A DNA stretch of 45,887 nucleotides from Microcystis wesenbergii FACHB-1317 (GTDB lineage Bacteria; Cyanobacteriota; Cyanobacteriia; Cyanobacteriales; Microcystaceae), in NCBI RefSeq assembly GCF_014696875.1, contig NZ_JACJQV010000159.1, positions 1 to 45,887 of the forward strand. Reading direction: 5' to 3'. The notes under the pieces were generated by a model. It had not been told where the DNA came from and did no database searches. It saw only the letters and a list, made by a program, of their open reading frames with translations. Below, piece by piece: positions 1-45,887 of the stretch; within the stretch, counting starts at the first letter, position 1, and every line of letters begins with the position of its first letter. Made by a program: the position numbers and the translations under genes.

Positions 1-326
1 AAACTAATAAAACGGAGAGCCTATGGCTTGAGAAACTTTCGGAATTTTTGGGTTAGAAGTATGTTGTCTTGGCATCTTGTCTGTTGATTTAGCATAAAGA
101 GTAACGAAGAGCCCGATAACTTGGGAGTTAATCACACTATTAAAAACAAATTTGGCTCTTCTAGGTTCTGTGTGATAAGTTTAACTTACATAGGATCGAT
201 CGATCTTCGTGTCCTTTGTGTCTTTGTGGTTCGTTCCACGCACTCGCCAGCAGCACTGTATCTTAGAATACATTTTACCCACCAAACCGAAGGGAGTCGG
301 TCTTCGGTCGGCGATGGCAAATTAGG
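1..326. other. Intergenic edge with transposon-end remnants
   Basis: No convincing gene. Positions 100-113 (AGTAACGAAGAGCC) are identical to the right end of the MITE-like element at 39959-40145, so the first ~113 bases may be the inner part of a related element. AGTTAATCACACTATTAAA near 126-144 recurs near 15282-15300. The short plus-strand reading frame here has no recognisable family and a repeat-like composition. Confidence 0.4.
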
Positions 327-2507
327 TTAGACTTCATCTTGATGAGAAAGGCTGTAAATATTCCACATTTGTTGATAAGCAGTTTCTAAATCTCTGGTAA
401 ATTGTTTGGCATTCCAGAGGGGAGATGTATGACGAGATTGACGTAATTGATAACGGACTTCTTCCCGCAAATTTTTATCCAATCCTAGCTTAATTCCCCA
501 CTGCACATATTCCTCATCACTCCAAGCTATACCCTGACTAATGCCAGCATTTTTCATAAAAGTATAGCTATTGCGGGCTGCGAATTGTTCACCAACCCTA
601 GTGACTAAAGGAATCCCCATCCAGAGGGTTTCTAGGGTTGTGGTAGCACCATTATAGGGATAGGTATCGAGAACTATATCAGCAATTCCTAGATTAGCGC
701 GATGGGTTTCCTCATGCAAATCATTGGGCAAAAATCTTAATCTATCTTGACTAATTCCCAATTCGTCAGCACTTTTGAGAAATAATTCTCGAATGGTTTC
801 TTTGTCGGCAAAACCTTTGATTAAAAGATAGCTATTAGGAACCTGTTGGAGAATCTGCAATTGCAGATAAATCATGTTTAAGGTGCGTTTTAATCCCGAT
901 TGCACGGTCAGATAAATAATAGCATCATCGGGAATATTTAAATCAGTTCTTCTCCTGGTGGGAACACCCACTTCAAAACCATCCACGGATAAATAAGAGT
1001 TAGGAAGTCGGATGATTTTTTCTGAATAAATTTCTTCAGCATTTTCGGGTAAAACGTAGTTATCGGCAATAAAATAATCAATCGCAGGGATTCCCGACGC
1101 ATCTAATCCTAACCAAGTTACCTGTATCGGTGCGGGTTTTAATGCCATTACTAGATAAGTTGTATTATTAGTTAAGCTATCAATATCCACTAAAATATCT
1201 AATTTGTCTTGACGAATTTGGGTAGTTATTTGTTCAATTTTTGCGGGCAAGTTATAGCTATAATCTGAGTTATTTATAAACCATTTTTCAGTAATTTCGT
1301 CTGCTCCTTGGTTGACAAAATAGGTGTAAATTTCAAATTTATCTCGATTATGATAGTGAAATAACCAGCGACTTAACCAACCCACAGAATGGCGACGGAG
1401 AGTATAGGCAATATAACCAATTTTTATTTTTCTTGCTGGAGATTTTGGAGAATAAACAGGAGCAATATAGTTATAGCGGGTTCTTACATCTGCTTGAAAA
1501 ATTTCTGCTAGTTTACTTTGTAAATAGCGATTAATTTTCGGATTATCTTGATAGTAGGGAAGACAGCTAGTAACGCCTAAAATAGAGTCGATAATAAAGG
1601 GACGTGCATTAAATTGTTCGGCATTAATTTGTCGCTCGATTAGTTGTGTTAATTCATCGATAAATTTAGGTAAATTTCCCCAGTCTCCCTTAGCTTGTAA
1701 AATACCAATCACTAGAGAAATTCCGAACAGCTTTTCAGTATTTGTTTGGCAATTTTTATAAAAATTATCGGCGATTTCTAGAGCTTTTTTATAGTCAAAA
1801 GTGGTGGTTTTATAAAGATTAAACAAACTATTTTGTAAGTATAAATCCTCTGGTAGAAAGCGCAAACAAAGTTCTACTAAATTAATGGCAAATACACTTT
1901 GTTTTTGTTGATAACCATAATTGACAATTGCTGAGATAACTTTGGCCGCAATTATTTCTGGATTATTGATATGTAAGGCTGCTAATTCTAAAAAGTGGAT
2001 GGTATTAGTGCAGGGGTAGATTAAAACTTTTTCCGTCACTCGCAGCAGTAAATCAAGATTAATTGCTGCTGTAGCTGTATTCTCTAACAGTTCAAATACA
2101 CACCAATCATTGCACTTTTCCATAGCAAAATTTTGGAATTGTATTTCTAATTCCATCAGATGCAGGAGATTATTTAAAAAACTAGGATTAAGATTTTGTA
2201 GCTGCCATCGAATTAGATAACTTGTCTCTAGTCTTTGGGAATTTTCTTGTCTGGTTGCCTCTGCATCTAAGATTTGAGTTAAAGTTTCTATCCACCCCGA
2301 TAATTCTGATTCAGCTGCTTGACTCAACACCAGTAACCAAGTAGCTTGTGCGTCTTCTTCTCTATCTTGTAAAAGATAGGCTAATCCTAGATAAAAATAA
2401 TCCTCAATTACAGGAGAATTGTTTTCAGTTAATTGTTCATAAAACTGCAATACCAGTTGATAATTGTTGTCGTTTAAGTGTGTTTGTATGTCTTGATGCC
2501 ATTGCAT
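327..2507 (-). CDS. SPINDLY/OGT-like (GT41) glycosyltransferase, array copy 4
   Basis: Predicted to transfer a sugar from a nucleotide sugar to Ser/Thr of target proteins; donor and targets are unknown. 726 aa. Residues ~1-340 are helical and TPR-like. Residues ~360-720 form the GT41 catalytic region. It begins with IGYIAYTLRRHSVG; His373 aligns with the OGT catalytic-region His. QSGLKR (Lys540) aligns with the OGT UDP-binding Lys. GATTTLETLWMGIPLVT (~620-636) is the donor-site loop, SPY-like rather than OGT-like GHTT. It is the last gene of a four-gene same-strand array, 12 bp after its neighbour, so probably co-transcribed. The N-terminus (MQWHQDIQTH) is the most diverged of the four. ATG start. 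The family assignment is firm; the substrate is not. Confidence 0.88.
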   Translation of the reverse strand: MQWHQDIQTHLNDNNYQLVLQFYEQLTENNSPVIEDYFYLGLAYLLQDREEDAQATWLLVLSQAAESELSGWIETLTQILDAEATRQENSQRLETSYLIRWQLQNLNPSFLNNLLHLMELEIQFQNFAMEKCNDWCVFELLENTATAAINLDLLLRVTEKVLIYPCTNTIHFLELAALHINNPEIIAAKVISAIVNYGYQQKQSVFAINLVELCLRFLPEDLYLQNSLFNLYKTTTFDYKKALEIADNFYKNCQTNTEKLFGISLVIGILQAKGDWGNLPKFIDELTQLIERQINAEQFNARPFIIDSILGVTSCLPYYQDNPKINRYLQSKLAEIFQADVRTRYNYIAPVYSPKSPARKIKIGYIAYTLRRHSVGWLSRWLFHYHNRDKFEIYTYFVNQGADEITEKWFINNSDYSYNLPAKIEQITTQIRQDKLDILVDIDSLTNNTTYLVMALKPAPIQVTWLGLDASGIPAIDYFIADNYVLPENAEEIYSEKIIRLPNSYLSVDGFEVGVPTRRRTDLNIPDDAIIYLTVQSGLKRTLNMIYLQLQILQQVPNSYLLIKGFADKETIRELFLKSADELGISQDRLRFLPNDLHEETHRANLGIADIVLDTYPYNGATTTLETLWMGIPLVTRVGEQFAARNSYTFMKNAGISQGIAWSDEEYVQWGIKLGLDKNLREEVRYQLRQSRHTSPLWNAKQFTRDLETAYQQMWNIYSLSHQDEV

Positions 2508-2519
2508 AGTTTTTATCCG

Positions 2520-4679
2520 CTAAGATTGACAATAAATATTCCACATTTGCCGATAAGCAGTTTCTAAATCTCTGGTAAATTGTCTGGCATTCCAGAGGGG
2601 AGATGTATGACGAGACTTTCGGAGTTTCCAACGGACTTCTTCTCTTAAATTTCTATCCAATCCTAACTTAATTCCCCACTGCACATATTCCTCATCACTC
2701 CAAGATATACCCTCAGTTATTCCCGCATTCATCATTAAAGTATAACCGTTGCGTGATGACCATTGTTGCCCCACTTTAACCACGAGAGGAATTCCCATCC
2801 AGAGGGTTTCTAAGGTGGTTGTACCACCATTAAAGGGATAGGTGTCCAAAACCACATCAGCGATGGCTAAATTTGCCCTGTAGGTTTCCGTTTTATAGAG
2901 AGGAAGCATCTTAATTCGATTAGTTTCTACCCCAACTTCTGCGGCAATTTGACAGAATAAATCCCAGAGAGAATTATCATCAGCAACTCCTTGAATCAGG
3001 AAATAACTATTAGCTACGGATTTGAGGATTTGCATTTGTAAGCGAATCATCGCAGGATTACGCTTAATTGCTGTTTGAGAACTTAGATAAATAACCGCAT
3101 CGTTATTAATATCTAAATCTTCTCTTCGCAGAGTAGGAACGGCTATTTCAAACCCATCTACAGCGACAAAAGCATCAGGTAAACGCCAGATTTTTTCTTG
3201 ATAATATTCTTGGGCATTTTCTGGTAGTACATAAGGGTCCGCTAAAAGATAATCCACTGCGGGTAAACCGGAACCATCAAAACCTAACCAGTTAACTTGA
3301 ATAGGGGCAGGTTTTAAGGCAATAACTTGGGCAACGATTGCCCCAGTACCACTATCTAAATCCACAAGAATATCGATGTTATCTTCTTTAATTTTGCGGT
3401 AGGTTGCCAGGGAATCAGCAGTAGCATGATAGATTTTATCTGCGGGATTAGAAAACCATTTTTTAGTTATTTCATCCACAGGTTGACTCACCATATAAAG
3501 GTGAATATCAAACTGCTCACGATTGTGATAATTAATAGTCCAACGACTCAATAAACCTACGGGATGACGTTTTAAGCTTTGGGCAATGTAACCAATTTTA
3601 AGTTTTTTGTTGGGATTATTTTCTCTGGGTTTGTCAAAACTTTCCTCCTGAAAACCCAGCATTGCTTTGTAGGTTTCTTGGAAAAAACTGCCAATCTGAT
3701 TTAAAAGCGTTCGATTCTCTTTCGGGTTATCTTCATAGTAAGAAATCGGATTCATAACTGTTAGTAAAGCTTCTCTAACTAAGGGATGTATGTCTTGGGG
3801 CTTTTTTTCTATAAATTCTTTAATTAAGTGTTTATACTCTTGACAAATACTAGGAATGTTATTCCATTTTGAGGCTCGCAAAGAAGCATTAAAAAGGAGA
3901 GATTGACTAAACATTTTTAAATCAATCGTTTGACTTTTCTCTTTCAACTTATTGACTAAATTTATTGCTTTTTCATAGTCAGGTACAGCAACATAAAACC
4001 AGAATAAATTAACGGCTAAGTACCAACTTTCTGGATAAAGGGAAAGAAAAGCTTCCGCTAAGTCAACGGAATAAATAGGTTGATATTTCTCAAAAGCAAA
4101 GTGTCGGGTGACAGTGATGACGTGATTAAGTAATTCTAGAGAATTGCCAAGATAGGATAAACTTAACCGAACTAATTCTATGGTATATTTATGAGCGTAA
4201 GGTATGACGGCAATTACTACCTGTTCCAATAATTGAGAGTTAACTGAACCCTGAGTAATTAATTCTAGTATTTGCCATTCTTGCAGTTGTTGAGGATGAA
4301 ATCTATTTAATTTAATTTCAATGAGGGTTAAATGCAGTAAATTATCGAGATAACTGGGATTAATTTCCTGTAGATGTTTACGAATTAACCAAGAGATTTC
4401 TAGATTTTCTAACTCTAATTGTCGGTTAGCTTCGTCAGCTAAAATATTGCTTAATTCTAGCAGCCATGACTCGGTTTCCTGTTCTTCTCCTTGAGTGAAA
4501 ACAAATAACCAAGTAGCTTGTGCTTCTTCTTCTCTTCCTTGTAAAAGATAGGCTAATCCTAAATACCAATAATGACTAATTTCTAGGGTTTCTCTTTCTA
4601 TCAGTTCTTCGTAAAACTGACTAACAATATCGTATTGATTGTTTTCTAAAGCGGTTTTTACTTCATTTTGCCAAGACAT
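2520..4679 (-). CDS. SPINDLY/OGT-like (GT41) glycosyltransferase, array copy 3
   Basis: 719 aa, same architecture as its neighbours: helical TPR-like N-terminal half, then the GT41 catalytic half starting at IGYIAQSLKRHPVG. The UDP-site Lys region reads SQTAIKRNP and the donor loop GGTTTLETLWMGIPLVV. Its first ~30 residues (MSWQNEVKTALENNQYDIVS onward) are identical to copy 2, whereas the central ~300 residues are strongly diverged. Its C-terminal ~60 residues resemble copy 4 more than copies 1 and 2. The gap to copy 4 is 12 bp and to copy 2 is 17 bp. ATG start. Probably a soluble cytoplasmic protein glycosyltransferase; acceptor unknown. Confidence 0.88.
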   Translation of the reverse strand: MSWQNEVKTALENNQYDIVSQFYEELIERETLEISHYWYLGLAYLLQGREEEAQATWLFVFTQGEEQETESWLLELSNILADEANRQLELENLEISWLIRKHLQEINPSYLDNLLHLTLIEIKLNRFHPQQLQEWQILELITQGSVNSQLLEQVVIAVIPYAHKYTIELVRLSLSYLGNSLELLNHVITVTRHFAFEKYQPIYSVDLAEAFLSLYPESWYLAVNLFWFYVAVPDYEKAINLVNKLKEKSQTIDLKMFSQSLLFNASLRASKWNNIPSICQEYKHLIKEFIEKKPQDIHPLVREALLTVMNPISYYEDNPKENRTLLNQIGSFFQETYKAMLGFQEESFDKPRENNPNKKLKIGYIAQSLKRHPVGLLSRWTINYHNREQFDIHLYMVSQPVDEITKKWFSNPADKIYHATADSLATYRKIKEDNIDILVDLDSGTGAIVAQVIALKPAPIQVNWLGFDGSGLPAVDYLLADPYVLPENAQEYYQEKIWRLPDAFVAVDGFEIAVPTLRREDLDINNDAVIYLSSQTAIKRNPAMIRLQMQILKSVANSYFLIQGVADDNSLWDLFCQIAAEVGVETNRIKMLPLYKTETYRANLAIADVVLDTYPFNGGTTTLETLWMGIPLVVKVGQQWSSRNGYTLMMNAGITEGISWSDEEYVQWGIKLGLDRNLREEVRWKLRKSRHTSPLWNARQFTRDLETAYRQMWNIYCQS

Positions 4680-4696
4680 GATTTAATTCTCCCTAA

Positions 4697-6850
4697 TTAA
4701 CTTTCACAATAGATTTGCCACATTTGACGATAGGCGCTTTCCACATCTTTAGTAAACTGACGTGCATTCCAAAGCGGGGAAGTTTGTCTAGATTCATCTA
4801 ATTTAGCGATAACTTTGCGTCTCAGGTTTTCATCCTTACCTAACTTAATTCCCCAATCGATATACTCCTCATCACTCCAAGCGATACCCTCACTAATTCC
4901 CGCATTAACCATTAAAGTATAACTATTTCTCGATGACCATTGTTGACCAACTTTTGTCACTACAGGAATACCCATCCAAAGAGTTTCTAGAGTAGTGGTT
5001 GCACCACTATAGGGATAGGTATCGATTACCACATCGGCAATTTGGAGATTAGCGCGATGAATTTCTTCGTTAGCAACTCCTGAGAGAAAGCGCAATCTAT
5101 TTTCATCGATTCCTTCCTCTTTAGCAATGCTGATAAATAAATCTTTGATAAGCTTTTCACTCCCCGCACCTTTGATTAATAAATAACTGTTGGGTACTGC
5201 TTTAATAATCTGCATTTGTAAGCGAATTGTGGCAGGATTTCTTTTTAATCCCACTTGCAAAGTTAAATAAGTAATTGCGTCTGCTGGTATGTTTAAATCC
5301 TGTCGGGTTAGCGTTGGTGTTCCGATTTCAAATCCATCCACGGCAAGATAACAATTAGGTAAGCGCCAAAGCTTCTCTTGATAAAACTCCTGAGCATTTT
5401 TTTCTAAAACTAAATTATCTACAAGGAAGTAATCAATAGCAGGTATTCCCGTGGCATCTAATCCTAACCATGTTATTTGAATCGGTGCAGGTTTAAGGGC
5501 CATAACTCGACAGGTGCTATCACGAGTTATACTATCTAAATCTACTAAAATATCGATGTTATCTTGATTAATTTTATCGGCAATAATTTGGTGGTTTGCT
5601 GGTAAATTATTATACTTATGCGCCTTATTTTTAAACCATTGTTCCGTAATATCGTCCTCGACTTGATTGACTAGGTAGAGATGAATATTAAAGTTATCTC
5701 GTTGATGATAATGAATTAACCAGCGACTTAGAAACCCGACAGAATGTCGCCGTAAAGTATGGGCAATATAGCCAATATTTAGCTTTTTATTGACATCTTT
5801 AGGTTTCTGAGACTCGATAGTAACTTGATTAAATTTTTTTCTAACTGCCTCTTGAAAAAGTTTGGCTAACTGATTAGTTAACCTGCGATTACCTACTAAG
5901 TCATCTTTTAAATAAGCTAAGGGAGAAGTGATAGACATAACCTCAGCTTGATTTATCATGGGACATTGACACCGTTCTAAATTATTTTGAATTGCTTGAT
6001 AATATTCTTGGGTTTTATTGTCAATATTTAACCAATTACCTGCTAAAAGTTCCGTATAGAGGAGCAGATAAATACCAGCTATTTTTGATACTTTATCACT
6101 GGATAAATTCTTGATTTTATTAGCAGTTTCTAAGGCCAACTCAAAGTTACCAGTCTCGATATAGTATTGATGAATTTTGTACAAAAGTAGTAAGCGATCG
6201 GGTATAATATCTAGACAGCTAAGAGTCAAAATAACAGCATTAGTTTTATCGGTATAATAAATTTTGTCAATATGTTGTTCGATAATTTCCAATATCGCTG
6301 ATTGTTGTGACTCTATTTTTAAAATGGTTATGATAATATCTAAAACTTCTTGCGCTGGCCAATCTAGAAGTTTATAGATCGTGTGTAGGAGTAAATTTAT
6401 ATCGAAATTTTCTAACTTGTCCGAATTAATTAAATTAACTATTTGCCAATCTTTAAGTTTTTGGGGATAAAAATATTCTAGCTTAATTTCTAACAGCACT
6501 AGATATAATAAATTTTCTAGGTTATCTGGATTTATCTGGTAGATATGCTGACGAATTACCCAGCTTAATTGCCAATTTTTTAGCTTAACTTGTCTTCGCG
6601 CTTCCCCATCCAAAATATTGACTAAATCTGCTGTCCACAGCATCACCTCCTGTTCATCCCCTTGACTGAGGACGAATAACCATGTGGTTTGTGCTTCTTC
6701 TTCCCTAGCTTCCAAAAGATAGGCTAATCCTAAATACCAATAATAACTAATTTCTGTGGCTTCTCTTTCTATCAGTTCTTCGTAAAACTGACTAACAATA
6801 TCGTATTGATTGTTTTCTAAAGCGGTTTTAACTTCATTTTGCCAAGACAT
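4697..6850 (-). CDS. SPINDLY/OGT-like (GT41) glycosyltransferase, array copy 2
   Basis: 717 aa. N-terminal helical repeat region, then a GT41 domain starting at IGYIAHTLRRHSVGFLSRW, with LQVGLKRNP (UDP-site Lys) and GATTTLETLWMGIPVVT (donor loop). The N-terminal ~30 residues match copy 3 exactly. The C-terminal ~95 residues (from WSSRNSYTLMVN) match copy 1 with only a handful of differences. The gene is therefore a mosaic whose two ends agree with different neighbours. The 17-bp spacer after it is nearly the same as the one upstream, so homogenisation covers the junctions too. ATG start. Co-directional with the other copies. Confidence 0.88.
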   Translation of the reverse strand: MSWQNEVKTALENNQYDIVSQFYEELIEREATEISYYWYLGLAYLLEAREEEAQTTWLFVLSQGDEQEVMLWTADLVNILDGEARRQVKLKNWQLSWVIRQHIYQINPDNLENLLYLVLLEIKLEYFYPQKLKDWQIVNLINSDKLENFDINLLLHTIYKLLDWPAQEVLDIIITILKIESQQSAILEIIEQHIDKIYYTDKTNAVILTLSCLDIIPDRLLLLYKIHQYYIETGNFELALETANKIKNLSSDKVSKIAGIYLLLYTELLAGNWLNIDNKTQEYYQAIQNNLERCQCPMINQAEVMSITSPLAYLKDDLVGNRRLTNQLAKLFQEAVRKKFNQVTIESQKPKDVNKKLNIGYIAHTLRRHSVGFLSRWLIHYHQRDNFNIHLYLVNQVEDDITEQWFKNKAHKYNNLPANHQIIADKINQDNIDILVDLDSITRDSTCRVMALKPAPIQITWLGLDATGIPAIDYFLVDNLVLEKNAQEFYQEKLWRLPNCYLAVDGFEIGTPTLTRQDLNIPADAITYLTLQVGLKRNPATIRLQMQIIKAVPNSYLLIKGAGSEKLIKDLFISIAKEEGIDENRLRFLSGVANEEIHRANLQIADVVIDTYPYSGATTTLETLWMGIPVVTKVGQQWSSRNSYTLMVNAGISEGIAWSDEEYIDWGIKLGKDENLRRKVIAKLDESRQTSPLWNARQFTKDVESAYRQMWQIYCES

Positions 6851-6867
6851 GATTTAATTCTCCCTGA

Positions 6868-9018
6868 TTAACTTTCACAATAGATTTGCCACATTTGACG
6901 ATAGGCATTTTCCACATTTTTAGTAAACTGACGTGCATTCCAAATCGGGGAAGTTTGTCTAGATTCATCTAATTTAGCGATAACTTTGCGTCTCAGGTTT
7001 TCATCCTTACCTAACTTAATCCCCCAGTCGATATACTCCTCATCACTCCAAGCAATACCCTCACTAATTCCCACATTAACCATTAAAGTATAACTATTTC
7101 TCGATGACCATTGTTGACCAACTTTTGTAACTAAAGGAATTCCCATCCACAGCACATCTAAAGTCGTCATTCCTCCCGTAAAAGGATAGGTATCTAAAAC
7201 CACATCAGCTATTCTTAAATTTGCTCGATAAATTCCTGTGGGATAGAGGGGTAATATTTTTAATCTCTCATAATTAATTCCTTCTTCCTCGGCAACTTTG
7301 AAAAATAATTTTTCCACTGATTTAGCATCACTTAACCCTTGAATACTCAAATAACTATTAGGAACTGCCTTTAAAATTTGTAGCTGAAGTCGAATAGTTT
7401 CAGGGTTACGTTTAACCCCCGTTTGTACGGTTAAGTAATTAATTGCATCCTCTGGAATCCCTAAATCATCCCTTCGGAGAGAGGGGTAAGCAACCTCGAC
7501 ACCATCCACACAAATATAGGAATTAGGTAAGCGCCAAATTTTTTCTCGGTAATATTCCTGTGCATCTGCTGGTAAAACGTAATTATCAGCAAGATAGTAA
7601 TCAATTGCGGGAATTCCTGACGCATCAAAACCTAACCAAGTCACTTGTATTGGTGCGGGTTTAAGTGCCATGACTTGACAAGTTGTGTTATTAGTGATAC
7701 TGTCTAAATCTACCAAAATATCAATATTATCTTGACTAATTCTTTCAGCAATCATTTGAGGATCGACAGGTAAATTATAGCAAGCATTTACCTGATTTCT
7801 AAAACTATTTTCAGTGATAAGGTCTTCTTTTTGAGATACTAGGTATAAAGATACATGAAACTGGTTATAATCATGATACTTCATTAACCACCTAGAGATT
7901 AATCCGATAGAATGATTATATAATGTATGGGCAATATAGCCAATTTTAAGAACCTTATTGGTATCTTTAATAGTCGATTTTTGATAGTAATTATAGTTAG
8001 AGTTATTGCGAACATACTCCTGAAAAAGTTGACCAATACAATTATTAATGTAACGGTTTTTTTTGGGGTTATCTTCTAGGTAAACTAGAGCAGATAAAAT
8101 TGTTAGGGATGGTTTCTCCAAAAATCTGGGACATTCTCGATTAGCGATACTTTTTTGCAAGGATTCTGCATATTCTTCAATATCTGTCTTAATATCGATC
8201 CAATTACCACTGAATAATTTGACATAAAGAGCAATATAATCAGCGACAGCTTGAGAAGGCAAACCTCGACAAATTGTTTTTAATTGATTAGCTACTTGCA
8301 TAGCAGCGGGAAAATCTCGATTATCAAAATAACATTGATAAAGTTCAGCTAACAGATAAATTTGCCCCGGTTCTACTGCTAAACAAGTATTAATAATATC
8401 AATAGCCAATGGTTTATTATTAATGACTAGAGAAGTTACTTTAGCTTCTACTACTTTGATAAAAGTTTGTCGCTGACAGTTAGATTGAAATATTGCCTCT
8501 AAGTAAGGGACGGTTTCTGGTATCTGATAATCGATAAATTTTCCGAAAACTTCTGCTAATAAACTTAACTCTAGACTCTGGAAATTATTTGTTTTTAACA
8601 CATCAACAAATAACCAAGATTGTAACTGCTCCTGCTCGAAATAATTCAAATTAATTGCTAATAAAATAAACCGCAGTAAATTATCAACATTATCGGGACT
8701 AATCTCGCGAATATGTCCTCGAATTAACCAACTGGTTTCTAAATTGCCTAACTCTAATTGTCTTCGCGCTTCCCCATCCAAAATATTGACTAAATCTGCT
8801 GTCCACCCCATCACTTCCCCTTCATCCCTTTGACTGAGGACGAATAACCATGTGGTTTGCGCTTCTTCTTCCCTAGCTTCCAAAAGATAGGCTAATCCTA
8901 AATACCAATAATGACTAATTTCTAAGGGTTCCTTTTCTATTAATTCTTGATAAAATTGGCTAACTTGCCAGAAATCCCCTTGGATAATTGCCGATTCAAC
9001 TTGGGAATGCCAAGACAT
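6868..9018 (-). CDS. SPINDLY/OGT-like (GT41) glycosyltransferase, array copy 1 (promoter-proximal)
   Basis: 716 aa, first gene of the putative operon. Its N-terminus (MSWHSQVESAIIQGDFWQVS) differs from copies 2 and 3, but from residue ~36 (YYWYLGLAYLLEAREEEAQ-like) it rejoins the shared sequence. The GT41 domain begins at IGYIAHTLYNHSIGLISRW. The UDP-site region is VQTGVKRNP and the donor loop GGMTTLDVLWMGIPLVT, closer to the OGT form (TTGMDVLW) than in its paralogues. The C-terminal ~95 residues are nearly identical to copy 2. No strong consensus promoter was recognised in the 140 bp upstream. ATG start. Confidence 0.88.
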   Translation of the reverse strand: MSWHSQVESAIIQGDFWQVSQFYQELIEKEPLEISHYWYLGLAYLLEAREEEAQTTWLFVLSQRDEGEVMGWTADLVNILDGEARRQLELGNLETSWLIRGHIREISPDNVDNLLRFILLAINLNYFEQEQLQSWLFVDVLKTNNFQSLELSLLAEVFGKFIDYQIPETVPYLEAIFQSNCQRQTFIKVVEAKVTSLVINNKPLAIDIINTCLAVEPGQIYLLAELYQCYFDNRDFPAAMQVANQLKTICRGLPSQAVADYIALYVKLFSGNWIDIKTDIEEYAESLQKSIANRECPRFLEKPSLTILSALVYLEDNPKKNRYINNCIGQLFQEYVRNNSNYNYYQKSTIKDTNKVLKIGYIAHTLYNHSIGLISRWLMKYHDYNQFHVSLYLVSQKEDLITENSFRNQVNACYNLPVDPQMIAERISQDNIDILVDLDSITNNTTCQVMALKPAPIQVTWLGFDASGIPAIDYYLADNYVLPADAQEYYREKIWRLPNSYICVDGVEVAYPSLRRDDLGIPEDAINYLTVQTGVKRNPETIRLQLQILKAVPNSYLSIQGLSDAKSVEKLFFKVAEEEGINYERLKILPLYPTGIYRANLRIADVVLDTYPFTGGMTTLDVLWMGIPLVTKVGQQWSSRNSYTLMVNVGISEGIAWSDEEYIDWGIKLGKDENLRRKVIAKLDESRQTSPIWNARQFTKNVENAYRQMWQIYCES

Positions 9019-9472
9019 AAGTATTTATGGTTAAGTGTTTCTACTAGCGTACCCAAATAGAAGCAAAATTTTTCTATATAAGTAAAATTTATCAGTTTCT
9101 CAGGGGTTGGGTTTTGGGGTGGTCACTGCGTGCGCGTTGCGGGGGGTGTTGGGGTTTTAGTTGAAATTCCCCATTCCCCCATTCCCCCACTTCCCACCTG
9201 TCACTCTCCACCCAGTTTCAACGCGTCCTAAGTAGGTGGGTGGAATTAAATATAAGATGAACGTAGGTTGGGTTGAAGCATGAAACCCAACGCCCGCATG
9301 GGTTACGCTACCGCTAACCCATCCTACAAATAATTGTGCCTCCCTACTTAGCTTATCATCAATCTCAGCCAAGAGTCAGTCCCGATGAAAAAGTTTTCAC
9401 CCCCACAGATGAAAGAGGTTTCCTTCCCTACACCCCACACCCCACACCCTACACCCCACACCCTCTTTCAAG
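9019..9472. other. Repeat-filled intergenic region between GT41 array and cytM
   Basis: Contains C-rich low-complexity stretches (CCATTCCCCC near 9170-9195; CACCCCACACCC near 9428-9465) and a 64-bp dispersed repeat at 9229-9292. A 71-codon frame here is built mostly from this repeat and is not called as a gene. Confidence 0.6.
9229..9292 (+). repeat. 64-bp dispersed repeat, copy A
   Basis: Matches 31126-31189 in inverted orientation with one mismatch that I can see. It contains the palindromic TTGGGTTGAA...AACCCAA core also seen near 15870-15945. Confidence 0.75.
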
Positions 9473-9808
9473 TCAGTTTTTTGAAAGATTTTCTAAATAA
9501 ACCAATAAATCAGCCATAGCTTGAGGATCGGGCTGAAATTTGGGCATTGGCGGGGTTTTCCCACTAATTACCTGTTCAATCAGACTAATTCTCGATTTGC
9601 GATGGGAAACGTCCTCTAAACTTGGTCCGACGATGCCATCAGCAAACTGACCGTGACAAGCAGCACAGTTAATCTGAAAGATTTCGTAACCGCGACTGAC
9701 ATTACCTTGTCGGGATAACACCTCTTTAATGTAGGGATCCGACATCTTAGCCAGATGAAAGGTGATTAAAAAGGTGCTAATCAGGAACAAAACCACGATT
9801 ATAACCAT
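9473..9808 (-). CDS. cytM: Cytochrome M (CytM)
   Basis: Small membrane-anchored c-type cytochrome of cyanobacteria. From the ATG at 9808 it has 111 aa: a single N-terminal hydrophobic anchor (~2-20), the haem motif CAACH (48-52), and Met88 in TPPMPKF as likely sixth haem ligand. GPSLEDVSHRKS and MADLLVYLENL match my memory of Synechocystis CytM. The frame stays open to 9964, but the extra 52 residues lack CytM features, so the 9808 start is preferred. It is divergent from the MscS gene. CytM has been proposed to modulate respiration and photosynthesis under dark or stress conditions; nothing in the sequence tests that. Confidence 0.88.
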   Translation of the reverse strand: MVIIVVLFLISTFLITFHLAKMSDPYIKEVLSRQGNVSRGYEIFQINCAACHGQFADGIVGPSLEDVSHRKSRISLIEQVISGKTPPMPKFQPDPQAMADLLVYLENLSKN

Positions 9809-9992
9809 TGAGAATCGATAAATCCCGAATTTGGGTTTAACTAACTGACTATTCACGAAGGCCGCCGAAGAAAAGATGAGTTTCTCTTTACATTTTGCAA
9901 CTTTTTGCCCGAAAATTCCACCGCCGCTGCTAGAGATAGGCAAATGGAGAATAATATAAGACAAAACTGCATCTTTTTCTAACCCTCTAGCA

Positions 9993-11054
9993 ATGAACCT
10001 ATTAACCAGACTGGAAGATTGGCCCTATATTATCCTACCTATCACCATCATCCTCAGTTTCCTGCTGTTGGGATGGCTCGTAGAAAAGCGCGTTGTCAGT
10101 CAACTTTTATCGATTGCCAGAGAAAAAAACCTGCGTTTCTCGGAAGGGGTTTTACGTTCCCTTCGTGGATTAAGCATACTTTGGTTCGGACTTTTGGGGT
10201 TAAATATTGCCCTCTCCCTTCCCAATCTTCCCCTCTTTCCCTCCCTGATTCTCCTGAGCAAAACATTTCTGCTAGTGGCTTTTTTAGCTTCGGCTACTTG
10301 GGTTGTTGCTCAATTATCCGTGGAAATATTACGAGTTTATACCACGGGAGATGATGGCATTTCTTCCCTAACTTCCCTATTTGAATTTCTCGCCAAAGTT
10401 CTGATTTTTAGCTGCGGTTTTTTGCTGATTTTAAGCTCGATTGGCATTTCGATAACTCCCCTGCTTACTGCCTTTGGTATTGGGGGTGTTTCCCTCGGTT
10501 TAGCTCTCCAAAATACCCTAGCTAATTTAATGTCAGGTATTAATATTATCACTTCTAAAAAAGTTAGACCGGGAGATTATATTGAACTGAGAACGGGAGA
10601 AGCTGGTTATGTGCGAGATGTGGATTTAAGATGCACAGTCATCGAAGAAATTACCAATAATCTTTTGGTTATTCCCAATGCTCAGATCATTTCTTCTAGT
10701 TTCCGTAACTATAGTTTACCAGATAACTCCCTCCTGGTTCCCGTGGAAGTGGGCATTAGTTACGATAGTGACTTAGAAAAAGTCGAAAAAGTTACCCTAG
10801 AAGTCATGCAAGAAATCGCCCAGTTATTGCAACCTAACCTCGGTGACTATCAACCCTTGATCCTTTATCGTAAATTCGATTACTATAGTATCCTGCTGAC
10901 GGTTTATCTCAAGGTGGTAGAAGAAGAATTTTTTCAACACCTCACCATTAAACACGAATTTATTAAACTCCTACACCGACGCTATCAGCAAGAAGGAATT
11001 AAAATTCCCTATCCGATTTTTTTTCCCTATCCCCCCAGTAATCCCCCTAGTTAA
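9993..11054 (+). CDS. Small-conductance mechanosensitive channel family protein (MscS)
   Basis: 353 aa inner-membrane protein. Several hydrophobic segments occupy residues ~10-165. They are followed by the MscS pore-helix/beta-domain signature FGIGGVSLGLALQNTLANL and the VRPGDYIEL segment (~160-200). IPNAQIISSSFRNYS and the C-terminal mixed region fit the MscS cytoplasmic vestibule. The channel family opens under membrane tension during hypo-osmotic shock; cyanobacterial paralogues may have other gating. Start ATG at 9993, divergent from cytM. It ends in a Pro/Ser-rich tail (PYPPSNPPS). Confidence 0.9.
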   Translation: MNLLTRLEDWPYIILPITIILSFLLLGWLVEKRVVSQLLSIAREKNLRFSEGVLRSLRGLSILWFGLLGLNIALSLPNLPLFPSLILLSKTFLLVAFLASATWVVAQLSVEILRVYTTGDDGISSLTSLFEFLAKVLIFSCGFLLILSSIGISITPLLTAFGIGGVSLGLALQNTLANLMSGINIITSKKVRPGDYIELRTGEAGYVRDVDLRCTVIEEITNNLLVIPNAQIISSSFRNYSLPDNSLLVPVEVGISYDSDLEKVEKVTLEVMQEIAQLLQPNLGDYQPLILYRKFDYYSILLTVYLKVVEEEFFQHLTIKHEFIKLLHRRYQQEGIKIPYPIFFPYPPSNPPS

Positions 11055-11098
11055 CCTCAATTTGCTATCGCAACCAACAATTGAAATGCGCGGACAAC

Positions 11099-11779
11099 TT
11101 ACAATTGATAATTCTCCTCAAAAAACTTACGAGTCATCGGTTGGGCAACTTCAATACCGTGGCCTTCTCCTAGTAATTCTAGGGGTTTTCCTTCCACTTG
11201 AATCCAGACTTTGGCATTGGGATCCTCGGTAGTAGTAGTATAGATGATTTGTGCCAAACGACCGATCAACATATCAGGACCATCATCAGTGCCAAACTCC
11301 CGCGAGAGATTAACTTTAATTCCCGTTTTATCTACTTTTAAATCAAGTAATTTAGTCCCGGGGGGAATAGTAGTCATATCCTGAGGATTACTTGGACCTG
11401 CTAATAGAGTTTGCAATACTGCTGTTAACTCTCGGTCGTCGCTATCCGCTTTTTGAACGGTAATTTCTTGGGTGACTAATTGATTACCCCTATCGGTCAC
11501 TTTTAACCAATAAACCTGTCGAGTTTCCCTAACAGGAATAGCTGCAGGAGTTGCTGTCGGACTTGTCTTCACTGGACCGGGAGAAATCGGTTCAACAATT
11601 GGCGATTGACTTATCGGCGCCGGACTGGGAGATTCAATCGGGTTTTCGCTGGTTTTCTGGGAGAAAGATAGGTGATGGACGGCAAACCAAGCAGTGGCAC
11701 CACCAGCAGTAAATAAAGCGAGGCCGATACCAATTATCCAAGGCAAAGAGATTTGATCACTAGAGCGAGAACTAGGCAT
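11099..11779 (-). CDS. GerMN domain protein, membrane-anchored
   Basis: 226 aa: one N-terminal transmembrane segment (~13-33), a Pro/Ser/Thr-rich linker (~40-85), then a GerMN domain (~90-226). The domain contains TAVLQTLLAGPSNPQDMTTI, INLSREF-like KVNLSREFG and a C-terminal AQIIYT segment. GerMN domains occur in spore germination protein GerM and in many non-sporulating bacteria, where they are probably envelope-associated; the function here is unknown. The ATG sits three bases from a run of ~16 heptamer repeats, so copy-number change would move any upstream promoter relative to the gene. Confidence 0.85.
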   Translation of the reverse strand: MPSSRSSDQISLPWIIGIGLALFTAGGATAWFAVHHLSFSQKTSENPIESPSPAPISQSPIVEPISPGPVKTSPTATPAAIPVRETRQVYWLKVTDRGNQLVTQEITVQKADSDDRELTAVLQTLLAGPSNPQDMTTIPPGTKLLDLKVDKTGIKVNLSREFGTDDGPDMLIGRLAQIIYTTTTEDPNAKVWIQVEGKPLELLGEGHGIEVAQPMTRKFFEENYQL

Positions 11780-11782
11780 AAT

Positions 11783-11898
11783 TCAGTTATCAGTTATCAG
11801 TTATCAGTTATCAGTTATCAGTTATCAGTTATCAGTTATTAGTTATCAGTTATCAGTTATCAGTTATTAGTTATCAGTTATCAGTTATCAGTTATTAG
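11783..11898. repeat. Heptamer tandem repeat (TCAGTTA)n
   Basis: About 16.5 copies of a 7-base unit (TCAGTTA), a few with TTAGTTA variants. It lies directly 5' of the GerMN gene start. Cyanobacterial short tandemly repeated repetitive (STRR) type. Confidence 0.95.
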
Positions 11899-11990
11899 AT
11901 TTGAGTTTTAAGTGAGCAGTATTAAATAGCAGTTTCCCAGTGTCTTTTCACTTTTTACCGATCACTGAAAGAGAAATTGCCGTTTTCTTT

Positions 11991-12025
11991 TCACTGATTA
12001 CTGATTACTGATCACTGATCACTGA
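11991..12025. repeat. Heptamer tandem repeat (ACTGATT/C)n
   Basis: Five units of ACTGATT/ACTGATC lie in the 274-bp gap between the DUF2993 and GerMN genes. It is the same heptamer class as 28755-28795. Confidence 0.85.
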
Positions 12026-12053
12026 AATATCTCCTCTTTTCTGACCGTTAAAT

Positions 12054-12869
12054 TTAATTGGGGTTCCCCGATCGAGGTTCAATTCTGCCAAAGGCGGCTA
12101 TACTCAGCTTATCATCGTCGATCTGCAATTGGAGAAGGCGGGCGATAATTCCTTGTTTCTCGAAGTTTTTTAAATCTAACTGGGTGGATATACCCTCAGC
12201 AAACCCCTTGAGAAGGCGCGAGGAGATGCGACGACCATTAAGAGTAGCTGTGGGGTCAATAAGCTCGATTTTTCGCCCCTGCACTAGCTTAAATCCCACT
12301 TCTAAGCTCAGATCGAGGCTGGCTGCCGGTTCGTCTGGCCGTTGGGTCTCTAGCTGCAGGCTGAGGGCGACTCGATTATTATTAAGAAAGTTAAAATTTG
12401 CTTGACTAAGTTGATATTTTGTGCTACCAAATTCTTCCCTAGAGGGAATCAGATTATTAATCAGGGTCTGAATTTGTTCTTTGACCGCTGCCGATTGTAA
12501 AGCTTGATTAACATTAGTTTCCGTGAGGACAAGATGCAATGCTCCCGCAGCCGGTCGGCGCAGTGCGGCGGCTAAACTGCTGTTTTTCTGCTGTAATTGC
12601 CGCAAATCGAGGCTAATTGGCTCAGTTTCTAGCTCGATCTTCTCAATGCGAACATCAGCAAGGGGATAAATTCCCCGTGCAGAAATGCGAACTCGATCGA
12701 TTTTGCCTTGCAGAACCTGATAATTGGGAGTATTATCGACCCTCACGGATAATTGTTCCACTTTTTGGACTTGAGAGCGAAGGGTATGGGCTAAAACCGT
12801 ATCAATAATTGCCCCTGCGGGAGTTAACAGGGTCAAAACACTAGCGAGAGTGATTGTTAGCCATTCCAT
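12054..12869 (-). CDS. DUF2993 (LmeA-like) domain protein
   Basis: 271 aa. It has an N-terminal hydrophobic segment (MEWLTITLASVLTLLTPAG) and a body rich in beta-strand pattern, including VRISARGIYPLADVRIEKIELET and ILARLLQLQIDDDKLSIAAFGRIEP, typical of the DUF2993 family. Mycobacterial LmeA binds phospholipid and acts in the cell envelope, and cyanobacterial members are conserved but uncharacterised. A lipid-related envelope role is inference. The gene is seven bases after the 80-aa gene on the same strand, so probably co-transcribed. ATG start. Confidence 0.82.
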   Translation of the reverse strand: MEWLTITLASVLTLLTPAGAIIDTVLAHTLRSQVQKVEQLSVRVDNTPNYQVLQGKIDRVRISARGIYPLADVRIEKIELETEPISLDLRQLQQKNSSLAAALRRPAAGALHLVLTETNVNQALQSAAVKEQIQTLINNLIPSREEFGSTKYQLSQANFNFLNNNRVALSLQLETQRPDEPAASLDLSLEVGFKLVQGRKIELIDPTATLNGRRISSRLLKGFAEGISTQLDLKNFEKQGIIARLLQLQIDDDKLSIAAFGRIEPRSGNPN

Positions 12870-12876
12870 CGCTCAA

Positions 12877-13119
12877 TTACACCCATCCAGCTAAATTTTG
12901 CCAAGCATTAGTCAAAAGCTGACTTAACCAACGTCGTTGCACTTGATCTAAAATCGGGTCTTCTGCGAGAATTTCTTCAGTCAGATCATCGAGAGATTGA
13001 CCCTGAGCGCGGGCCATTCTAATAATTCCCGCAATCACGGCAGCGATCATCTCCTCATCGACGGGACGCTGTCGGAGGGCGGCAATTTCTTCGGGGGTAG
13101 TCGGGATGGGATAATTCAT
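12877..13119 (-). CDS. Conserved small cyanobacterial protein, function unknown
   Basis: 80 aa, helical, no signal peptide or membrane segment. Visible blocks are TPEEIAALRQRPVDEEMIAAV, a central AGIIRMARAQGQSLDDLTEE helix and a Trp-containing C-terminus (RRWLSQLLTNAWQNLAGWV). No known domain recognised. It precedes the DUF2993 gene by seven bases, suggesting an operon, and is divergent from cruA across 123 bp. ATG start. Confidence 0.75.
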   Translation of the reverse strand: MNYPIPTTPEEIAALRQRPVDEEMIAAVIAGIIRMARAQGQSLDDLTEEILAEDPILDQVQRRWLSQLLTNAWQNLAGWV

Positions 13120-13242
13120 AATCAGATGGTCCTGGCTGTGTATTAATCTAGGTATGTAAAGTTTTTTAAACTTTTTTCAGAAAAAACTTTTTGTGTAGTC
13201 TAGCGTAATCAGACGATTTTTAGGTGTAATAGCTAAATCAAG

Positions 13243-15207
13243 ATGAGAGAAATACTTTACAGAGAAATTCCGACTCCTGACTCGATCGCCGTTTGTCAGT
13301 GGTTACAATCCGATTGGCAACCCGCAAACGGTGTCAAGACAAATACACCTAACGGGGTGAGATTGCGCTTATCGGAGGCGATCGAATTGTCGATTTTTGT
13401 CTGGACGCTGCAACGGACTACTTATTTAAAAGTTTTCCGCTGGGGTGAGCGATCGCATGATCAAGAAACATCCCTGACTCGGCAGCTCGATCGAGCTTTA
13501 CAAAAGCGTTTTCCGCCGCAGTTTAGCACGATACCAAACATCGATCAAAAAAATCACTCAATTTTTACAGATTTAGAAGCGGACTATCCCCTAACGGTTC
13601 ACTACTTCCGCAAAATGCCCCAAGGAGAGGCAGACTTAGAACGTTTGTATTGGTGGGAAAAACGTTGGCGCGACAGTGCCAAAAATCCCCAACAACCGCA
13701 GCCAGTAATTTTCTCTAGTAGTGAGGAAAATGATCATCCCATCACCTACGACTTAATTTATATTGGTGGTGCCTTGGGGGCAATTCATGCGGCACAGATG
13801 GCCAAATTAGGTTATCGAGTCCTCTTAGTAGAAAGACTGCCTTTCGGACGGATGAATCGGGAATGGAATATCTCTCGATCGGAGTTTCAAAGTTTAATTA
13901 ATTTAGGCCTATTTACCGCCGAAGAATTCGAGGAATTAATCTTCCAAGAATACATCGATGGCTTTAATAAGTTTTTTGATGGCAATAATCCCCCCCATTT
14001 GAAGGCGGAGATTCTCCATACTCCCACGGTTTTAAATATCGCCATTAATTCCGATAAATTGCTGCAATCCTGCGGTAAAAAAATACAGGATCATGGCGGT
14101 AAAATTCTCGATCAAACGGAATTTATCAAGGCTGATATTACTGCCAATAGTGTTACTGTCACCCTTAATCATGGTGGAGAAATTCAACAGATAAAAGGCC
14201 GTTTATTGATTGATGCTATGGGTTCCGCCTCCCCCATTGCCTGGCAATTAAACGGAGTGCGTGCCTTTGATAGTGTCTGTCCGACGGTGGGAGCAGTAGT
14301 AGAAGGATTCGATCCGGTGGTGTGGGATTCTCACTATGGTGATGTCTTAAATTCCCATGGCGATATTTCTAAAGGCAGACAACTAATTTGGGAATTATTT
14401 CCGGGGGAAGGAAAAGAATTAACCTTTTATCTATTTCACTATCATCAAGTCCATCCCGATAATCCCGGTTCTCTGTTAGAAATGTACGAAGATTTCTTTA
14501 CTATTTTGCCCGAATATCGACAGTGTGACCCAGAAAAATTAACTTGGAAAAAACCCACATTTGGTTATATACCGGGGCATTTTAGCGCAGGAAAAAAAGA
14601 TCGAATTGTCTCCTTTAATCGCATTTTAGCTATTGGGGATGCCGCCTCCCTGCAATCACCGTTAATCTTTACTGGATTCGGTTCTTTGGTGCGTAATTTA
14701 GAGCGCTTAACCGATCTTTTGGATACGGCATTGAAACACGATTTACTAACAGCTAAAGACCTAGAAAACGTGCGGGCCTATCAAAGTAATGTGGCGGTAA
14801 CTTGGTTATTTTCTAAAGGAATGATGGTGGCCACGGGAAAAACTTTACCACCCCAAAGAATTAACGCCATGTTAAACACATTTTTCGGTTTATTGGCCGA
14901 CGAACCGCCGGAGGTTTCTGAAACTTTTATTAAGGATAAAACCGATTGGTTGACTTTTAGCCGTTTAGCAATTAAAGCGGCCAGAAAAAACCCCGCTTTA
15001 CTGTTGTGGATAGCAGAAATGGCCGGCAGTAAGGATTTAATACGTTGGTTGGGTTCCTATCTCGATTTTAGCCTTGATGGAGTCAAAAATCTGCTTTTTG
15101 GTTCCTGGTTTCCCCAATGGTTAGAAAACTCCCAAAGCTGGCTAGAAAAAGACAATCCTCGCCTCTGGTTAAAGTTATTGAGTTTTAATTATAGCTTAAG
15201 AAATTAG
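13243..15207 (+). CDS. cruA: Lycopene cyclase CruA/CruP family, CruA most likely
   Basis: 654 aa FAD-dependent enzyme expected to cyclise lycopene to beta/gamma-carotene in carotenoid biosynthesis. A ~170-residue N-terminal extension precedes the dinucleotide-binding motif LIYIGGALGAIHAAQMAKLG and the VERLPFGRMNREWNISRSEF block. LLIDAMGSASPIAW and AIGDAASLQSPLIFTGFGSL are further flavoprotein blocks. EWNISR and the GDA..QSP..F.GFGSL block are shared by CruA and CruP. The length and the EYIDGFNKFFDGNNPPHLKA / LHTPTVLNIAINSDKLL blocks fit CruA better; that subgroup call is from memory. ATG start, monocistronic, no same-strand neighbour. Confidence 0.85.
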   Translation: MREILYREIPTPDSIAVCQWLQSDWQPANGVKTNTPNGVRLRLSEAIELSIFVWTLQRTTYLKVFRWGERSHDQETSLTRQLDRALQKRFPPQFSTIPNIDQKNHSIFTDLEADYPLTVHYFRKMPQGEADLERLYWWEKRWRDSAKNPQQPQPVIFSSSEENDHPITYDLIYIGGALGAIHAAQMAKLGYRVLLVERLPFGRMNREWNISRSEFQSLINLGLFTAEEFEELIFQEYIDGFNKFFDGNNPPHLKAEILHTPTVLNIAINSDKLLQSCGKKIQDHGGKILDQTEFIKADITANSVTVTLNHGGEIQQIKGRLLIDAMGSASPIAWQLNGVRAFDSVCPTVGAVVEGFDPVVWDSHYGDVLNSHGDISKGRQLIWELFPGEGKELTFYLFHYHQVHPDNPGSLLEMYEDFFTILPEYRQCDPEKLTWKKPTFGYIPGHFSAGKKDRIVSFNRILAIGDAASLQSPLIFTGFGSLVRNLERLTDLLDTALKHDLLTAKDLENVRAYQSNVAVTWLFSKGMMVATGKTLPPQRINAMLNTFFGLLADEPPEVSETFIKDKTDWLTFSRLAIKAARKNPALLLWIAEMAGSKDLIRWLGSYLDFSLDGVKNLLFGSWFPQWLENSQSWLEKDNPRLWLKLLSFNYSLRN

Positions 15208-15255
15208 AGGATATTTATCAGGTAAACTTTGATATAAAGGAGAGTGAGAACTGAG

Positions 15256-15275
15256 AAGTGGGTTTTTAAAGTTCG
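15256..15275 (+). repeat. Left inverted repeat bracketing accessory segment
   Basis: AAGTGGGTTTTTAAAGTTCG is the exact reverse complement of 20238-20257. Outer similarity continues imperfectly (GGAGAGTG near 15239; CACTCTCC near 20260). Confidence 0.85.
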
Positions 15276-15379
15276 ATTGGAAGTTAATCACACTATTAAA
15301 CGGGGGAATATTCGGTAGCAGTTAAATAATCATAACAAAAACCACTCCAGACACAGAGGACACAGTAGCCGCTCTTCTA

Positions 15380-15498
15380 GGGTGCGTTAGTGATAGCGTA
15401 ACGCACCCATTTTCTTAAGATGGTGCGTTACGACGCAATAATAATTTAATTATTAACAAATTTCTTTTAAATACGCGCAAACACGCACCCTACAAGCT
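15380..15498 (+). repeat. 119-bp MITE-like dispersed repeat, copy 1
   Basis: Near-identical (about 88% by eye) to 17597-17715, same orientation. Ends carry TAGGGTGCGT / CGCACCCTA inverted termini. It has an internal GTGCGTTA hairpin and AATTTAATTATTAAC core. No coding capacity. Confidence 0.8.
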
Positions 15499-15582
15499 GA
15501 TTTAAGAGAAGTAGAATCCTTTATTTAGTCAATAAGTTAACATATAATTGAGTTAAGACATTCTCATTCAACAATTTTCCCT

Positions 15583-15840
15583 ATGGCACAAGCTCAGGAA
15601 CCGAACGATAAAAATTATGAAGTGGAGCGTCAATTGAGGAGTCTTAATCGGCGCCTGGAGCGTCTGGAAGATACCCAAGTGACAGGAAGAGAGCTAAACC
15701 GGAGTTTTGATCGGGTCTATGAGGAAATTGATCATCTTGAAGATAAAGTTGATCGGCTTCAATCGAATTTTGAAGAGTTTCGTGATGAGATTAACCAAAA
15801 ATTAGATACGATTTTACAACATATTACGGGCATCAATTAA
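15583..15840 (+). CDS. Small coiled-coil protein, function unknown
   Basis: 85 aa, highly charged. Heptad-patterned helix over nearly the full length (RQLRSLNRRLERLEDTQ and VYEEIDHLEDKVDRLQSNF). No membrane segment. No enzymatic motif recognised. It is monocistronic on the plus strand, facing the convergent PIN TA pair. A TTGACA-N16-TATTAT promoter-like element starts right after the stop codon (15842-15869). ATG start. Could be a structural or adaptor protein; no function can be assigned. Confidence 0.7.
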   Translation: MAQAQEPNDKNYEVERQLRSLNRRLERLEDTQVTGRELNRSFDRVYEEIDHLEDKVDRLQSNFEEFRDEINQKLDTILQHITGIN

Positions 15841-15865
15841 ATTGACAGCGATCATCAATAAAGTA

Positions 15866-15950
15866 TTATCGTAGGTTGGGTTGAACGATAGTGAAACCCA
15901 ACACTTTTAAATAATTAGATTGGGTTGAGGAACGAAACCCAATCTACAGA
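15866..15950. repeat. REP-like palindromes between convergent genes
   Basis: Two successive palindromic units of the GGTTGGGTT...AACCCAAC type, overlapping the 3' end of the PIN toxin gene. They resemble the core of the 64-bp repeat at 9229-9292. Confidence 0.6.
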
Positions 15951-16359
15951 TTACTAAAAATTGTTGATAAGTAACAATTTTAGTTATTCCAAATTGTTGC
16001 AAAATTAATAAATCTTGATCGCCTGTAATTAAAAAGTCGGCTTGACTATCTTTGGCTAAGGCTAAAAGGTAGTTATCTTTAGCATCTCTACAGATATTAA
16101 TTTTTGATTTAGTCTCAATACATAACCCAATTATGCTTAAAAGTTCAAGTAATTCTTGAACTTTACTTTGGGAAAAATGCTTTTGTAATTTTGGTCTTTT
16201 GGTAACAAGGTTAATCTCATTAAGTAGCTGTGGAGAAAAAATCGGCACAAGAGTTTTTTCAATCAGTAGATATTTTAAACCAGCTAACTGTTTACCAATA
16301 AGAAAGCTAATCCAAAGGTTAGTATCAATAATAACTTTAATCGGTGGCTTGTTGTCCAT
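15907..16359 (-). CDS. PIN-domain toxin (putative RNase, TA system)
   Basis: 150 aa, the usual length for the putative-toxin PIN family. Acidic metal-binding residues are visible: Asp12 in VIIDTNLWIS, Glu48 in LLNEIN, Asp92/Asp95 in CRDAKDNYLLALA and Asp114/Asp116 in ITGDQDLL. Family members are usually ribonucleases neutralised by the adjacent antitoxin. The start lies 23 bp inside the upstream antitoxin gene, typical translational coupling. The last codons run into a REP-like palindrome, so the C-terminal tail (PQPNLII) may be repeat-derived. Confidence 0.85.
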   Translation of the reverse strand: MDNKPPIKVIIDTNLWISFLIGKQLAGLKYLLIEKTLVPIFSPQLLNEINLVTKRPKLQKHFSQSKVQELLELLSIIGLCIETKSKINICRDAKDNYLLALAKDSQADFLITGDQDLLILQQFGITKIVTYQQFLVICRLGFVPQPNLII

Positions 16360-16573
16360 AAATTTCAGCCCTAACTTCCTCCACTTCTTCGGTAATTGTC
16401 TCTAGGGAAAGCTCATCAGTTTTAAAGGTTTCTAAAAGTTGGGTTAATTTGTGATTTAAAGTTTCTTTTTCGAGTTCTTTACTGAGTTTTATTTTGTCAC
16501 TTTCTGGGAGTTGTTTAACCAAATCTAAAATCTGGTCAAAGTTTAAGGTTAGTTGGTAAGTTTTTTGGTTCAT
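16337..16573 (-). CDS. Antitoxin of PIN toxin pair
   Basis: 78 aa, acidic. The N-terminal beta strand MNQKTYQLTLNFDQILDLVKQ is followed by helices (LPESDKIKLSKELEKETL), a pattern common in cyanobacterial PIN-associated antitoxins. It overlaps the toxin start by 23 bp on the same strand. No DNA-binding domain is obvious beyond the N-terminal segment. The role is inferred from position, size and overlap. Confidence 0.75.
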   Translation of the reverse strand: MNQKTYQLTLNFDQILDLVKQLPESDKIKLSKELEKETLNHKLTQLLETFKTDELSLETITEEVEEVRAEIYGQQATD

Positions 16574-16589
16574 TTTCTCAAATTATTGT

Positions 16590-16691
16590 TTATTGATAAA
16601 GTTTAATTGCTCGCAGTGCATACTCAAAACAACGTTCCCGAATATCTATTTGTTTCTTCTATTCTTTTTGATAATTCACTTTTTGGGACAT
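16590..16691 (-). pseudogene. Probable remnant of a four-helix-bundle (S23/IVP-like) gene
   Basis: From the ATG at 16691, three frames read in succession give MSQKVNYQK, then RIEETNR, then DIRERCFEYALRAIKLYQ and a stop at 16590. The last segment resembles the N-terminus of four-helix-bundle (23S rRNA intervening-sequence type) proteins. At least two frameshifts and loss of the C-terminal two thirds would be needed. This is inference from a short segment. Confidence 0.3.
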
Positions 16692-16869
16692 CTATTACTA
16701 CTCTTTGCGAATTGTTTCTAGGTTTATCATTGTCATTGTTTAAATGCGCGACAGCTTATTCTCATTGCAGCAAATTACTGAAACAATTAAGCTAAAACTA
16801 ATTCTAATTACTAATAACTTTTTCTCATTAATCTTCTCTTTCATAGTTCATATATCTAACCGACAGAAG

Positions 16870-17067
16870 CTAGGAGATTGATACCAATTCAGCAGTGGTG
16901 TCTTCTGAAATAAATTTTCGGAAGTCTAAGACTTCGATAAGAACTAGCATATCGTCATTAGAATAGTGCAAGATAACCTGTCCATTGTCTTCTGCATAAC
17001 TGATAGGTTTATCCGATAACTCAATTAACAGGATATCAACATCTTTACTGTATTTAATCTTTTTCAT
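16870..17067 (-). CDS. DUF2283 family protein (putative antitoxin)
   Basis: 65 aa. It matches the DUF2283 pattern: N-terminal YSKDVDILLIELSDKPI, central GQVILHYSNDDMLVLIEVLD, and a short C-terminal tail. DUF2283 proteins are commonly found next to DUF4258 proteins, an arrangement treated as TA-like, although biochemical proof is limited. It overlaps the DUF4258 gene by 14 bp, indicating coupling. ATG start. Confidence 0.8.
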   Translation of the reverse strand: MKKIKYSKDVDILLIELSDKPISYAEDNGQVILHYSNDDMLVLIEVLDFRKFISEDTTAELVSIS

Positions 17068-17314
17068 ATCTATTTGTCCTTCCAGGGTATAAAGTAATGA
17101 TCAAGATAAAAGCACTAAATTCTCGACAAATAACTCGTAGAACTAAGTTTTCATTTAATCTCCTTTGAAAGATGACTTTGGATTCTGGCAATATTTCTAT
17201 TTTATCAGGATTACAAATCGTATCAATAATAAATTCTGGAGAAATATTTAGTTCGTGATTAGCAAGGATGTCGATTTTAAATTTCGCATGATCGCTAAAT
17301 CGAATCTCTTTCAT
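17054..17314 (-). CDS. DUF4258-type protein (putative RelE-like toxin)
   Basis: 86 aa. FSDHAKFKIDILANHELNISPEFI and the beta-rich C-terminus (KVIFQRRLNENLVLRVICREF, LIITLYPGRTNRYEKD) fit DUF4258, whose fold is thought to resemble BECR/RelE-type toxins. First gene of a two-gene pair with the DUF2283 gene (14-bp overlap). Three CATAATT heptamers begin at the start codon itself (17312-17333). The toxin role is inferred. Confidence 0.72.
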   Translation of the reverse strand: MKEIRFSDHAKFKIDILANHELNISPEFIIDTICNPDKIEILPESKVIFQRRLNENLVLRVICREFSAFILIITLYPGRTNRYEKD

Positions 17315-17764
17315 AATTCATAATTCATAATTTATCTATCGAGTTCCTGAAAAGCTGATGTTTCCGTGAGCAAAACCCCTAAAATTAGACTTAACAAAAG
17401 ACCTGAGATCGCTATATTCTACAGGTTACAAGCCTTGGCACGAGAGAGCCACGCCCCAGGCAGCAATTATATCATTCATTCTACCTAAATAGCAAACAGG
17501 AACTAGAAACCTGTTACTAGGGAGAGATTGCTACGGGGGGATATTGATTGAGAGATCAAGGTTAACTCTGGTATCATACCATATAAAGCTTTTGTCGGGT
17601 GCGTTAGTAATAGCGTAACGCAGCAATTTTCTTAAGATGGTGCGTTACGGCGCGATCATAATTTAATTATTAACAAATTTCCTTTAAGTACTCGCAAACA
17701 CGCACCCTACAAGCTATCAAAAGAGTCAGGCTTATCCAAAGAATGGACGATTTTATGGATTGGA
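17315..17764. other. Intergenic repeat cluster
   Basis: Contains heptamers beside the DUF4258 start, a fragment at ~17463-17520 of the AATTATATCATT...AGGAACTAGAA repeat that also flanks the 19743-20063 gene, and the second copy of the 119-bp MITE-like repeat. No gene seen. Confidence 0.65.
17597..17715 (+). repeat. 119-bp MITE-like dispersed repeat, copy 2
   Basis: Same-orientation copy of 15380-15498, with the same ends (GGGTGCGTTAG ... CACCCTACAAGCT). Confidence 0.8.
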
Positions 17765-18031
17765 TTAGGGAAAAAATCTATAAACTTCTCTTCTGTGTAA
17801 GAATCGACTAAAGATCAGTTCATCGTTAATAATTGCAACACCAATGCGATAATCTCCTATTTTGATACGATAAAAACCCTGATAACCTTTAAGCTTTTTG
17901 AGGTTTTTTATATCATCCAGTGTTTGAGCTAATTTGCATTCATTGACAACAGTTTTGATCTCAGATAATAGTTTTTGATCTTTAATTTTTCTTAAGTCTT
18001 TGGAGAATTTAGCTACAAATTGAATTTTCAT
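17765..18031 (-). CDS. RelE/ParE-type toxin
   Basis: 88 aa. It has the RelE-superfamily pattern: N-terminal FVAKFSKDLRKIKDQKL helix region, then LKKLKGYQGFYRIKIGDYRIGVAI (Arg-rich central strands) and C-terminal FSRFLHRREVYRFFP. Such toxins usually cleave ribosome-bound mRNA or, for ParE, inhibit gyrase; which applies is not visible. It overlaps the antitoxin stop by 4 bp (ATGA), so translation is coupled. Confidence 0.87.
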   Translation of the reverse strand: MKIQFVAKFSKDLRKIKDQKLLSEIKTVVNECKLAQTLDDIKNLKKLKGYQGFYRIKIGDYRIGVAIINDELIFSRFLHRREVYRFFP

Positions 18032-18237
18032 TCAGCTTCTCCATTGAGAATAGCAAAAACTTCTTCTTCTGGAACAAATTCACCATTTAATCCTTCCGTA
18101 ATAGCATTAGCTAAACCAATATCTTCTAAGGCTTCGATAACAATTTCATAAAATAGTTCCCGTTTGTTTTGCATCATTTCAATGAGGATTTCGGTTAGGA
18201 TTTCTTTGGTTTTTTCTTCGGTAATGATCGATGACAT
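18028..18237 (-). CDS. Antitoxin of RelE/ParE-type pair
   Basis: 69 aa, acidic, helical: TEEKTKEILTEILIEMMQNKRELFYEIV, then ALEDIGLANAITEGLNGEFVPEEEVFAIL. The C-terminal segment resembles antitoxins paired with RelE in cyanobacteria. A four-base ATGA overlap with the toxin supports the pairing. A run of GAATTAT heptamers ends 15 bp upstream of its ATG. Confidence 0.78.
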   Translation of the reverse strand: MSSIITEEKTKEILTEILIEMMQNKRELFYEIVIEALEDIGLANAITEGLNGEFVPEEEVFAILNGEAE

Positions 18238-18607
18238 TGCGGTTAGTCCTTTGAATTATGAATTATGAATTATGAATTATGAATTATGAATGGGGAGCGA
18301 GGTAACAGGTAACAAGCCAGAAAATCGGCGTACTTCATGACTTTGAATACCGCTATATATATTACAGGTTACAGTAACCCACCATGTCAAGTTGGCTGGT
18401 GCGTTACATTAATATTAACGCACCTTACGAGATCGGTGATCGCTGCTTGTTTGAGTTGATCGATGAGAGCATTATCATTCACAGATTCACTATGTAATAA
18501 AACTAGGTTCGTTGTCGAGGCTCTAGCCCGATTTTCCCCAGAAGTTGGCGAATTCAGCGCAACTACGAACCTTAACTTAACCTACAGATTACTACCTCAA
18601 TTTTTTC
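18238..18607. other. Intergenic region with heptamers and a GTGCGTTA hairpin
   Basis: A (GAATTAT)n run lies at 18253-18291. A hairpin GGTGCGTTA/TAACGCACC lies at ~18399-18425. The remainder shows no gene on either strand. Confidence 0.6.
18253..18291. repeat. Heptamer tandem repeat (GAATTAT)n
   Basis: About 5.5 copies, ending 15 bp before the RelE-type antitoxin start codon. Confidence 0.95.
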
Positions 18608-18635
18608 AAAAAAAATCGACCCGCCGCTAGGCGGG
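18608..18635 (-). terminator. Rho-independent-type terminator after FGE-like gene
   Basis: On the minus strand a CCCGCC-TAGC-GGCGGG hairpin is followed shortly by a run of eight T (18608-18615). It lies ~60 bp downstream of the FGE-like stop codon. Confidence 0.65.
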
Positions 18636-18694
18636 AAAAAGAGAAAAATTGAAAAAAGTAAAAAAGGGTAAAAAGGGTAAAAAGAAAATAAGGG

Positions 18695-19546
18695 TTACAG
18701 AGTCCTCCCAGCACTGCACACCACCCGAAAACCGTTGTTGACGGTGTCGTCGCTGTTGCGGCGGTAGTGGGGGTTGCGGTAAGCGGAACGGCAGTCAGAA
18801 GGAAAGTTGAACCAAGAACCGCCCCGCAGTATTCGATCATCATTATCATTTGTCAGCCAAGCACTGCCATCCCTTGGTGCATTCTCATAGTTATAGTGCC
18901 AATTGTCTTCGCACCACTCCCAAACATTGCCACTCATGTCATAAAGCCCCCAAGCATTTGGCTTTTTCTGACCAACAGGATGAGTTGTATACTGAGAATT
19001 TCCGTCATACCAAGCATAATCTCCTAACTGATTGGCATGATCACCAAAATAAAAGCGAGTGGTTGTCCCTGCACGACAGGCATATTCCCATTCCGCTTCT
19101 GTGGGGAGGCGATAGGTTTTCCCGGTTATTTGACTCAATTTTTTACAAAAGGCTTGAGCATCGTTCCAATAAACCCATTCTACCGGATTTTGGGGATTGT
19201 TTTTAAAATTAGAGGGATTTTTTCCCATTACTGCTTCATATTGTGCCTGAGTCACCGGATATTTGCCAATCGCAAAACTGTTTACTTTAACTAGATGTTG
19301 AGGCTTTTCAGACTTGTCAGCATCGGGATCACTGTCAGGAGATCCCATGAGAAATTGACCTGCTGGTAAGCCTACCATCTCCAGTGTTACTCCCTTGGGT
19401 AGTTTCTCTGTAAATGGAGTTAGATTTATCGGTTGAGGACGAAATTGAGTAATAGACTGACATGAAGAAACAACACTAGCGACACTCCCGGCTGTAACTA
19501 ACCCCAACTGTTTTAAAACTTTACGGCGCGACCATCTTTTTGACAT
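18695..19546 (-). CDS. FGE/SUMF1-family secreted protein
   Basis: 283 aa. The N-terminus has a twin-arginine-like signal (RRKVLKQLGLVTAG) with VSSC at 26-29, so it may be a Tat-exported lipoprotein. The FGE-sulfatase domain spans ~55-278: MVGLPAGQFLMGSPDSD, YPVTQAQYEAVMG, YRLPTEAEWEYACRAGT, LYDMSGNVWEWCEDNW, RGGSWFNFPSDCRSAYRN and NNGFRVV. True formylglycine-generating enzymes use two Cys in the region after GGS; here only Cys252 is present. It is therefore more likely a non-sulfatase family member of unknown function. No sulfatase gene is nearby. ATG start; the domain is full length. Confidence 0.87.
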   Translation of the reverse strand: MSKRWSRRKVLKQLGLVTAGSVASVVSSCQSITQFRPQPINLTPFTEKLPKGVTLEMVGLPAGQFLMGSPDSDPDADKSEKPQHLVKVNSFAIGKYPVTQAQYEAVMGKNPSNFKNNPQNPVEWVYWNDAQAFCKKLSQITGKTYRLPTEAEWEYACRAGTTTRFYFGDHANQLGDYAWYDGNSQYTTHPVGQKKPNAWGLYDMSGNVWEWCEDNWHYNYENAPRDGSAWLTNDNDDRILRGGSWFNFPSDCRSAYRNPHYRRNSDDTVNNGFRVVCSAGRTL

Positions 19547-19612
19547 TTTTTCAAGCCTCCCAAATTTTTGAAGTGGGTGAACTATGGGAATCTTAAGAAT
19601 TAGTAAAGTGTA

Positions 19613-19733
19613 GGGTGGATTAGGCGGTTACAAATCCGGTCAAAAAACCAAAATTAACAATCCGCCGTAACGCACCAATTCTATCATTAATTCTACCTGA
19701 ATATCAAACAGGAACTAGAAGCCTGTTCCCCAG
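19613..19733 (+). repeat. Direct repeat flanking coiled-coil/TM gene, left copy
   Basis: Related to 20107-20233 in the same orientation: GTAGGGTG start, CGGTCAAAAAA, AAATTAACAATCC and the AGGAACTAGAAGCCT palindrome near the end. A third partial copy lies at 17463-17520. Confidence 0.7.
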
Positions 19734-19742
19734 CAGTGGGAG

Positions 19743-20063
19743 TTAGGGGTTGCTAACAGGGGGAACAGTGATGACAAAGCGGATAACAGTTCCGATAACT
19801 GCTGTTGCCAAGATGGTGATTAATGCCCAAATTTGGGCTTTCTGGGAGCCTTTAATCTCTTTTAAATCACCTTGTAAGGTGTTGAATTCTCCCTGTAATG
19901 CCTTGAGATCTCCCTTGACTTCGGCCTCGAATCTGACTTGAACAATCCTGATCTCTGTGACATCTTTCTGGAGCGCGTCTAGCTTCTGACTGGTCTCTTT
20001 AAGATTCTGATTAATCTGGTCTAGGATTTTTCCTAAATCGGTTTCGATGGTGGGGCCGCTCAT
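19743..20063 (-). CDS. Coiled-coil protein with C-terminal membrane anchor, function unknown
   Basis: 106 aa. Residues ~5-75 are a heptad-patterned coiled coil (ILDQINQNLKETSQKLDALQ, LQGEFNTLQGDLKEIKG). A hydrophobic segment (IWALITILATAVIGTVIRFVI, ~80-100) could be a tail anchor, with PPVSNP at the end. No enzymatic motif. The layout resembles small phage haemolysin XhlA-like proteins, but similarity is too weak to assign. The gene is enclosed by direct repeats. ATG start. Confidence 0.68.
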   Translation of the reverse strand: MSGPTIETDLGKILDQINQNLKETSQKLDALQKDVTEIRIVQVRFEAEVKGDLKALQGEFNTLQGDLKEIKGSQKAQIWALITILATAVIGTVIRFVITVPPVSNP

Positions 20064-20106
20064 GGATTAGACTCCTAATTAATTGGTGCGCTCACCAATG
20101 ATTGTA

Positions 20107-20233
20107 GATTGTAGAGTGCGTGTTTGCGGTTAGTAATTCGGTCAAAAAAATAAAATTAACAATCCACGCACTAGGTACTAATTATATCACTAATTGTCCC
20201 TGAATATCAAACACAGGAACTACAAGCCTATTC
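20107..20233 (+). repeat. Direct repeat flanking coiled-coil/TM gene, right copy
   Basis: Same orientation and block order as 19613-19733, diverged. It abuts the right arm of the 20-bp inverted repeat. Confidence 0.65.
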
Positions 20234-20237
20234 CACT

Positions 20238-20257
20238 CGAACTTTAAAAACCCACTT
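20238..20257 (-). repeat. Right inverted repeat bracketing accessory segment
   Basis: CGAACTTTAAAAACCCACTT, exact reverse complement of 15256-15275. Confidence 0.85.
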
Positions 20258-20320
20258 GCCACTCTCCTATACTTTTTAAACAGTATTTAGCATCACTCCC
20301 TCATAATGACATTCAATAAA

Positions 20321-21745
20321 CTAGATAGCATAGCGACTTTTTCTGGAATTATCAAAGTGAGCAAGCGTAATTTTTTTGGCGAAGATAGAAGTTTTTCGAG
20401 GCAAAAAAACATAACGTTGCCGGAAATATTCGCCAAAATATTGACGGTAGAGAGGACAACTGACTCGGCAAAACTTACCTTGTCGGTGAATTAGTCCGAG
20501 ACTTTCTAGGTGAAAAGCTGCCATTAAATCAATTTCTATGTCTTTTTCTGCCATCACCACCTTAGCAAAGATAGCCGCTAAATTGCCCTTTAAGTATTGC
20601 AGATGCCAAAGTAAACGTTTAAGATGCCCTGCAAAAATATTACTTTCCTCGTCGATAGAAGTAGCCAAAATGCTTTCTAGGGTACAATTGCCTCGATCAA
20701 TATGATAGCAAGCAAGACGAATTAAATAGGGATTACCCCCTAGAAATATCCGTAATTTTTCGCAGTCAAAATTCTGATCTAATCCCTGTCTTTGACTTAA
20801 TTCTCGTACTTGTGCGCTGGTAAAATTAGGCAATTCGATCGGTAAACCAAGACTAAAAGGAGATTGATAGATATCTGAGGTTTTATCAAGCTCCTGTGCA
20901 GGGGAATAGGCAACAATTAAACGTAATTTTTGCCAGAGGGGTTTGTTTTTGCCTTCCTCGTGCCAGAGGTGCAGAATACTGAAAAATTCTTCCCTTAGCT
21001 GTGGATAAGGGAAAAGATATTCAAGATCATCAAAGGCAATCACTAAAGGTCGATCGAGATGGGAGAGAATATGCTTTTCTAGATAGATTTTACAGTTAAT
21101 TTTACCCCCTAAGAATTCATCCCAATCCTGTGGGAGATGATTATCTAAATCTAACTGGCGACTAATACTAACACAAAGCCAACGCAGCCAGTGATTTAAG
21201 TCTTGAAAAATTGATCTTTCTGCTAACCGAAAACTGAAATAAAGTGTATGATATTGCTGTTGTTGTGCATGATTAATAATTCTGGTTATCAGGGAAGTTT
21301 TTCCCATTTTTCTGGCCGCATTAATCCGGATCAGACTGCCCCCGCGCAAAATCTCTTGATAACAAGTCTGTTCCAGATTATTTCTGTTGATATAAAAGGG
21401 GGAATCGAGAGGGACTTGTCCCTCTGGTAACTCAGGCAATAGTTGAGGATTAATAGTATCAGTTTCTGGTAAGTTAGGACGATAATAATCGCTATTTTCT
21501 AAAGTTAAATTAAAAGCTTGAAAACAATGTTTTAGGGTTTGTTTATCCACTCCCGATTCACAAGCAAATACCTTCATCAGAGTATCTACCCCTAAAAGAG
21601 TTTTCTCGCTGAGGACTTCTAGGGTGAAACGATAACCACGATTATCCCGATATTCCGCTTCTTGTTTAGCAGTAAGTAATTTTTCTAGTCCCGTGGGGGT
21701 GAGGATAATCCCGCGTCTGCGGCGCTGTTTTTCTGGTTTTTTCAT
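20321..21745 (-). CDS. AAA-like ATPase with N-terminal helical domain (vMAP-like)
   Basis: 474 aa from the ATG at 21745. A TTG at 21772 is in frame, but the ATG is preceded by CAGGGAA at a plausible ribosome-binding distance. Residues ~5-85 (GIILTPTGLEKLLTAKQEAE, YRFTLEVLSEKTLLGVDTLM) resemble the helical N-terminal module of vWA-MoxR-associated (vMAP) proteins. The AAA-like NTPase follows, with P-loop AARKMGKTS (~143-151) and Walker B-like LVIAFDDLEYLF (~234-245). GGNPYLIRLACYHI and a winged-helix-like C-terminus complete it. Such STAND-like proteins are common in cyanobacteria and are suspected in signalling or conflict systems. No partner effector lies beside it. Confidence 0.8.
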   Translation of the reverse strand: MKKPEKQRRRRGIILTPTGLEKLLTAKQEAEYRDNRGYRFTLEVLSEKTLLGVDTLMKVFACESGVDKQTLKHCFQAFNLTLENSDYYRPNLPETDTINPQLLPELPEGQVPLDSPFYINRNNLEQTCYQEILRGGSLIRINAARKMGKTSLITRIINHAQQQQYHTLYFSFRLAERSIFQDLNHWLRWLCVSISRQLDLDNHLPQDWDEFLGGKINCKIYLEKHILSHLDRPLVIAFDDLEYLFPYPQLREEFFSILHLWHEEGKNKPLWQKLRLIVAYSPAQELDKTSDIYQSPFSLGLPIELPNFTSAQVRELSQRQGLDQNFDCEKLRIFLGGNPYLIRLACYHIDRGNCTLESILATSIDEESNIFAGHLKRLLWHLQYLKGNLAAIFAKVVMAEKDIEIDLMAAFHLESLGLIHRQGKFCRVSCPLYRQYFGEYFRQRYVFLPRKTSIFAKKITLAHFDNSRKSRYAI

Positions 21746-21994
21746 GATAGTTTTTCCCTGTCCTGAACTCAAACTCTACACCCCTAGAGGTTTTGAGTTT
21801 CCTATAGACTTCTCCTCAACAGGGAAACAATCGATTCCGTAATTTTTGCCGACATTCCGCACATCTTCATATACTTGTATATATTTTTACATTCCCCAAG
21901 ATGTTTTAACGAAAAACCTTCATTGTAGAAACTACTATTGAGAACATTTTCAATAATTGATTTTTTCTGATAAAAAAGTTTACAATCCTTTACA

Positions 21995-22024
21995 TTGACA
22001 GAAATCGATGATTGTAGCTATAAT
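21995..22024 (+). promoter_or_regulatory. Near-consensus sigma-70 promoter with no downstream plus-strand gene
   Basis: TTGACA at 21995-22000 and TATAAT at 22019-22024 with an 18-bp spacer. Predicted transcription start is near 22031. The next genes in this direction are on the minus strand. Confidence 0.6.
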
Positions 22025-22030
22025 CCTTAC

Positions 22031-22154
22031 TGGCAAAGGGTTGTAAGCAATATTTGAGTAAAATCATTAATTGAATGTTAAGAAGTGCGGAAAGTGGGTC
22101 ACTGGTTTAGCGATGGAGAGGATCGGGACAATAACCAGACCACTTATTTTCTTC
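22031..22154 (+). ncRNA. Candidate small RNA
   Basis: Starts at the predicted start site of the 21995-22024 promoter. A two-part hairpin at 22093-22146 ends it: AAGTGG/CCACTT outer stem, CTGGTT/AACCAG inner stem, ~25-nt loop, then ATTTTCTT. No ORF of note. I do not recognise it as Yfr1, 6S or tmRNA. Inference from sequence only. Confidence 0.4.
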
Positions 22155-22188
22155 CCCGTCTAAGTTATTTCTGGGATAGGGGTAAATC

Positions 22189-22536
22189 TTAGCCTACTTG
22201 CTGACGATAGCTATTCATTTCTAGGCTATCTTCCCCATAAAGATCCTCAATGTGTTCATGACAACAATCGATCGCAAATTGCTCAAATTCTCCCGGTTCA
22301 ATTTGATACATTTTGGCAAAAATATCGGGTTGAACACGACAAAATTCTGGTCTCTGGTCATAAATGGTACAGAGACGGGTTTGGCGATCAAAGTTTATAC
22401 ACCAACCTTCTTCCCCCACCATGCTGAGATATTGACTTAATTGTGCGGGAGTCAGATATTCTTCTAAGTCAGGACGCTCATCGGGATTTAGTTGACAACA
22501 AGCTCCACAATTTTTAATACATTTCCAATTGGCCAT
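22189..22536 (-). CDS. YkgJ-family cysteine cluster protein
   Basis: 115 aa. The Cys pattern of the YkgJ family (zinc/iron-chelating) is clear: WKCIKNCGACCQL at the N-terminus, then EEGWCINFDRQTRLCTIYDQRPEFCRVQPD in the middle, and a C-terminal CCHEH. The family binds metal, perhaps an iron-sulfur cluster; its physiological role is not established. The ATG is two bases from a 117-bp MITE-like element, so its promoter must lie in or beyond that repeat. Confidence 0.85.
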   Translation of the reverse strand: MANWKCIKNCGACCQLNPDERPDLEEYLTPAQLSQYLSMVGEEGWCINFDRQTRLCTIYDQRPEFCRVQPDIFAKMYQIEPGEFEQFAIDCCHEHIEDLYGEDSLEMNSYRQQVG

Positions 22537-22537
22537 A

Positions 22538-22654
22538 TATAGCGTTTTTCAGTCTGCTGAGGTACAAAAGTTATGGGTTTTAGGCAAAAGGCCAGAGGCA
22601 AAAGGCAAAGGGGAAGAAAAACAGGTGTACCTCACTAGCTTAGGAAACGCTATA
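22538..22654. repeat. 117-bp MITE-like element with ~29-bp terminal inverted repeats
   Basis: Both ends read TATAGCGTTT...AGGTACA toward the centre, with 10- and 7-base matching blocks separated by 12 diverged bases. The centre is AG-rich (GGCAAAAGGC repeats). It sits immediately 5' of the YkgJ gene, with TA at the borders. Confidence 0.65.
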
Positions 22655-22808
22655 ACTGGTGTGCCACGATGAATTAATCCTAGTACCTACTGACTAGCTT
22701 ACTAGCAAATAGTCGCAATTTTGCCTTCCAGCAGCAATTACCCTCAATAGTTTTAATCTAAACCGGCGATCGGGAGTGAGAGCTTGACTAGGCAAGGATC
22801 GAATAAAA

Positions 22809-22880
22809 TGGGCGTTGTAAGGGTCGAACTTACGGCATCCTGCTTGTAAGGCAGGCGCTCTACCACTGAGCTAAACGCCC
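22809..22880 (-). tRNA. tRNA-Val(UAC)
   Basis: 72 nt on the minus strand. The acceptor stem GGGCGTT/AACGCCC has A as discriminator base. D-arm GCTCAGTGGTAGAGC; anticodon arm CCTGC-CTTACAA-GCAGG gives anticodon TAC (reads GUA); T-arm has GTTCGACCC. No CCA is encoded, as usual in cyanobacteria. Confidence 0.95.
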
Positions 22881-22961
22881 GAATCAATTTCGTACTTTCT
22901 CAGTATAACATATATTTTCAAAAAAGTATATTATTTTTTTGAGCGAGTTAATTTTTTTCCG

Positions 22962-23498
22962 ATGCCCTCTGGTCGAACTCACGATCGCATTACCCTAATT
23001 CTGCTGCCACCGATTGCGGGGGCGAGTTTTTTGGTCAGTGGCAGTGGGAAATTAACCCTGTTACTGTTGGCCAGTTATTTGTTTAGCGGATTTCTGTTTG
23101 GACCGGATCTTGACATCCACTCGGTACAATACAAACGTTGGGGTTATCTGCGCTGGTTGTGGCTACCCTACCGTTCCATGATCCGTCATCGCGGTTGGTT
23201 ATCCCACGGTTTATTGATCGGCACAATTTTTCGGTTATTTTACTTCGGTAGTTTTCTTTTACTAGCGGCGATCGTCATCATTCCGATCCTGCAAAGTTTC
23301 TGGGGTATAGACTGGGATTGGCGACTGTGGCCGCAGCAAGCGATCGCATTATGGCAACAGTATCCCCGGGTAGCGATCGCTATTTTCCTAGGTTTAGAAT
23401 TAGGGGCGATGAGTCATAGTTGTAGTGATTGGATCGGATCGGCCTACAAACGTTCTCGAAAAGTGGCTCAAAAACCGGTAAAAAAGAAAAAACGTTAA
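22962..23498 (+). CDS. DUF2227 family membrane protein, putative metal-binding
   Basis: 178 aa. The N-terminus PSGRTHDRITLILLPPIAG is the family hallmark (His near the start as putative metal ligand). FGPDLDIHSVQYKRWG and RHRGWLSHGLLIGTIFRLFY carry more His/Asp ligands shared with YfhP-like predicted metal-dependent membrane hydrolases. Three to four hydrophobic segments and a basic C-terminal tail (KPVKKKKR). Substrate unknown. Two HIP1 octamers lie inside the gene (23342 and 23374 areas), consistent with long residence in a cyanobacterial genome. ATG start. Confidence 0.83.
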   Translation: MPSGRTHDRITLILLPPIAGASFLVSGSGKLTLLLLASYLFSGFLFGPDLDIHSVQYKRWGYLRWLWLPYRSMIRHRGWLSHGLLIGTIFRLFYFGSFLLLAAIVIIPILQSFWGIDWDWRLWPQQAIALWQQYPRVAIAIFLGLELGAMSHSCSDWIGSAYKRSRKVAQKPVKKKKR

Positions 23499-23737
23499 TA
23501 GTCCCCGTCCACAATTTCTCATTAGGGTTTGCGGCAAAAAGTTGTTCGTGGGGGCAGGGTGTGGGGTGTGGGGTGTGGGGTGTAGGGTGTAGGGTTTTAG
23601 CGATTTTGAGGGGGTCAATTACCTAATTTTCAGGGAAAAAGTACCTGAAGCCGATCACTCCCAGATCTGGTACTTTTTGATTGACAAAAAGTCTAAAAGT
23701 CTTACCCAACAAGGTTTTTAGATTTATTCAGCAAGCC
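23499..23737. other. Intergenic region with G-rich low complexity
   Basis: GGGGTGT repeats at ~23553-23595 are the complement of the CACCCCAC runs at 9428-9465 and 35020-35057. No gene seen. Confidence 0.6.
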
Positions 23738-25258
23738 CTAATTAGCCTTACTTTTATATTCTTGCCAAGTTTTCGGACTGATAAAGAGAGTTCCTTTTTC
23801 TTGCTTGTCGGGAAACTGGATATAATTTTTCTCTAAATAATCCTTGAGTTTTGGTGATTGCAGAAATTCCTTTTCAAATCGATAGAGAAAAACCAAATCG
23901 GGCTGTCTTTTTTCGATGACTTCTAGGATAAAATCCCCATCAAGATTCTGATTGATAAATCTCTTTCTGGTGATGACAGCAGTTTCTGGGGGTGTTTTCA
24001 AGAAATATTTATATATGTAGTGAGGATTATCGGTTAACAGAAGTTTATCGGAGTTTTTAAATTTTTCAAACACAGCTTCTGCTAAAAGAGGTTTATACTT
24101 TTTATTATATTGAACGTAGGCATTAATTGCTGGATCACGATTGCTGATTATTCTCAAGGTATTAAAGAGAAATTGACCAGAAAGGGGGAGAAAAATCAGC
24201 ATTTTGAGAACTAATTCCTGGGTTATTTTTCGATTTTGCCTAAATTCCCCGAGACTATCACTAATTTTTAACTGTTCGACAAATAAGGCAATTATCCAAA
24301 CGGCAGGAATGATTAAATGGATATAATAATAGTGCCAAATTGGGGCGACCGTGGCGAATCTGAATAGATTAGAACCTAACCAGACCAAGGGCGGTAAAAG
24401 TGGTATTATATTGCGAGTAAAAACCATCGCTATAATAGCGATCGCTGTGAATATTATATAAATTGGTTCGTGCTTCAGTCCGATTTGTAAGAGATTCAAT
24501 AAGGTGAGATTTTCTTCAGCGAAACTAGCGGCAACACTGACATGAGATTTAATAATATTTGCGTAGGAAAAAGGAAAAATAGTCAGGGAACCCAAGACAA
24601 AGACTAAAACAACAGCGACTAACCAAATAACAATATCAATGATTCTTTTAATAAAATTATTCTGTTGATTGAGAAAAATAATTAAAGCTACAGTTGGGAT
24701 AATAGTAATGCCTGAAAGTTTAATTTGCAGGGAAAAAACAAAAGCAATGGCACTGAGTAAGTACAGTCCATACTTAAGCTTACCCGTGAATTGAACGGCT
24801 TTAAAGATGATAAAAATACTTAGGATTGTAAAAAAAAGTGCGGGTAACTCCCGCAACATTGTCGTTGACAGGGTAATATACACTAGACAGGTTGAGAGAA
24901 TAAATACCGATAAACAAGAAGCTAATATTCCGCAATTAACTCTCAGAATTAGATAAAAAATTCCTAACATAATTGTGGATAAAGAAAGCACCATAAGGCG
25001 CGCCGCATGGATGGTAAATCCTGTCACGCTTAACCAACCATTTAGTAAAAGAGATAAACCCGATAAATGATCGTGCCAAACTTGTTCGTAGAGACGATAA
25101 CCTTGTTTAGTGACGTAGGCAAGTACCAGGGCCACCGCTTCATCAAAATTAAGGATATAGGGATAATGAAGCGGGACTTTCCAGAAAACAATTCCTAGGA
25201 AAAAAACAGCAATGGCAATTAATGCCATTAAATCAAAACGATAAGATTTCTTATTCAT
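23738..25258 (-). CDS. GT39-like polytopic membrane glycosyltransferase
   Basis: 506 aa with roughly ten hydrophobic segments over residues ~10-390 and a soluble C-terminal part (~400-506). FDEAVALVLAYVTKQGYRLYEQVWHDHLSGL in the first extracytoplasmic loop carries the Asp-Glu expected of GT-C enzymes (GT39/ArnT/PMT-like), which use a polyprenyl-phosphate sugar donor. The acceptor could be lipid, polysaccharide or protein and cannot be told here. No co-directional neighbour within 180 bp. ATG start. Confidence 0.8.
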   Translation of the reverse strand: MNKKSYRFDLMALIAIAVFFLGIVFWKVPLHYPYILNFDEAVALVLAYVTKQGYRLYEQVWHDHLSGLSLLLNGWLSVTGFTIHAARLMVLSLSTIMLGIFYLILRVNCGILASCLSVFILSTCLVYITLSTTMLRELPALFFTILSIFIIFKAVQFTGKLKYGLYLLSAIAFVFSLQIKLSGITIIPTVALIIFLNQQNNFIKRIIDIVIWLVAVVLVFVLGSLTIFPFSYANIIKSHVSVAASFAEENLTLLNLLQIGLKHEPIYIIFTAIAIIAMVFTRNIIPLLPPLVWLGSNLFRFATVAPIWHYYYIHLIIPAVWIIALFVEQLKISDSLGEFRQNRKITQELVLKMLIFLPLSGQFLFNTLRIISNRDPAINAYVQYNKKYKPLLAEAVFEKFKNSDKLLLTDNPHYIYKYFLKTPPETAVITRKRFINQNLDGDFILEVIEKRQPDLVFLYRFEKEFLQSPKLKDYLEKNYIQFPDKQEKGTLFISPKTWQEYKSKAN

Positions 25259-25441
25259 AACTTTTTCTGGACAAGAATTGCTGCGTATCTTATCACAGAT
25301 TGAGACACCAGTTAAGTAGATGGTTATAATTAAATTAAAAATGGATTTTAGGTTCGATCCCCCCTTAGTCCCCCCTTGATAAGGGGGGTGTCTGATAATT
25401 TTTAACGCCTACCTAATTATGGGTTAAAAAAGATACAAAAA
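25259..25441. other. Intergenic region downstream of proC
   Basis: A C/G-rich inverted pair (CCCCCCTTAGTCCCCCCTTG / AAGGGGGG near 25360-25388) could form a hairpin between the GT39-like gene promoter region and the proC stop. Low-confidence terminator candidate for proC (minus strand). Confidence 0.4.
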
Positions 25442-26254
25442 TTACTTTTCGGAACTACGCCCTAAATCTTTAGATCTATGATAGGCCGCCACTACTGCCT
25501 CGATAATAGTCGATCGAAAAGAGCCTTTTTCTAATTGTCTCACCCCAGCAATCGTAGTTCCCCCGGGGCTAGTGACGCGATCCTTTAATTCCCCAGGGTG
25601 TATGGCCGATTCTTTTAATAGGGTTGCCGTCCCTAAAACTGTTTCTATGGCCAATTGAGATGCGATCGCTCGTGGTAATCCCGCCGCCACACCACCATCG
25701 CTTAAAGCTTCCACCATCAGGGCCACAAATGCCGGACCCGATCCCGATAATCCCGTTACCGCGTCCATCAAAGCCTCGGGAACTTCCACCACCGAACCGA
25801 CCGCAGCAAAAATATCTCTGGCTACGGCCAGATGTTCTGGTTCCGCATGACGACCAGATGCGATCGCTGTAACCCCTTGTCCCACCGTGGCCGGGGTATT
25901 GGGCATCGTCCGGATTACGGGGCGATCGGGAAAGCCCATTTCTAAGCGATTGAGGGTAACTCCCGCCAAAATCGAGATAATTAGGGGTTTTTCGGGTATT
26001 CCTAGCAAACTATTCACTACTTGCTCTAAAATTTGCGGTTTTACCGCTAAGATTAACACCTCAGTTGCTCTAGCGGCTTCCCGGTTATCCTCGCTGACTT
26101 GCACTCCGTAGGTGTTAACCCAAAAGTTGCGCCGTTGGGATTGGGGTTCACTGACTAACACCGTTTCGGGACTATAAATATTTTTTTTTAATAAACGGCT
26201 GAGAATGGCCTCGGCCATCACGCCACCGCCAATAATTCCTAAACGAATAGACAC
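25442..26254 (-). CDS. proC: Pyrroline-5-carboxylate reductase
   Basis: 270 aa, usual length. It catalyses the last step of proline synthesis (P5C to proline with NAD(P)H). The Rossmann motif LGIIGGGVMAEAIL is at the N-terminus. RTMPNTPATVGQGVTAIA and the family signature DAVTGLSGSGPAFVALMVEAL are in the middle. The C-terminus has KDRVTSPGGTTIAGVRQLEKG. The start is GTG at 26254, placed right before the Rossmann strand. It lies 125 bp downstream of sepF on the same strand, as in other cyanobacteria. Contains HIP1 sites. Confidence 0.95.
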   Translation of the reverse strand: MSIRLGIIGGGVMAEAILSRLLKKNIYSPETVLVSEPQSQRRNFWVNTYGVQVSEDNREAARATEVLILAVKPQILEQVVNSLLGIPEKPLIISILAGVTLNRLEMGFPDRPVIRTMPNTPATVGQGVTAIASGRHAEPEHLAVARDIFAAVGSVVEVPEALMDAVTGLSGSGPAFVALMVEALSDGGVAAGLPRAIASQLAIETVLGTATLLKESAIHPGELKDRVTSPGGTTIAGVRQLEKGSFRSTIIEAVVAAYHRSKDLGRSSEK

Positions 26255-26379
26255 AGTATTATTGAAAGTAAAAAGTAAAAAAGAGAGATTTAGCTATCCT
26301 ACCCAGAAAAAACACATCCTCTCGAGCAATCGAGCGATTTCCAACTTCGACAAACTTGACGAGAGGACTATGGGCGGAT

Positions 26380-26952
26380 TCATTGAGCTAATCGATTGAT
26401 TTCAGCGCCCCAAGCAGGTGCGGAGGAAACGGGTCGAGCCATTTTCGGATTGTCGGCGATATCGTGAATAGTTCCCGAAAGGGTGCTAACTTTAACGCAG
26501 CTGGGGGTAAATAGGAAAATACTCTCACCGATGCGTTCTTGATGACCATCAATTGCGTAAGTGCCACCGGCGACAAAATCCACGGCTCTTTGTGCTTCTT
26601 CGGGATCCATGACGTTGAGGTTTAAAACCACCGATTTGCGTTCTCTCAGGGTTTGGATAACTTGGGGCATTTCCTCGAAGGAATGGGGTTCGATCACGAC
26701 TACTTCTGCATTATTGTTGTTAATACCTGGCATACCGATCACGTTGCTTCTGTTGGGTCCCATAGATGTGGCTGTGTTGAGATTTAAAGGTTCGCGTTGA
26801 CGACGATTAAGCGGTTCTTCTTCTTCGTTTTGATCCTTCTCTTGGGGGGAAGACTTTTCCCAGTTCATTTCTTCGTAGTCGGTTTCGTCTTCGTCTTCTG
26901 GTTGTTCGGAGATGCCGACAAAATCTTTGAGTTTGGTAAAAATGTTGTTCAC
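26380..26952 (-). CDS. sepF: Cell division protein SepF
   Basis: 190 aa. The N-terminal amphipathic helix [14 protein letters not shown] (membrane binding) is followed by an acidic linker (~15-60). The SepF domain (~80-170) includes [40 protein letters not shown] and [20 protein letters not shown]. SepF tethers FtsZ to the membrane during division; the cyanobacterial homologue is also called Cdv2. The start is GTG at 26952. It is between pipY and proC, the conserved cyanobacterial order. Confidence 0.94.
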
Positions 26953-27412
26953 AGTCTAAGGTCCTTCACAAGATTTTTTTGGGTGGTCTTGTCTAGAGTC
27001 GGGGTTATTTATTGGCCTTTAACAATTTTTGCTCTAACTTAGTACAGGGGAACTATTTTGTTAAGGGTTCGTCATTTTAGTCGTCTGGAGGCAGCGGTTA
27101 GTTCCCAAATTAAGCTATCAGTTATCAGCTGCTGAAGGCAAGAGGCAACAGGCACTCGTGCAGAAGACAGAATCTGGCAATTCTCCTACCTAAAAATAAG
27201 GTTAGAAACTAAGCACATCAAAGCTTTTAGCTTAACCAATTAGGTTTTAGATTCGGTCTTTGTGATCAGGGGATAGTTTTCAGGGATTGGGAAAAAGTCA
27301 ATTCCTCATTTCTAACCACCAGCTTCTAGATTGGGCGCTGCAATTCTAATATATATTATCACCGATCATTAAATTTTCTAGGGGGGTTTTTCTGTAAATT
27401 TAGGGAGATAGT
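26953..27412. other. Intergenic region between pipY and sepF
   Basis: 460 bp without a gene. It contains short repeats (TTATCAGCTGCTG, GGCAACAGGCA near 27115-27155). The promoter for sepF presumably lies in 26960-27100; no consensus boxes were convincing. Confidence 0.5.
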
Positions 27413-28072
27413 TTAGTAAGTGCGATCACCAAAAATGCTGGTTCCCACCCGGATCAAAGTGGCTCCAGCCTTGATGGCGAGAGGATAATCGTTAGACATC
27501 CCCATGGATAGATGAGGCAGGCGTAAACTAGAGCTATTCTCGATTATTTGGGCTAAATCGCTGGTTTTTTCAAAGGCGGCCAACTTTTCCCCAGCGGATA
27601 ATCCCCGGGGCAGAATTGTCATCAAACCTTGAATTTTTAGCTGTTGACAGTTGACTAAAGCGGGAAGAGCTGCTAGTAATTCGGCCTTGTCCCAACCGAA
27701 CTTATCGGGATCGGGGACAACTTTCACCTGTAGCAAAACTTGGGGATTAATCTCTAATTCCCCAGCTAGGCGATCGAGTCTTTGGGCTAATTTTAAACTA
27801 TCGAGGGAATGGATTAAATCGAAAGATTCTAGGACTTTGCGCGCTTTATTTGCCTGTAGATGCCCAATAAAGTGCCAAGAAATATCTGGCAGGTCTTTTA
27901 GTTCTTGCTGCTTCGAGATTGCTTCCTGTAGCTTACTTTCAGCAAAATCTCTCACTCCTGCTCGGTAAGCTTGACGGATATAATCGCCAGATACCTGTTT
28001 ACTGACGGCAATCAGACGCGTGCAGGGGGGTAGGGTAAGACGGATTGACTCGATACGACTAGCGATCGTCAT
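27413..28072 (-). CDS. pipY: PLP-homeostasis protein PipY (YggS/PLPBP family)
   Basis: 219 aa. A pyridoxal-phosphate-binding single-domain protein that controls vitamin B6 and amino-acid pools. The PLP-lysine segment is LIAVSKQVSGDYIRQAYRAG. Family blocks follow: FAESKLQEAISKQ, WHFIGHLQANKARKVL, LQVKVVPDPDKFGW, LRLPHLSMGMSNDYPLAI and TLIRVGTSIFGDR. The start lies nine bp after the pipX stop. In Synechococcus PipX-PipY are co-transcribed and functionally linked; the same arrangement is seen here. Confidence 0.94.
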   Translation of the reverse strand: MTIASRIESIRLTLPPCTRLIAVSKQVSGDYIRQAYRAGVRDFAESKLQEAISKQQELKDLPDISWHFIGHLQANKARKVLESFDLIHSLDSLKLAQRLDRLAGELEINPQVLLQVKVVPDPDKFGWDKAELLAALPALVNCQQLKIQGLMTILPRGLSAGEKLAAFEKTSDLAQIIENSSSLRLPHLSMGMSNDYPLAIKAGATLIRVGTSIFGDRTY

Positions 28073-28081
28073 GAACTAGAC

Positions 28082-28348
28082 TTAAAAAGTTTGTTGATAA
28101 ATTTGGTTGAGACTGTTAAATTCTTGCACATTACTGCCCCGGCGCAAATTCCGCAGCCGGTTTTCCACCAAAAGACGAGCATCGGAACGACTAATCGGAT
28201 CGAACGAGACTTTTTTGGGTTCCACCGTCACCAGAAAAAAAAGACGTTGGGCATAAAGAGTGGTGAATAATTCCCGATGTTCTTCTAATAGACACACTCT
28301 GTATAATAGACCGAAAGTAGGATGATTGAGATAGGTTTCGTTACTCAT
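28082..28348 (-). CDS. pipX: PipX, PII/NtcA coactivator
   Basis: 88 aa, usual length. The Tudor-like N-terminal half (YLNHPTFGLLYRVCLLEEHR, LFTTLYAQRLFFLV) and two C-terminal helices (SRSDARLLVENRLRNLRRG, LNQIYQQTF) match PipX. It binds NtcA with 2-oxoglutarate to activate nitrogen genes, or PII when nitrogen is abundant. First gene of the pipX-pipY pair. A TAGAAT -10-like box lies ~100 bp upstream on the minus strand (near 28460); no clear NtcA box seen. Confidence 0.95.
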   Translation of the reverse strand: MSNETYLNHPTFGLLYRVCLLEEHRELFTTLYAQRLFFLVTVEPKKVSFDPISRSDARLLVENRLRNLRRGSNVQEFNSLNQIYQQTF

Positions 28349-28856
28349 TCAAGCGATCGCTAAAGGAAAAGGATGGAGCGAACTAGAAAGTTTTTCAACA
28401 ACAAAATCAAGCGGATGGCTCGAAAACAATTGATTTTCTGGGTGTTTCCCCTAGCCTGATTCTACCAGAATCCTTCAATGACAACTAACGATGCCAGTCT
28501 ATGTCATGATTTCCTGAGTTTTCACTTTTTCCCTGTTAACTTGGATACATTTCGGTGACAAGTTGTCATCATCAGAAATTAGCTCTGCTGCAAAAATCAA
28601 AGATTTTCCCTTAGCTGAGGAGACTCCGAGACAGGAAGATAAAAAAGACAAGAGAGAACTAAACTAACGATAAAAACTAAGATTATCTCAAATTTATCTG
28701 GTTTTTTAGAAATTTTGACCCGATAGCGGCGATCAGTGAACTAAAAACTCACATCTGATCACTGATAACTGATAACTGATCACTGAATCGCTGATCAAAT
28801 GCCCTAAGCTTGTATTAAGCCTTTTTTAACTTCAAATTCCTTTAACCTCAATCAAT
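28349..28856. other. Divergent intergenic region pipX / ndhB
   Basis: Carries a HIP1 octamer beside pipX (28352 area), AT-rich sequence and a heptamer run (ACTGATA/ACTGATC) at ~28755-28795, about 60 bp before ndhB. It must hold promoters for both genes, but I could not single them out. No gene seen. Confidence 0.55.
28755..28795. repeat. Heptamer tandem repeat (ACTGATA)n
   Basis: Five to six units of CTGATCA/CTGATAA, 60 bp upstream of ndhB. Confidence 0.85.
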
Positions 28857-30398
28857 ATGGATTTTTCTAGTCTTGTTGCCAGTCAGCTAAACGCCGGCGT
28901 TATCTGGCCCGAAGGAATCCTGATTATTACCCTGATGGTGATTTTAATCGGCGATTTAATCGTGGGACGAAGTGCCAGAAGTTGGCTGCCCTACGTTGCG
29001 ATCGCTGGTCTGCTCGCTGCTGTGGTTGCTCTCTATTTTGCCTGGGACAATCCGAAACCGGTGGCCTTTTTAGGGGCTTTTGAGGGGGATAATCTCAGTA
29101 TCGTCTTTAGGGGGATTATTGCCCTTTCTACCGCCTCCACAGTGCTGATGTCTATCCGTTATGTGGAACAAGCGGGAACCTCCCTGGCGGAATTCTTGGC
29201 CATTATGCTCACCGCGACCCTCGGGGGAATGTTCCTATCTGGCGCTAGTGAATTGGTGATGATCTTCATCTCCCTAGAAATGCTCAGTATTTCCTCCTAT
29301 CTAATGACCGGTTACATGAAGCGGGATCCTCGATCGAACGAGGCCGCCTTAAAATACCTGTTAATTGGAGCTTCTAGTTCGGCGATTTTCCTCTATGGTG
29401 TTTCCCTTCTCTACGGTTTATCCGGAGGTGAAACCAGTTTAAGTGCCATTGCCCAAAAATTAACTGATGTTAACGGTGGTCAGTCCCTGGCCTTAGCGAT
29501 CGCATTAGTGTTTGTGATTGCTGGTATCGCCTTCAAAATTTCGGCGGTTCCCTTTCACCAGTGGACTCCTGATGTGTACGAAGGTTCACCCACTCCCGTG
29601 GTCGCTTTCCTCTCGGTGGGTTCCAAAGCGGCCGGTTTTGCCCTAGCAATTCGCTTATTAGTGACGGTTTTCGGTCTAGTGAGCGAACAATGGCGGTTTA
29701 TCTTTATCGCTCTAGCAATTTTGAGCATGATCCTCGGCAACGTGGTCGCCTTGGCCCAAACTAGCATGAAACGGATGTTAGCCTATTCCTCGATCGGTCA
29801 GGCGGGTTTTGTCATGATTGGTTTAACCGCCGGTACTGACGCGGGTTACTCTAGCATGATTTTCTATCTGTTAATTTACCTGTTCATGAACCTAGGGGCT
29901 TTTGCCTGTGTGATTCTCTTTGCTCTGAGAACCGGAACCGATCAGATCGCTGAGTATTCGGGACTCTACCAGAAAGATCCGCTCCTAACCCTATGTTTAA
30001 GCATCTGTCTGCTTTCTTTAGGGGGAATTCCGCCTCTAGCGGGCTTCTTTGGTAAGATTTATCTATTCTGGGCCGGTTGGCAAGCGGGACTTTATGCCCT
30101 CGTCCTCGTTGGTTTAGTCACCAGTGTGGCCTCGATTTACTACTATATCCGTGTGGTCAAAATGATGGTAGTCAAGGAACCCCAAGAGATGTCCGATGCG
30201 GTGAAAAATTACCCCGTTATCAATTGGACTCTTACTGGGATGCGTCCCCTACAGGTGGGTATTGTCCTCTCCCTAGTGGCGACTTCCCTAGCTGGTATCC
30301 TTTCCAATCCTCTCTTTACCCTAGCGACGGATTCCGTCACCACTACCCCCATCCTACAATCGGCGGCCCTGGCGACGCATATTTCCCGGGCAAATTGA
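28857..30398 (+). CDS. ndhB: NAD(P)H-quinone oxidoreductase subunit 2
   Basis: 513 aa with about 14 hydrophobic segments. NdhB is a proton-pumping membrane subunit of cyanobacterial NDH-1, used in respiration, cyclic electron flow and CO2 uptake in thylakoid membranes. Recognisable blocks are [30 protein letters not shown] (split by the LSIS motif), [20 protein letters not shown] (Lys in the pump channel) and [23 protein letters not shown] start. HIP1 octamers occur inside. It is followed by a hairpin at 30415-30448. Confidence 0.96.
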
Positions 30399-30414
30399 GA
30401 ATCTCTGTTGATTT

Positions 30415-30448
30415 ATCGGCGTTGTCAGATCAGAATAACAACGCCGAT
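30415..30448 (+). terminator. Hairpin downstream of ndhB
   Basis: An 11-bp perfect stem ATCGGCGTTGT/ACAACGCCGAT with a 12-nt loop, 17 bp after the ndhB stop. There is no strong T run, so it may be an RNA-stabilising 3' hairpin or a weak terminator. Confidence 0.6.
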
Positions 30449-30477
30449 TTACACCTAATCCGTTTTTAATAATGTGA

Positions 30478-30729
30478 TTAACTCTCATCTTCTTCTAAAA
30501 TAGAGGCGAAAATATCTGGAGTTAATCCGTTAGCTTCTGCTTCATCACTAGCTTGATCCATAATTGGTGATAATCTTGCCGCTGCTTTTTGACGATATTT
30601 TTCTAATTCTAATTGAATAGTTTCAGTTAATTTGTTTTCTATGTTCGCTCGGTCATTGGGTTTAATTTTAGCGTAATATCTAGCAATTTCTAAAGGAACT
30701 TGAATAGTGATTTCTGTCTTGCTATTCAT
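30478..30729 (-). CDS. Orphan antitoxin-like protein
   Basis: 83 aa, helical. TEITIQVPLEIARYYAKIKP is a strand-helix start typical of small DNA-binding antitoxins, followed by LTETIQLELEKYRQKAAARLSPIMDQ (broken heptads) and the acidic tail GLTPDIFASILEEDES. The tail resembles antitoxins that precede PIN or RelE toxins in cyanobacteria. No toxin follows: 80 bp downstream is the convergent ndhB end. The family is uncertain. Confidence 0.6.
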   Translation of the reverse strand: MNSKTEITIQVPLEIARYYAKIKPNDRANIENKLTETIQLELEKYRQKAAARLSPIMDQASDEAEANGLTPDIFASILEEDES

Positions 30730-30757
30730 GGTAATTGATTGTTTTTTTTACTTTTAA

Positions 30758-30792
30758 CAGAAAACGGGTTTCTCGGAGAAACCCGTTTTCTG
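30758..30792. repeat. 35-bp perfect palindrome
   Basis: 17-bp arms (CAGAAAACGGGTTTCTC and its complement) around one base. It could form a strong hairpin in either transcript. Confidence 0.9.
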
Positions 30793-30798
30793 TGCGTT

Positions 30799-31060
30799 AC
30801 TCAACGGATTTAGTATGATTTAAAAGTTGCCATTGGATCAAAAAAATCAATGAATAGGGCTTGCTGAAAAAGTACGGGCGAAGCATTCGGATAGAAAATC
30901 TACGGTTTCACCGATAGGTTATTGCTCGAATGCTTCGCCCCTACAGGACGCGGGCCGATGAAGACGCAAGGTTTTTAAGCACGATTGTATCAAAAGTTAC
31001 AATTTAATAAATCTTTACATTTTTCTCCTCGACTAGCGACTCATACTAAATCCGTTGAGT
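30799..31060. mobile_element. Non-coding MITE-like element, nested
   Basis: Perfect 20-bp terminal inverted repeats: ACTCAACGGATTTAGTATGA at 30799-30818 and its complement at 31041-31060. Inside, a 14-bp inverted pair GGGCGAAGCATTCG (30876-30889) / CGAATGCTTCGCCC (30927-30940) marks a second, inserted repeat. No transposase. Confidence 0.7.
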
Positions 31061-31099
31061 ATAGGCTACATATCAGGACAGACAAAAGGGTGAATAAAT

Positions 31100-31213
31100 A
31101 ATCAGTTTTTAATAACCAGATTTAGCGTTGGGTTTCATACTTCAACCCAACCTACGTTCATCTTATATTTAATTCCACCCACCTACTTAATCAGTCTTTA
31201 ATAACCAGATTTA
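31100..31213. repeat. 64-bp dispersed repeat (copy B) between 25-bp direct repeats
   Basis: 31126-31189 is the inverted copy of 9229-9292. It is flanked by AATCAGTTTTTAATAACCAG... at 31100-31124 and the same with one change at 31189-31213. Confidence 0.75.
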
Positions 31214-31251
31214 ATATTAAGACTTGTTCTAAGCTTAACCTGCTTTTTGCC

Positions 31252-33285
31252 TTACTCAAATTGGCCAAGTAAAAGACTGATTTCGTTAACAACATTCTCA
31301 CTTGCTTTTAACGCTTCTTTTCTAATTGCTTGAATTTCGGTCATACTTTTGGCGATTCTCTGCTGTTTAGATTTGGGTGGAATAGGCACTAAAACTTTAG
31401 ACAAATCATCTACTAAAATAGTAGGAATAGCATGACCTGTCATGTACCTTTTAATCTGACGCAAAAAAAAGTCTGTTCGCATATATACTAATAAAAACAA
31501 AGGCTCGACTCCCTGAATATTTCTTAATACTGAAAATCCATTTGAGCAAATTGCTCCGTCTTCATCTTCCGTGATTAGGGCTGTTGCTTGGCGTGGTGTT
31601 CCTGTACTTGCTCCTGAAATTGCTGTAATAATATCGCCTTTGTACAATCTATAAGTTGCGCGAGATGGGGCCTCATGTGCCTTAATTATTTGTTGAGAAA
31701 CAACTTGCATTGTACGGTAATCAACATCGGAAATGGCGATATATCTAATTTCACTGTCCCTAGCTAAACGAAAATCAGCTGAATCTCTCAAAATATCGGC
31801 AATTTCACCTAAAGGTTTCGCCCCAATAGATTTTAGATGTTCTAATAATTTTTGGTCATTGGGTAAATAATGTTCGGCATCCAGTCTCGAATTGAGCAGG
31901 GTATTCTTAACTGTATAAATACAATCGCTGTTTTGTGCAAATTCCCCATTGATAAATGACCTAAAAGATTGAGAAATATCATCTATATCATCGTCAACTA
32001 TTGGCAAACCTGATTTTGTTCGGGCTATAACTCCCGACTCGTTGCGCTTATATATTGTTTGTCCTTTAACGTCATAGCCTATTTTTTTGATTTGTGCCAT
32101 AAAACAAGAATCATGGTTTGCTGGTAATTTTTGAACTACCAAAAGTGATGTCTTGATTCCAGTGCCGTAGGGTACAAAGGCTTCCGGCGGTATGGAAACA
32201 ACACCTAATATTTTTGTTTGGGAGCGCAACCAATGGCGAATCGGTCCATTAGAGATATTTTGTAATAGACCATCGGGCAGAATAATCGCCATGCGCCCAC
32301 CTACCCGCAATAATTTTATAGATTTCTCAATAAATAAAATATCGGGCGACTGACCCGCTAAAACGGTTGGGGAAACTTCCCAACCATTGGACGCTGATTT
32401 ATGCCATTTCCGGGCAAGAAGATATGATTTAAGAATTTTCTGGTCTTCTACTTTGCCTTTATTTCCGAAAGGAGGATTGGTCAAGATAACATCAAAAGAA
32501 TTATTTAATTTTTCATCTTCGATAAGCGCATTAGTGCAGATAATTTCTGAACCTGTGCCACCTTCAAAAACTAAACGAATCATTCCCGAAAGGGCGACAT
32601 CGGGATTAAATTCAATTCCTGTAATACTTTCTTGCACAAAACTTGCTATATTGAACTCTGGATTATTTTGTCGAACATGGTTGATTGCTTGAATTAAAAA
32701 ACCACCACTTCCGCAAGCAGGATCTATAATTTTTTCGTTTGGTTTGGGGTCTATCATTTCAACCGCAAGACGGACAATTGGATGAGGCGTAAAAAATTCT
32801 CCCCTATCTCCACGCTGGTGTCTATTTACAAAAGTCTGAAAGGCTTCACCTTTTATATCGCCAGATGTTTTAGTTAAATTAATGTACTGTAACCTGCCTA
32901 CAATATAAGCAAGAGTCAAAGGTTTTAACTTGAATTTGTCATCGGTGAAAAATCCCCGATAATGATTCTTGATGGAGGTAAATAATTGACTGAGACGCGA
33001 CATAAATTCATCGGACTTATTGGCGACGATGGCTTTATATTCACTTGCTGTAACGCCAAAATTTACAGATTGCTTGGCAGATTTTTCATCATGAAGTTTG
33101 ATGATGATTAGTTTAACCATCTCGTGAAAAATCTTGTCTTTGAGCATTCCTTCGTTGGCGTAAATATAATTATGGCACTCTTCAAAAACTGCGGAAAGAT
33201 TGTTAGAAGGTCGTAATTCCTGAATTTGCGGGAGTTTTTCAGGTAACAGGCTATCTTCGGAAAATAACAATCCTTGCTCTTTCAT
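31252..33285 (-). CDS. N6-adenine methylase fused to specificity domain (type I-like M-S fusion)
   Basis: 677 aa. Residues ~1-165 resemble the HsdM N-terminal domain, ending in RHQRGDRGEFFTPHPI. The methylase core has motif I DPACGSGGF (188-196) and motif IV NPPF (270-273). From ~460 a single HsdS-like target-recognition unit follows: SRLDAEHYLPNDQKLLEHL, PLGEIADILRDSADF, YRLYKGDIITAISGAS, VLVPIPPKSKQQRIAKSM. It probably methylates adenine in a specific DNA site. No endonuclease or separate HsdS gene lies nearby, so it may be a solitary methylase or the remainder of a type IIG/type I system. Its ATG overlaps the stop of a small upstream ORF (ATGA). Confidence 0.87.
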   Translation of the reverse strand: MKEQGLLFSEDSLLPEKLPQIQELRPSNNLSAVFEECHNYIYANEGMLKDKIFHEMVKLIIIKLHDEKSAKQSVNFGVTASEYKAIVANKSDEFMSRLSQLFTSIKNHYRGFFTDDKFKLKPLTLAYIVGRLQYINLTKTSGDIKGEAFQTFVNRHQRGDRGEFFTPHPIVRLAVEMIDPKPNEKIIDPACGSGGFLIQAINHVRQNNPEFNIASFVQESITGIEFNPDVALSGMIRLVFEGGTGSEIICTNALIEDEKLNNSFDVILTNPPFGNKGKVEDQKILKSYLLARKWHKSASNGWEVSPTVLAGQSPDILFIEKSIKLLRVGGRMAIILPDGLLQNISNGPIRHWLRSQTKILGVVSIPPEAFVPYGTGIKTSLLVVQKLPANHDSCFMAQIKKIGYDVKGQTIYKRNESGVIARTKSGLPIVDDDIDDISQSFRSFINGEFAQNSDCIYTVKNTLLNSRLDAEHYLPNDQKLLEHLKSIGAKPLGEIADILRDSADFRLARDSEIRYIAISDVDYRTMQVVSQQIIKAHEAPSRATYRLYKGDIITAISGASTGTPRQATALITEDEDGAICSNGFSVLRNIQGVEPLFLLVYMRTDFFLRQIKRYMTGHAIPTILVDDLSKVLVPIPPKSKQQRIAKSMTEIQAIRKEALKASENVVNEISLLLGQFE

Positions 33286-33413
33286 TTTTCCAGTTTGATT
33301 TGACCGTTTCCCCTTGCGGGTTGTTGAATAGATAAACTATTTTTAGCCTCGACTGCATTCCTACCAAACCAGTCTTTTAGTGGACAGAGATCATCGCCAT
33401 CTTGATTAAACAA
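33282..33413 (-). CDS. Small 43-aa ORF translationally coupled to the methylase
   Basis: TTG start at 33413, stop overlapping the methylase ATG by four bases. AGGGG lies 7 nt before the TTG, and a consensus promoter would start transcription ~13 nt before it. Translated parts include FNQDGDDLCPLKDWFGRNAV and SLSIQQPARGNGQIKLEK. It is hydrophilic with no recognised family. It could be a coupling leader, a regulatory small protein, or the remnant of a longer gene. The coding call is inference. Confidence 0.45.
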   Translation of the reverse strand: MFNQDGDDLCPLKDWFGRNAVEAKNSLSIQQPARGNGQIKLEK

Positions 33414-33432
33414 GAACTTGCCCCTATACCTA

Positions 33433-33461
33433 ATTATAGAATATAAATTAGAGTATGTCAA
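33433..33461 (-). promoter_or_regulatory. Consensus sigma-70 promoter for the methylase operon
   Basis: On the minus strand TTGACA (33456-33461), 17-bp spacer, TATAAT (33433-33438): a perfect match. Predicted transcription start is near 33426, then AGGGG and the TTG of the small ORF. Confidence 0.75.
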
Positions 33462-33561
33462 GAGATAAAAAATTCAGTTTCATGTTAACCAAAGTAAGTA
33501 AAAAAAGCTGAGAGATTGTTGATGACAGAAATTCGGAGCATCTTTCAATTTGATAACGCCA

Positions 33562-33622
33562 ATTGTAGGGCTGATTCCGGAATTAGCGCCAATTGTAGGG
33601 CTAATTCATGAATTAGCCCTAC
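33562..33622. repeat. Repeat block with 28-bp perfect palindrome
   Basis: GCCAATTGTAGGGCT occurs twice in tandem. The second copy runs into a 28-bp palindrome at 33595-33622 (arms GTAGGGCTAATTCA and complement). Confidence 0.85.
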
Positions 33623-33655
33623 AGCTATTGACAAGGCCTATTGTTTAGCCTTTTG

Positions 33656-33680
33656 ATCAGGTGAGTGCCACCCACCTGAT
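33656..33680. terminator. Hairpin downstream of ychF
   Basis: Stem ATCAGGTG/CACCTGAT with a 9-nt loop, 10 bp after the ychF stop. A T-rich tract follows only on the plus strand, so termination on the ychF strand is uncertain. Confidence 0.4.
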
Positions 33681-33690
33681 TTATTTTTAG

Positions 33691-34782
33691 CTATACATTA
33701 AAACGGAATAGTAAAACATCACCCTCTTGAACAATGTATTCCTTGCCTTCACTTCTGACTAAACCTTTTTCTTTGGCTGCGCTCATCGTGCCACTATTAA
33801 CTAAATCCTGATAAGACACGGTTTCTGCACGAATAAAACCCCGTTCAAAATCCGAGTGAATAACTCCGGCTGCTTGGGGTGCTTTCATACCAGAAATAAT
33901 CGTCCATGCGCGGGTTTCTTGGGGACCGGTGGTGAGATAGGTACGCAGTCCTAATAACTCGTAGGTAGCTTTAATTAAAGATTTTAATCCCCCTTCTTCT
34001 ACTCCTAAAGAACCAAGAAAATCTTTTCTTTCTTCCTCCGACAATTCCACTAATTCCGATTCTACTTGAGCAGAAACGATCACAACTTTTGCCTGTTCCT
34101 CTTGGGCAATTTGACGGACACTTTCTACCCAATCATTACCCGTGGCCAGATCATCTTCGCTCACATTAGCGGCATAAATAATCGGTTTACGACTCAATAA
34201 ACCGAGATTTTTAATTAATTCTTCTTCCTCTTTGCTTAAATCCACTTTTCGCGCCGAAATACCGTCATTAAGACAAATTAGGATTTTTTCAAGGATAGCC
34301 AATTCTTCGGCGGCTTCCTTGCTATTTTTCGCCTGTTTGCGTAAACGTTCCACCCGCTTCTCCACCTGTCCCAAATCCGCTAGAGCTAACTCTAGATTAA
34401 TCACCTCGATATCCCGGGCCGGATCCACGGAACCGGAAACATGAATAATATCATCATTATCAAAACAGCGCACCACATGAACGATCGCGTCCACTTCCCG
34501 GATATTAGCCAAAAATTGATTACCCAATCCTTCCCCGCGACTCGCACCCTTGACTAATCCGGCGATATCGACAAATTCAATCCGCGTCGGCACGATTTTC
34601 TCAGAATTAGAGATTTTAGCCAAAACCTCCAGACGTTCATCGGGGACGGATACCACACCCACATTCGGTTCAATGGTACAAAAAGGGAAATTAGCGGCCT
34701 CGGCCTTGGCATTAGCCACCAGAGCGTTAAATAGGGTCGATTTCCCCACATTTGGCAGTCCCACGATTCCAGCTTTTAACAT
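33691..34782 (-). CDS. ychF: Redox-regulated ATPase YchF (OLA1 family)
   Basis: 363 aa from the ATG at 34782, the normal family length; 17 further in-frame codons upstream (to 34833) are not conserved in character. The Obg-related P-loop is MLKAGIVGLPNVGKSTLFNAL. Then come NFPFCTIEPNVGVV (switch I), VDIAGLVKGASRGEGLGNQF (switch II), KPIIYAANVSEDDL (atypical G4, consistent with ATP preference) and a C-terminal TGS-like domain (AAGVIHSDFERGFIRAETV, LVRSEGKEYIVQEGDVLLFRF). YchF binds ribosomes and is linked to stress responses. Confidence 0.95.
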   Translation of the reverse strand: MLKAGIVGLPNVGKSTLFNALVANAKAEAANFPFCTIEPNVGVVSVPDERLEVLAKISNSEKIVPTRIEFVDIAGLVKGASRGEGLGNQFLANIREVDAIVHVVRCFDNDDIIHVSGSVDPARDIEVINLELALADLGQVEKRVERLRKQAKNSKEAAEELAILEKILICLNDGISARKVDLSKEEEELIKNLGLLSRKPIIYAANVSEDDLATGNDWVESVRQIAQEEQAKVVIVSAQVESELVELSEEERKDFLGSLGVEEGGLKSLIKATYELLGLRTYLTTGPQETRAWTIISGMKAPQAAGVIHSDFERGFIRAETVSYQDLVNSGTMSAAKEKGLVRSEGKEYIVQEGDVLLFRFNV

Positions 34783-35359
34783 AAAAATTGCTTGATAAAC
34801 ATCATCCCGACCTCTCACTATATCAGGCTGCATCTCGTTTTTGTGAGTCCAGTTGATGAGAAAGACTCTCGATAGTCAACAGCTTAGTTAACATTTGCTG
34901 AAAAAATTTTTCCTGGAGGTAGGAGACTCCGATTCAGGAGACTCCGATTCAGGAGACAGGAGATTATTTTTATTTATTCTCCCCATTTCCCCATTTCCCC
35001 ATTTCCCCATTTCCCCATTTCCCCACACCCCACACCCCACACCCCACACCCCACACCCACGAAAAACTTATTTAGCAAACCCTAGTTAACATTTATTCAA
35101 GTTCCTTAACTAAAAGTAGGCGAGACTTTACAAGAGATTGCGAGAATAGGATGTAATGCTTGAGACTGAGTTAGGGTGAAGAGTAGGAAAGAATACACCT
35201 GTAGCACTGGGCAAAATTATGGCAAGACAGGCCTTTCACTTCTAAATACGTCCTGAGAGTAATTTTCAGTGCTATGACAGTATATTTTCTAGGGCGATCA
35301 AGTGTAAATATCGTCCAATCGCCACAACTAATCACTAAATCATTGTTGGGGGTATCTGT
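34783..35359. other. Intergenic region with tandem low-complexity repeats
   Basis: Two and a half copies of AGGAGACTCCGATTC (34921-34957), about five CCCCATTT octamers (34981-35023), then CACACCC heptamers (to ~35058). The following ~300 bp, divergent promoter space for ychF and the EF-G-like gene, shows no repeat and no convincing gene. Confidence 0.6.
34921..35058. repeat. Three adjacent tandem repeats
   Basis: 15-bp unit AGGAGACTCCGATTC, 8-bp unit CCCCATTT and 7-bp unit CACACCC in succession. Similar C-rich runs occur at 9165-9190 and 9428-9465. Confidence 0.9.
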
Positions 35360-37393
35360 ATGAATCAAAGTATCGGAGCAAACACCCGTAATGTGGCCCT
35401 TGTCGGCCCCTACTCCAGTGGAAAAACCTCCTTACTGGAAAGTTTACTTTTCGTAACAGGAGCAATCACCAGAAAAGGCAAAATCAGCGATCGCAACACC
35501 GTCGCTGATAGTTCCACCCAAGCGCGGGATCGACAGATGAGTGTAGAAGTTTCCGTTGCCCATAGTCAATACCAAGACCTAAATTTTACCTTTCTCGATT
35601 GCCCTGGTTCGATCGAATTTGCCAGTGAAACCTATAATGCCCTCGTCGGGGCCGGTGCTGCTATTATCGTTTGTGAACCAGTAGTCGATCGAGTTCTCAC
35701 CCTGGCTCCCTTGCTAAAATTCCTCGATGATTGGGAAATTCCGCATCTAATCTTCATCAACAAGATGGATCGCTGTAATAGTCACTTTAACGAAGTCCTA
35801 CAAGCTATCAAATCCGTTTCTAGTCGTCCCCTCGTTCCCCAGCAATATCCTATCCGTCAGAACAACGAAATTATCGGATTCATCGATTTAATCAACGAAC
35901 AGGCTTATCATTACCATGCTAACAGTCCCGCCGACCCTGTAGCTTTACCCGACCACCTCAAGGAAGAAGAACAGATTGCTCGACAAGAAATGCTAGAAAC
36001 GATCGCCGAATTTGACGATCATCTTTTAGAAGAACTCCTCGAAGATATTAACCCCTCCCGGGAAGAAATTCTCCAAGACTTAAAACAAGAACTGGGAGCC
36101 GATCAGATAGTACCCGTGTTCTTCGGTATGGCGGAACGGGATTATGGTGTGCGTCATCTCCTCACCGCTTTAGTGGAAGAAACACCGGCCCCGACAATTA
36201 CTGCCAACCGTCGCGGTCTCGATCCCAGTGCGGATGGAGATGCAGTGGTACAAATCCTCAAAACCTATTTTACTCCCCAGGGCGGTCGCCTGTCCCTAGG
36301 GCGAATCTGGCAGGGAACCCTTAACGATGGCATGGCCTTGAACGGTGTGCGGATTGGTGGTATCTATCGTCTCATGGGACAACAACAACAACCCTTACAG
36401 CAGGCCCAAGCGGGGGAAATTATCGCTCTCGGTCGTTTGGAAGGAATCGCCACCGGAGACGTGGTTAGCAGCGGTAGTCAAAAACCCGACCTTCCCAGAG
36501 GATTACAGCTTAAACCCGTCTTTGCTCTCGCTATTGCCGCCGCAAATCGCAAGGATGAAGTTAAATTAAGTTCAGCTTTGACGAAACTGATCGAAGAAGA
36601 TCCTTCCCTCTACTGGGAACAACACGGCGATACTAAAGAAGTGATTCTCTGGGGACAGGGAGAAATTCATCTGCAAGTGGCTCTCGATCGCCTAGCGCGC
36701 AAGTATAATCTACCGATGACCACCCATCTACCCCAAGTTCCCTACAAGGAAACGATCAAAACCAGCACCAAATCCCACGGACGTTATAAACACCAAACCG
36801 GCGGTCACGGTGCTTTTGGCGATGTGTATCTCGATATTAAACCCCTGGCCCGGGGGGAAGGTTTCCAATTCCATGAAACCATTGTCGGTGGTGTCGTCCC
36901 CAAACAGTATATCCCCGGGGTGGAAACGGGAGTGCGGGAATATCTCGGTCATGGTCCTTTGGGTTTCCCCGTGGTGGATATCGATGTTACTCTCACCGAT
37001 GGTTCCTATCACAGTGTCGATAGTTCCGAACAAGCTTTTAAACAAGCGGCCCGTCTAGCGATGACGGAAGGACTGCCTAAATGTCATCCGGTCTTATTAG
37101 AACCAATTCTATCGGTGACGGTTCTCGCTCCCTCGGAATACACCGCCAAGGTTTTACAGTTAATCAGTGGTAAACGCGGTCAAATTCAGGGTTTTGAAGC
37201 TTCTGGGGAGTGGAAAGGTTGGGATCAGGTGACGGCCTATCTCCCCCAAGCGGAAATGCACGATTTGATCGTTGAATTGCGTTCTTTGACTATGGGTGTC
37301 GGTTTTTTCCAGTGGGATGAGGATCACCTGCAAGAAGTGCCGGATAAACTGCGCGATGCGGTTTTAGCTATGCAGGGTAACGGTCAAAAGTAA
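35360..37393 (+). CDS. Elongation factor G-like GTPase
   Basis: 677 aa, all five EF-G domains present by length. G1 reads GPYSSGKTS (16-24), G3 is DCPGS (80-84) and G4 is NKMD (134-137). Domain IV/V blocks include KSHGRYKHQTGGHGAFGDVYL, GVETGVREYLGHGPLGFPVVD and ISGKRGQIQGFE. Canonical translational GTPases have DTPGH, whose His is needed for normal GTP hydrolysis; here it is Ser84. This fits the EF-G-like/EF-G2 paralogues, whose role is unclear (possibly conditional translation or ribosome recycling). Not the housekeeping fusA, which normally sits in the str operon. ATG start. Confidence 0.9.
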   Translation: MNQSIGANTRNVALVGPYSSGKTSLLESLLFVTGAITRKGKISDRNTVADSSTQARDRQMSVEVSVAHSQYQDLNFTFLDCPGSIEFASETYNALVGAGAAIIVCEPVVDRVLTLAPLLKFLDDWEIPHLIFINKMDRCNSHFNEVLQAIKSVSSRPLVPQQYPIRQNNEIIGFIDLINEQAYHYHANSPADPVALPDHLKEEEQIARQEMLETIAEFDDHLLEELLEDINPSREEILQDLKQELGADQIVPVFFGMAERDYGVRHLLTALVEETPAPTITANRRGLDPSADGDAVVQILKTYFTPQGGRLSLGRIWQGTLNDGMALNGVRIGGIYRLMGQQQQPLQQAQAGEIIALGRLEGIATGDVVSSGSQKPDLPRGLQLKPVFALAIAAANRKDEVKLSSALTKLIEEDPSLYWEQHGDTKEVILWGQGEIHLQVALDRLARKYNLPMTTHLPQVPYKETIKTSTKSHGRYKHQTGGHGAFGDVYLDIKPLARGEGFQFHETIVGGVVPKQYIPGVETGVREYLGHGPLGFPVVDIDVTLTDGSYHSVDSSEQAFKQAARLAMTEGLPKCHPVLLEPILSVTVLAPSEYTAKVLQLISGKRGQIQGFEASGEWKGWDQVTAYLPQAEMHDLIVELRSLTMGVGFFQWDEDHLQEVPDKLRDAVLAMQGNGQK

Positions 37394-37714
37394 GCTGCCC
37401 GCGCATTTAAATTGCTTGTTGAGATGAGGCAACAGGCAAAAGGCAACCCCCCCGACATCGTAGGGCTGTTTCATTCTCGCAAATGTCATTCAATCAAATC
37501 CTTATCTGGCAAGGTTTTCAGTCAATTTCTCAGAACAAATATCTGAAAAATTTTTAAAATGCCTTGCTTTGCTTGCCCCGTAAGCGATTGAAGACAGACA
37601 AACAAGGAATCAAACTAGAGAATGAATCAGCCCTAGGGTTGGGGGGGGTTGGGGTTGAGGAAAATTAACCATCTCTGCCATTACTTTAGAAAAATGCTAT
37701 TAGCAAAGTCCTAT
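37394..37714. other. Intergenic region occupied by a MITE-like element
   Basis: Apart from the element at 37444-37651 there is GGCAACAGGCAAAAGGCAA (37429-37446) and AT-rich sequence. No gene seen. Confidence 0.6.
37444..37651. mobile_element. 208-bp MITE-like element
   Basis: Imperfect ~32-bp terminal inverted repeats: left CAACCCCCCCGACATCGTAG + GGCTGTTTCATTC, right its near-complement (37620-37651). A solo end with the same sequence lies at ~45524-45558. No coding capacity. Confidence 0.6.
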
Positions 37715-38416
37715 TCACGTTTGATCAGGATTATCCTCTATATTGTTGACTTTCGTTAATTGTGGAAAAATATCTCGTACTGCCTCTTCAAATTTTTTGT
37801 AGGAAGATAAGGATTCTAATTTCGACAATGGGATTTTTGTACCAAGCGGTGAATATAAATCGTCAATTTTTAGTTTATTTCGATACCGTTTAGTTATACC
37901 TTCTCTGGCTTTATTGATGGCATTTTTAATCGTTTCTTTCGGATTGCTAAAAGATTCGGGATCTTTATCGATTGCCAACTCACTATCACTTTTATTTGTA
38001 CACAATTCTTTTTTTAGTAATTCTTTGTCTGCTAATATCCAAGCTTCAGTCATTTGTATTGGAACGATAGCAACTAAATTTTTACATAAGTCTCGCTCGT
38101 CTAATTTAATAGCATTAAAAGCCGGATTAATTCTTTCCTTAAATGCGTTTTTATCTGTTTTATCATCTGCGTCTGCATGGAAGCACAAAACCATTGCTCC
38201 CTTCTCCACCGCTTGAATTGCGTATTTTTTAGCTTTTTCTCGGATATTTTCGCCAGAGATTTGTGGAAGACAAATTGGTTCAAAAATTTCTATTTCTTGT
38301 TTATCGTCAAGAGCAACTCTCTCGAAAGTGCGCTGAATAATATTCGGTAAAAATCTATGATCAGAACTGCCTTCTGTAGCTAAGGCAATAATTATTTGTT
38401 TGATTTTTTTTGCCAT
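37715..38416 (-). CDS. TOPRIM-like (DUF4276/RloB-type) protein, putative defence nuclease
   Basis: 233 aa. The N-terminus IIIALATEGSSDHRFLPNII places Glu15 in a TOPRIM-like EG..D motif. VLCFHADADDKTD supplies DxD (Asp82, Asp84). VPIQMTEAWILADKELL matches the P..EAWILAD block of DUF4276-type proteins. These acidic residues are those expected to bind catalytic metal in OLD-type nucleases. It follows an AAA ATPase gene by 10 bp on the same strand, so the two are probably co-transcribed and act together. Function as effector of an anti-phage module is inference; the DUF number is from memory. ATG start. Confidence 0.72.
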   Translation of the reverse strand: MAKKIKQIIIALATEGSSDHRFLPNIIQRTFERVALDDKQEIEIFEPICLPQISGENIREKAKKYAIQAVEKGAMVLCFHADADDKTDKNAFKERINPAFNAIKLDERDLCKNLVAIVPIQMTEAWILADKELLKKELCTNKSDSELAIDKDPESFSNPKETIKNAINKAREGITKRYRNKLKIDDLYSPLGTKIPLSKLESLSSYKKFEEAVRDIFPQLTKVNNIEDNPDQT

Positions 38417-38426
38417 CTTAATTGAT

Positions 38427-39851
38427 TTACGTTAATTGGTTTGGTTGATTTTTAATATTTTTAATCGCACTTTCAGCATCAGCAGTTTTTAGATATTCGA
38501 CAACTTCCGAGAGAGTTAGCTTGGCCTCATTTTCGGAGTAAAATAAGGTTAATTGCTTTTTATTCTCTTTGATAACAGGGTGAAAATTACTGCTTTTCAT
38601 CTTAATTCGTTTCCCTTCAATAGTGGATATTCGATTGGTAAGTTGAGAAAGCCAAATGCTGACATTTTCATCATCTTGCCAATTAATTAATTGACTCACC
38701 AGAACTGGAGAATGAGTGTTCACTATTACTTGGCGTAAAGGCATTTCAGTATCTTTAAAATCGACAGTTAGCTCTTTTAATAATCTTGCCATTGCTTCAA
38801 TACGAAAAGGATGAATGCCATTTTCTGGCTCTTCAAAACACAGTAATCCTGTGTGTTGTTGGTCGTATTGCAGGACACATAATGTTAATAAACGTAGGGT
38901 TCCTTCCGAAAGCACTCTCGAAGAAAACTCCCGACCATCATCACCTTTTACCTTGATAATAAATTGTCGATTTGCTTTGTCATCATAAACATTAACTTCT
39001 GTAAGATTCGGTAGCAGATTATTGAGATCACGGGAAATTGCTGTGAGGGTATATTCATCATCTTGTTTAATGCGAAATAAAGCAGCGGCTAAATTCTTTC
39101 CGCTTGCTGTTATTGTATCTCTGATGCCTAGATCTTGACGAGTAGGTTCTCGCAGATCTTCGGGATTAAGCTGCATAAACTTCCAACTCAGCATTTCTTG
39201 TTTGGCGGCTAATATATGTTGAAAATCTATGGTATTAATGCTGCTTAAAACAGTTTGTGATGCGTTTTTTGCGGGAAATACTTTTTTATTCCCCGCTTGA
39301 CCGTCTTGATGTACAACAATGGTAGCAATACCACTCTTATCTTCAGTCTTAATATAAGGAATCGCTCTCCTACCCGTTACTTTTGGTCGCCAAGTTTCCA
39401 ATACTGTCTTAGGAATATAATTTTTTACCCAATTATCTTCATTGTGCTTTAAGTTTTCTAAACGTTCATCAACAATATACAAGTTTTCAAATCCACTTAT
39501 ATTAGACTCTCGTTTAATTTTTAATTGATAGCGCAACCTTGTATATTTAAGATCGACTTCCCCACCCCAATTATCTTTTACCTTGCGATTGACTAACATT
39601 TCAACTATAAATTCCATTTCCGTGGCGTAGTCGTCCTCATCATACTGGGTAAAAAGTTCGCTAGGATGTCCTCTTTGCTCGCTAAAAGCCGTCTTCAGAT
39701 CCACTTCTGCCAGCCGCGCCAACAATTGCAAAGCATCAAATAAATTACTCTTACCAGAAGCATTAACCCCAGCAACTACAGTAAGCGGCGTGAATACCAT
39801 TTCAAAATTATGAAAGGATTTAAAGCCATGAATTTTAATATAAGTAATCAT
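38427..39851 (-). CDS. AAA family ATPase (RecF/SMC-like), putative defence sensor
   Basis: 474 aa, ABC-type ATPase of the AAA_21/OLD group. Walker A GVNASGKSN (28-36), ABC signature LSEGT (314-318), Walker B LLCFEEPENG (336-345) and His380 in NTHSPVLVSQL (H-loop). The middle (~80-300) is variable and helical. The protein lacks its own TOPRIM domain, which the neighbouring gene supplies, as in split OLD-like systems (for example the ATPase-DUF4435 pair of PARIS). First gene of the pair. ATG start; no promoter consensus found. Confidence 0.85.
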   Translation of the reverse strand: MITYIKIHGFKSFHNFEMVFTPLTVVAGVNASGKSNLFDALQLLARLAEVDLKTAFSEQRGHPSELFTQYDEDDYATEMEFIVEMLVNRKVKDNWGGEVDLKYTRLRYQLKIKRESNISGFENLYIVDERLENLKHNEDNWVKNYIPKTVLETWRPKVTGRRAIPYIKTEDKSGIATIVVHQDGQAGNKKVFPAKNASQTVLSSINTIDFQHILAAKQEMLSWKFMQLNPEDLREPTRQDLGIRDTITASGKNLAAALFRIKQDDEYTLTAISRDLNNLLPNLTEVNVYDDKANRQFIIKVKGDDGREFSSRVLSEGTLRLLTLCVLQYDQQHTGLLCFEEPENGIHPFRIEAMARLLKELTVDFKDTEMPLRQVIVNTHSPVLVSQLINWQDDENVSIWLSQLTNRISTIEGKRIKMKSSNFHPVIKENKKQLTLFYSENEAKLTLSEVVEYLKTADAESAIKNIKNQPNQLT

Positions 39852-40335
39852 AGTTTTAGTCGATAAGTAATATTAAAACATCAGCGCGACATTTAACCAT
39901 ACTGGACAATCTTCTCAACTTTCGCCCGATACTGTCCTACTATAATCTAGATATTGGTGGCTCTTCGGTTTATGTTATGCAATAGACGGGGGTTATAAGG
40001 GATGGAACCCTTATATAGAAAAGCATTTAGCGATTTTTGTCAATTGTTTTTGATCTAGAGCGAACTAATCAATTAAGTCTCTTGCCAGATAAGGATTTAG
40101 TCGATTTATGCTCCCCTATCGAACCATACCAAGTAACGAAGAGCCATATTGGTTTACAGGAGGTAGTGCGATTACGCTGATTTTGTCGGGTGCGTTCCCT
40201 GCTGCAACGAGGGAGAACGCACCTTACCGATCGATTCCTGAGAGTATGGGATATTAGTCTAACAAAGCCCATAGACAACAGCTTATCTAGCTGGCGGCCG
40301 ACGGCTGATGGCTGACGGCTAAAAATATAACTATC
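39852..40335. other. Intergenic region with MITE-like element and hairpin
   Basis: Contains the 187-bp element at 39959-40145 and a hairpin GGTGCGTT...AACGCACC (~40179-40214). GGCTGATGGCTGACGGCT at ~40301-40320 is a short imperfect repeat. No gene seen. Confidence 0.6.
39959..40145. mobile_element. 187-bp MITE-like element with GGCTCTTCG ends
   Basis: The terminal inverted repeats start GGCTCTTCG and remain imperfectly similar for ~30 bp. The ends resemble ISL3-family termini (from memory). The same right end occurs at 100-113. Confidence 0.6.
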
Positions 40336-40352
40336 TCAAGGTCGCGAGAGGA

Positions 40353-40384
40353 CTCCCGTTAAACTGCGTAGCGGTTAACGGGAG
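40353..40384. repeat. Left-end hairpin of IS605-type element
   Basis: A 10-bp perfect stem with a 12-nt loop. It corresponds to the subterminal hairpin recognised by TnpA in this family. Confidence 0.7.
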
Positions 40385-40406
40385 ATAAATCGCCACCAGA
40401 ATAAAA

Positions 40407-40837
40407 CTAACGCGGTAGCGTTTCCACTTTCGGGGAGTTTTGATTCTCAACATATTTTTTTAGTTGTTCAACAGTTACTCCGCCACAACTGGCCACGAAA
40501 TAACCTCCCGTCCAAAAATAGGGTTTGTTGTAGAAATACTTTGCCGCCAAATCCAGAAATTCCTTTCTAATTAAGCGACTACTAACTGTTTTAAGGTTAG
40601 CGATTAATTTGGATAAAGCAATGTCAGGCTTGTCATCAATAATCAGGTGAACGTGATCCGATTCACCGTTGAAATCAAGTAATGTGCTGTCCCATTTTGT
40701 GACGTTGATACAAAGATTTCTTTAAGTCGGGCTAAGATTTCATTGTTAATAACTTTTCGTCGGTATTTGATGACAAATACAACATGAGCAGTAAGTTTGT
40801 AAACAGAGCGAAATCCATGATTGTAATCGGTTGACAT
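40407..40837 (-). pseudogene. tnpA: IS200-type transposase TnpA, frameshifted
   Basis: The first ~47 codons (TDYNHGFRSVYKLTAHVVFV, KYRRKVINNEIL) read from the ATG at 40837. Near 40697 the frame is lost, as if one A were missing before TGGGAC. The rest continues in another frame: FNGESDHVHLIIDDKPDI (HUH motif), KLIANLKTVSSRLIRKEF, YFWTGGYFVASCGG, QLKKYVENQ (catalytic Tyr) and a stop at 40407. Together these make a full-length ~143-residue Y1 transposase, so one indel disabled an otherwise complete gene. Programmed frameshifting or sequencing error cannot be excluded. Confidence 0.85.
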
Positions 40838-40887
40838 ATTAGGCAGTAAGTGTTAGAATTTAATTTTACATCACGAAACAAACGACA

Positions 40888-42102
40888 GTGATAACGCTTA
40901 CCTACCAGTACAAACTAAAGGTAAACAGGCAACAGGAACGGGAGATCGTCCACATTCTTGATGTTTGTAAGAGCGTTTATAATTACGCGCTCTCGGAGCG
41001 AAAAGACTGGCTAAACTCTCGAAAGTCTCTTGCGGATCGCTGTTCTTTAGTTTCCGAGTATATAATTTCCGCGGATGAACCTTATCCTAATTACTTCGTT
41101 CAAGCCAAAAATCTAACGGAAGCTAAAAAAATCTATCCGATATTAAAGACGGTTAACGCTCAAGTTTTACAGCAAGTTTTAAAAACTGTAGATAAAGCTT
41201 TTTCTGACATGAAATCGAAAGGCTTCGGCTTTCCTAGATTTAAGAAAAAGATGCGGAGTTTTGTTTTTCCTGCGCTGTCAAAAAACTTCTTAGGTGACGA
41301 ATACTTAAATTTTCCACAATTGGGAAAAATTCGGATTAGGAAATCTAGGGAGTACCCGTCTGGGTTTGAGCCTAAACAAGCTCGAATTATCCAAAAAGCG
41401 TCGGGATTTTACGTTTCGGTTTCTTTCCAATCTCCGGAATTAGTTCCCGATATGACAGTTGGGAAGACCTGTTTAGGAATTGACGCGGGAATTGAAAGTT
41501 TTGTCGCTACTTCACGAGGAGATTTAATCAAAGCCCCTCGATTTTTGTTGAAAGTACAGAGTAAGCTTAAATTGCTACAAAGACGCTTAAAACATCAAGT
41601 CAAAGGCTCGAACAATTGGTTGAAACTCCAAGAGAAGATAGCGAGATTACACGAAAAAGTGTCTAATACTCGTAGAGATTGGCACTTTAAATTAAGTCAT
41701 TACCTTTGCGATCTTGCTGATAATATTTTCGTTGAAGATATTAACTTCGTTTCCTGGTCTAGAGGGATCGTTAGAAAACAATCTCTAGATTCGGGTATCG
41801 GTAGTTTTATTAACGAGATACTACCGTTTGTCGCTTGGAAACGGGGAAAATATTATCTTAAAGTCGATAAAAACGGAACCTCGCAAGAGTGTCCGAATTG
41901 TGGCGCGATTACTGGCAAAAAGTCGTTATCGGAAAGAGTTCACCGGTGTGATTCTTGCGGTCACATCGAACCAAGAGATACAGCATCAGCGAAGGTAATC
42001 GAGAATCGAGGCAAAAACGCGGTCGGACTGACCGTGTTAGAAAATGCTCGCGGAGGCGATTTGACGGGGATCGACCGGGTTAAACCCAGTCGATCTAGTT
42101 AA
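40888..42102 (+). CDS. tnpB: RNA-guided nuclease TnpB (IS605 accessory)
   Basis: 404 aa, GTG start. It has an N-terminal helical/WED-like region, then a split RuvC nuclease with all three acidic residues: Asp199 (LGIDAGIES), Glu283 (FVEDINF) and Asp364 (EPRDTASAK). A zinc finger has Cys335/338 (CPNC) and Cys354/357 (CDSC). TnpB proteins cut DNA guided by an RNA from the right end of the element and favour element retention. Unlike tnpA, this gene is unbroken. The guide RNA would overlap its 3' end and the right hairpin. Confidence 0.93.
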   Translation: MITLTYQYKLKVNRQQEREIVHILDVCKSVYNYALSERKDWLNSRKSLADRCSLVSEYIISADEPYPNYFVQAKNLTEAKKIYPILKTVNAQVLQQVLKTVDKAFSDMKSKGFGFPRFKKKMRSFVFPALSKNFLGDEYLNFPQLGKIRIRKSREYPSGFEPKQARIIQKASGFYVSVSFQSPELVPDMTVGKTCLGIDAGIESFVATSRGDLIKAPRFLLKVQSKLKLLQRRLKHQVKGSNNWLKLQEKIARLHEKVSNTRRDWHFKLSHYLCDLADNIFVEDINFVSWSRGIVRKQSLDSGIGSFINEILPFVAWKRGKYYLKVDKNGTSQECPNCGAITGKKSLSERVHRCDSCGHIEPRDTASAKVIENRGKNAVGLTVLENARGGDLTGIDRVKPSRSS

Positions 42103-42163
42103 AAGCCTATGAACCGAGAATCCCCCGCTACACCGCGCTCCGCGGTTAGCGGGGGAGAGTCAA
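42103..42163 (+). ncRNA. Putative omega RNA 3' region / IS605 right end
   Basis: Between the tnpB stop and the TCAA: a long hairpin with stem TCCCCCGCTA/TAGCGGGGGA and inner stem ACCGCG-CTC-CGCGGT (42132-42146) with one bulged base. In TnpB systems this part of the element end forms the guide RNA scaffold; the guide would be the sequence just past 42163. Inference by family. Confidence 0.45.
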
Positions 42164-42204
42164 TATTAGGAATAACCCTAGGAGTGTTAACGATGATTAC
42201 AATC

Positions 42205-42852
42205 CTAGAGAGGATTCTTTTTTCCTATCACTGCATAGAAGGGATCAGCGACCATAATTCCTAACATTTGCAGGAAACTGGGGGTAGTAGCAGGACGAAC
42301 GATCCCCTGTACTTCCCTAAATCCCGCCACCGATTTAAAATAGGATTTCACTAACGCTACCCGGCCTAAATCGCTATTATCGCGCCAAACAGCGATCGCT
42401 TTTTGGTAAAACATACGATTGGAAAAACTGACCACCACCAGACCATTAGGCTTTAAAATGCGGTACAGTTCCGCAAAAATCGCCTCTGGATACTGCAAAT
42501 ACTGCACCGACACCGTTATTAACACCGCATCAAAAGAACTATCCTCTAGGGGCAATTTTGGCTGTGCATTGAGGTCCTGGACAAAATAACTATGCAAGCG
42601 GGGATTTTTGGCTAACTCCTCCCCATTCATCCCGTGACCTTCGATATGCTCAAATTCCATCTCCTCCGGTAAATGGGACACCCAGCTGCTCATCAGGTCT
42701 AAAATGCGCGTATTCGGCGATAAGATCTCTCGGTAGAGAGCGGTTAATCGATCGATAAAACCCTGATCCACGTGGGTGACAAAGCGGGGAAAAGCATAAA
42801 AATCGCTGTCTTTCGTCGGATCGAGTTTAGTTCTTTCTTCGGGTCGGAGCAT
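42205..42852 (-). CDS. Class I SAM-dependent methyltransferase
   Basis: 215 aa from the ATG at 42852; a GTG 12 codons upstream (42888) is in frame, but its extra residues (GYVKNKINLTK) look non-conserved. Methyltransf_11-like: NTRILDLMSSWVSHLPEE (motif I, lacking the usual glycine-rich loop), MEFEHIEGHGMN, SFDAVLITVSVQYLQYPEAIF (motif IV region) and LYRILKPNGLVVVSFSNRMFYQKA. Substrate unknown. Downstream of ycf35 but separated by a terminator. A HIP1 site lies inside. Confidence 0.83.
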   Translation of the reverse strand: MLRPEERTKLDPTKDSDFYAFPRFVTHVDQGFIDRLTALYREILSPNTRILDLMSSWVSHLPEEMEFEHIEGHGMNGEELAKNPRLHSYFVQDLNAQPKLPLEDSSFDAVLITVSVQYLQYPEAIFAELYRILKPNGLVVVSFSNRMFYQKAIAVWRDNSDLGRVALVKSYFKSVAGFREVQGIVRPATTPSFLQMLGIMVADPFYAVIGKKNPL

Positions 42853-42894
42853 TTTTGTCAAGTTAATTTTATTCTTAACATACCCCACAGACAG

Positions 42895-42923
42895 AAAAAA
42901 GGGTTAACCGAACTGGTCAACCC
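42895..42923 (-). terminator. Rho-independent terminator after ycf35
   Basis: On the minus strand GGGTTGACC-AGTTC-GGTTAACCC (one G-T mismatch pair) is followed by six T. It separates the Ycf35 gene from the methyltransferase gene. Confidence 0.75.
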
Positions 42924-42949
42924 CTAGGCTTGGGAACGCGCTGTAAATC

Positions 42950-43303
42950 TTAGCTTTGAACGACTAGCTTAACGTTAGCGTTTTGCAGACCGCGCTGTTT
43001 CACTTCGGATAGGGTTTTGTTCACAGCGTATTTTTGGTTGATCGAGTTGATCAATTCGGTTTGATTGTGTTTTTTGGCCACACCCCAGAGGTCAGCGATT
43101 AAATCGAAACTGCCGTCGCTATTGCGGGACCAACCGAGATCATATTCGCCATCGAGAACAGCAACGATGTCTGAGCGAACCCGTTGACCGTTGTAACCAC
43201 GAACGTCGGCTTCGGTTTTTACGCTAATGCCGAGGTCGCGGAGAGAAGCTTTGAGGATTTCGGCATCGGTGATTTTGGTCCGGAGAGTGCTGAAATGAGA
43301 CAT
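42950..43303 (-). CDS. ycf35: DUF1257 protein (Ycf35)
   Basis: 117 aa, soluble. MSHFSTLRTKITDAEILKAS, LRDLGISVKTEADVRGYNGQ, VAVLDGEYDLGWSRNSDGSF and INQKYAVNKTLSEVKQRG are the typical Ycf35/DUF1257 blocks. It is conserved in cyanobacteria and many plastids, with no established function. It follows the Ycf46 gene on the same strand with a structured 135-bp gap, then a terminator. ATG start. Confidence 0.92.
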   Translation of the reverse strand: MSHFSTLRTKITDAEILKASLRDLGISVKTEADVRGYNGQRVRSDIVAVLDGEYDLGWSRNSDGSFDLIADLWGVAKKHNQTELINSINQKYAVNKTLSEVKQRGLQNANVKLVVQS

Positions 43304-43360
43304 TGGAATTTCCTCTTTGTAGATTAAGAATTAACAACAACAGATTGAGAGTTAAAGAGT

Positions 43361-43406
43361 GCCGCCAAGCGGCTTTTCGAGGCATTGCTAGTCCCTGAGA
43401 ACTAGC
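43361..43406 (-). promoter_or_regulatory. Hairpins in the ycf46-ycf35 gap
   Basis: Two stem-loops: GCCGC-CAA-GCGGC-like (43361-43373) and GCTAGT...ACTAGC (43387-43406). Without a clean T run on the minus strand, they could be a partial terminator/attenuator or RNA-processing site that sets ycf35 expression apart from ycf46. Confidence 0.4.
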
Positions 43407-43438
43407 CTTTCATCCCGTTGGGAGCGGGCGAAAGTCTG

Positions 43439-44950
43439 TTAGAACTCCAATCGCTGGTACTCAGCGACGGAGGCCGAAGCAGGTCGGGCGCGTTGTCTGG
43501 CCCAATCACGCAGGGCTGTCACCTGTTCGGTCATGGTGCGAGATAGGGGCAGAGTCGCCTTAATCGCCGCAATAATGTCCAATTGCGTGAATTCGCGATC
43601 TTGGGCAAAGGCCTCATACATGGCGGCAATCAGCGCCTGTTCTATTTCCGCACCGGAAAACCCATCGGATACCTTGGCTAACTGCTCCAAATCGAAGCGA
43701 GAAATGTCGGAGCGTCGTTTAGTCAGGTGAATATTAAAGATATCTTGTCTTTCTTCGGAATTGGGCAAATCGACAAAGAAGATTTCATCGAAGCGCCCCT
43801 TGCGGAGAAATTCCCCCGGTAGCCGTTCAATCCGGTTAGCTGTGGCCATGACGAAGACGGGCGAGGTTTTTTCCTGCATCCAAGTCAGGAAGGAGCCGAA
43901 GATGCGGCTAGAGGTTCCCCCATCGGAATCGGCGGATCCTGTACCACCGGCAAAAGCTTTATCTAATTCATCGATGAAAAGAATGGCCGGAGAGATGGAT
44001 TCAGCAGTTTTTAGGGCATTACGCAGGTTGGCCTCGGACCGTCCCACCATGGAACCATCGTAAACCCGTCCCATATCTAGGCGCAGGAGCGGTAAACTCC
44101 AGAGGCGCGAGGTGGTTTTAGCGATTAAGGACTTACCACAGCCTGGTACTCCTAAAATTAGCATTCCTTTCGGTTGGGGGAGTCCGTAACCTCTGGCTCT
44201 TTCTGTAAAGGCATTTGAGCGCTGTTTTAACCATCTTTTTAGTTCTTCCAGACCGCCGACGGCATTGATGGTCTCGTCCTCTTCAATGTATTCTAAAATT
44301 CCGTTGCGGCGAATCAGTTGTTTTTTCTCGGAAAGGACGATTTCTACCTCGTCTTCCGTCAATTTGTTCGCTTTTACATAGGCCTTGCGGTACACCTTTT
44401 CGGCTTCATCTTTGGTTAAGCCCAAGGCCGCTTTCAGGAGTTTTTCCCGGACCTCTGTGGTGGTACGACGATTTTTATTTTTGCCTAGGTGTTGCGAGAG
44501 AACCGTATCTAACTCTCCCATGTCCGGCAGGGGAAAATCTAGAACTACCACGTCTTTCTCTAGTTCTATGGGGACTTCTTGCAGGGGAGACATTAAAATA
44601 ATGATTTTCTCGCTGCCCTTAAAGCTGGCGATCGCATCTCTTAACCAACGAGTGACCGGGGCGGAAGTGATGAACGGATGCAGGTCTTTGAAGATGTAGA
44701 TGCCCGCTTCCCGTTGACGCACTACCCATTCGATCGCCGCTTCTGGCGACACGGTATTATGTTGACTGGTTTGGCGCGGTTGACCCAGTTCGATCATGCC
44801 GTGGGTGACAGTCCAGACAAACACCCGTCGATGTTGTGTATTTAGTTGGGCTATTTTGCTGATGGCTTCTTCTGCCCTTTCCTCCTCGGAGGTGACGAGG
44901 TAAATCAGGGGATACTGAGCCTTGACGAGAATTTCTAGCTCTTCTTTCAT
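43439..44950 (-). CDS. ycf46: AAA+ ATPase Ycf46
   Basis: 503 aa. The N-terminal ~220 residues (YPLIYLVTSEEERAEEAISK; IKDLHPF-like YIFKDLHPF) resemble a degenerate AAA module. The C-terminal AAA+ domain has Walker A GVPGCGKS (267-274), Walker B ILFIDELDKA (322-331), sensor FVMATANRIERLPGEFLRKGRFDEIFF with arginine finger, and a lid FDLEQLAKVSDGFSGAEIEQAL. Ycf46 is conserved in cyanobacteria and red-algal plastids and has been linked to carbon utilisation in Synechocystis. The next gene on this strand is ycf35, a pairing that suggests a shared role. ATG start. Confidence 0.92.
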   Translation of the reverse strand: MKEELEILVKAQYPLIYLVTSEEERAEEAISKIAQLNTQHRRVFVWTVTHGMIELGQPRQTSQHNTVSPEAAIEWVVRQREAGIYIFKDLHPFITSAPVTRWLRDAIASFKGSEKIIILMSPLQEVPIELEKDVVVLDFPLPDMGELDTVLSQHLGKNKNRRTTTEVREKLLKAALGLTKDEAEKVYRKAYVKANKLTEDEVEIVLSEKKQLIRRNGILEYIEEDETINAVGGLEELKRWLKQRSNAFTERARGYGLPQPKGMLILGVPGCGKSLIAKTTSRLWSLPLLRLDMGRVYDGSMVGRSEANLRNALKTAESISPAILFIDELDKAFAGGTGSADSDGGTSSRIFGSFLTWMQEKTSPVFVMATANRIERLPGEFLRKGRFDEIFFVDLPNSEERQDIFNIHLTKRRSDISRFDLEQLAKVSDGFSGAEIEQALIAAMYEAFAQDREFTQLDIIAAIKATLPLSRTMTEQVTALRDWARQRARPASASVAEYQRLEF

Positions 44951-45029
44951 AACATCGACCCTATTTTTGGTAACGGTTTAGACCTTGGGCGGCTGATGGC
45001 TGTAGATGCCTTGTTCGGCTACTGCGAGT

Positions 45030-45380
45030 TTAGCAGGGAACTAAGGCTGCTTCTCCCTCTGTGGTTCCTTGAGCGCCAACGGGTTCGGGAACTTCGATCG
45101 GGAACTCATCGCCCACTATTGCGGGCTGGCGTTTGATCGACCTTAGCCGATCTTCTTTCATCACTAACGCGGCATCACACTCGGGACAGACATGAACCTG
45201 ATAGGTTTTGCCATAGGCGGTGGCTTCGATTTCCTCTACCTTTTCGGGGTATTTCAGGTAGAAAGCGATCGCTTTCTCCACCAGCCCTGACATCGATTCT
45301 TCATTGATCGCAGCTTTTATCTTTAGTTGACGATGGACTCCAGGGGGAAGGTACAGTGTGACTTTTTGCTTGTCTTGCAT
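45030..45380 (-). CDS. CopG-like N-terminus protein with C-terminal extension, function unknown
   Basis: 116 aa from the ATG at 45380. QKVTLYLPPGVHRQLKIKAA and NEESMSGLVEKAIAFYLKYPE form a ribbon-helix-helix-like segment (~5-45). After it comes TYQVHVCPECDAALVMKEDR, with CPEC as a half zinc-binding site, and an acidic Pro/Glu tail. A GTG at 45425 with AGGAGAG upstream is in frame, but it falls between the -10 and -35 boxes of the promoter at 45415-45444, so the ATG is preferred. Possibly a DNA-binding regulator; no toxin partner is adjacent. Confidence 0.72.
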   Translation of the reverse strand: MQDKQKVTLYLPPGVHRQLKIKAAINEESMSGLVEKAIAFYLKYPEKVEEIEATAYGKTYQVHVCPECDAALVMKEDRLRSIKRQPAIVGDEFPIEVPEPVGAQGTTEGEAALVPC

Positions 45381-45414
45381 ATCACTAAATTGGTTTACCC
45401 GGGTATGTGTCTCT

Positions 45415-45444
45415 ACTATAACCACTGTCTTTCTCTCCTGTCAA
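45415..45444 (-). promoter_or_regulatory. Promoter of the CopG-like gene
   Basis: Minus-strand TTGACA (45439-45444), 18-bp spacer, TATAGT (45415-45420). Predicted start ~45408, ~28 nt before the ATG at 45380. Confidence 0.6.
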
Positions 45445-45676
45445 GATGGTAAGCTGTTATAACGGCATAATTGTAATATTTCTTTACAATTGTTGGGGAA
45501 GTGGGGTGTGGGGTGTGACCCCCCCCAACCCCCCCGACATCGGTAGGGTTGATTCATTTAAATTAAGTACAGCTGATTTTGAGTCAATAAATTTGAATGA
45601 AAATTCTCAAGTTTATCTTTTTCTAATCAAAAGAGTTAGTCACAATAACTAATATTTAATCTTCTGCCAATATTTA
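45445..45676. other. Intergenic region with solo MITE end
   Basis: G- and C-rich runs at 45495-45540, then a single end (CCCCCCCGACATCGGTAGGG, ~45531 on) of the element seen at 37444-37651. No gene seen. Confidence 0.55.
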
Positions 45677-45887
45677 TTATGAATAGATTGATAAAGCCTG
45701 TTCCCAAGCCACTAAAAGCCTATCTCTCTTGAAATTTTCTGAGAGTACATCCTGTTAATTTAGCTAATTTTTCCGCTTCTTACGTCGATAAAACTATCAG
45801 TTTTTCCCAACGTTCAGCTAACCACCTCTGTCCCTCTGTTATTGAGAGAAAACCCAAACCTCTGAAAAGATTCAATCCTATAGTTGT
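45677..45887 (-). pseudogene. Decayed gene fragment running off the window
   Basis: Reading the minus strand from the window edge gives protein-like pieces in successive frames: GLNLFRGLGFLSITEGQRW / LAERWEKLIVLST, then EAEKLAKLTGCTLRKFQE, then RLLVAWEQALSIYS with a stop at 45677. Two frame changes in ~210 bp suggest a degraded 3' end of a longer gene. The family was not recognised. The 5' part lies outside the window. Confidence 0.35.

Follow-up and report, generated by a model that had tools for sequence, protein, structure and literature searches.

The two adjacent genes at positions 37715–39851 of the window, the whole 45,887-nucleotide stretch of Microcystis wesenbergii FACHB-1317 DNA analysed here, are, by sequence comparison, a HEC-01-type split OLD module, a good further example of a catalogued candidate and not a new system. 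Both ORFs lie on the minus strand at the coordinates given in an earlier note on this DNA, an ATPase (38427–39851, 474 aa) being followed after a 10-bp spacer (38417–38426) by an effector (37715–38416, 233 aa). The ATPase matched the PADLOC model PDLC04184 (HEC-01A) with 472 bits (E = 5.5e-142), its residues 1–460 corresponding to profile positions 1–463 of 464, and the effector matched PDLC04212 (HEC-01B) with 169.8 bits (E = 2.1e-50) over profile positions 2–218 of 222. Both protein models of the PADLOC-DB system were therefore matched at nearly full length, by adjacent genes on one strand. The Pfam and profile searches described below agree with the assignment of HEC-01A as an OLD-type ABC ATPase and of HEC-01B as a DUF4276, putatively TOPRIM-like effector.

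Because both proteins match the HEC-01 models, the pair is not an undescribed system. The earlier note had offered it as an unlabelled candidate, a view that gives way here: PADLOC already models the pairing, and TOPRIM effectors paired with OLD-ABC ATPases are a theme in the accessible portions of PMC12839542 and PMC12409363. HEC-01 itself is simply named among the systems listed for Desulfovibrio piger in the available text of PMC12724379. A full-text literature search for DUF4276 returned no paper. Although the name HEC-01 means Hma-embedded, PADLOC matched no Hma model in the seven nearest neighbours here; HEC candidates were reportedly found through embedding in Hma, and we do not take embedding to be required of each copy.

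The ATPase matched Pfam AAA_21 (E = 4.5e-33), the family that the earlier note had proposed to search for, and all four of the motifs read from it by eye were found at the sequence level. Walker A (GVNASGKS, residues 28–35 including Lys34; 39747–39770, minus strand, as for all motifs below) has G28, N30, G33, K34 and S35 invariant across nine ATPases, in which S315, G317 and T318 of the ABC signature LSEGT (residues 314–318; 38898–38912) and E341, P342 and E343 of the Walker B region LLCFEEPE (residues 336–343; 38823–38846) are likewise invariant. The H-loop His380 (NTHS; 38712–38714) is present in eight of the nine and replaced by Gln in the remaining one. Comparison of a nine-ATPase profile with solved structures gave OLD (6p74) as the best match at 2.2e-17, the best solved relatives being OLD, Eco8 OLD, PtuA, GajA and AriA.

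The effector matched Pfam DUF4276 (E = 2.2e-8), as had been suspected, with 35.0 bits, just over the cut-off of 30.2. Glu15, Asp82 and Asp84 stand at the positions named previously, and the TOPRIM-like catalytic positions are conserved across an alignment of 37 DUF4276 proteins, on which all residue counts are based. The putative metal-A ligand Glu15 (TEGSSD; 38372–38374) is E in 34/37 and D in 3/37 and falls opposite the EG motif of OLD and DUF4435, in an alignment that is weak when the window's own clade is used alone. Four residues on, Asp19 (38360–38362), a putative metal-B ligand, is acidic in 23/37. In the putative metal-A pair Asp82-x-Asp84 (38165–38173), D82 is found in 36/37, and position 84 is D or E in 25/37 (D 18, E 7, Y 11, N 1). 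The EAWILAD block (residues 124–130; 38027–38047) has E124 in all 37 proteins and D130 in 33. The active-site residues of the OLD family, E...DxD, are present in the effector, and the spacing of the putative ligands equals that of E377/D381 and D431/D433, given as metal ligands of TsOLD in the accessible part of PMC7049728.

Profile–profile comparison suggested that the DUF4276 effector is TOPRIM-like, with support at the family level that comes near noise for the window's own clade alone. The 37-sequence profile matched DUF4435 with E = 1.9e-5 and OLD-TOPRIM with E = 3.9e-5, while four reversed controls gave 0.21–0.91. TOPRIM templates held ranks 1–11 of 110 (16 TOPRIM and 94 decoys), and four of the 16 ranked only 25, 27, 44 and 98. 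The alignment behind the profile includes 22 of the 29 newly found loci (L093, L095, L101, L104, L111, L112 and L115 being excluded); the OLD-TOPRIM profile drew on 5 of 10 loci found and the DUF4435 profile on 8 of 12, the single TOPRIM templates numbered 8 and 8, and the decoys were 112 ORFs minus 18 matching the ATPase or DUF4276 profile. The window's own clade matched TOPRIM with E = 0.005–0.028 over 18–26 columns; the weakest of these matches lie at noise, since a reversed DUF4276 profile scored 0.036 against this clade. Other single-clade DUF4276 profiles were also weak (A6, 0.093 and 0.25; A7, 0.031 and 0.0018), and two accepted TOPRIM families compared in the same manner reached just 0.0022. 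Against the PDB, the single effector sequence gave an unconvincing best match to NrdI (E = 0.052) and effector profile A3 gave none at E up to 10; a structure predicted from a two-sequence input had a pLDDT of 35.5 and was discarded.

Comparison with known systems placed the pair closest to HEC-01. As with AriA–AriB of PARIS, an OLD-type ABC ATPase and a putative TOPRIM-type effector are encoded by separate genes, but the PARIS effector is DUF4435 whereas that of the window is DUF4276, a difference that the earlier note had anticipated. PARIS membership was rejected because the effector matched neither DUF4435 in Pfam nor AriB among PADLOC matches, each at E up to 1; the ATPase scored 117 and 75 bits against the AriA models, below its 472 bits for HEC-01A. 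The three Pfam matches obtained at E up to 1 did not include an RloB domain. Fused OLD nucleases (P2 Old, TsOLD and GajA) share the ATPase family and, as far as the available text on TsOLD goes, the putative ligand spacing, but carry both domains on one chain (classes 1–3) where the window has two ORFs; PADLOC matches in the seven nearest neighbours included no Gabija model. HEC-04/IbfA, an ABC ATPase fused to TOPRIM, is described as active against T4 and T5 in the accessible part of PMC12111858. MADS, for which a TOPRIM–ATPase association is mentioned in the available text of PMC12409363, was also rejected: the ATPase matched NCBIfam MAD3 with E = 3.3e-43 but only 148.4 bits against a cut-off of 420, MAD4 was matched only weakly (15.2 bits against 160, E = 0.017), and the seven nearest neighbours had no PADLOC match to a MADS model.

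We consider it probable that the pair works as a split OLD module in which infection is detected by the ATPase, which then permits a two-metal nuclease effector to act and stop the infected cell; the fold, the complex between the two proteins, sensing, nuclease activity and abortive infection are inferred for this pair. An oligomer of the OLD-family ATPase would hold the small TOPRIM-like effector inactive, sense a phage product or an infection-induced change and, through an ATP-driven rearrangement, free the effector or switch it on. The effector would then cut nucleic acid with two metal ions and stop the infected cell, like AriA/AriB in PARIS, with Glu15, Asp82 and Asp84 binding metal A and probably Asp19 and Glu124 binding metal B. 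We lean towards RNA (tRNA) as the putative substrate, given that AriB, the split effector of PARIS, acts on tRNA and is presented in the accessible part of PMC12409363 as a two-metal tRNA nuclease; DNA may be nearly as likely. That the split OLD nuclease instead attacks DNA, its effector nicking or degrading that of phage or host in the manner of fused OLD/GajA, is quite conceivable, if on balance somewhat doubtful: the top solved match of the ATPase profile is a fused OLD, the DUF4276 profile matches OLD-TOPRIM almost as well as DUF4435, and the ligand spacing fits TsOLD, a DNA nuclease in the available text of PMC7049728, but the DUF4435 match is slightly better and the AriB of that family cuts tRNA, according to the portion of its source available.

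The two genes belong together. At 34 of 34 DUF4276 loci an ATPase frame lay upstream on the same strand, while 35 control stretches held none except the window's own; the earlier note had made co-occurrence of the genes in other genomes its check, and the pairing holds. All 33 measured pairs abut or overlap, ranging from a 16-base gap to a 20-base overlap, as found by a script that accepted an ATPase-sized frame ending 250 bases before to 200 bases after the effector start, effector starts likewise being chosen by script. ATPase and effector co-diverge across the same number of pairs (r = 0.959; 0 of 5000 permutations), a set that covers 20 of the 29 newly found loci and excludes, besides the rows missing from the 37-sequence alignment, L092, L113, the decayed own-genome copies L002 and L005, and both pairs of L061. 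The ATPase profile used to find the upstream frames already contained the ATPases of the window, L001 and L003, three of the five in the own genome, which leaves the 29 new loci as independent. Looser cases occurred: at L092 about 1.1 kb separates the end of the upstream ATPase frame from the DUF4276 match, and the two are not adjacent; the distance is about 0.7, 0.25, 0.2 and 0.17 kb at L112, L005, L111 and L106, where the DUF4276 match itself is partial; and the ATPase match at L115 is weak (1.3e-9). The same arrangement was found at five of five viral-contig loci, and a distant gut contig carries both genes (ATPase 61% and effector 41% identity).

The surroundings of the pair do not resemble a defence island, as PADLOC revealed no clear defence gene in its seven nearest neighbours. 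Three of them match models: an EF-G-like protein LeoA (25.6 bits), TnpB Cas12 models and an AAA protein IetA (89.9 bits); these look like superfamily similarity at the sequence level. Among relatives, four of nine hand-picked neighbours match PADLOC defence models, namely a type II restriction enzyme and methyltransferase (L053), PbeA (L058) and type I specificity (L061), while at L057 and L086 the neighbours scanned gave no match at E = 1e-10.

Searches for carriage by phages or plasmids gave little. The effector had no tblastn match to plasmids and a single match to phages, an unannotated faecal scaffold whose ORFs look bacterial by eye (ruvB- and flippase-like), and spread by either vehicle was rejected as an explanation. 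Searches of viral contigs with window-clade alignments or single relatives found nothing, and those with other DUF4276 clades found six loci, five of them usable; a last search gave two records that earlier ones had already supplied.

The mobile setting proposed in the earlier note, a MITE on one side and an IS605 element on the other, is real but more complex, comprising two MITE-like elements and an IS200/IS605-type element with TnpB. Downstream of the pair lies a MITE-like element with a TA duplication (37463–37633), recognized from terminal inverted repeats and many own-genome copies; upstream lies a second (39959–40145), with inverted repeats, many copies and the 8-bp duplication ATATTGGT, and this second element is missing at the same point in L052, L053 and L054. 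Strain comparison revealed that positions 40148–40331 are homologous to sequence on the infC side of the locus in other strains and include, at 40178–40226, a hairpin repeat found on the flanks of the module in strains other than this one. The multicopy TnpB gene (40888–42102, plus strand) matched OrfB_IS605 with E = 1.9e-20, and repeat copies of its element reach about 42163.

The module is gained, lost and moved within the genus and has been relocated in its own genome. It adjoins infC in three genomes of the genus and is decayed there in three, the own genome included, and two genomes that have no module at infC carry one hairpin-repeat copy at the junction. G011 was rejected as a clean empty site: it lacks window positions 37461–42000, but deletion is as likely as absence because the junction falls inside the IS right end. 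Of the five DUF4276 loci in the own genome, two are decayed; OLD-TOPRIM was not matched there, nor was DUF4435 at E = 0.001. Gain and loss at infC, relocation, the two MITEs and IS around the module and the tight coupling of the genes would all suit a toxin–antitoxin-like stabiliser of a mobile stretch, in which a toxic effector is kept in check by the ATPase, cells that lose the module suffer and phage defence is secondary. Loss is evidently tolerated, since ATPase remnants with no effector match in the surrounding 7–8 kb and an ATPase with a truncated effector persist, and three relatives' loci adjoin restriction or other PADLOC genes, so we regard this explanation as unlikely.

Broken copies within the genus raise the further alternative of a decaying, non-functional relic on mobile elements. 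The effector of G004 has a stop, that of G010 is cut to about its first 24 residues beside a kept ATPase frame, and G000, G011 and G005 hold N-terminal ATPase remnants with stops. The copy in the window, however, has two intact frames and retains its catalytic residues, and within the genus the ATPase shows dN/dS well below 1 (0.14–0.38, 15 pairs), which makes a relic very improbable. For the effector, with L056 (interrupted) and L052 (truncated) set aside, five of the six pairs had dN/dS values of 0.5–0.65 and the other 1.38, which counts against the split-module reading, as does the cut-down effector of G010. The split OLD module with a licensed nuclease effector remains our preferred reading.

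A pair first noticed by eye can now be given the name of a catalogued candidate, and its partner of 'unknown function', DUF4276, resembles a TOPRIM effector in which five residues can be singled out (Glu15, Asp19, Asp82, Asp84 and Glu124). In a wider and rather doubtful reading, DUF4276 might be a third large TOPRIM effector branch beside DUF4435 and the fused OLD TOPRIM, with its own co-diverging OLD-type ATPase, and split-module lineages might swap at fixed chromosomal sites (in Microcystis, beside infC) through recombination between dispersed hairpin repeats, leaving each strain a private sensor/effector set. Since DUF4276 is present in 30 of 60 genomes sampled from the host's order, a mechanism established for a single pair could hold broadly across this cyanobacterial order, which includes bloom-formers and in which phage resistance is ecologically interesting.

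The ATPase frame (474 aa; 38427-39851) and the effector frame (233 aa; 37715-38416) both lie on the minus strand, and their coordinates bear out the 10-bp gap from the ATPase to the effector that the earlier note had described. The ATPase contains a Walker A motif with Lys34, an LSEGT signature, an EEPE-containing Walker B region, and, as the H-loop, the histidine of NTHS, and it matched Pfam AAA_21 at 4.5e-33, so the proposed ABC/AAA_21-type assignment was recovered in all its parts. Pfam also matched the effector to DUF4276, at 2.2e-8 and slightly over the curated cut-off, in line with the likeness suspected from sequence. The effector is encoded at 97 and 91% identity in Microcystis novacekii and M. 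aeruginosa records.

Searches against PADLOC-DB 2.0.0 revealed nearly full-length matches of the HEC-01A model PDLC04184 to the ATPase (5.5e-142) and of the HEC-01B model PDLC04212 to the effector (2.1e-50). The module is a real, intact, and mobile member of a candidate family; to this extent the earlier proposal of a candidate defence system stands, but the pairing is already catalogued in that database as HEC-01, where HEC denotes Hma-embedded candidate (PMC12988326 and PMC12111858). The AriA models of PARIS matched the ATPase far more weakly than HEC-01A (117 bits), and PADLOC and Pfam searches of the effector found no match to an AriB model or DUF4435. PARIS membership was therefore rejected, and the effector belongs, as had been claimed, to a family other than the DUF4435 of PARIS. 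MADS was also rejected, with NCBIfam MAD3 and MAD4 scores of the pair under the cut-off, and a PADLOC scan of the seven nearest window neighbours found no match to Hma, MADS, or Gabija models. Two further PADLOC models seem to carry each other's HEC-01A and HEC-01B labels: the 395-position PDLC04144, named "HEC-01B", matches ATPases, and the 190-position PDLC04143, named "HEC-01A", matches a DUF4276 protein.

In each of 34 DUF4276 loci inspected (29 drawn from 60 genomes of the order and five from the window's own genome), a frame for an OLD-type ATPase lies upstream in the same orientation, confirming the co-occurrence in other genomes on which the earlier reading depended; among 35 control stretches, the only ATPase match was the window's own ATPase, present in two of them. 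The same arrangement was observed in all five viral-contig DUF4276 loci with enough flank, and on a gut contig the two genes abut, with 61% (ATPase) and 41% (effector) identity to those of the window. Conversely, an effector-type gene adjoins each of the seven strongest HEC-01A matches (G008, the window's genome G000, G002, G142, G206, G136, and G276), the G276 partner having a weak HEC-01B score of 21 bits. Pfam scanning of nine downstream partners gave DUF4276 at E <=0.004 in every case and above the cut-off in five. Spacing in 33 measured pairs ranged from a 16-base gap to a 20-base overlap. Pairwise ATPase and effector distances in 33 pairs were correlated at 0.959, a value reached in none of 5000 permutations; since three very different pairs from the window's own genome were among them, host ancestry alone does not explain this co-divergence. 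Strict dependence between the two proteins is countered by G010 (locus L052, G010:C1 632000-650000), in which an intact 476-aa ATPase frame is kept and the effector is cut to approximately its first 24 residues.

Several loci had unusual arrangements. On one contig of the window's genome, two DUF4276 pairs that look nearly identical by eye run in opposite directions (L001 and L002, G000:C197 39635 and 9112), the latter with its ATPase frame cut short. The G276 locus (L061, 4217-11384) contains two different ATPase-DUF4276 pairs in tandem, flanked by a type I specificity gene and, by eye, a HipA-like gene. Around the pair in MT836135.1 (L086), filed as "Bacteriophage sp.", the ORFs appear chromosome-like and bacterial (ruvB-like and flippase-like, by eye).

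To evaluate the effector as a TOPRIM protein, we relied on profile-profile comparison; an AlphaFold model built from two closely similar sequences had a pLDDT of 35.5 and was discarded. The window clade by itself matched OLD-TOPRIM and DUF4435 weakly (E 0.005-0.028), in the correct register at TEGSSDHRFL. Reversed TOPRIM profiles gave 0.22-0.76, but one reversed DUF4276 profile scored 0.036, which places the weakest of these E values at noise level. Clade profile A6 alone gave 0.093 against DUF4435 and 0.25 against OLD-TOPRIM, and A7 alone gave 0.031 and 0.0018, respectively; DUF4435 and OLD-TOPRIM, two TOPRIM families compared in the same way, gave 0.0022, and the window clade matched the remaining DUF4276 clades at 2.3e-4 to 0.13. 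A profile built from 37 DUF4276 proteins matched DUF4435 with an E of 1.9e-5 and a probability of 78% across 97 columns; for OLD-TOPRIM, the alignment covered 111 columns at an E of 3.9e-5 and a probability of 70%. Four reversed controls lay at 0.21-0.91. When the DUF4276 profile was ranked against 110 single templates (16 TOPRIM and 94 unrelated ORFs), TOPRIM templates occupied ranks 1-11 and 13, the best decoy was 12th (E 0.04), and the last four TOPRIM templates fell at ranks 25, 27, 44, and 98.

Among the 37 proteins, Glu15 (E in 34, D in 3), Asp82 (D in 36), and Glu124 (all 37) were near-invariant. The first two are among the three TOPRIM-type acidic residues named in the earlier note; at the third, position 84, 25 proteins carry D/E, 11 carry Tyr, and one carries Asn. 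The spacing of Glu15-Asp19 and Asp82-x-Asp84 equals that of TsOLD E377-D381 and D431-x-D433, described as ligands of metals A and B (PMC7049728), and Glu124 may correspond to TsOLD E480.

Within the genus, dN/dS was 0.14-0.38 for the ATPase (15 pairs) and 0.5-0.65 for the effector in five of six pairs, the sixth giving 1.38 on 13 changes. Towards G142, where synonymous sites are saturated, the values were 0.08-0.10 and 0.20-0.22, respectively. Both proteins are under long-term constraint, with faster change in the effector.

Across 12 Microcystis genomes, the effector frame was full-length and uninterrupted in four, contained a stop in one, was a fragment in one, and was absent from six. The module adjoins infC in G001, G002, and G010, with purB identified on the far side in G001 and G002; the purB side is common to G004 and G008, and the G001 module neighbours a type II restriction enzyme and methyltransferase. 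Copies of a dispersed, approximately 48-bp hairpin repeat (window 40178-40226; L054 6620-6667 and 9062-9109; L131 4485-4534; L129 about 7200-7247) flank the module on both sides in G001, G002, and G010; the left G001 copy bears an insertion, and one flank in G010 contains about 4 kb of additional DNA. G007 and G009 lack the module and retain one copy at the junction; G007 has another approximately 2 kb away. Because the repeats flank the module in those first three genomes and are single at the junctions of G007 and G009, recombination between them may move defence cassettes beside infC. N-terminal HEC-01A ATPase remnants also adjoin infC in the window's own genome (L126 3429-3728, G000:C98), G011 (L127 3518-3808), and G005 (L128 3591-3980), with 79%, 84%, and 68% identity to the window ATPase and one, one, and two stops, respectively, in the position and orientation of the intact module of other strains. 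The intact window copy lies away from infC and carries approximately 180 bp of infC-side DNA.

The mobile setting between a MITE and an IS605 element was largely borne out: an IS is present, but two MITE-like elements, not one, flank the module. The element at 39959-40145 shows an 8-bp duplication, and three genomes that otherwise match do not have it, which marks it as a later insertion. G011, of the same species, lacks window 37461-42000, but its junction falls inside the IS, so it is not a clean empty site. TnpB (40888-42102) looks intact; the only candidate for an IS200-type tnpA is a 64-aa frame (40643-40837), so autonomous transposition of this IS copy may not be possible.

Judged by homology and anatomy, an OLD-type ATPase assembly would most probably sense infection and use ATP to release or activate the effector, a putative two-metal TOPRIM nuclease acting on RNA or DNA, leading to abortive infection; we infer trigger, complex, nuclease activity, and protection alike. 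A similar course is reported for PARIS, in which AriB is set free once AriA detects a phage trigger and then cuts tRNA (PMC12409363). A defence role for HEC-01 is plausible because HEC-04/IbfA, a related fused protein, is reported to act against phages (PMC12111858). To the catalogued family, this analysis adds three points: profile evidence suggesting that the DUF4276 family forms a branch of TOPRIM, ATPase partners that co-diverge with it, and module turnover beside infC in Microcystis.
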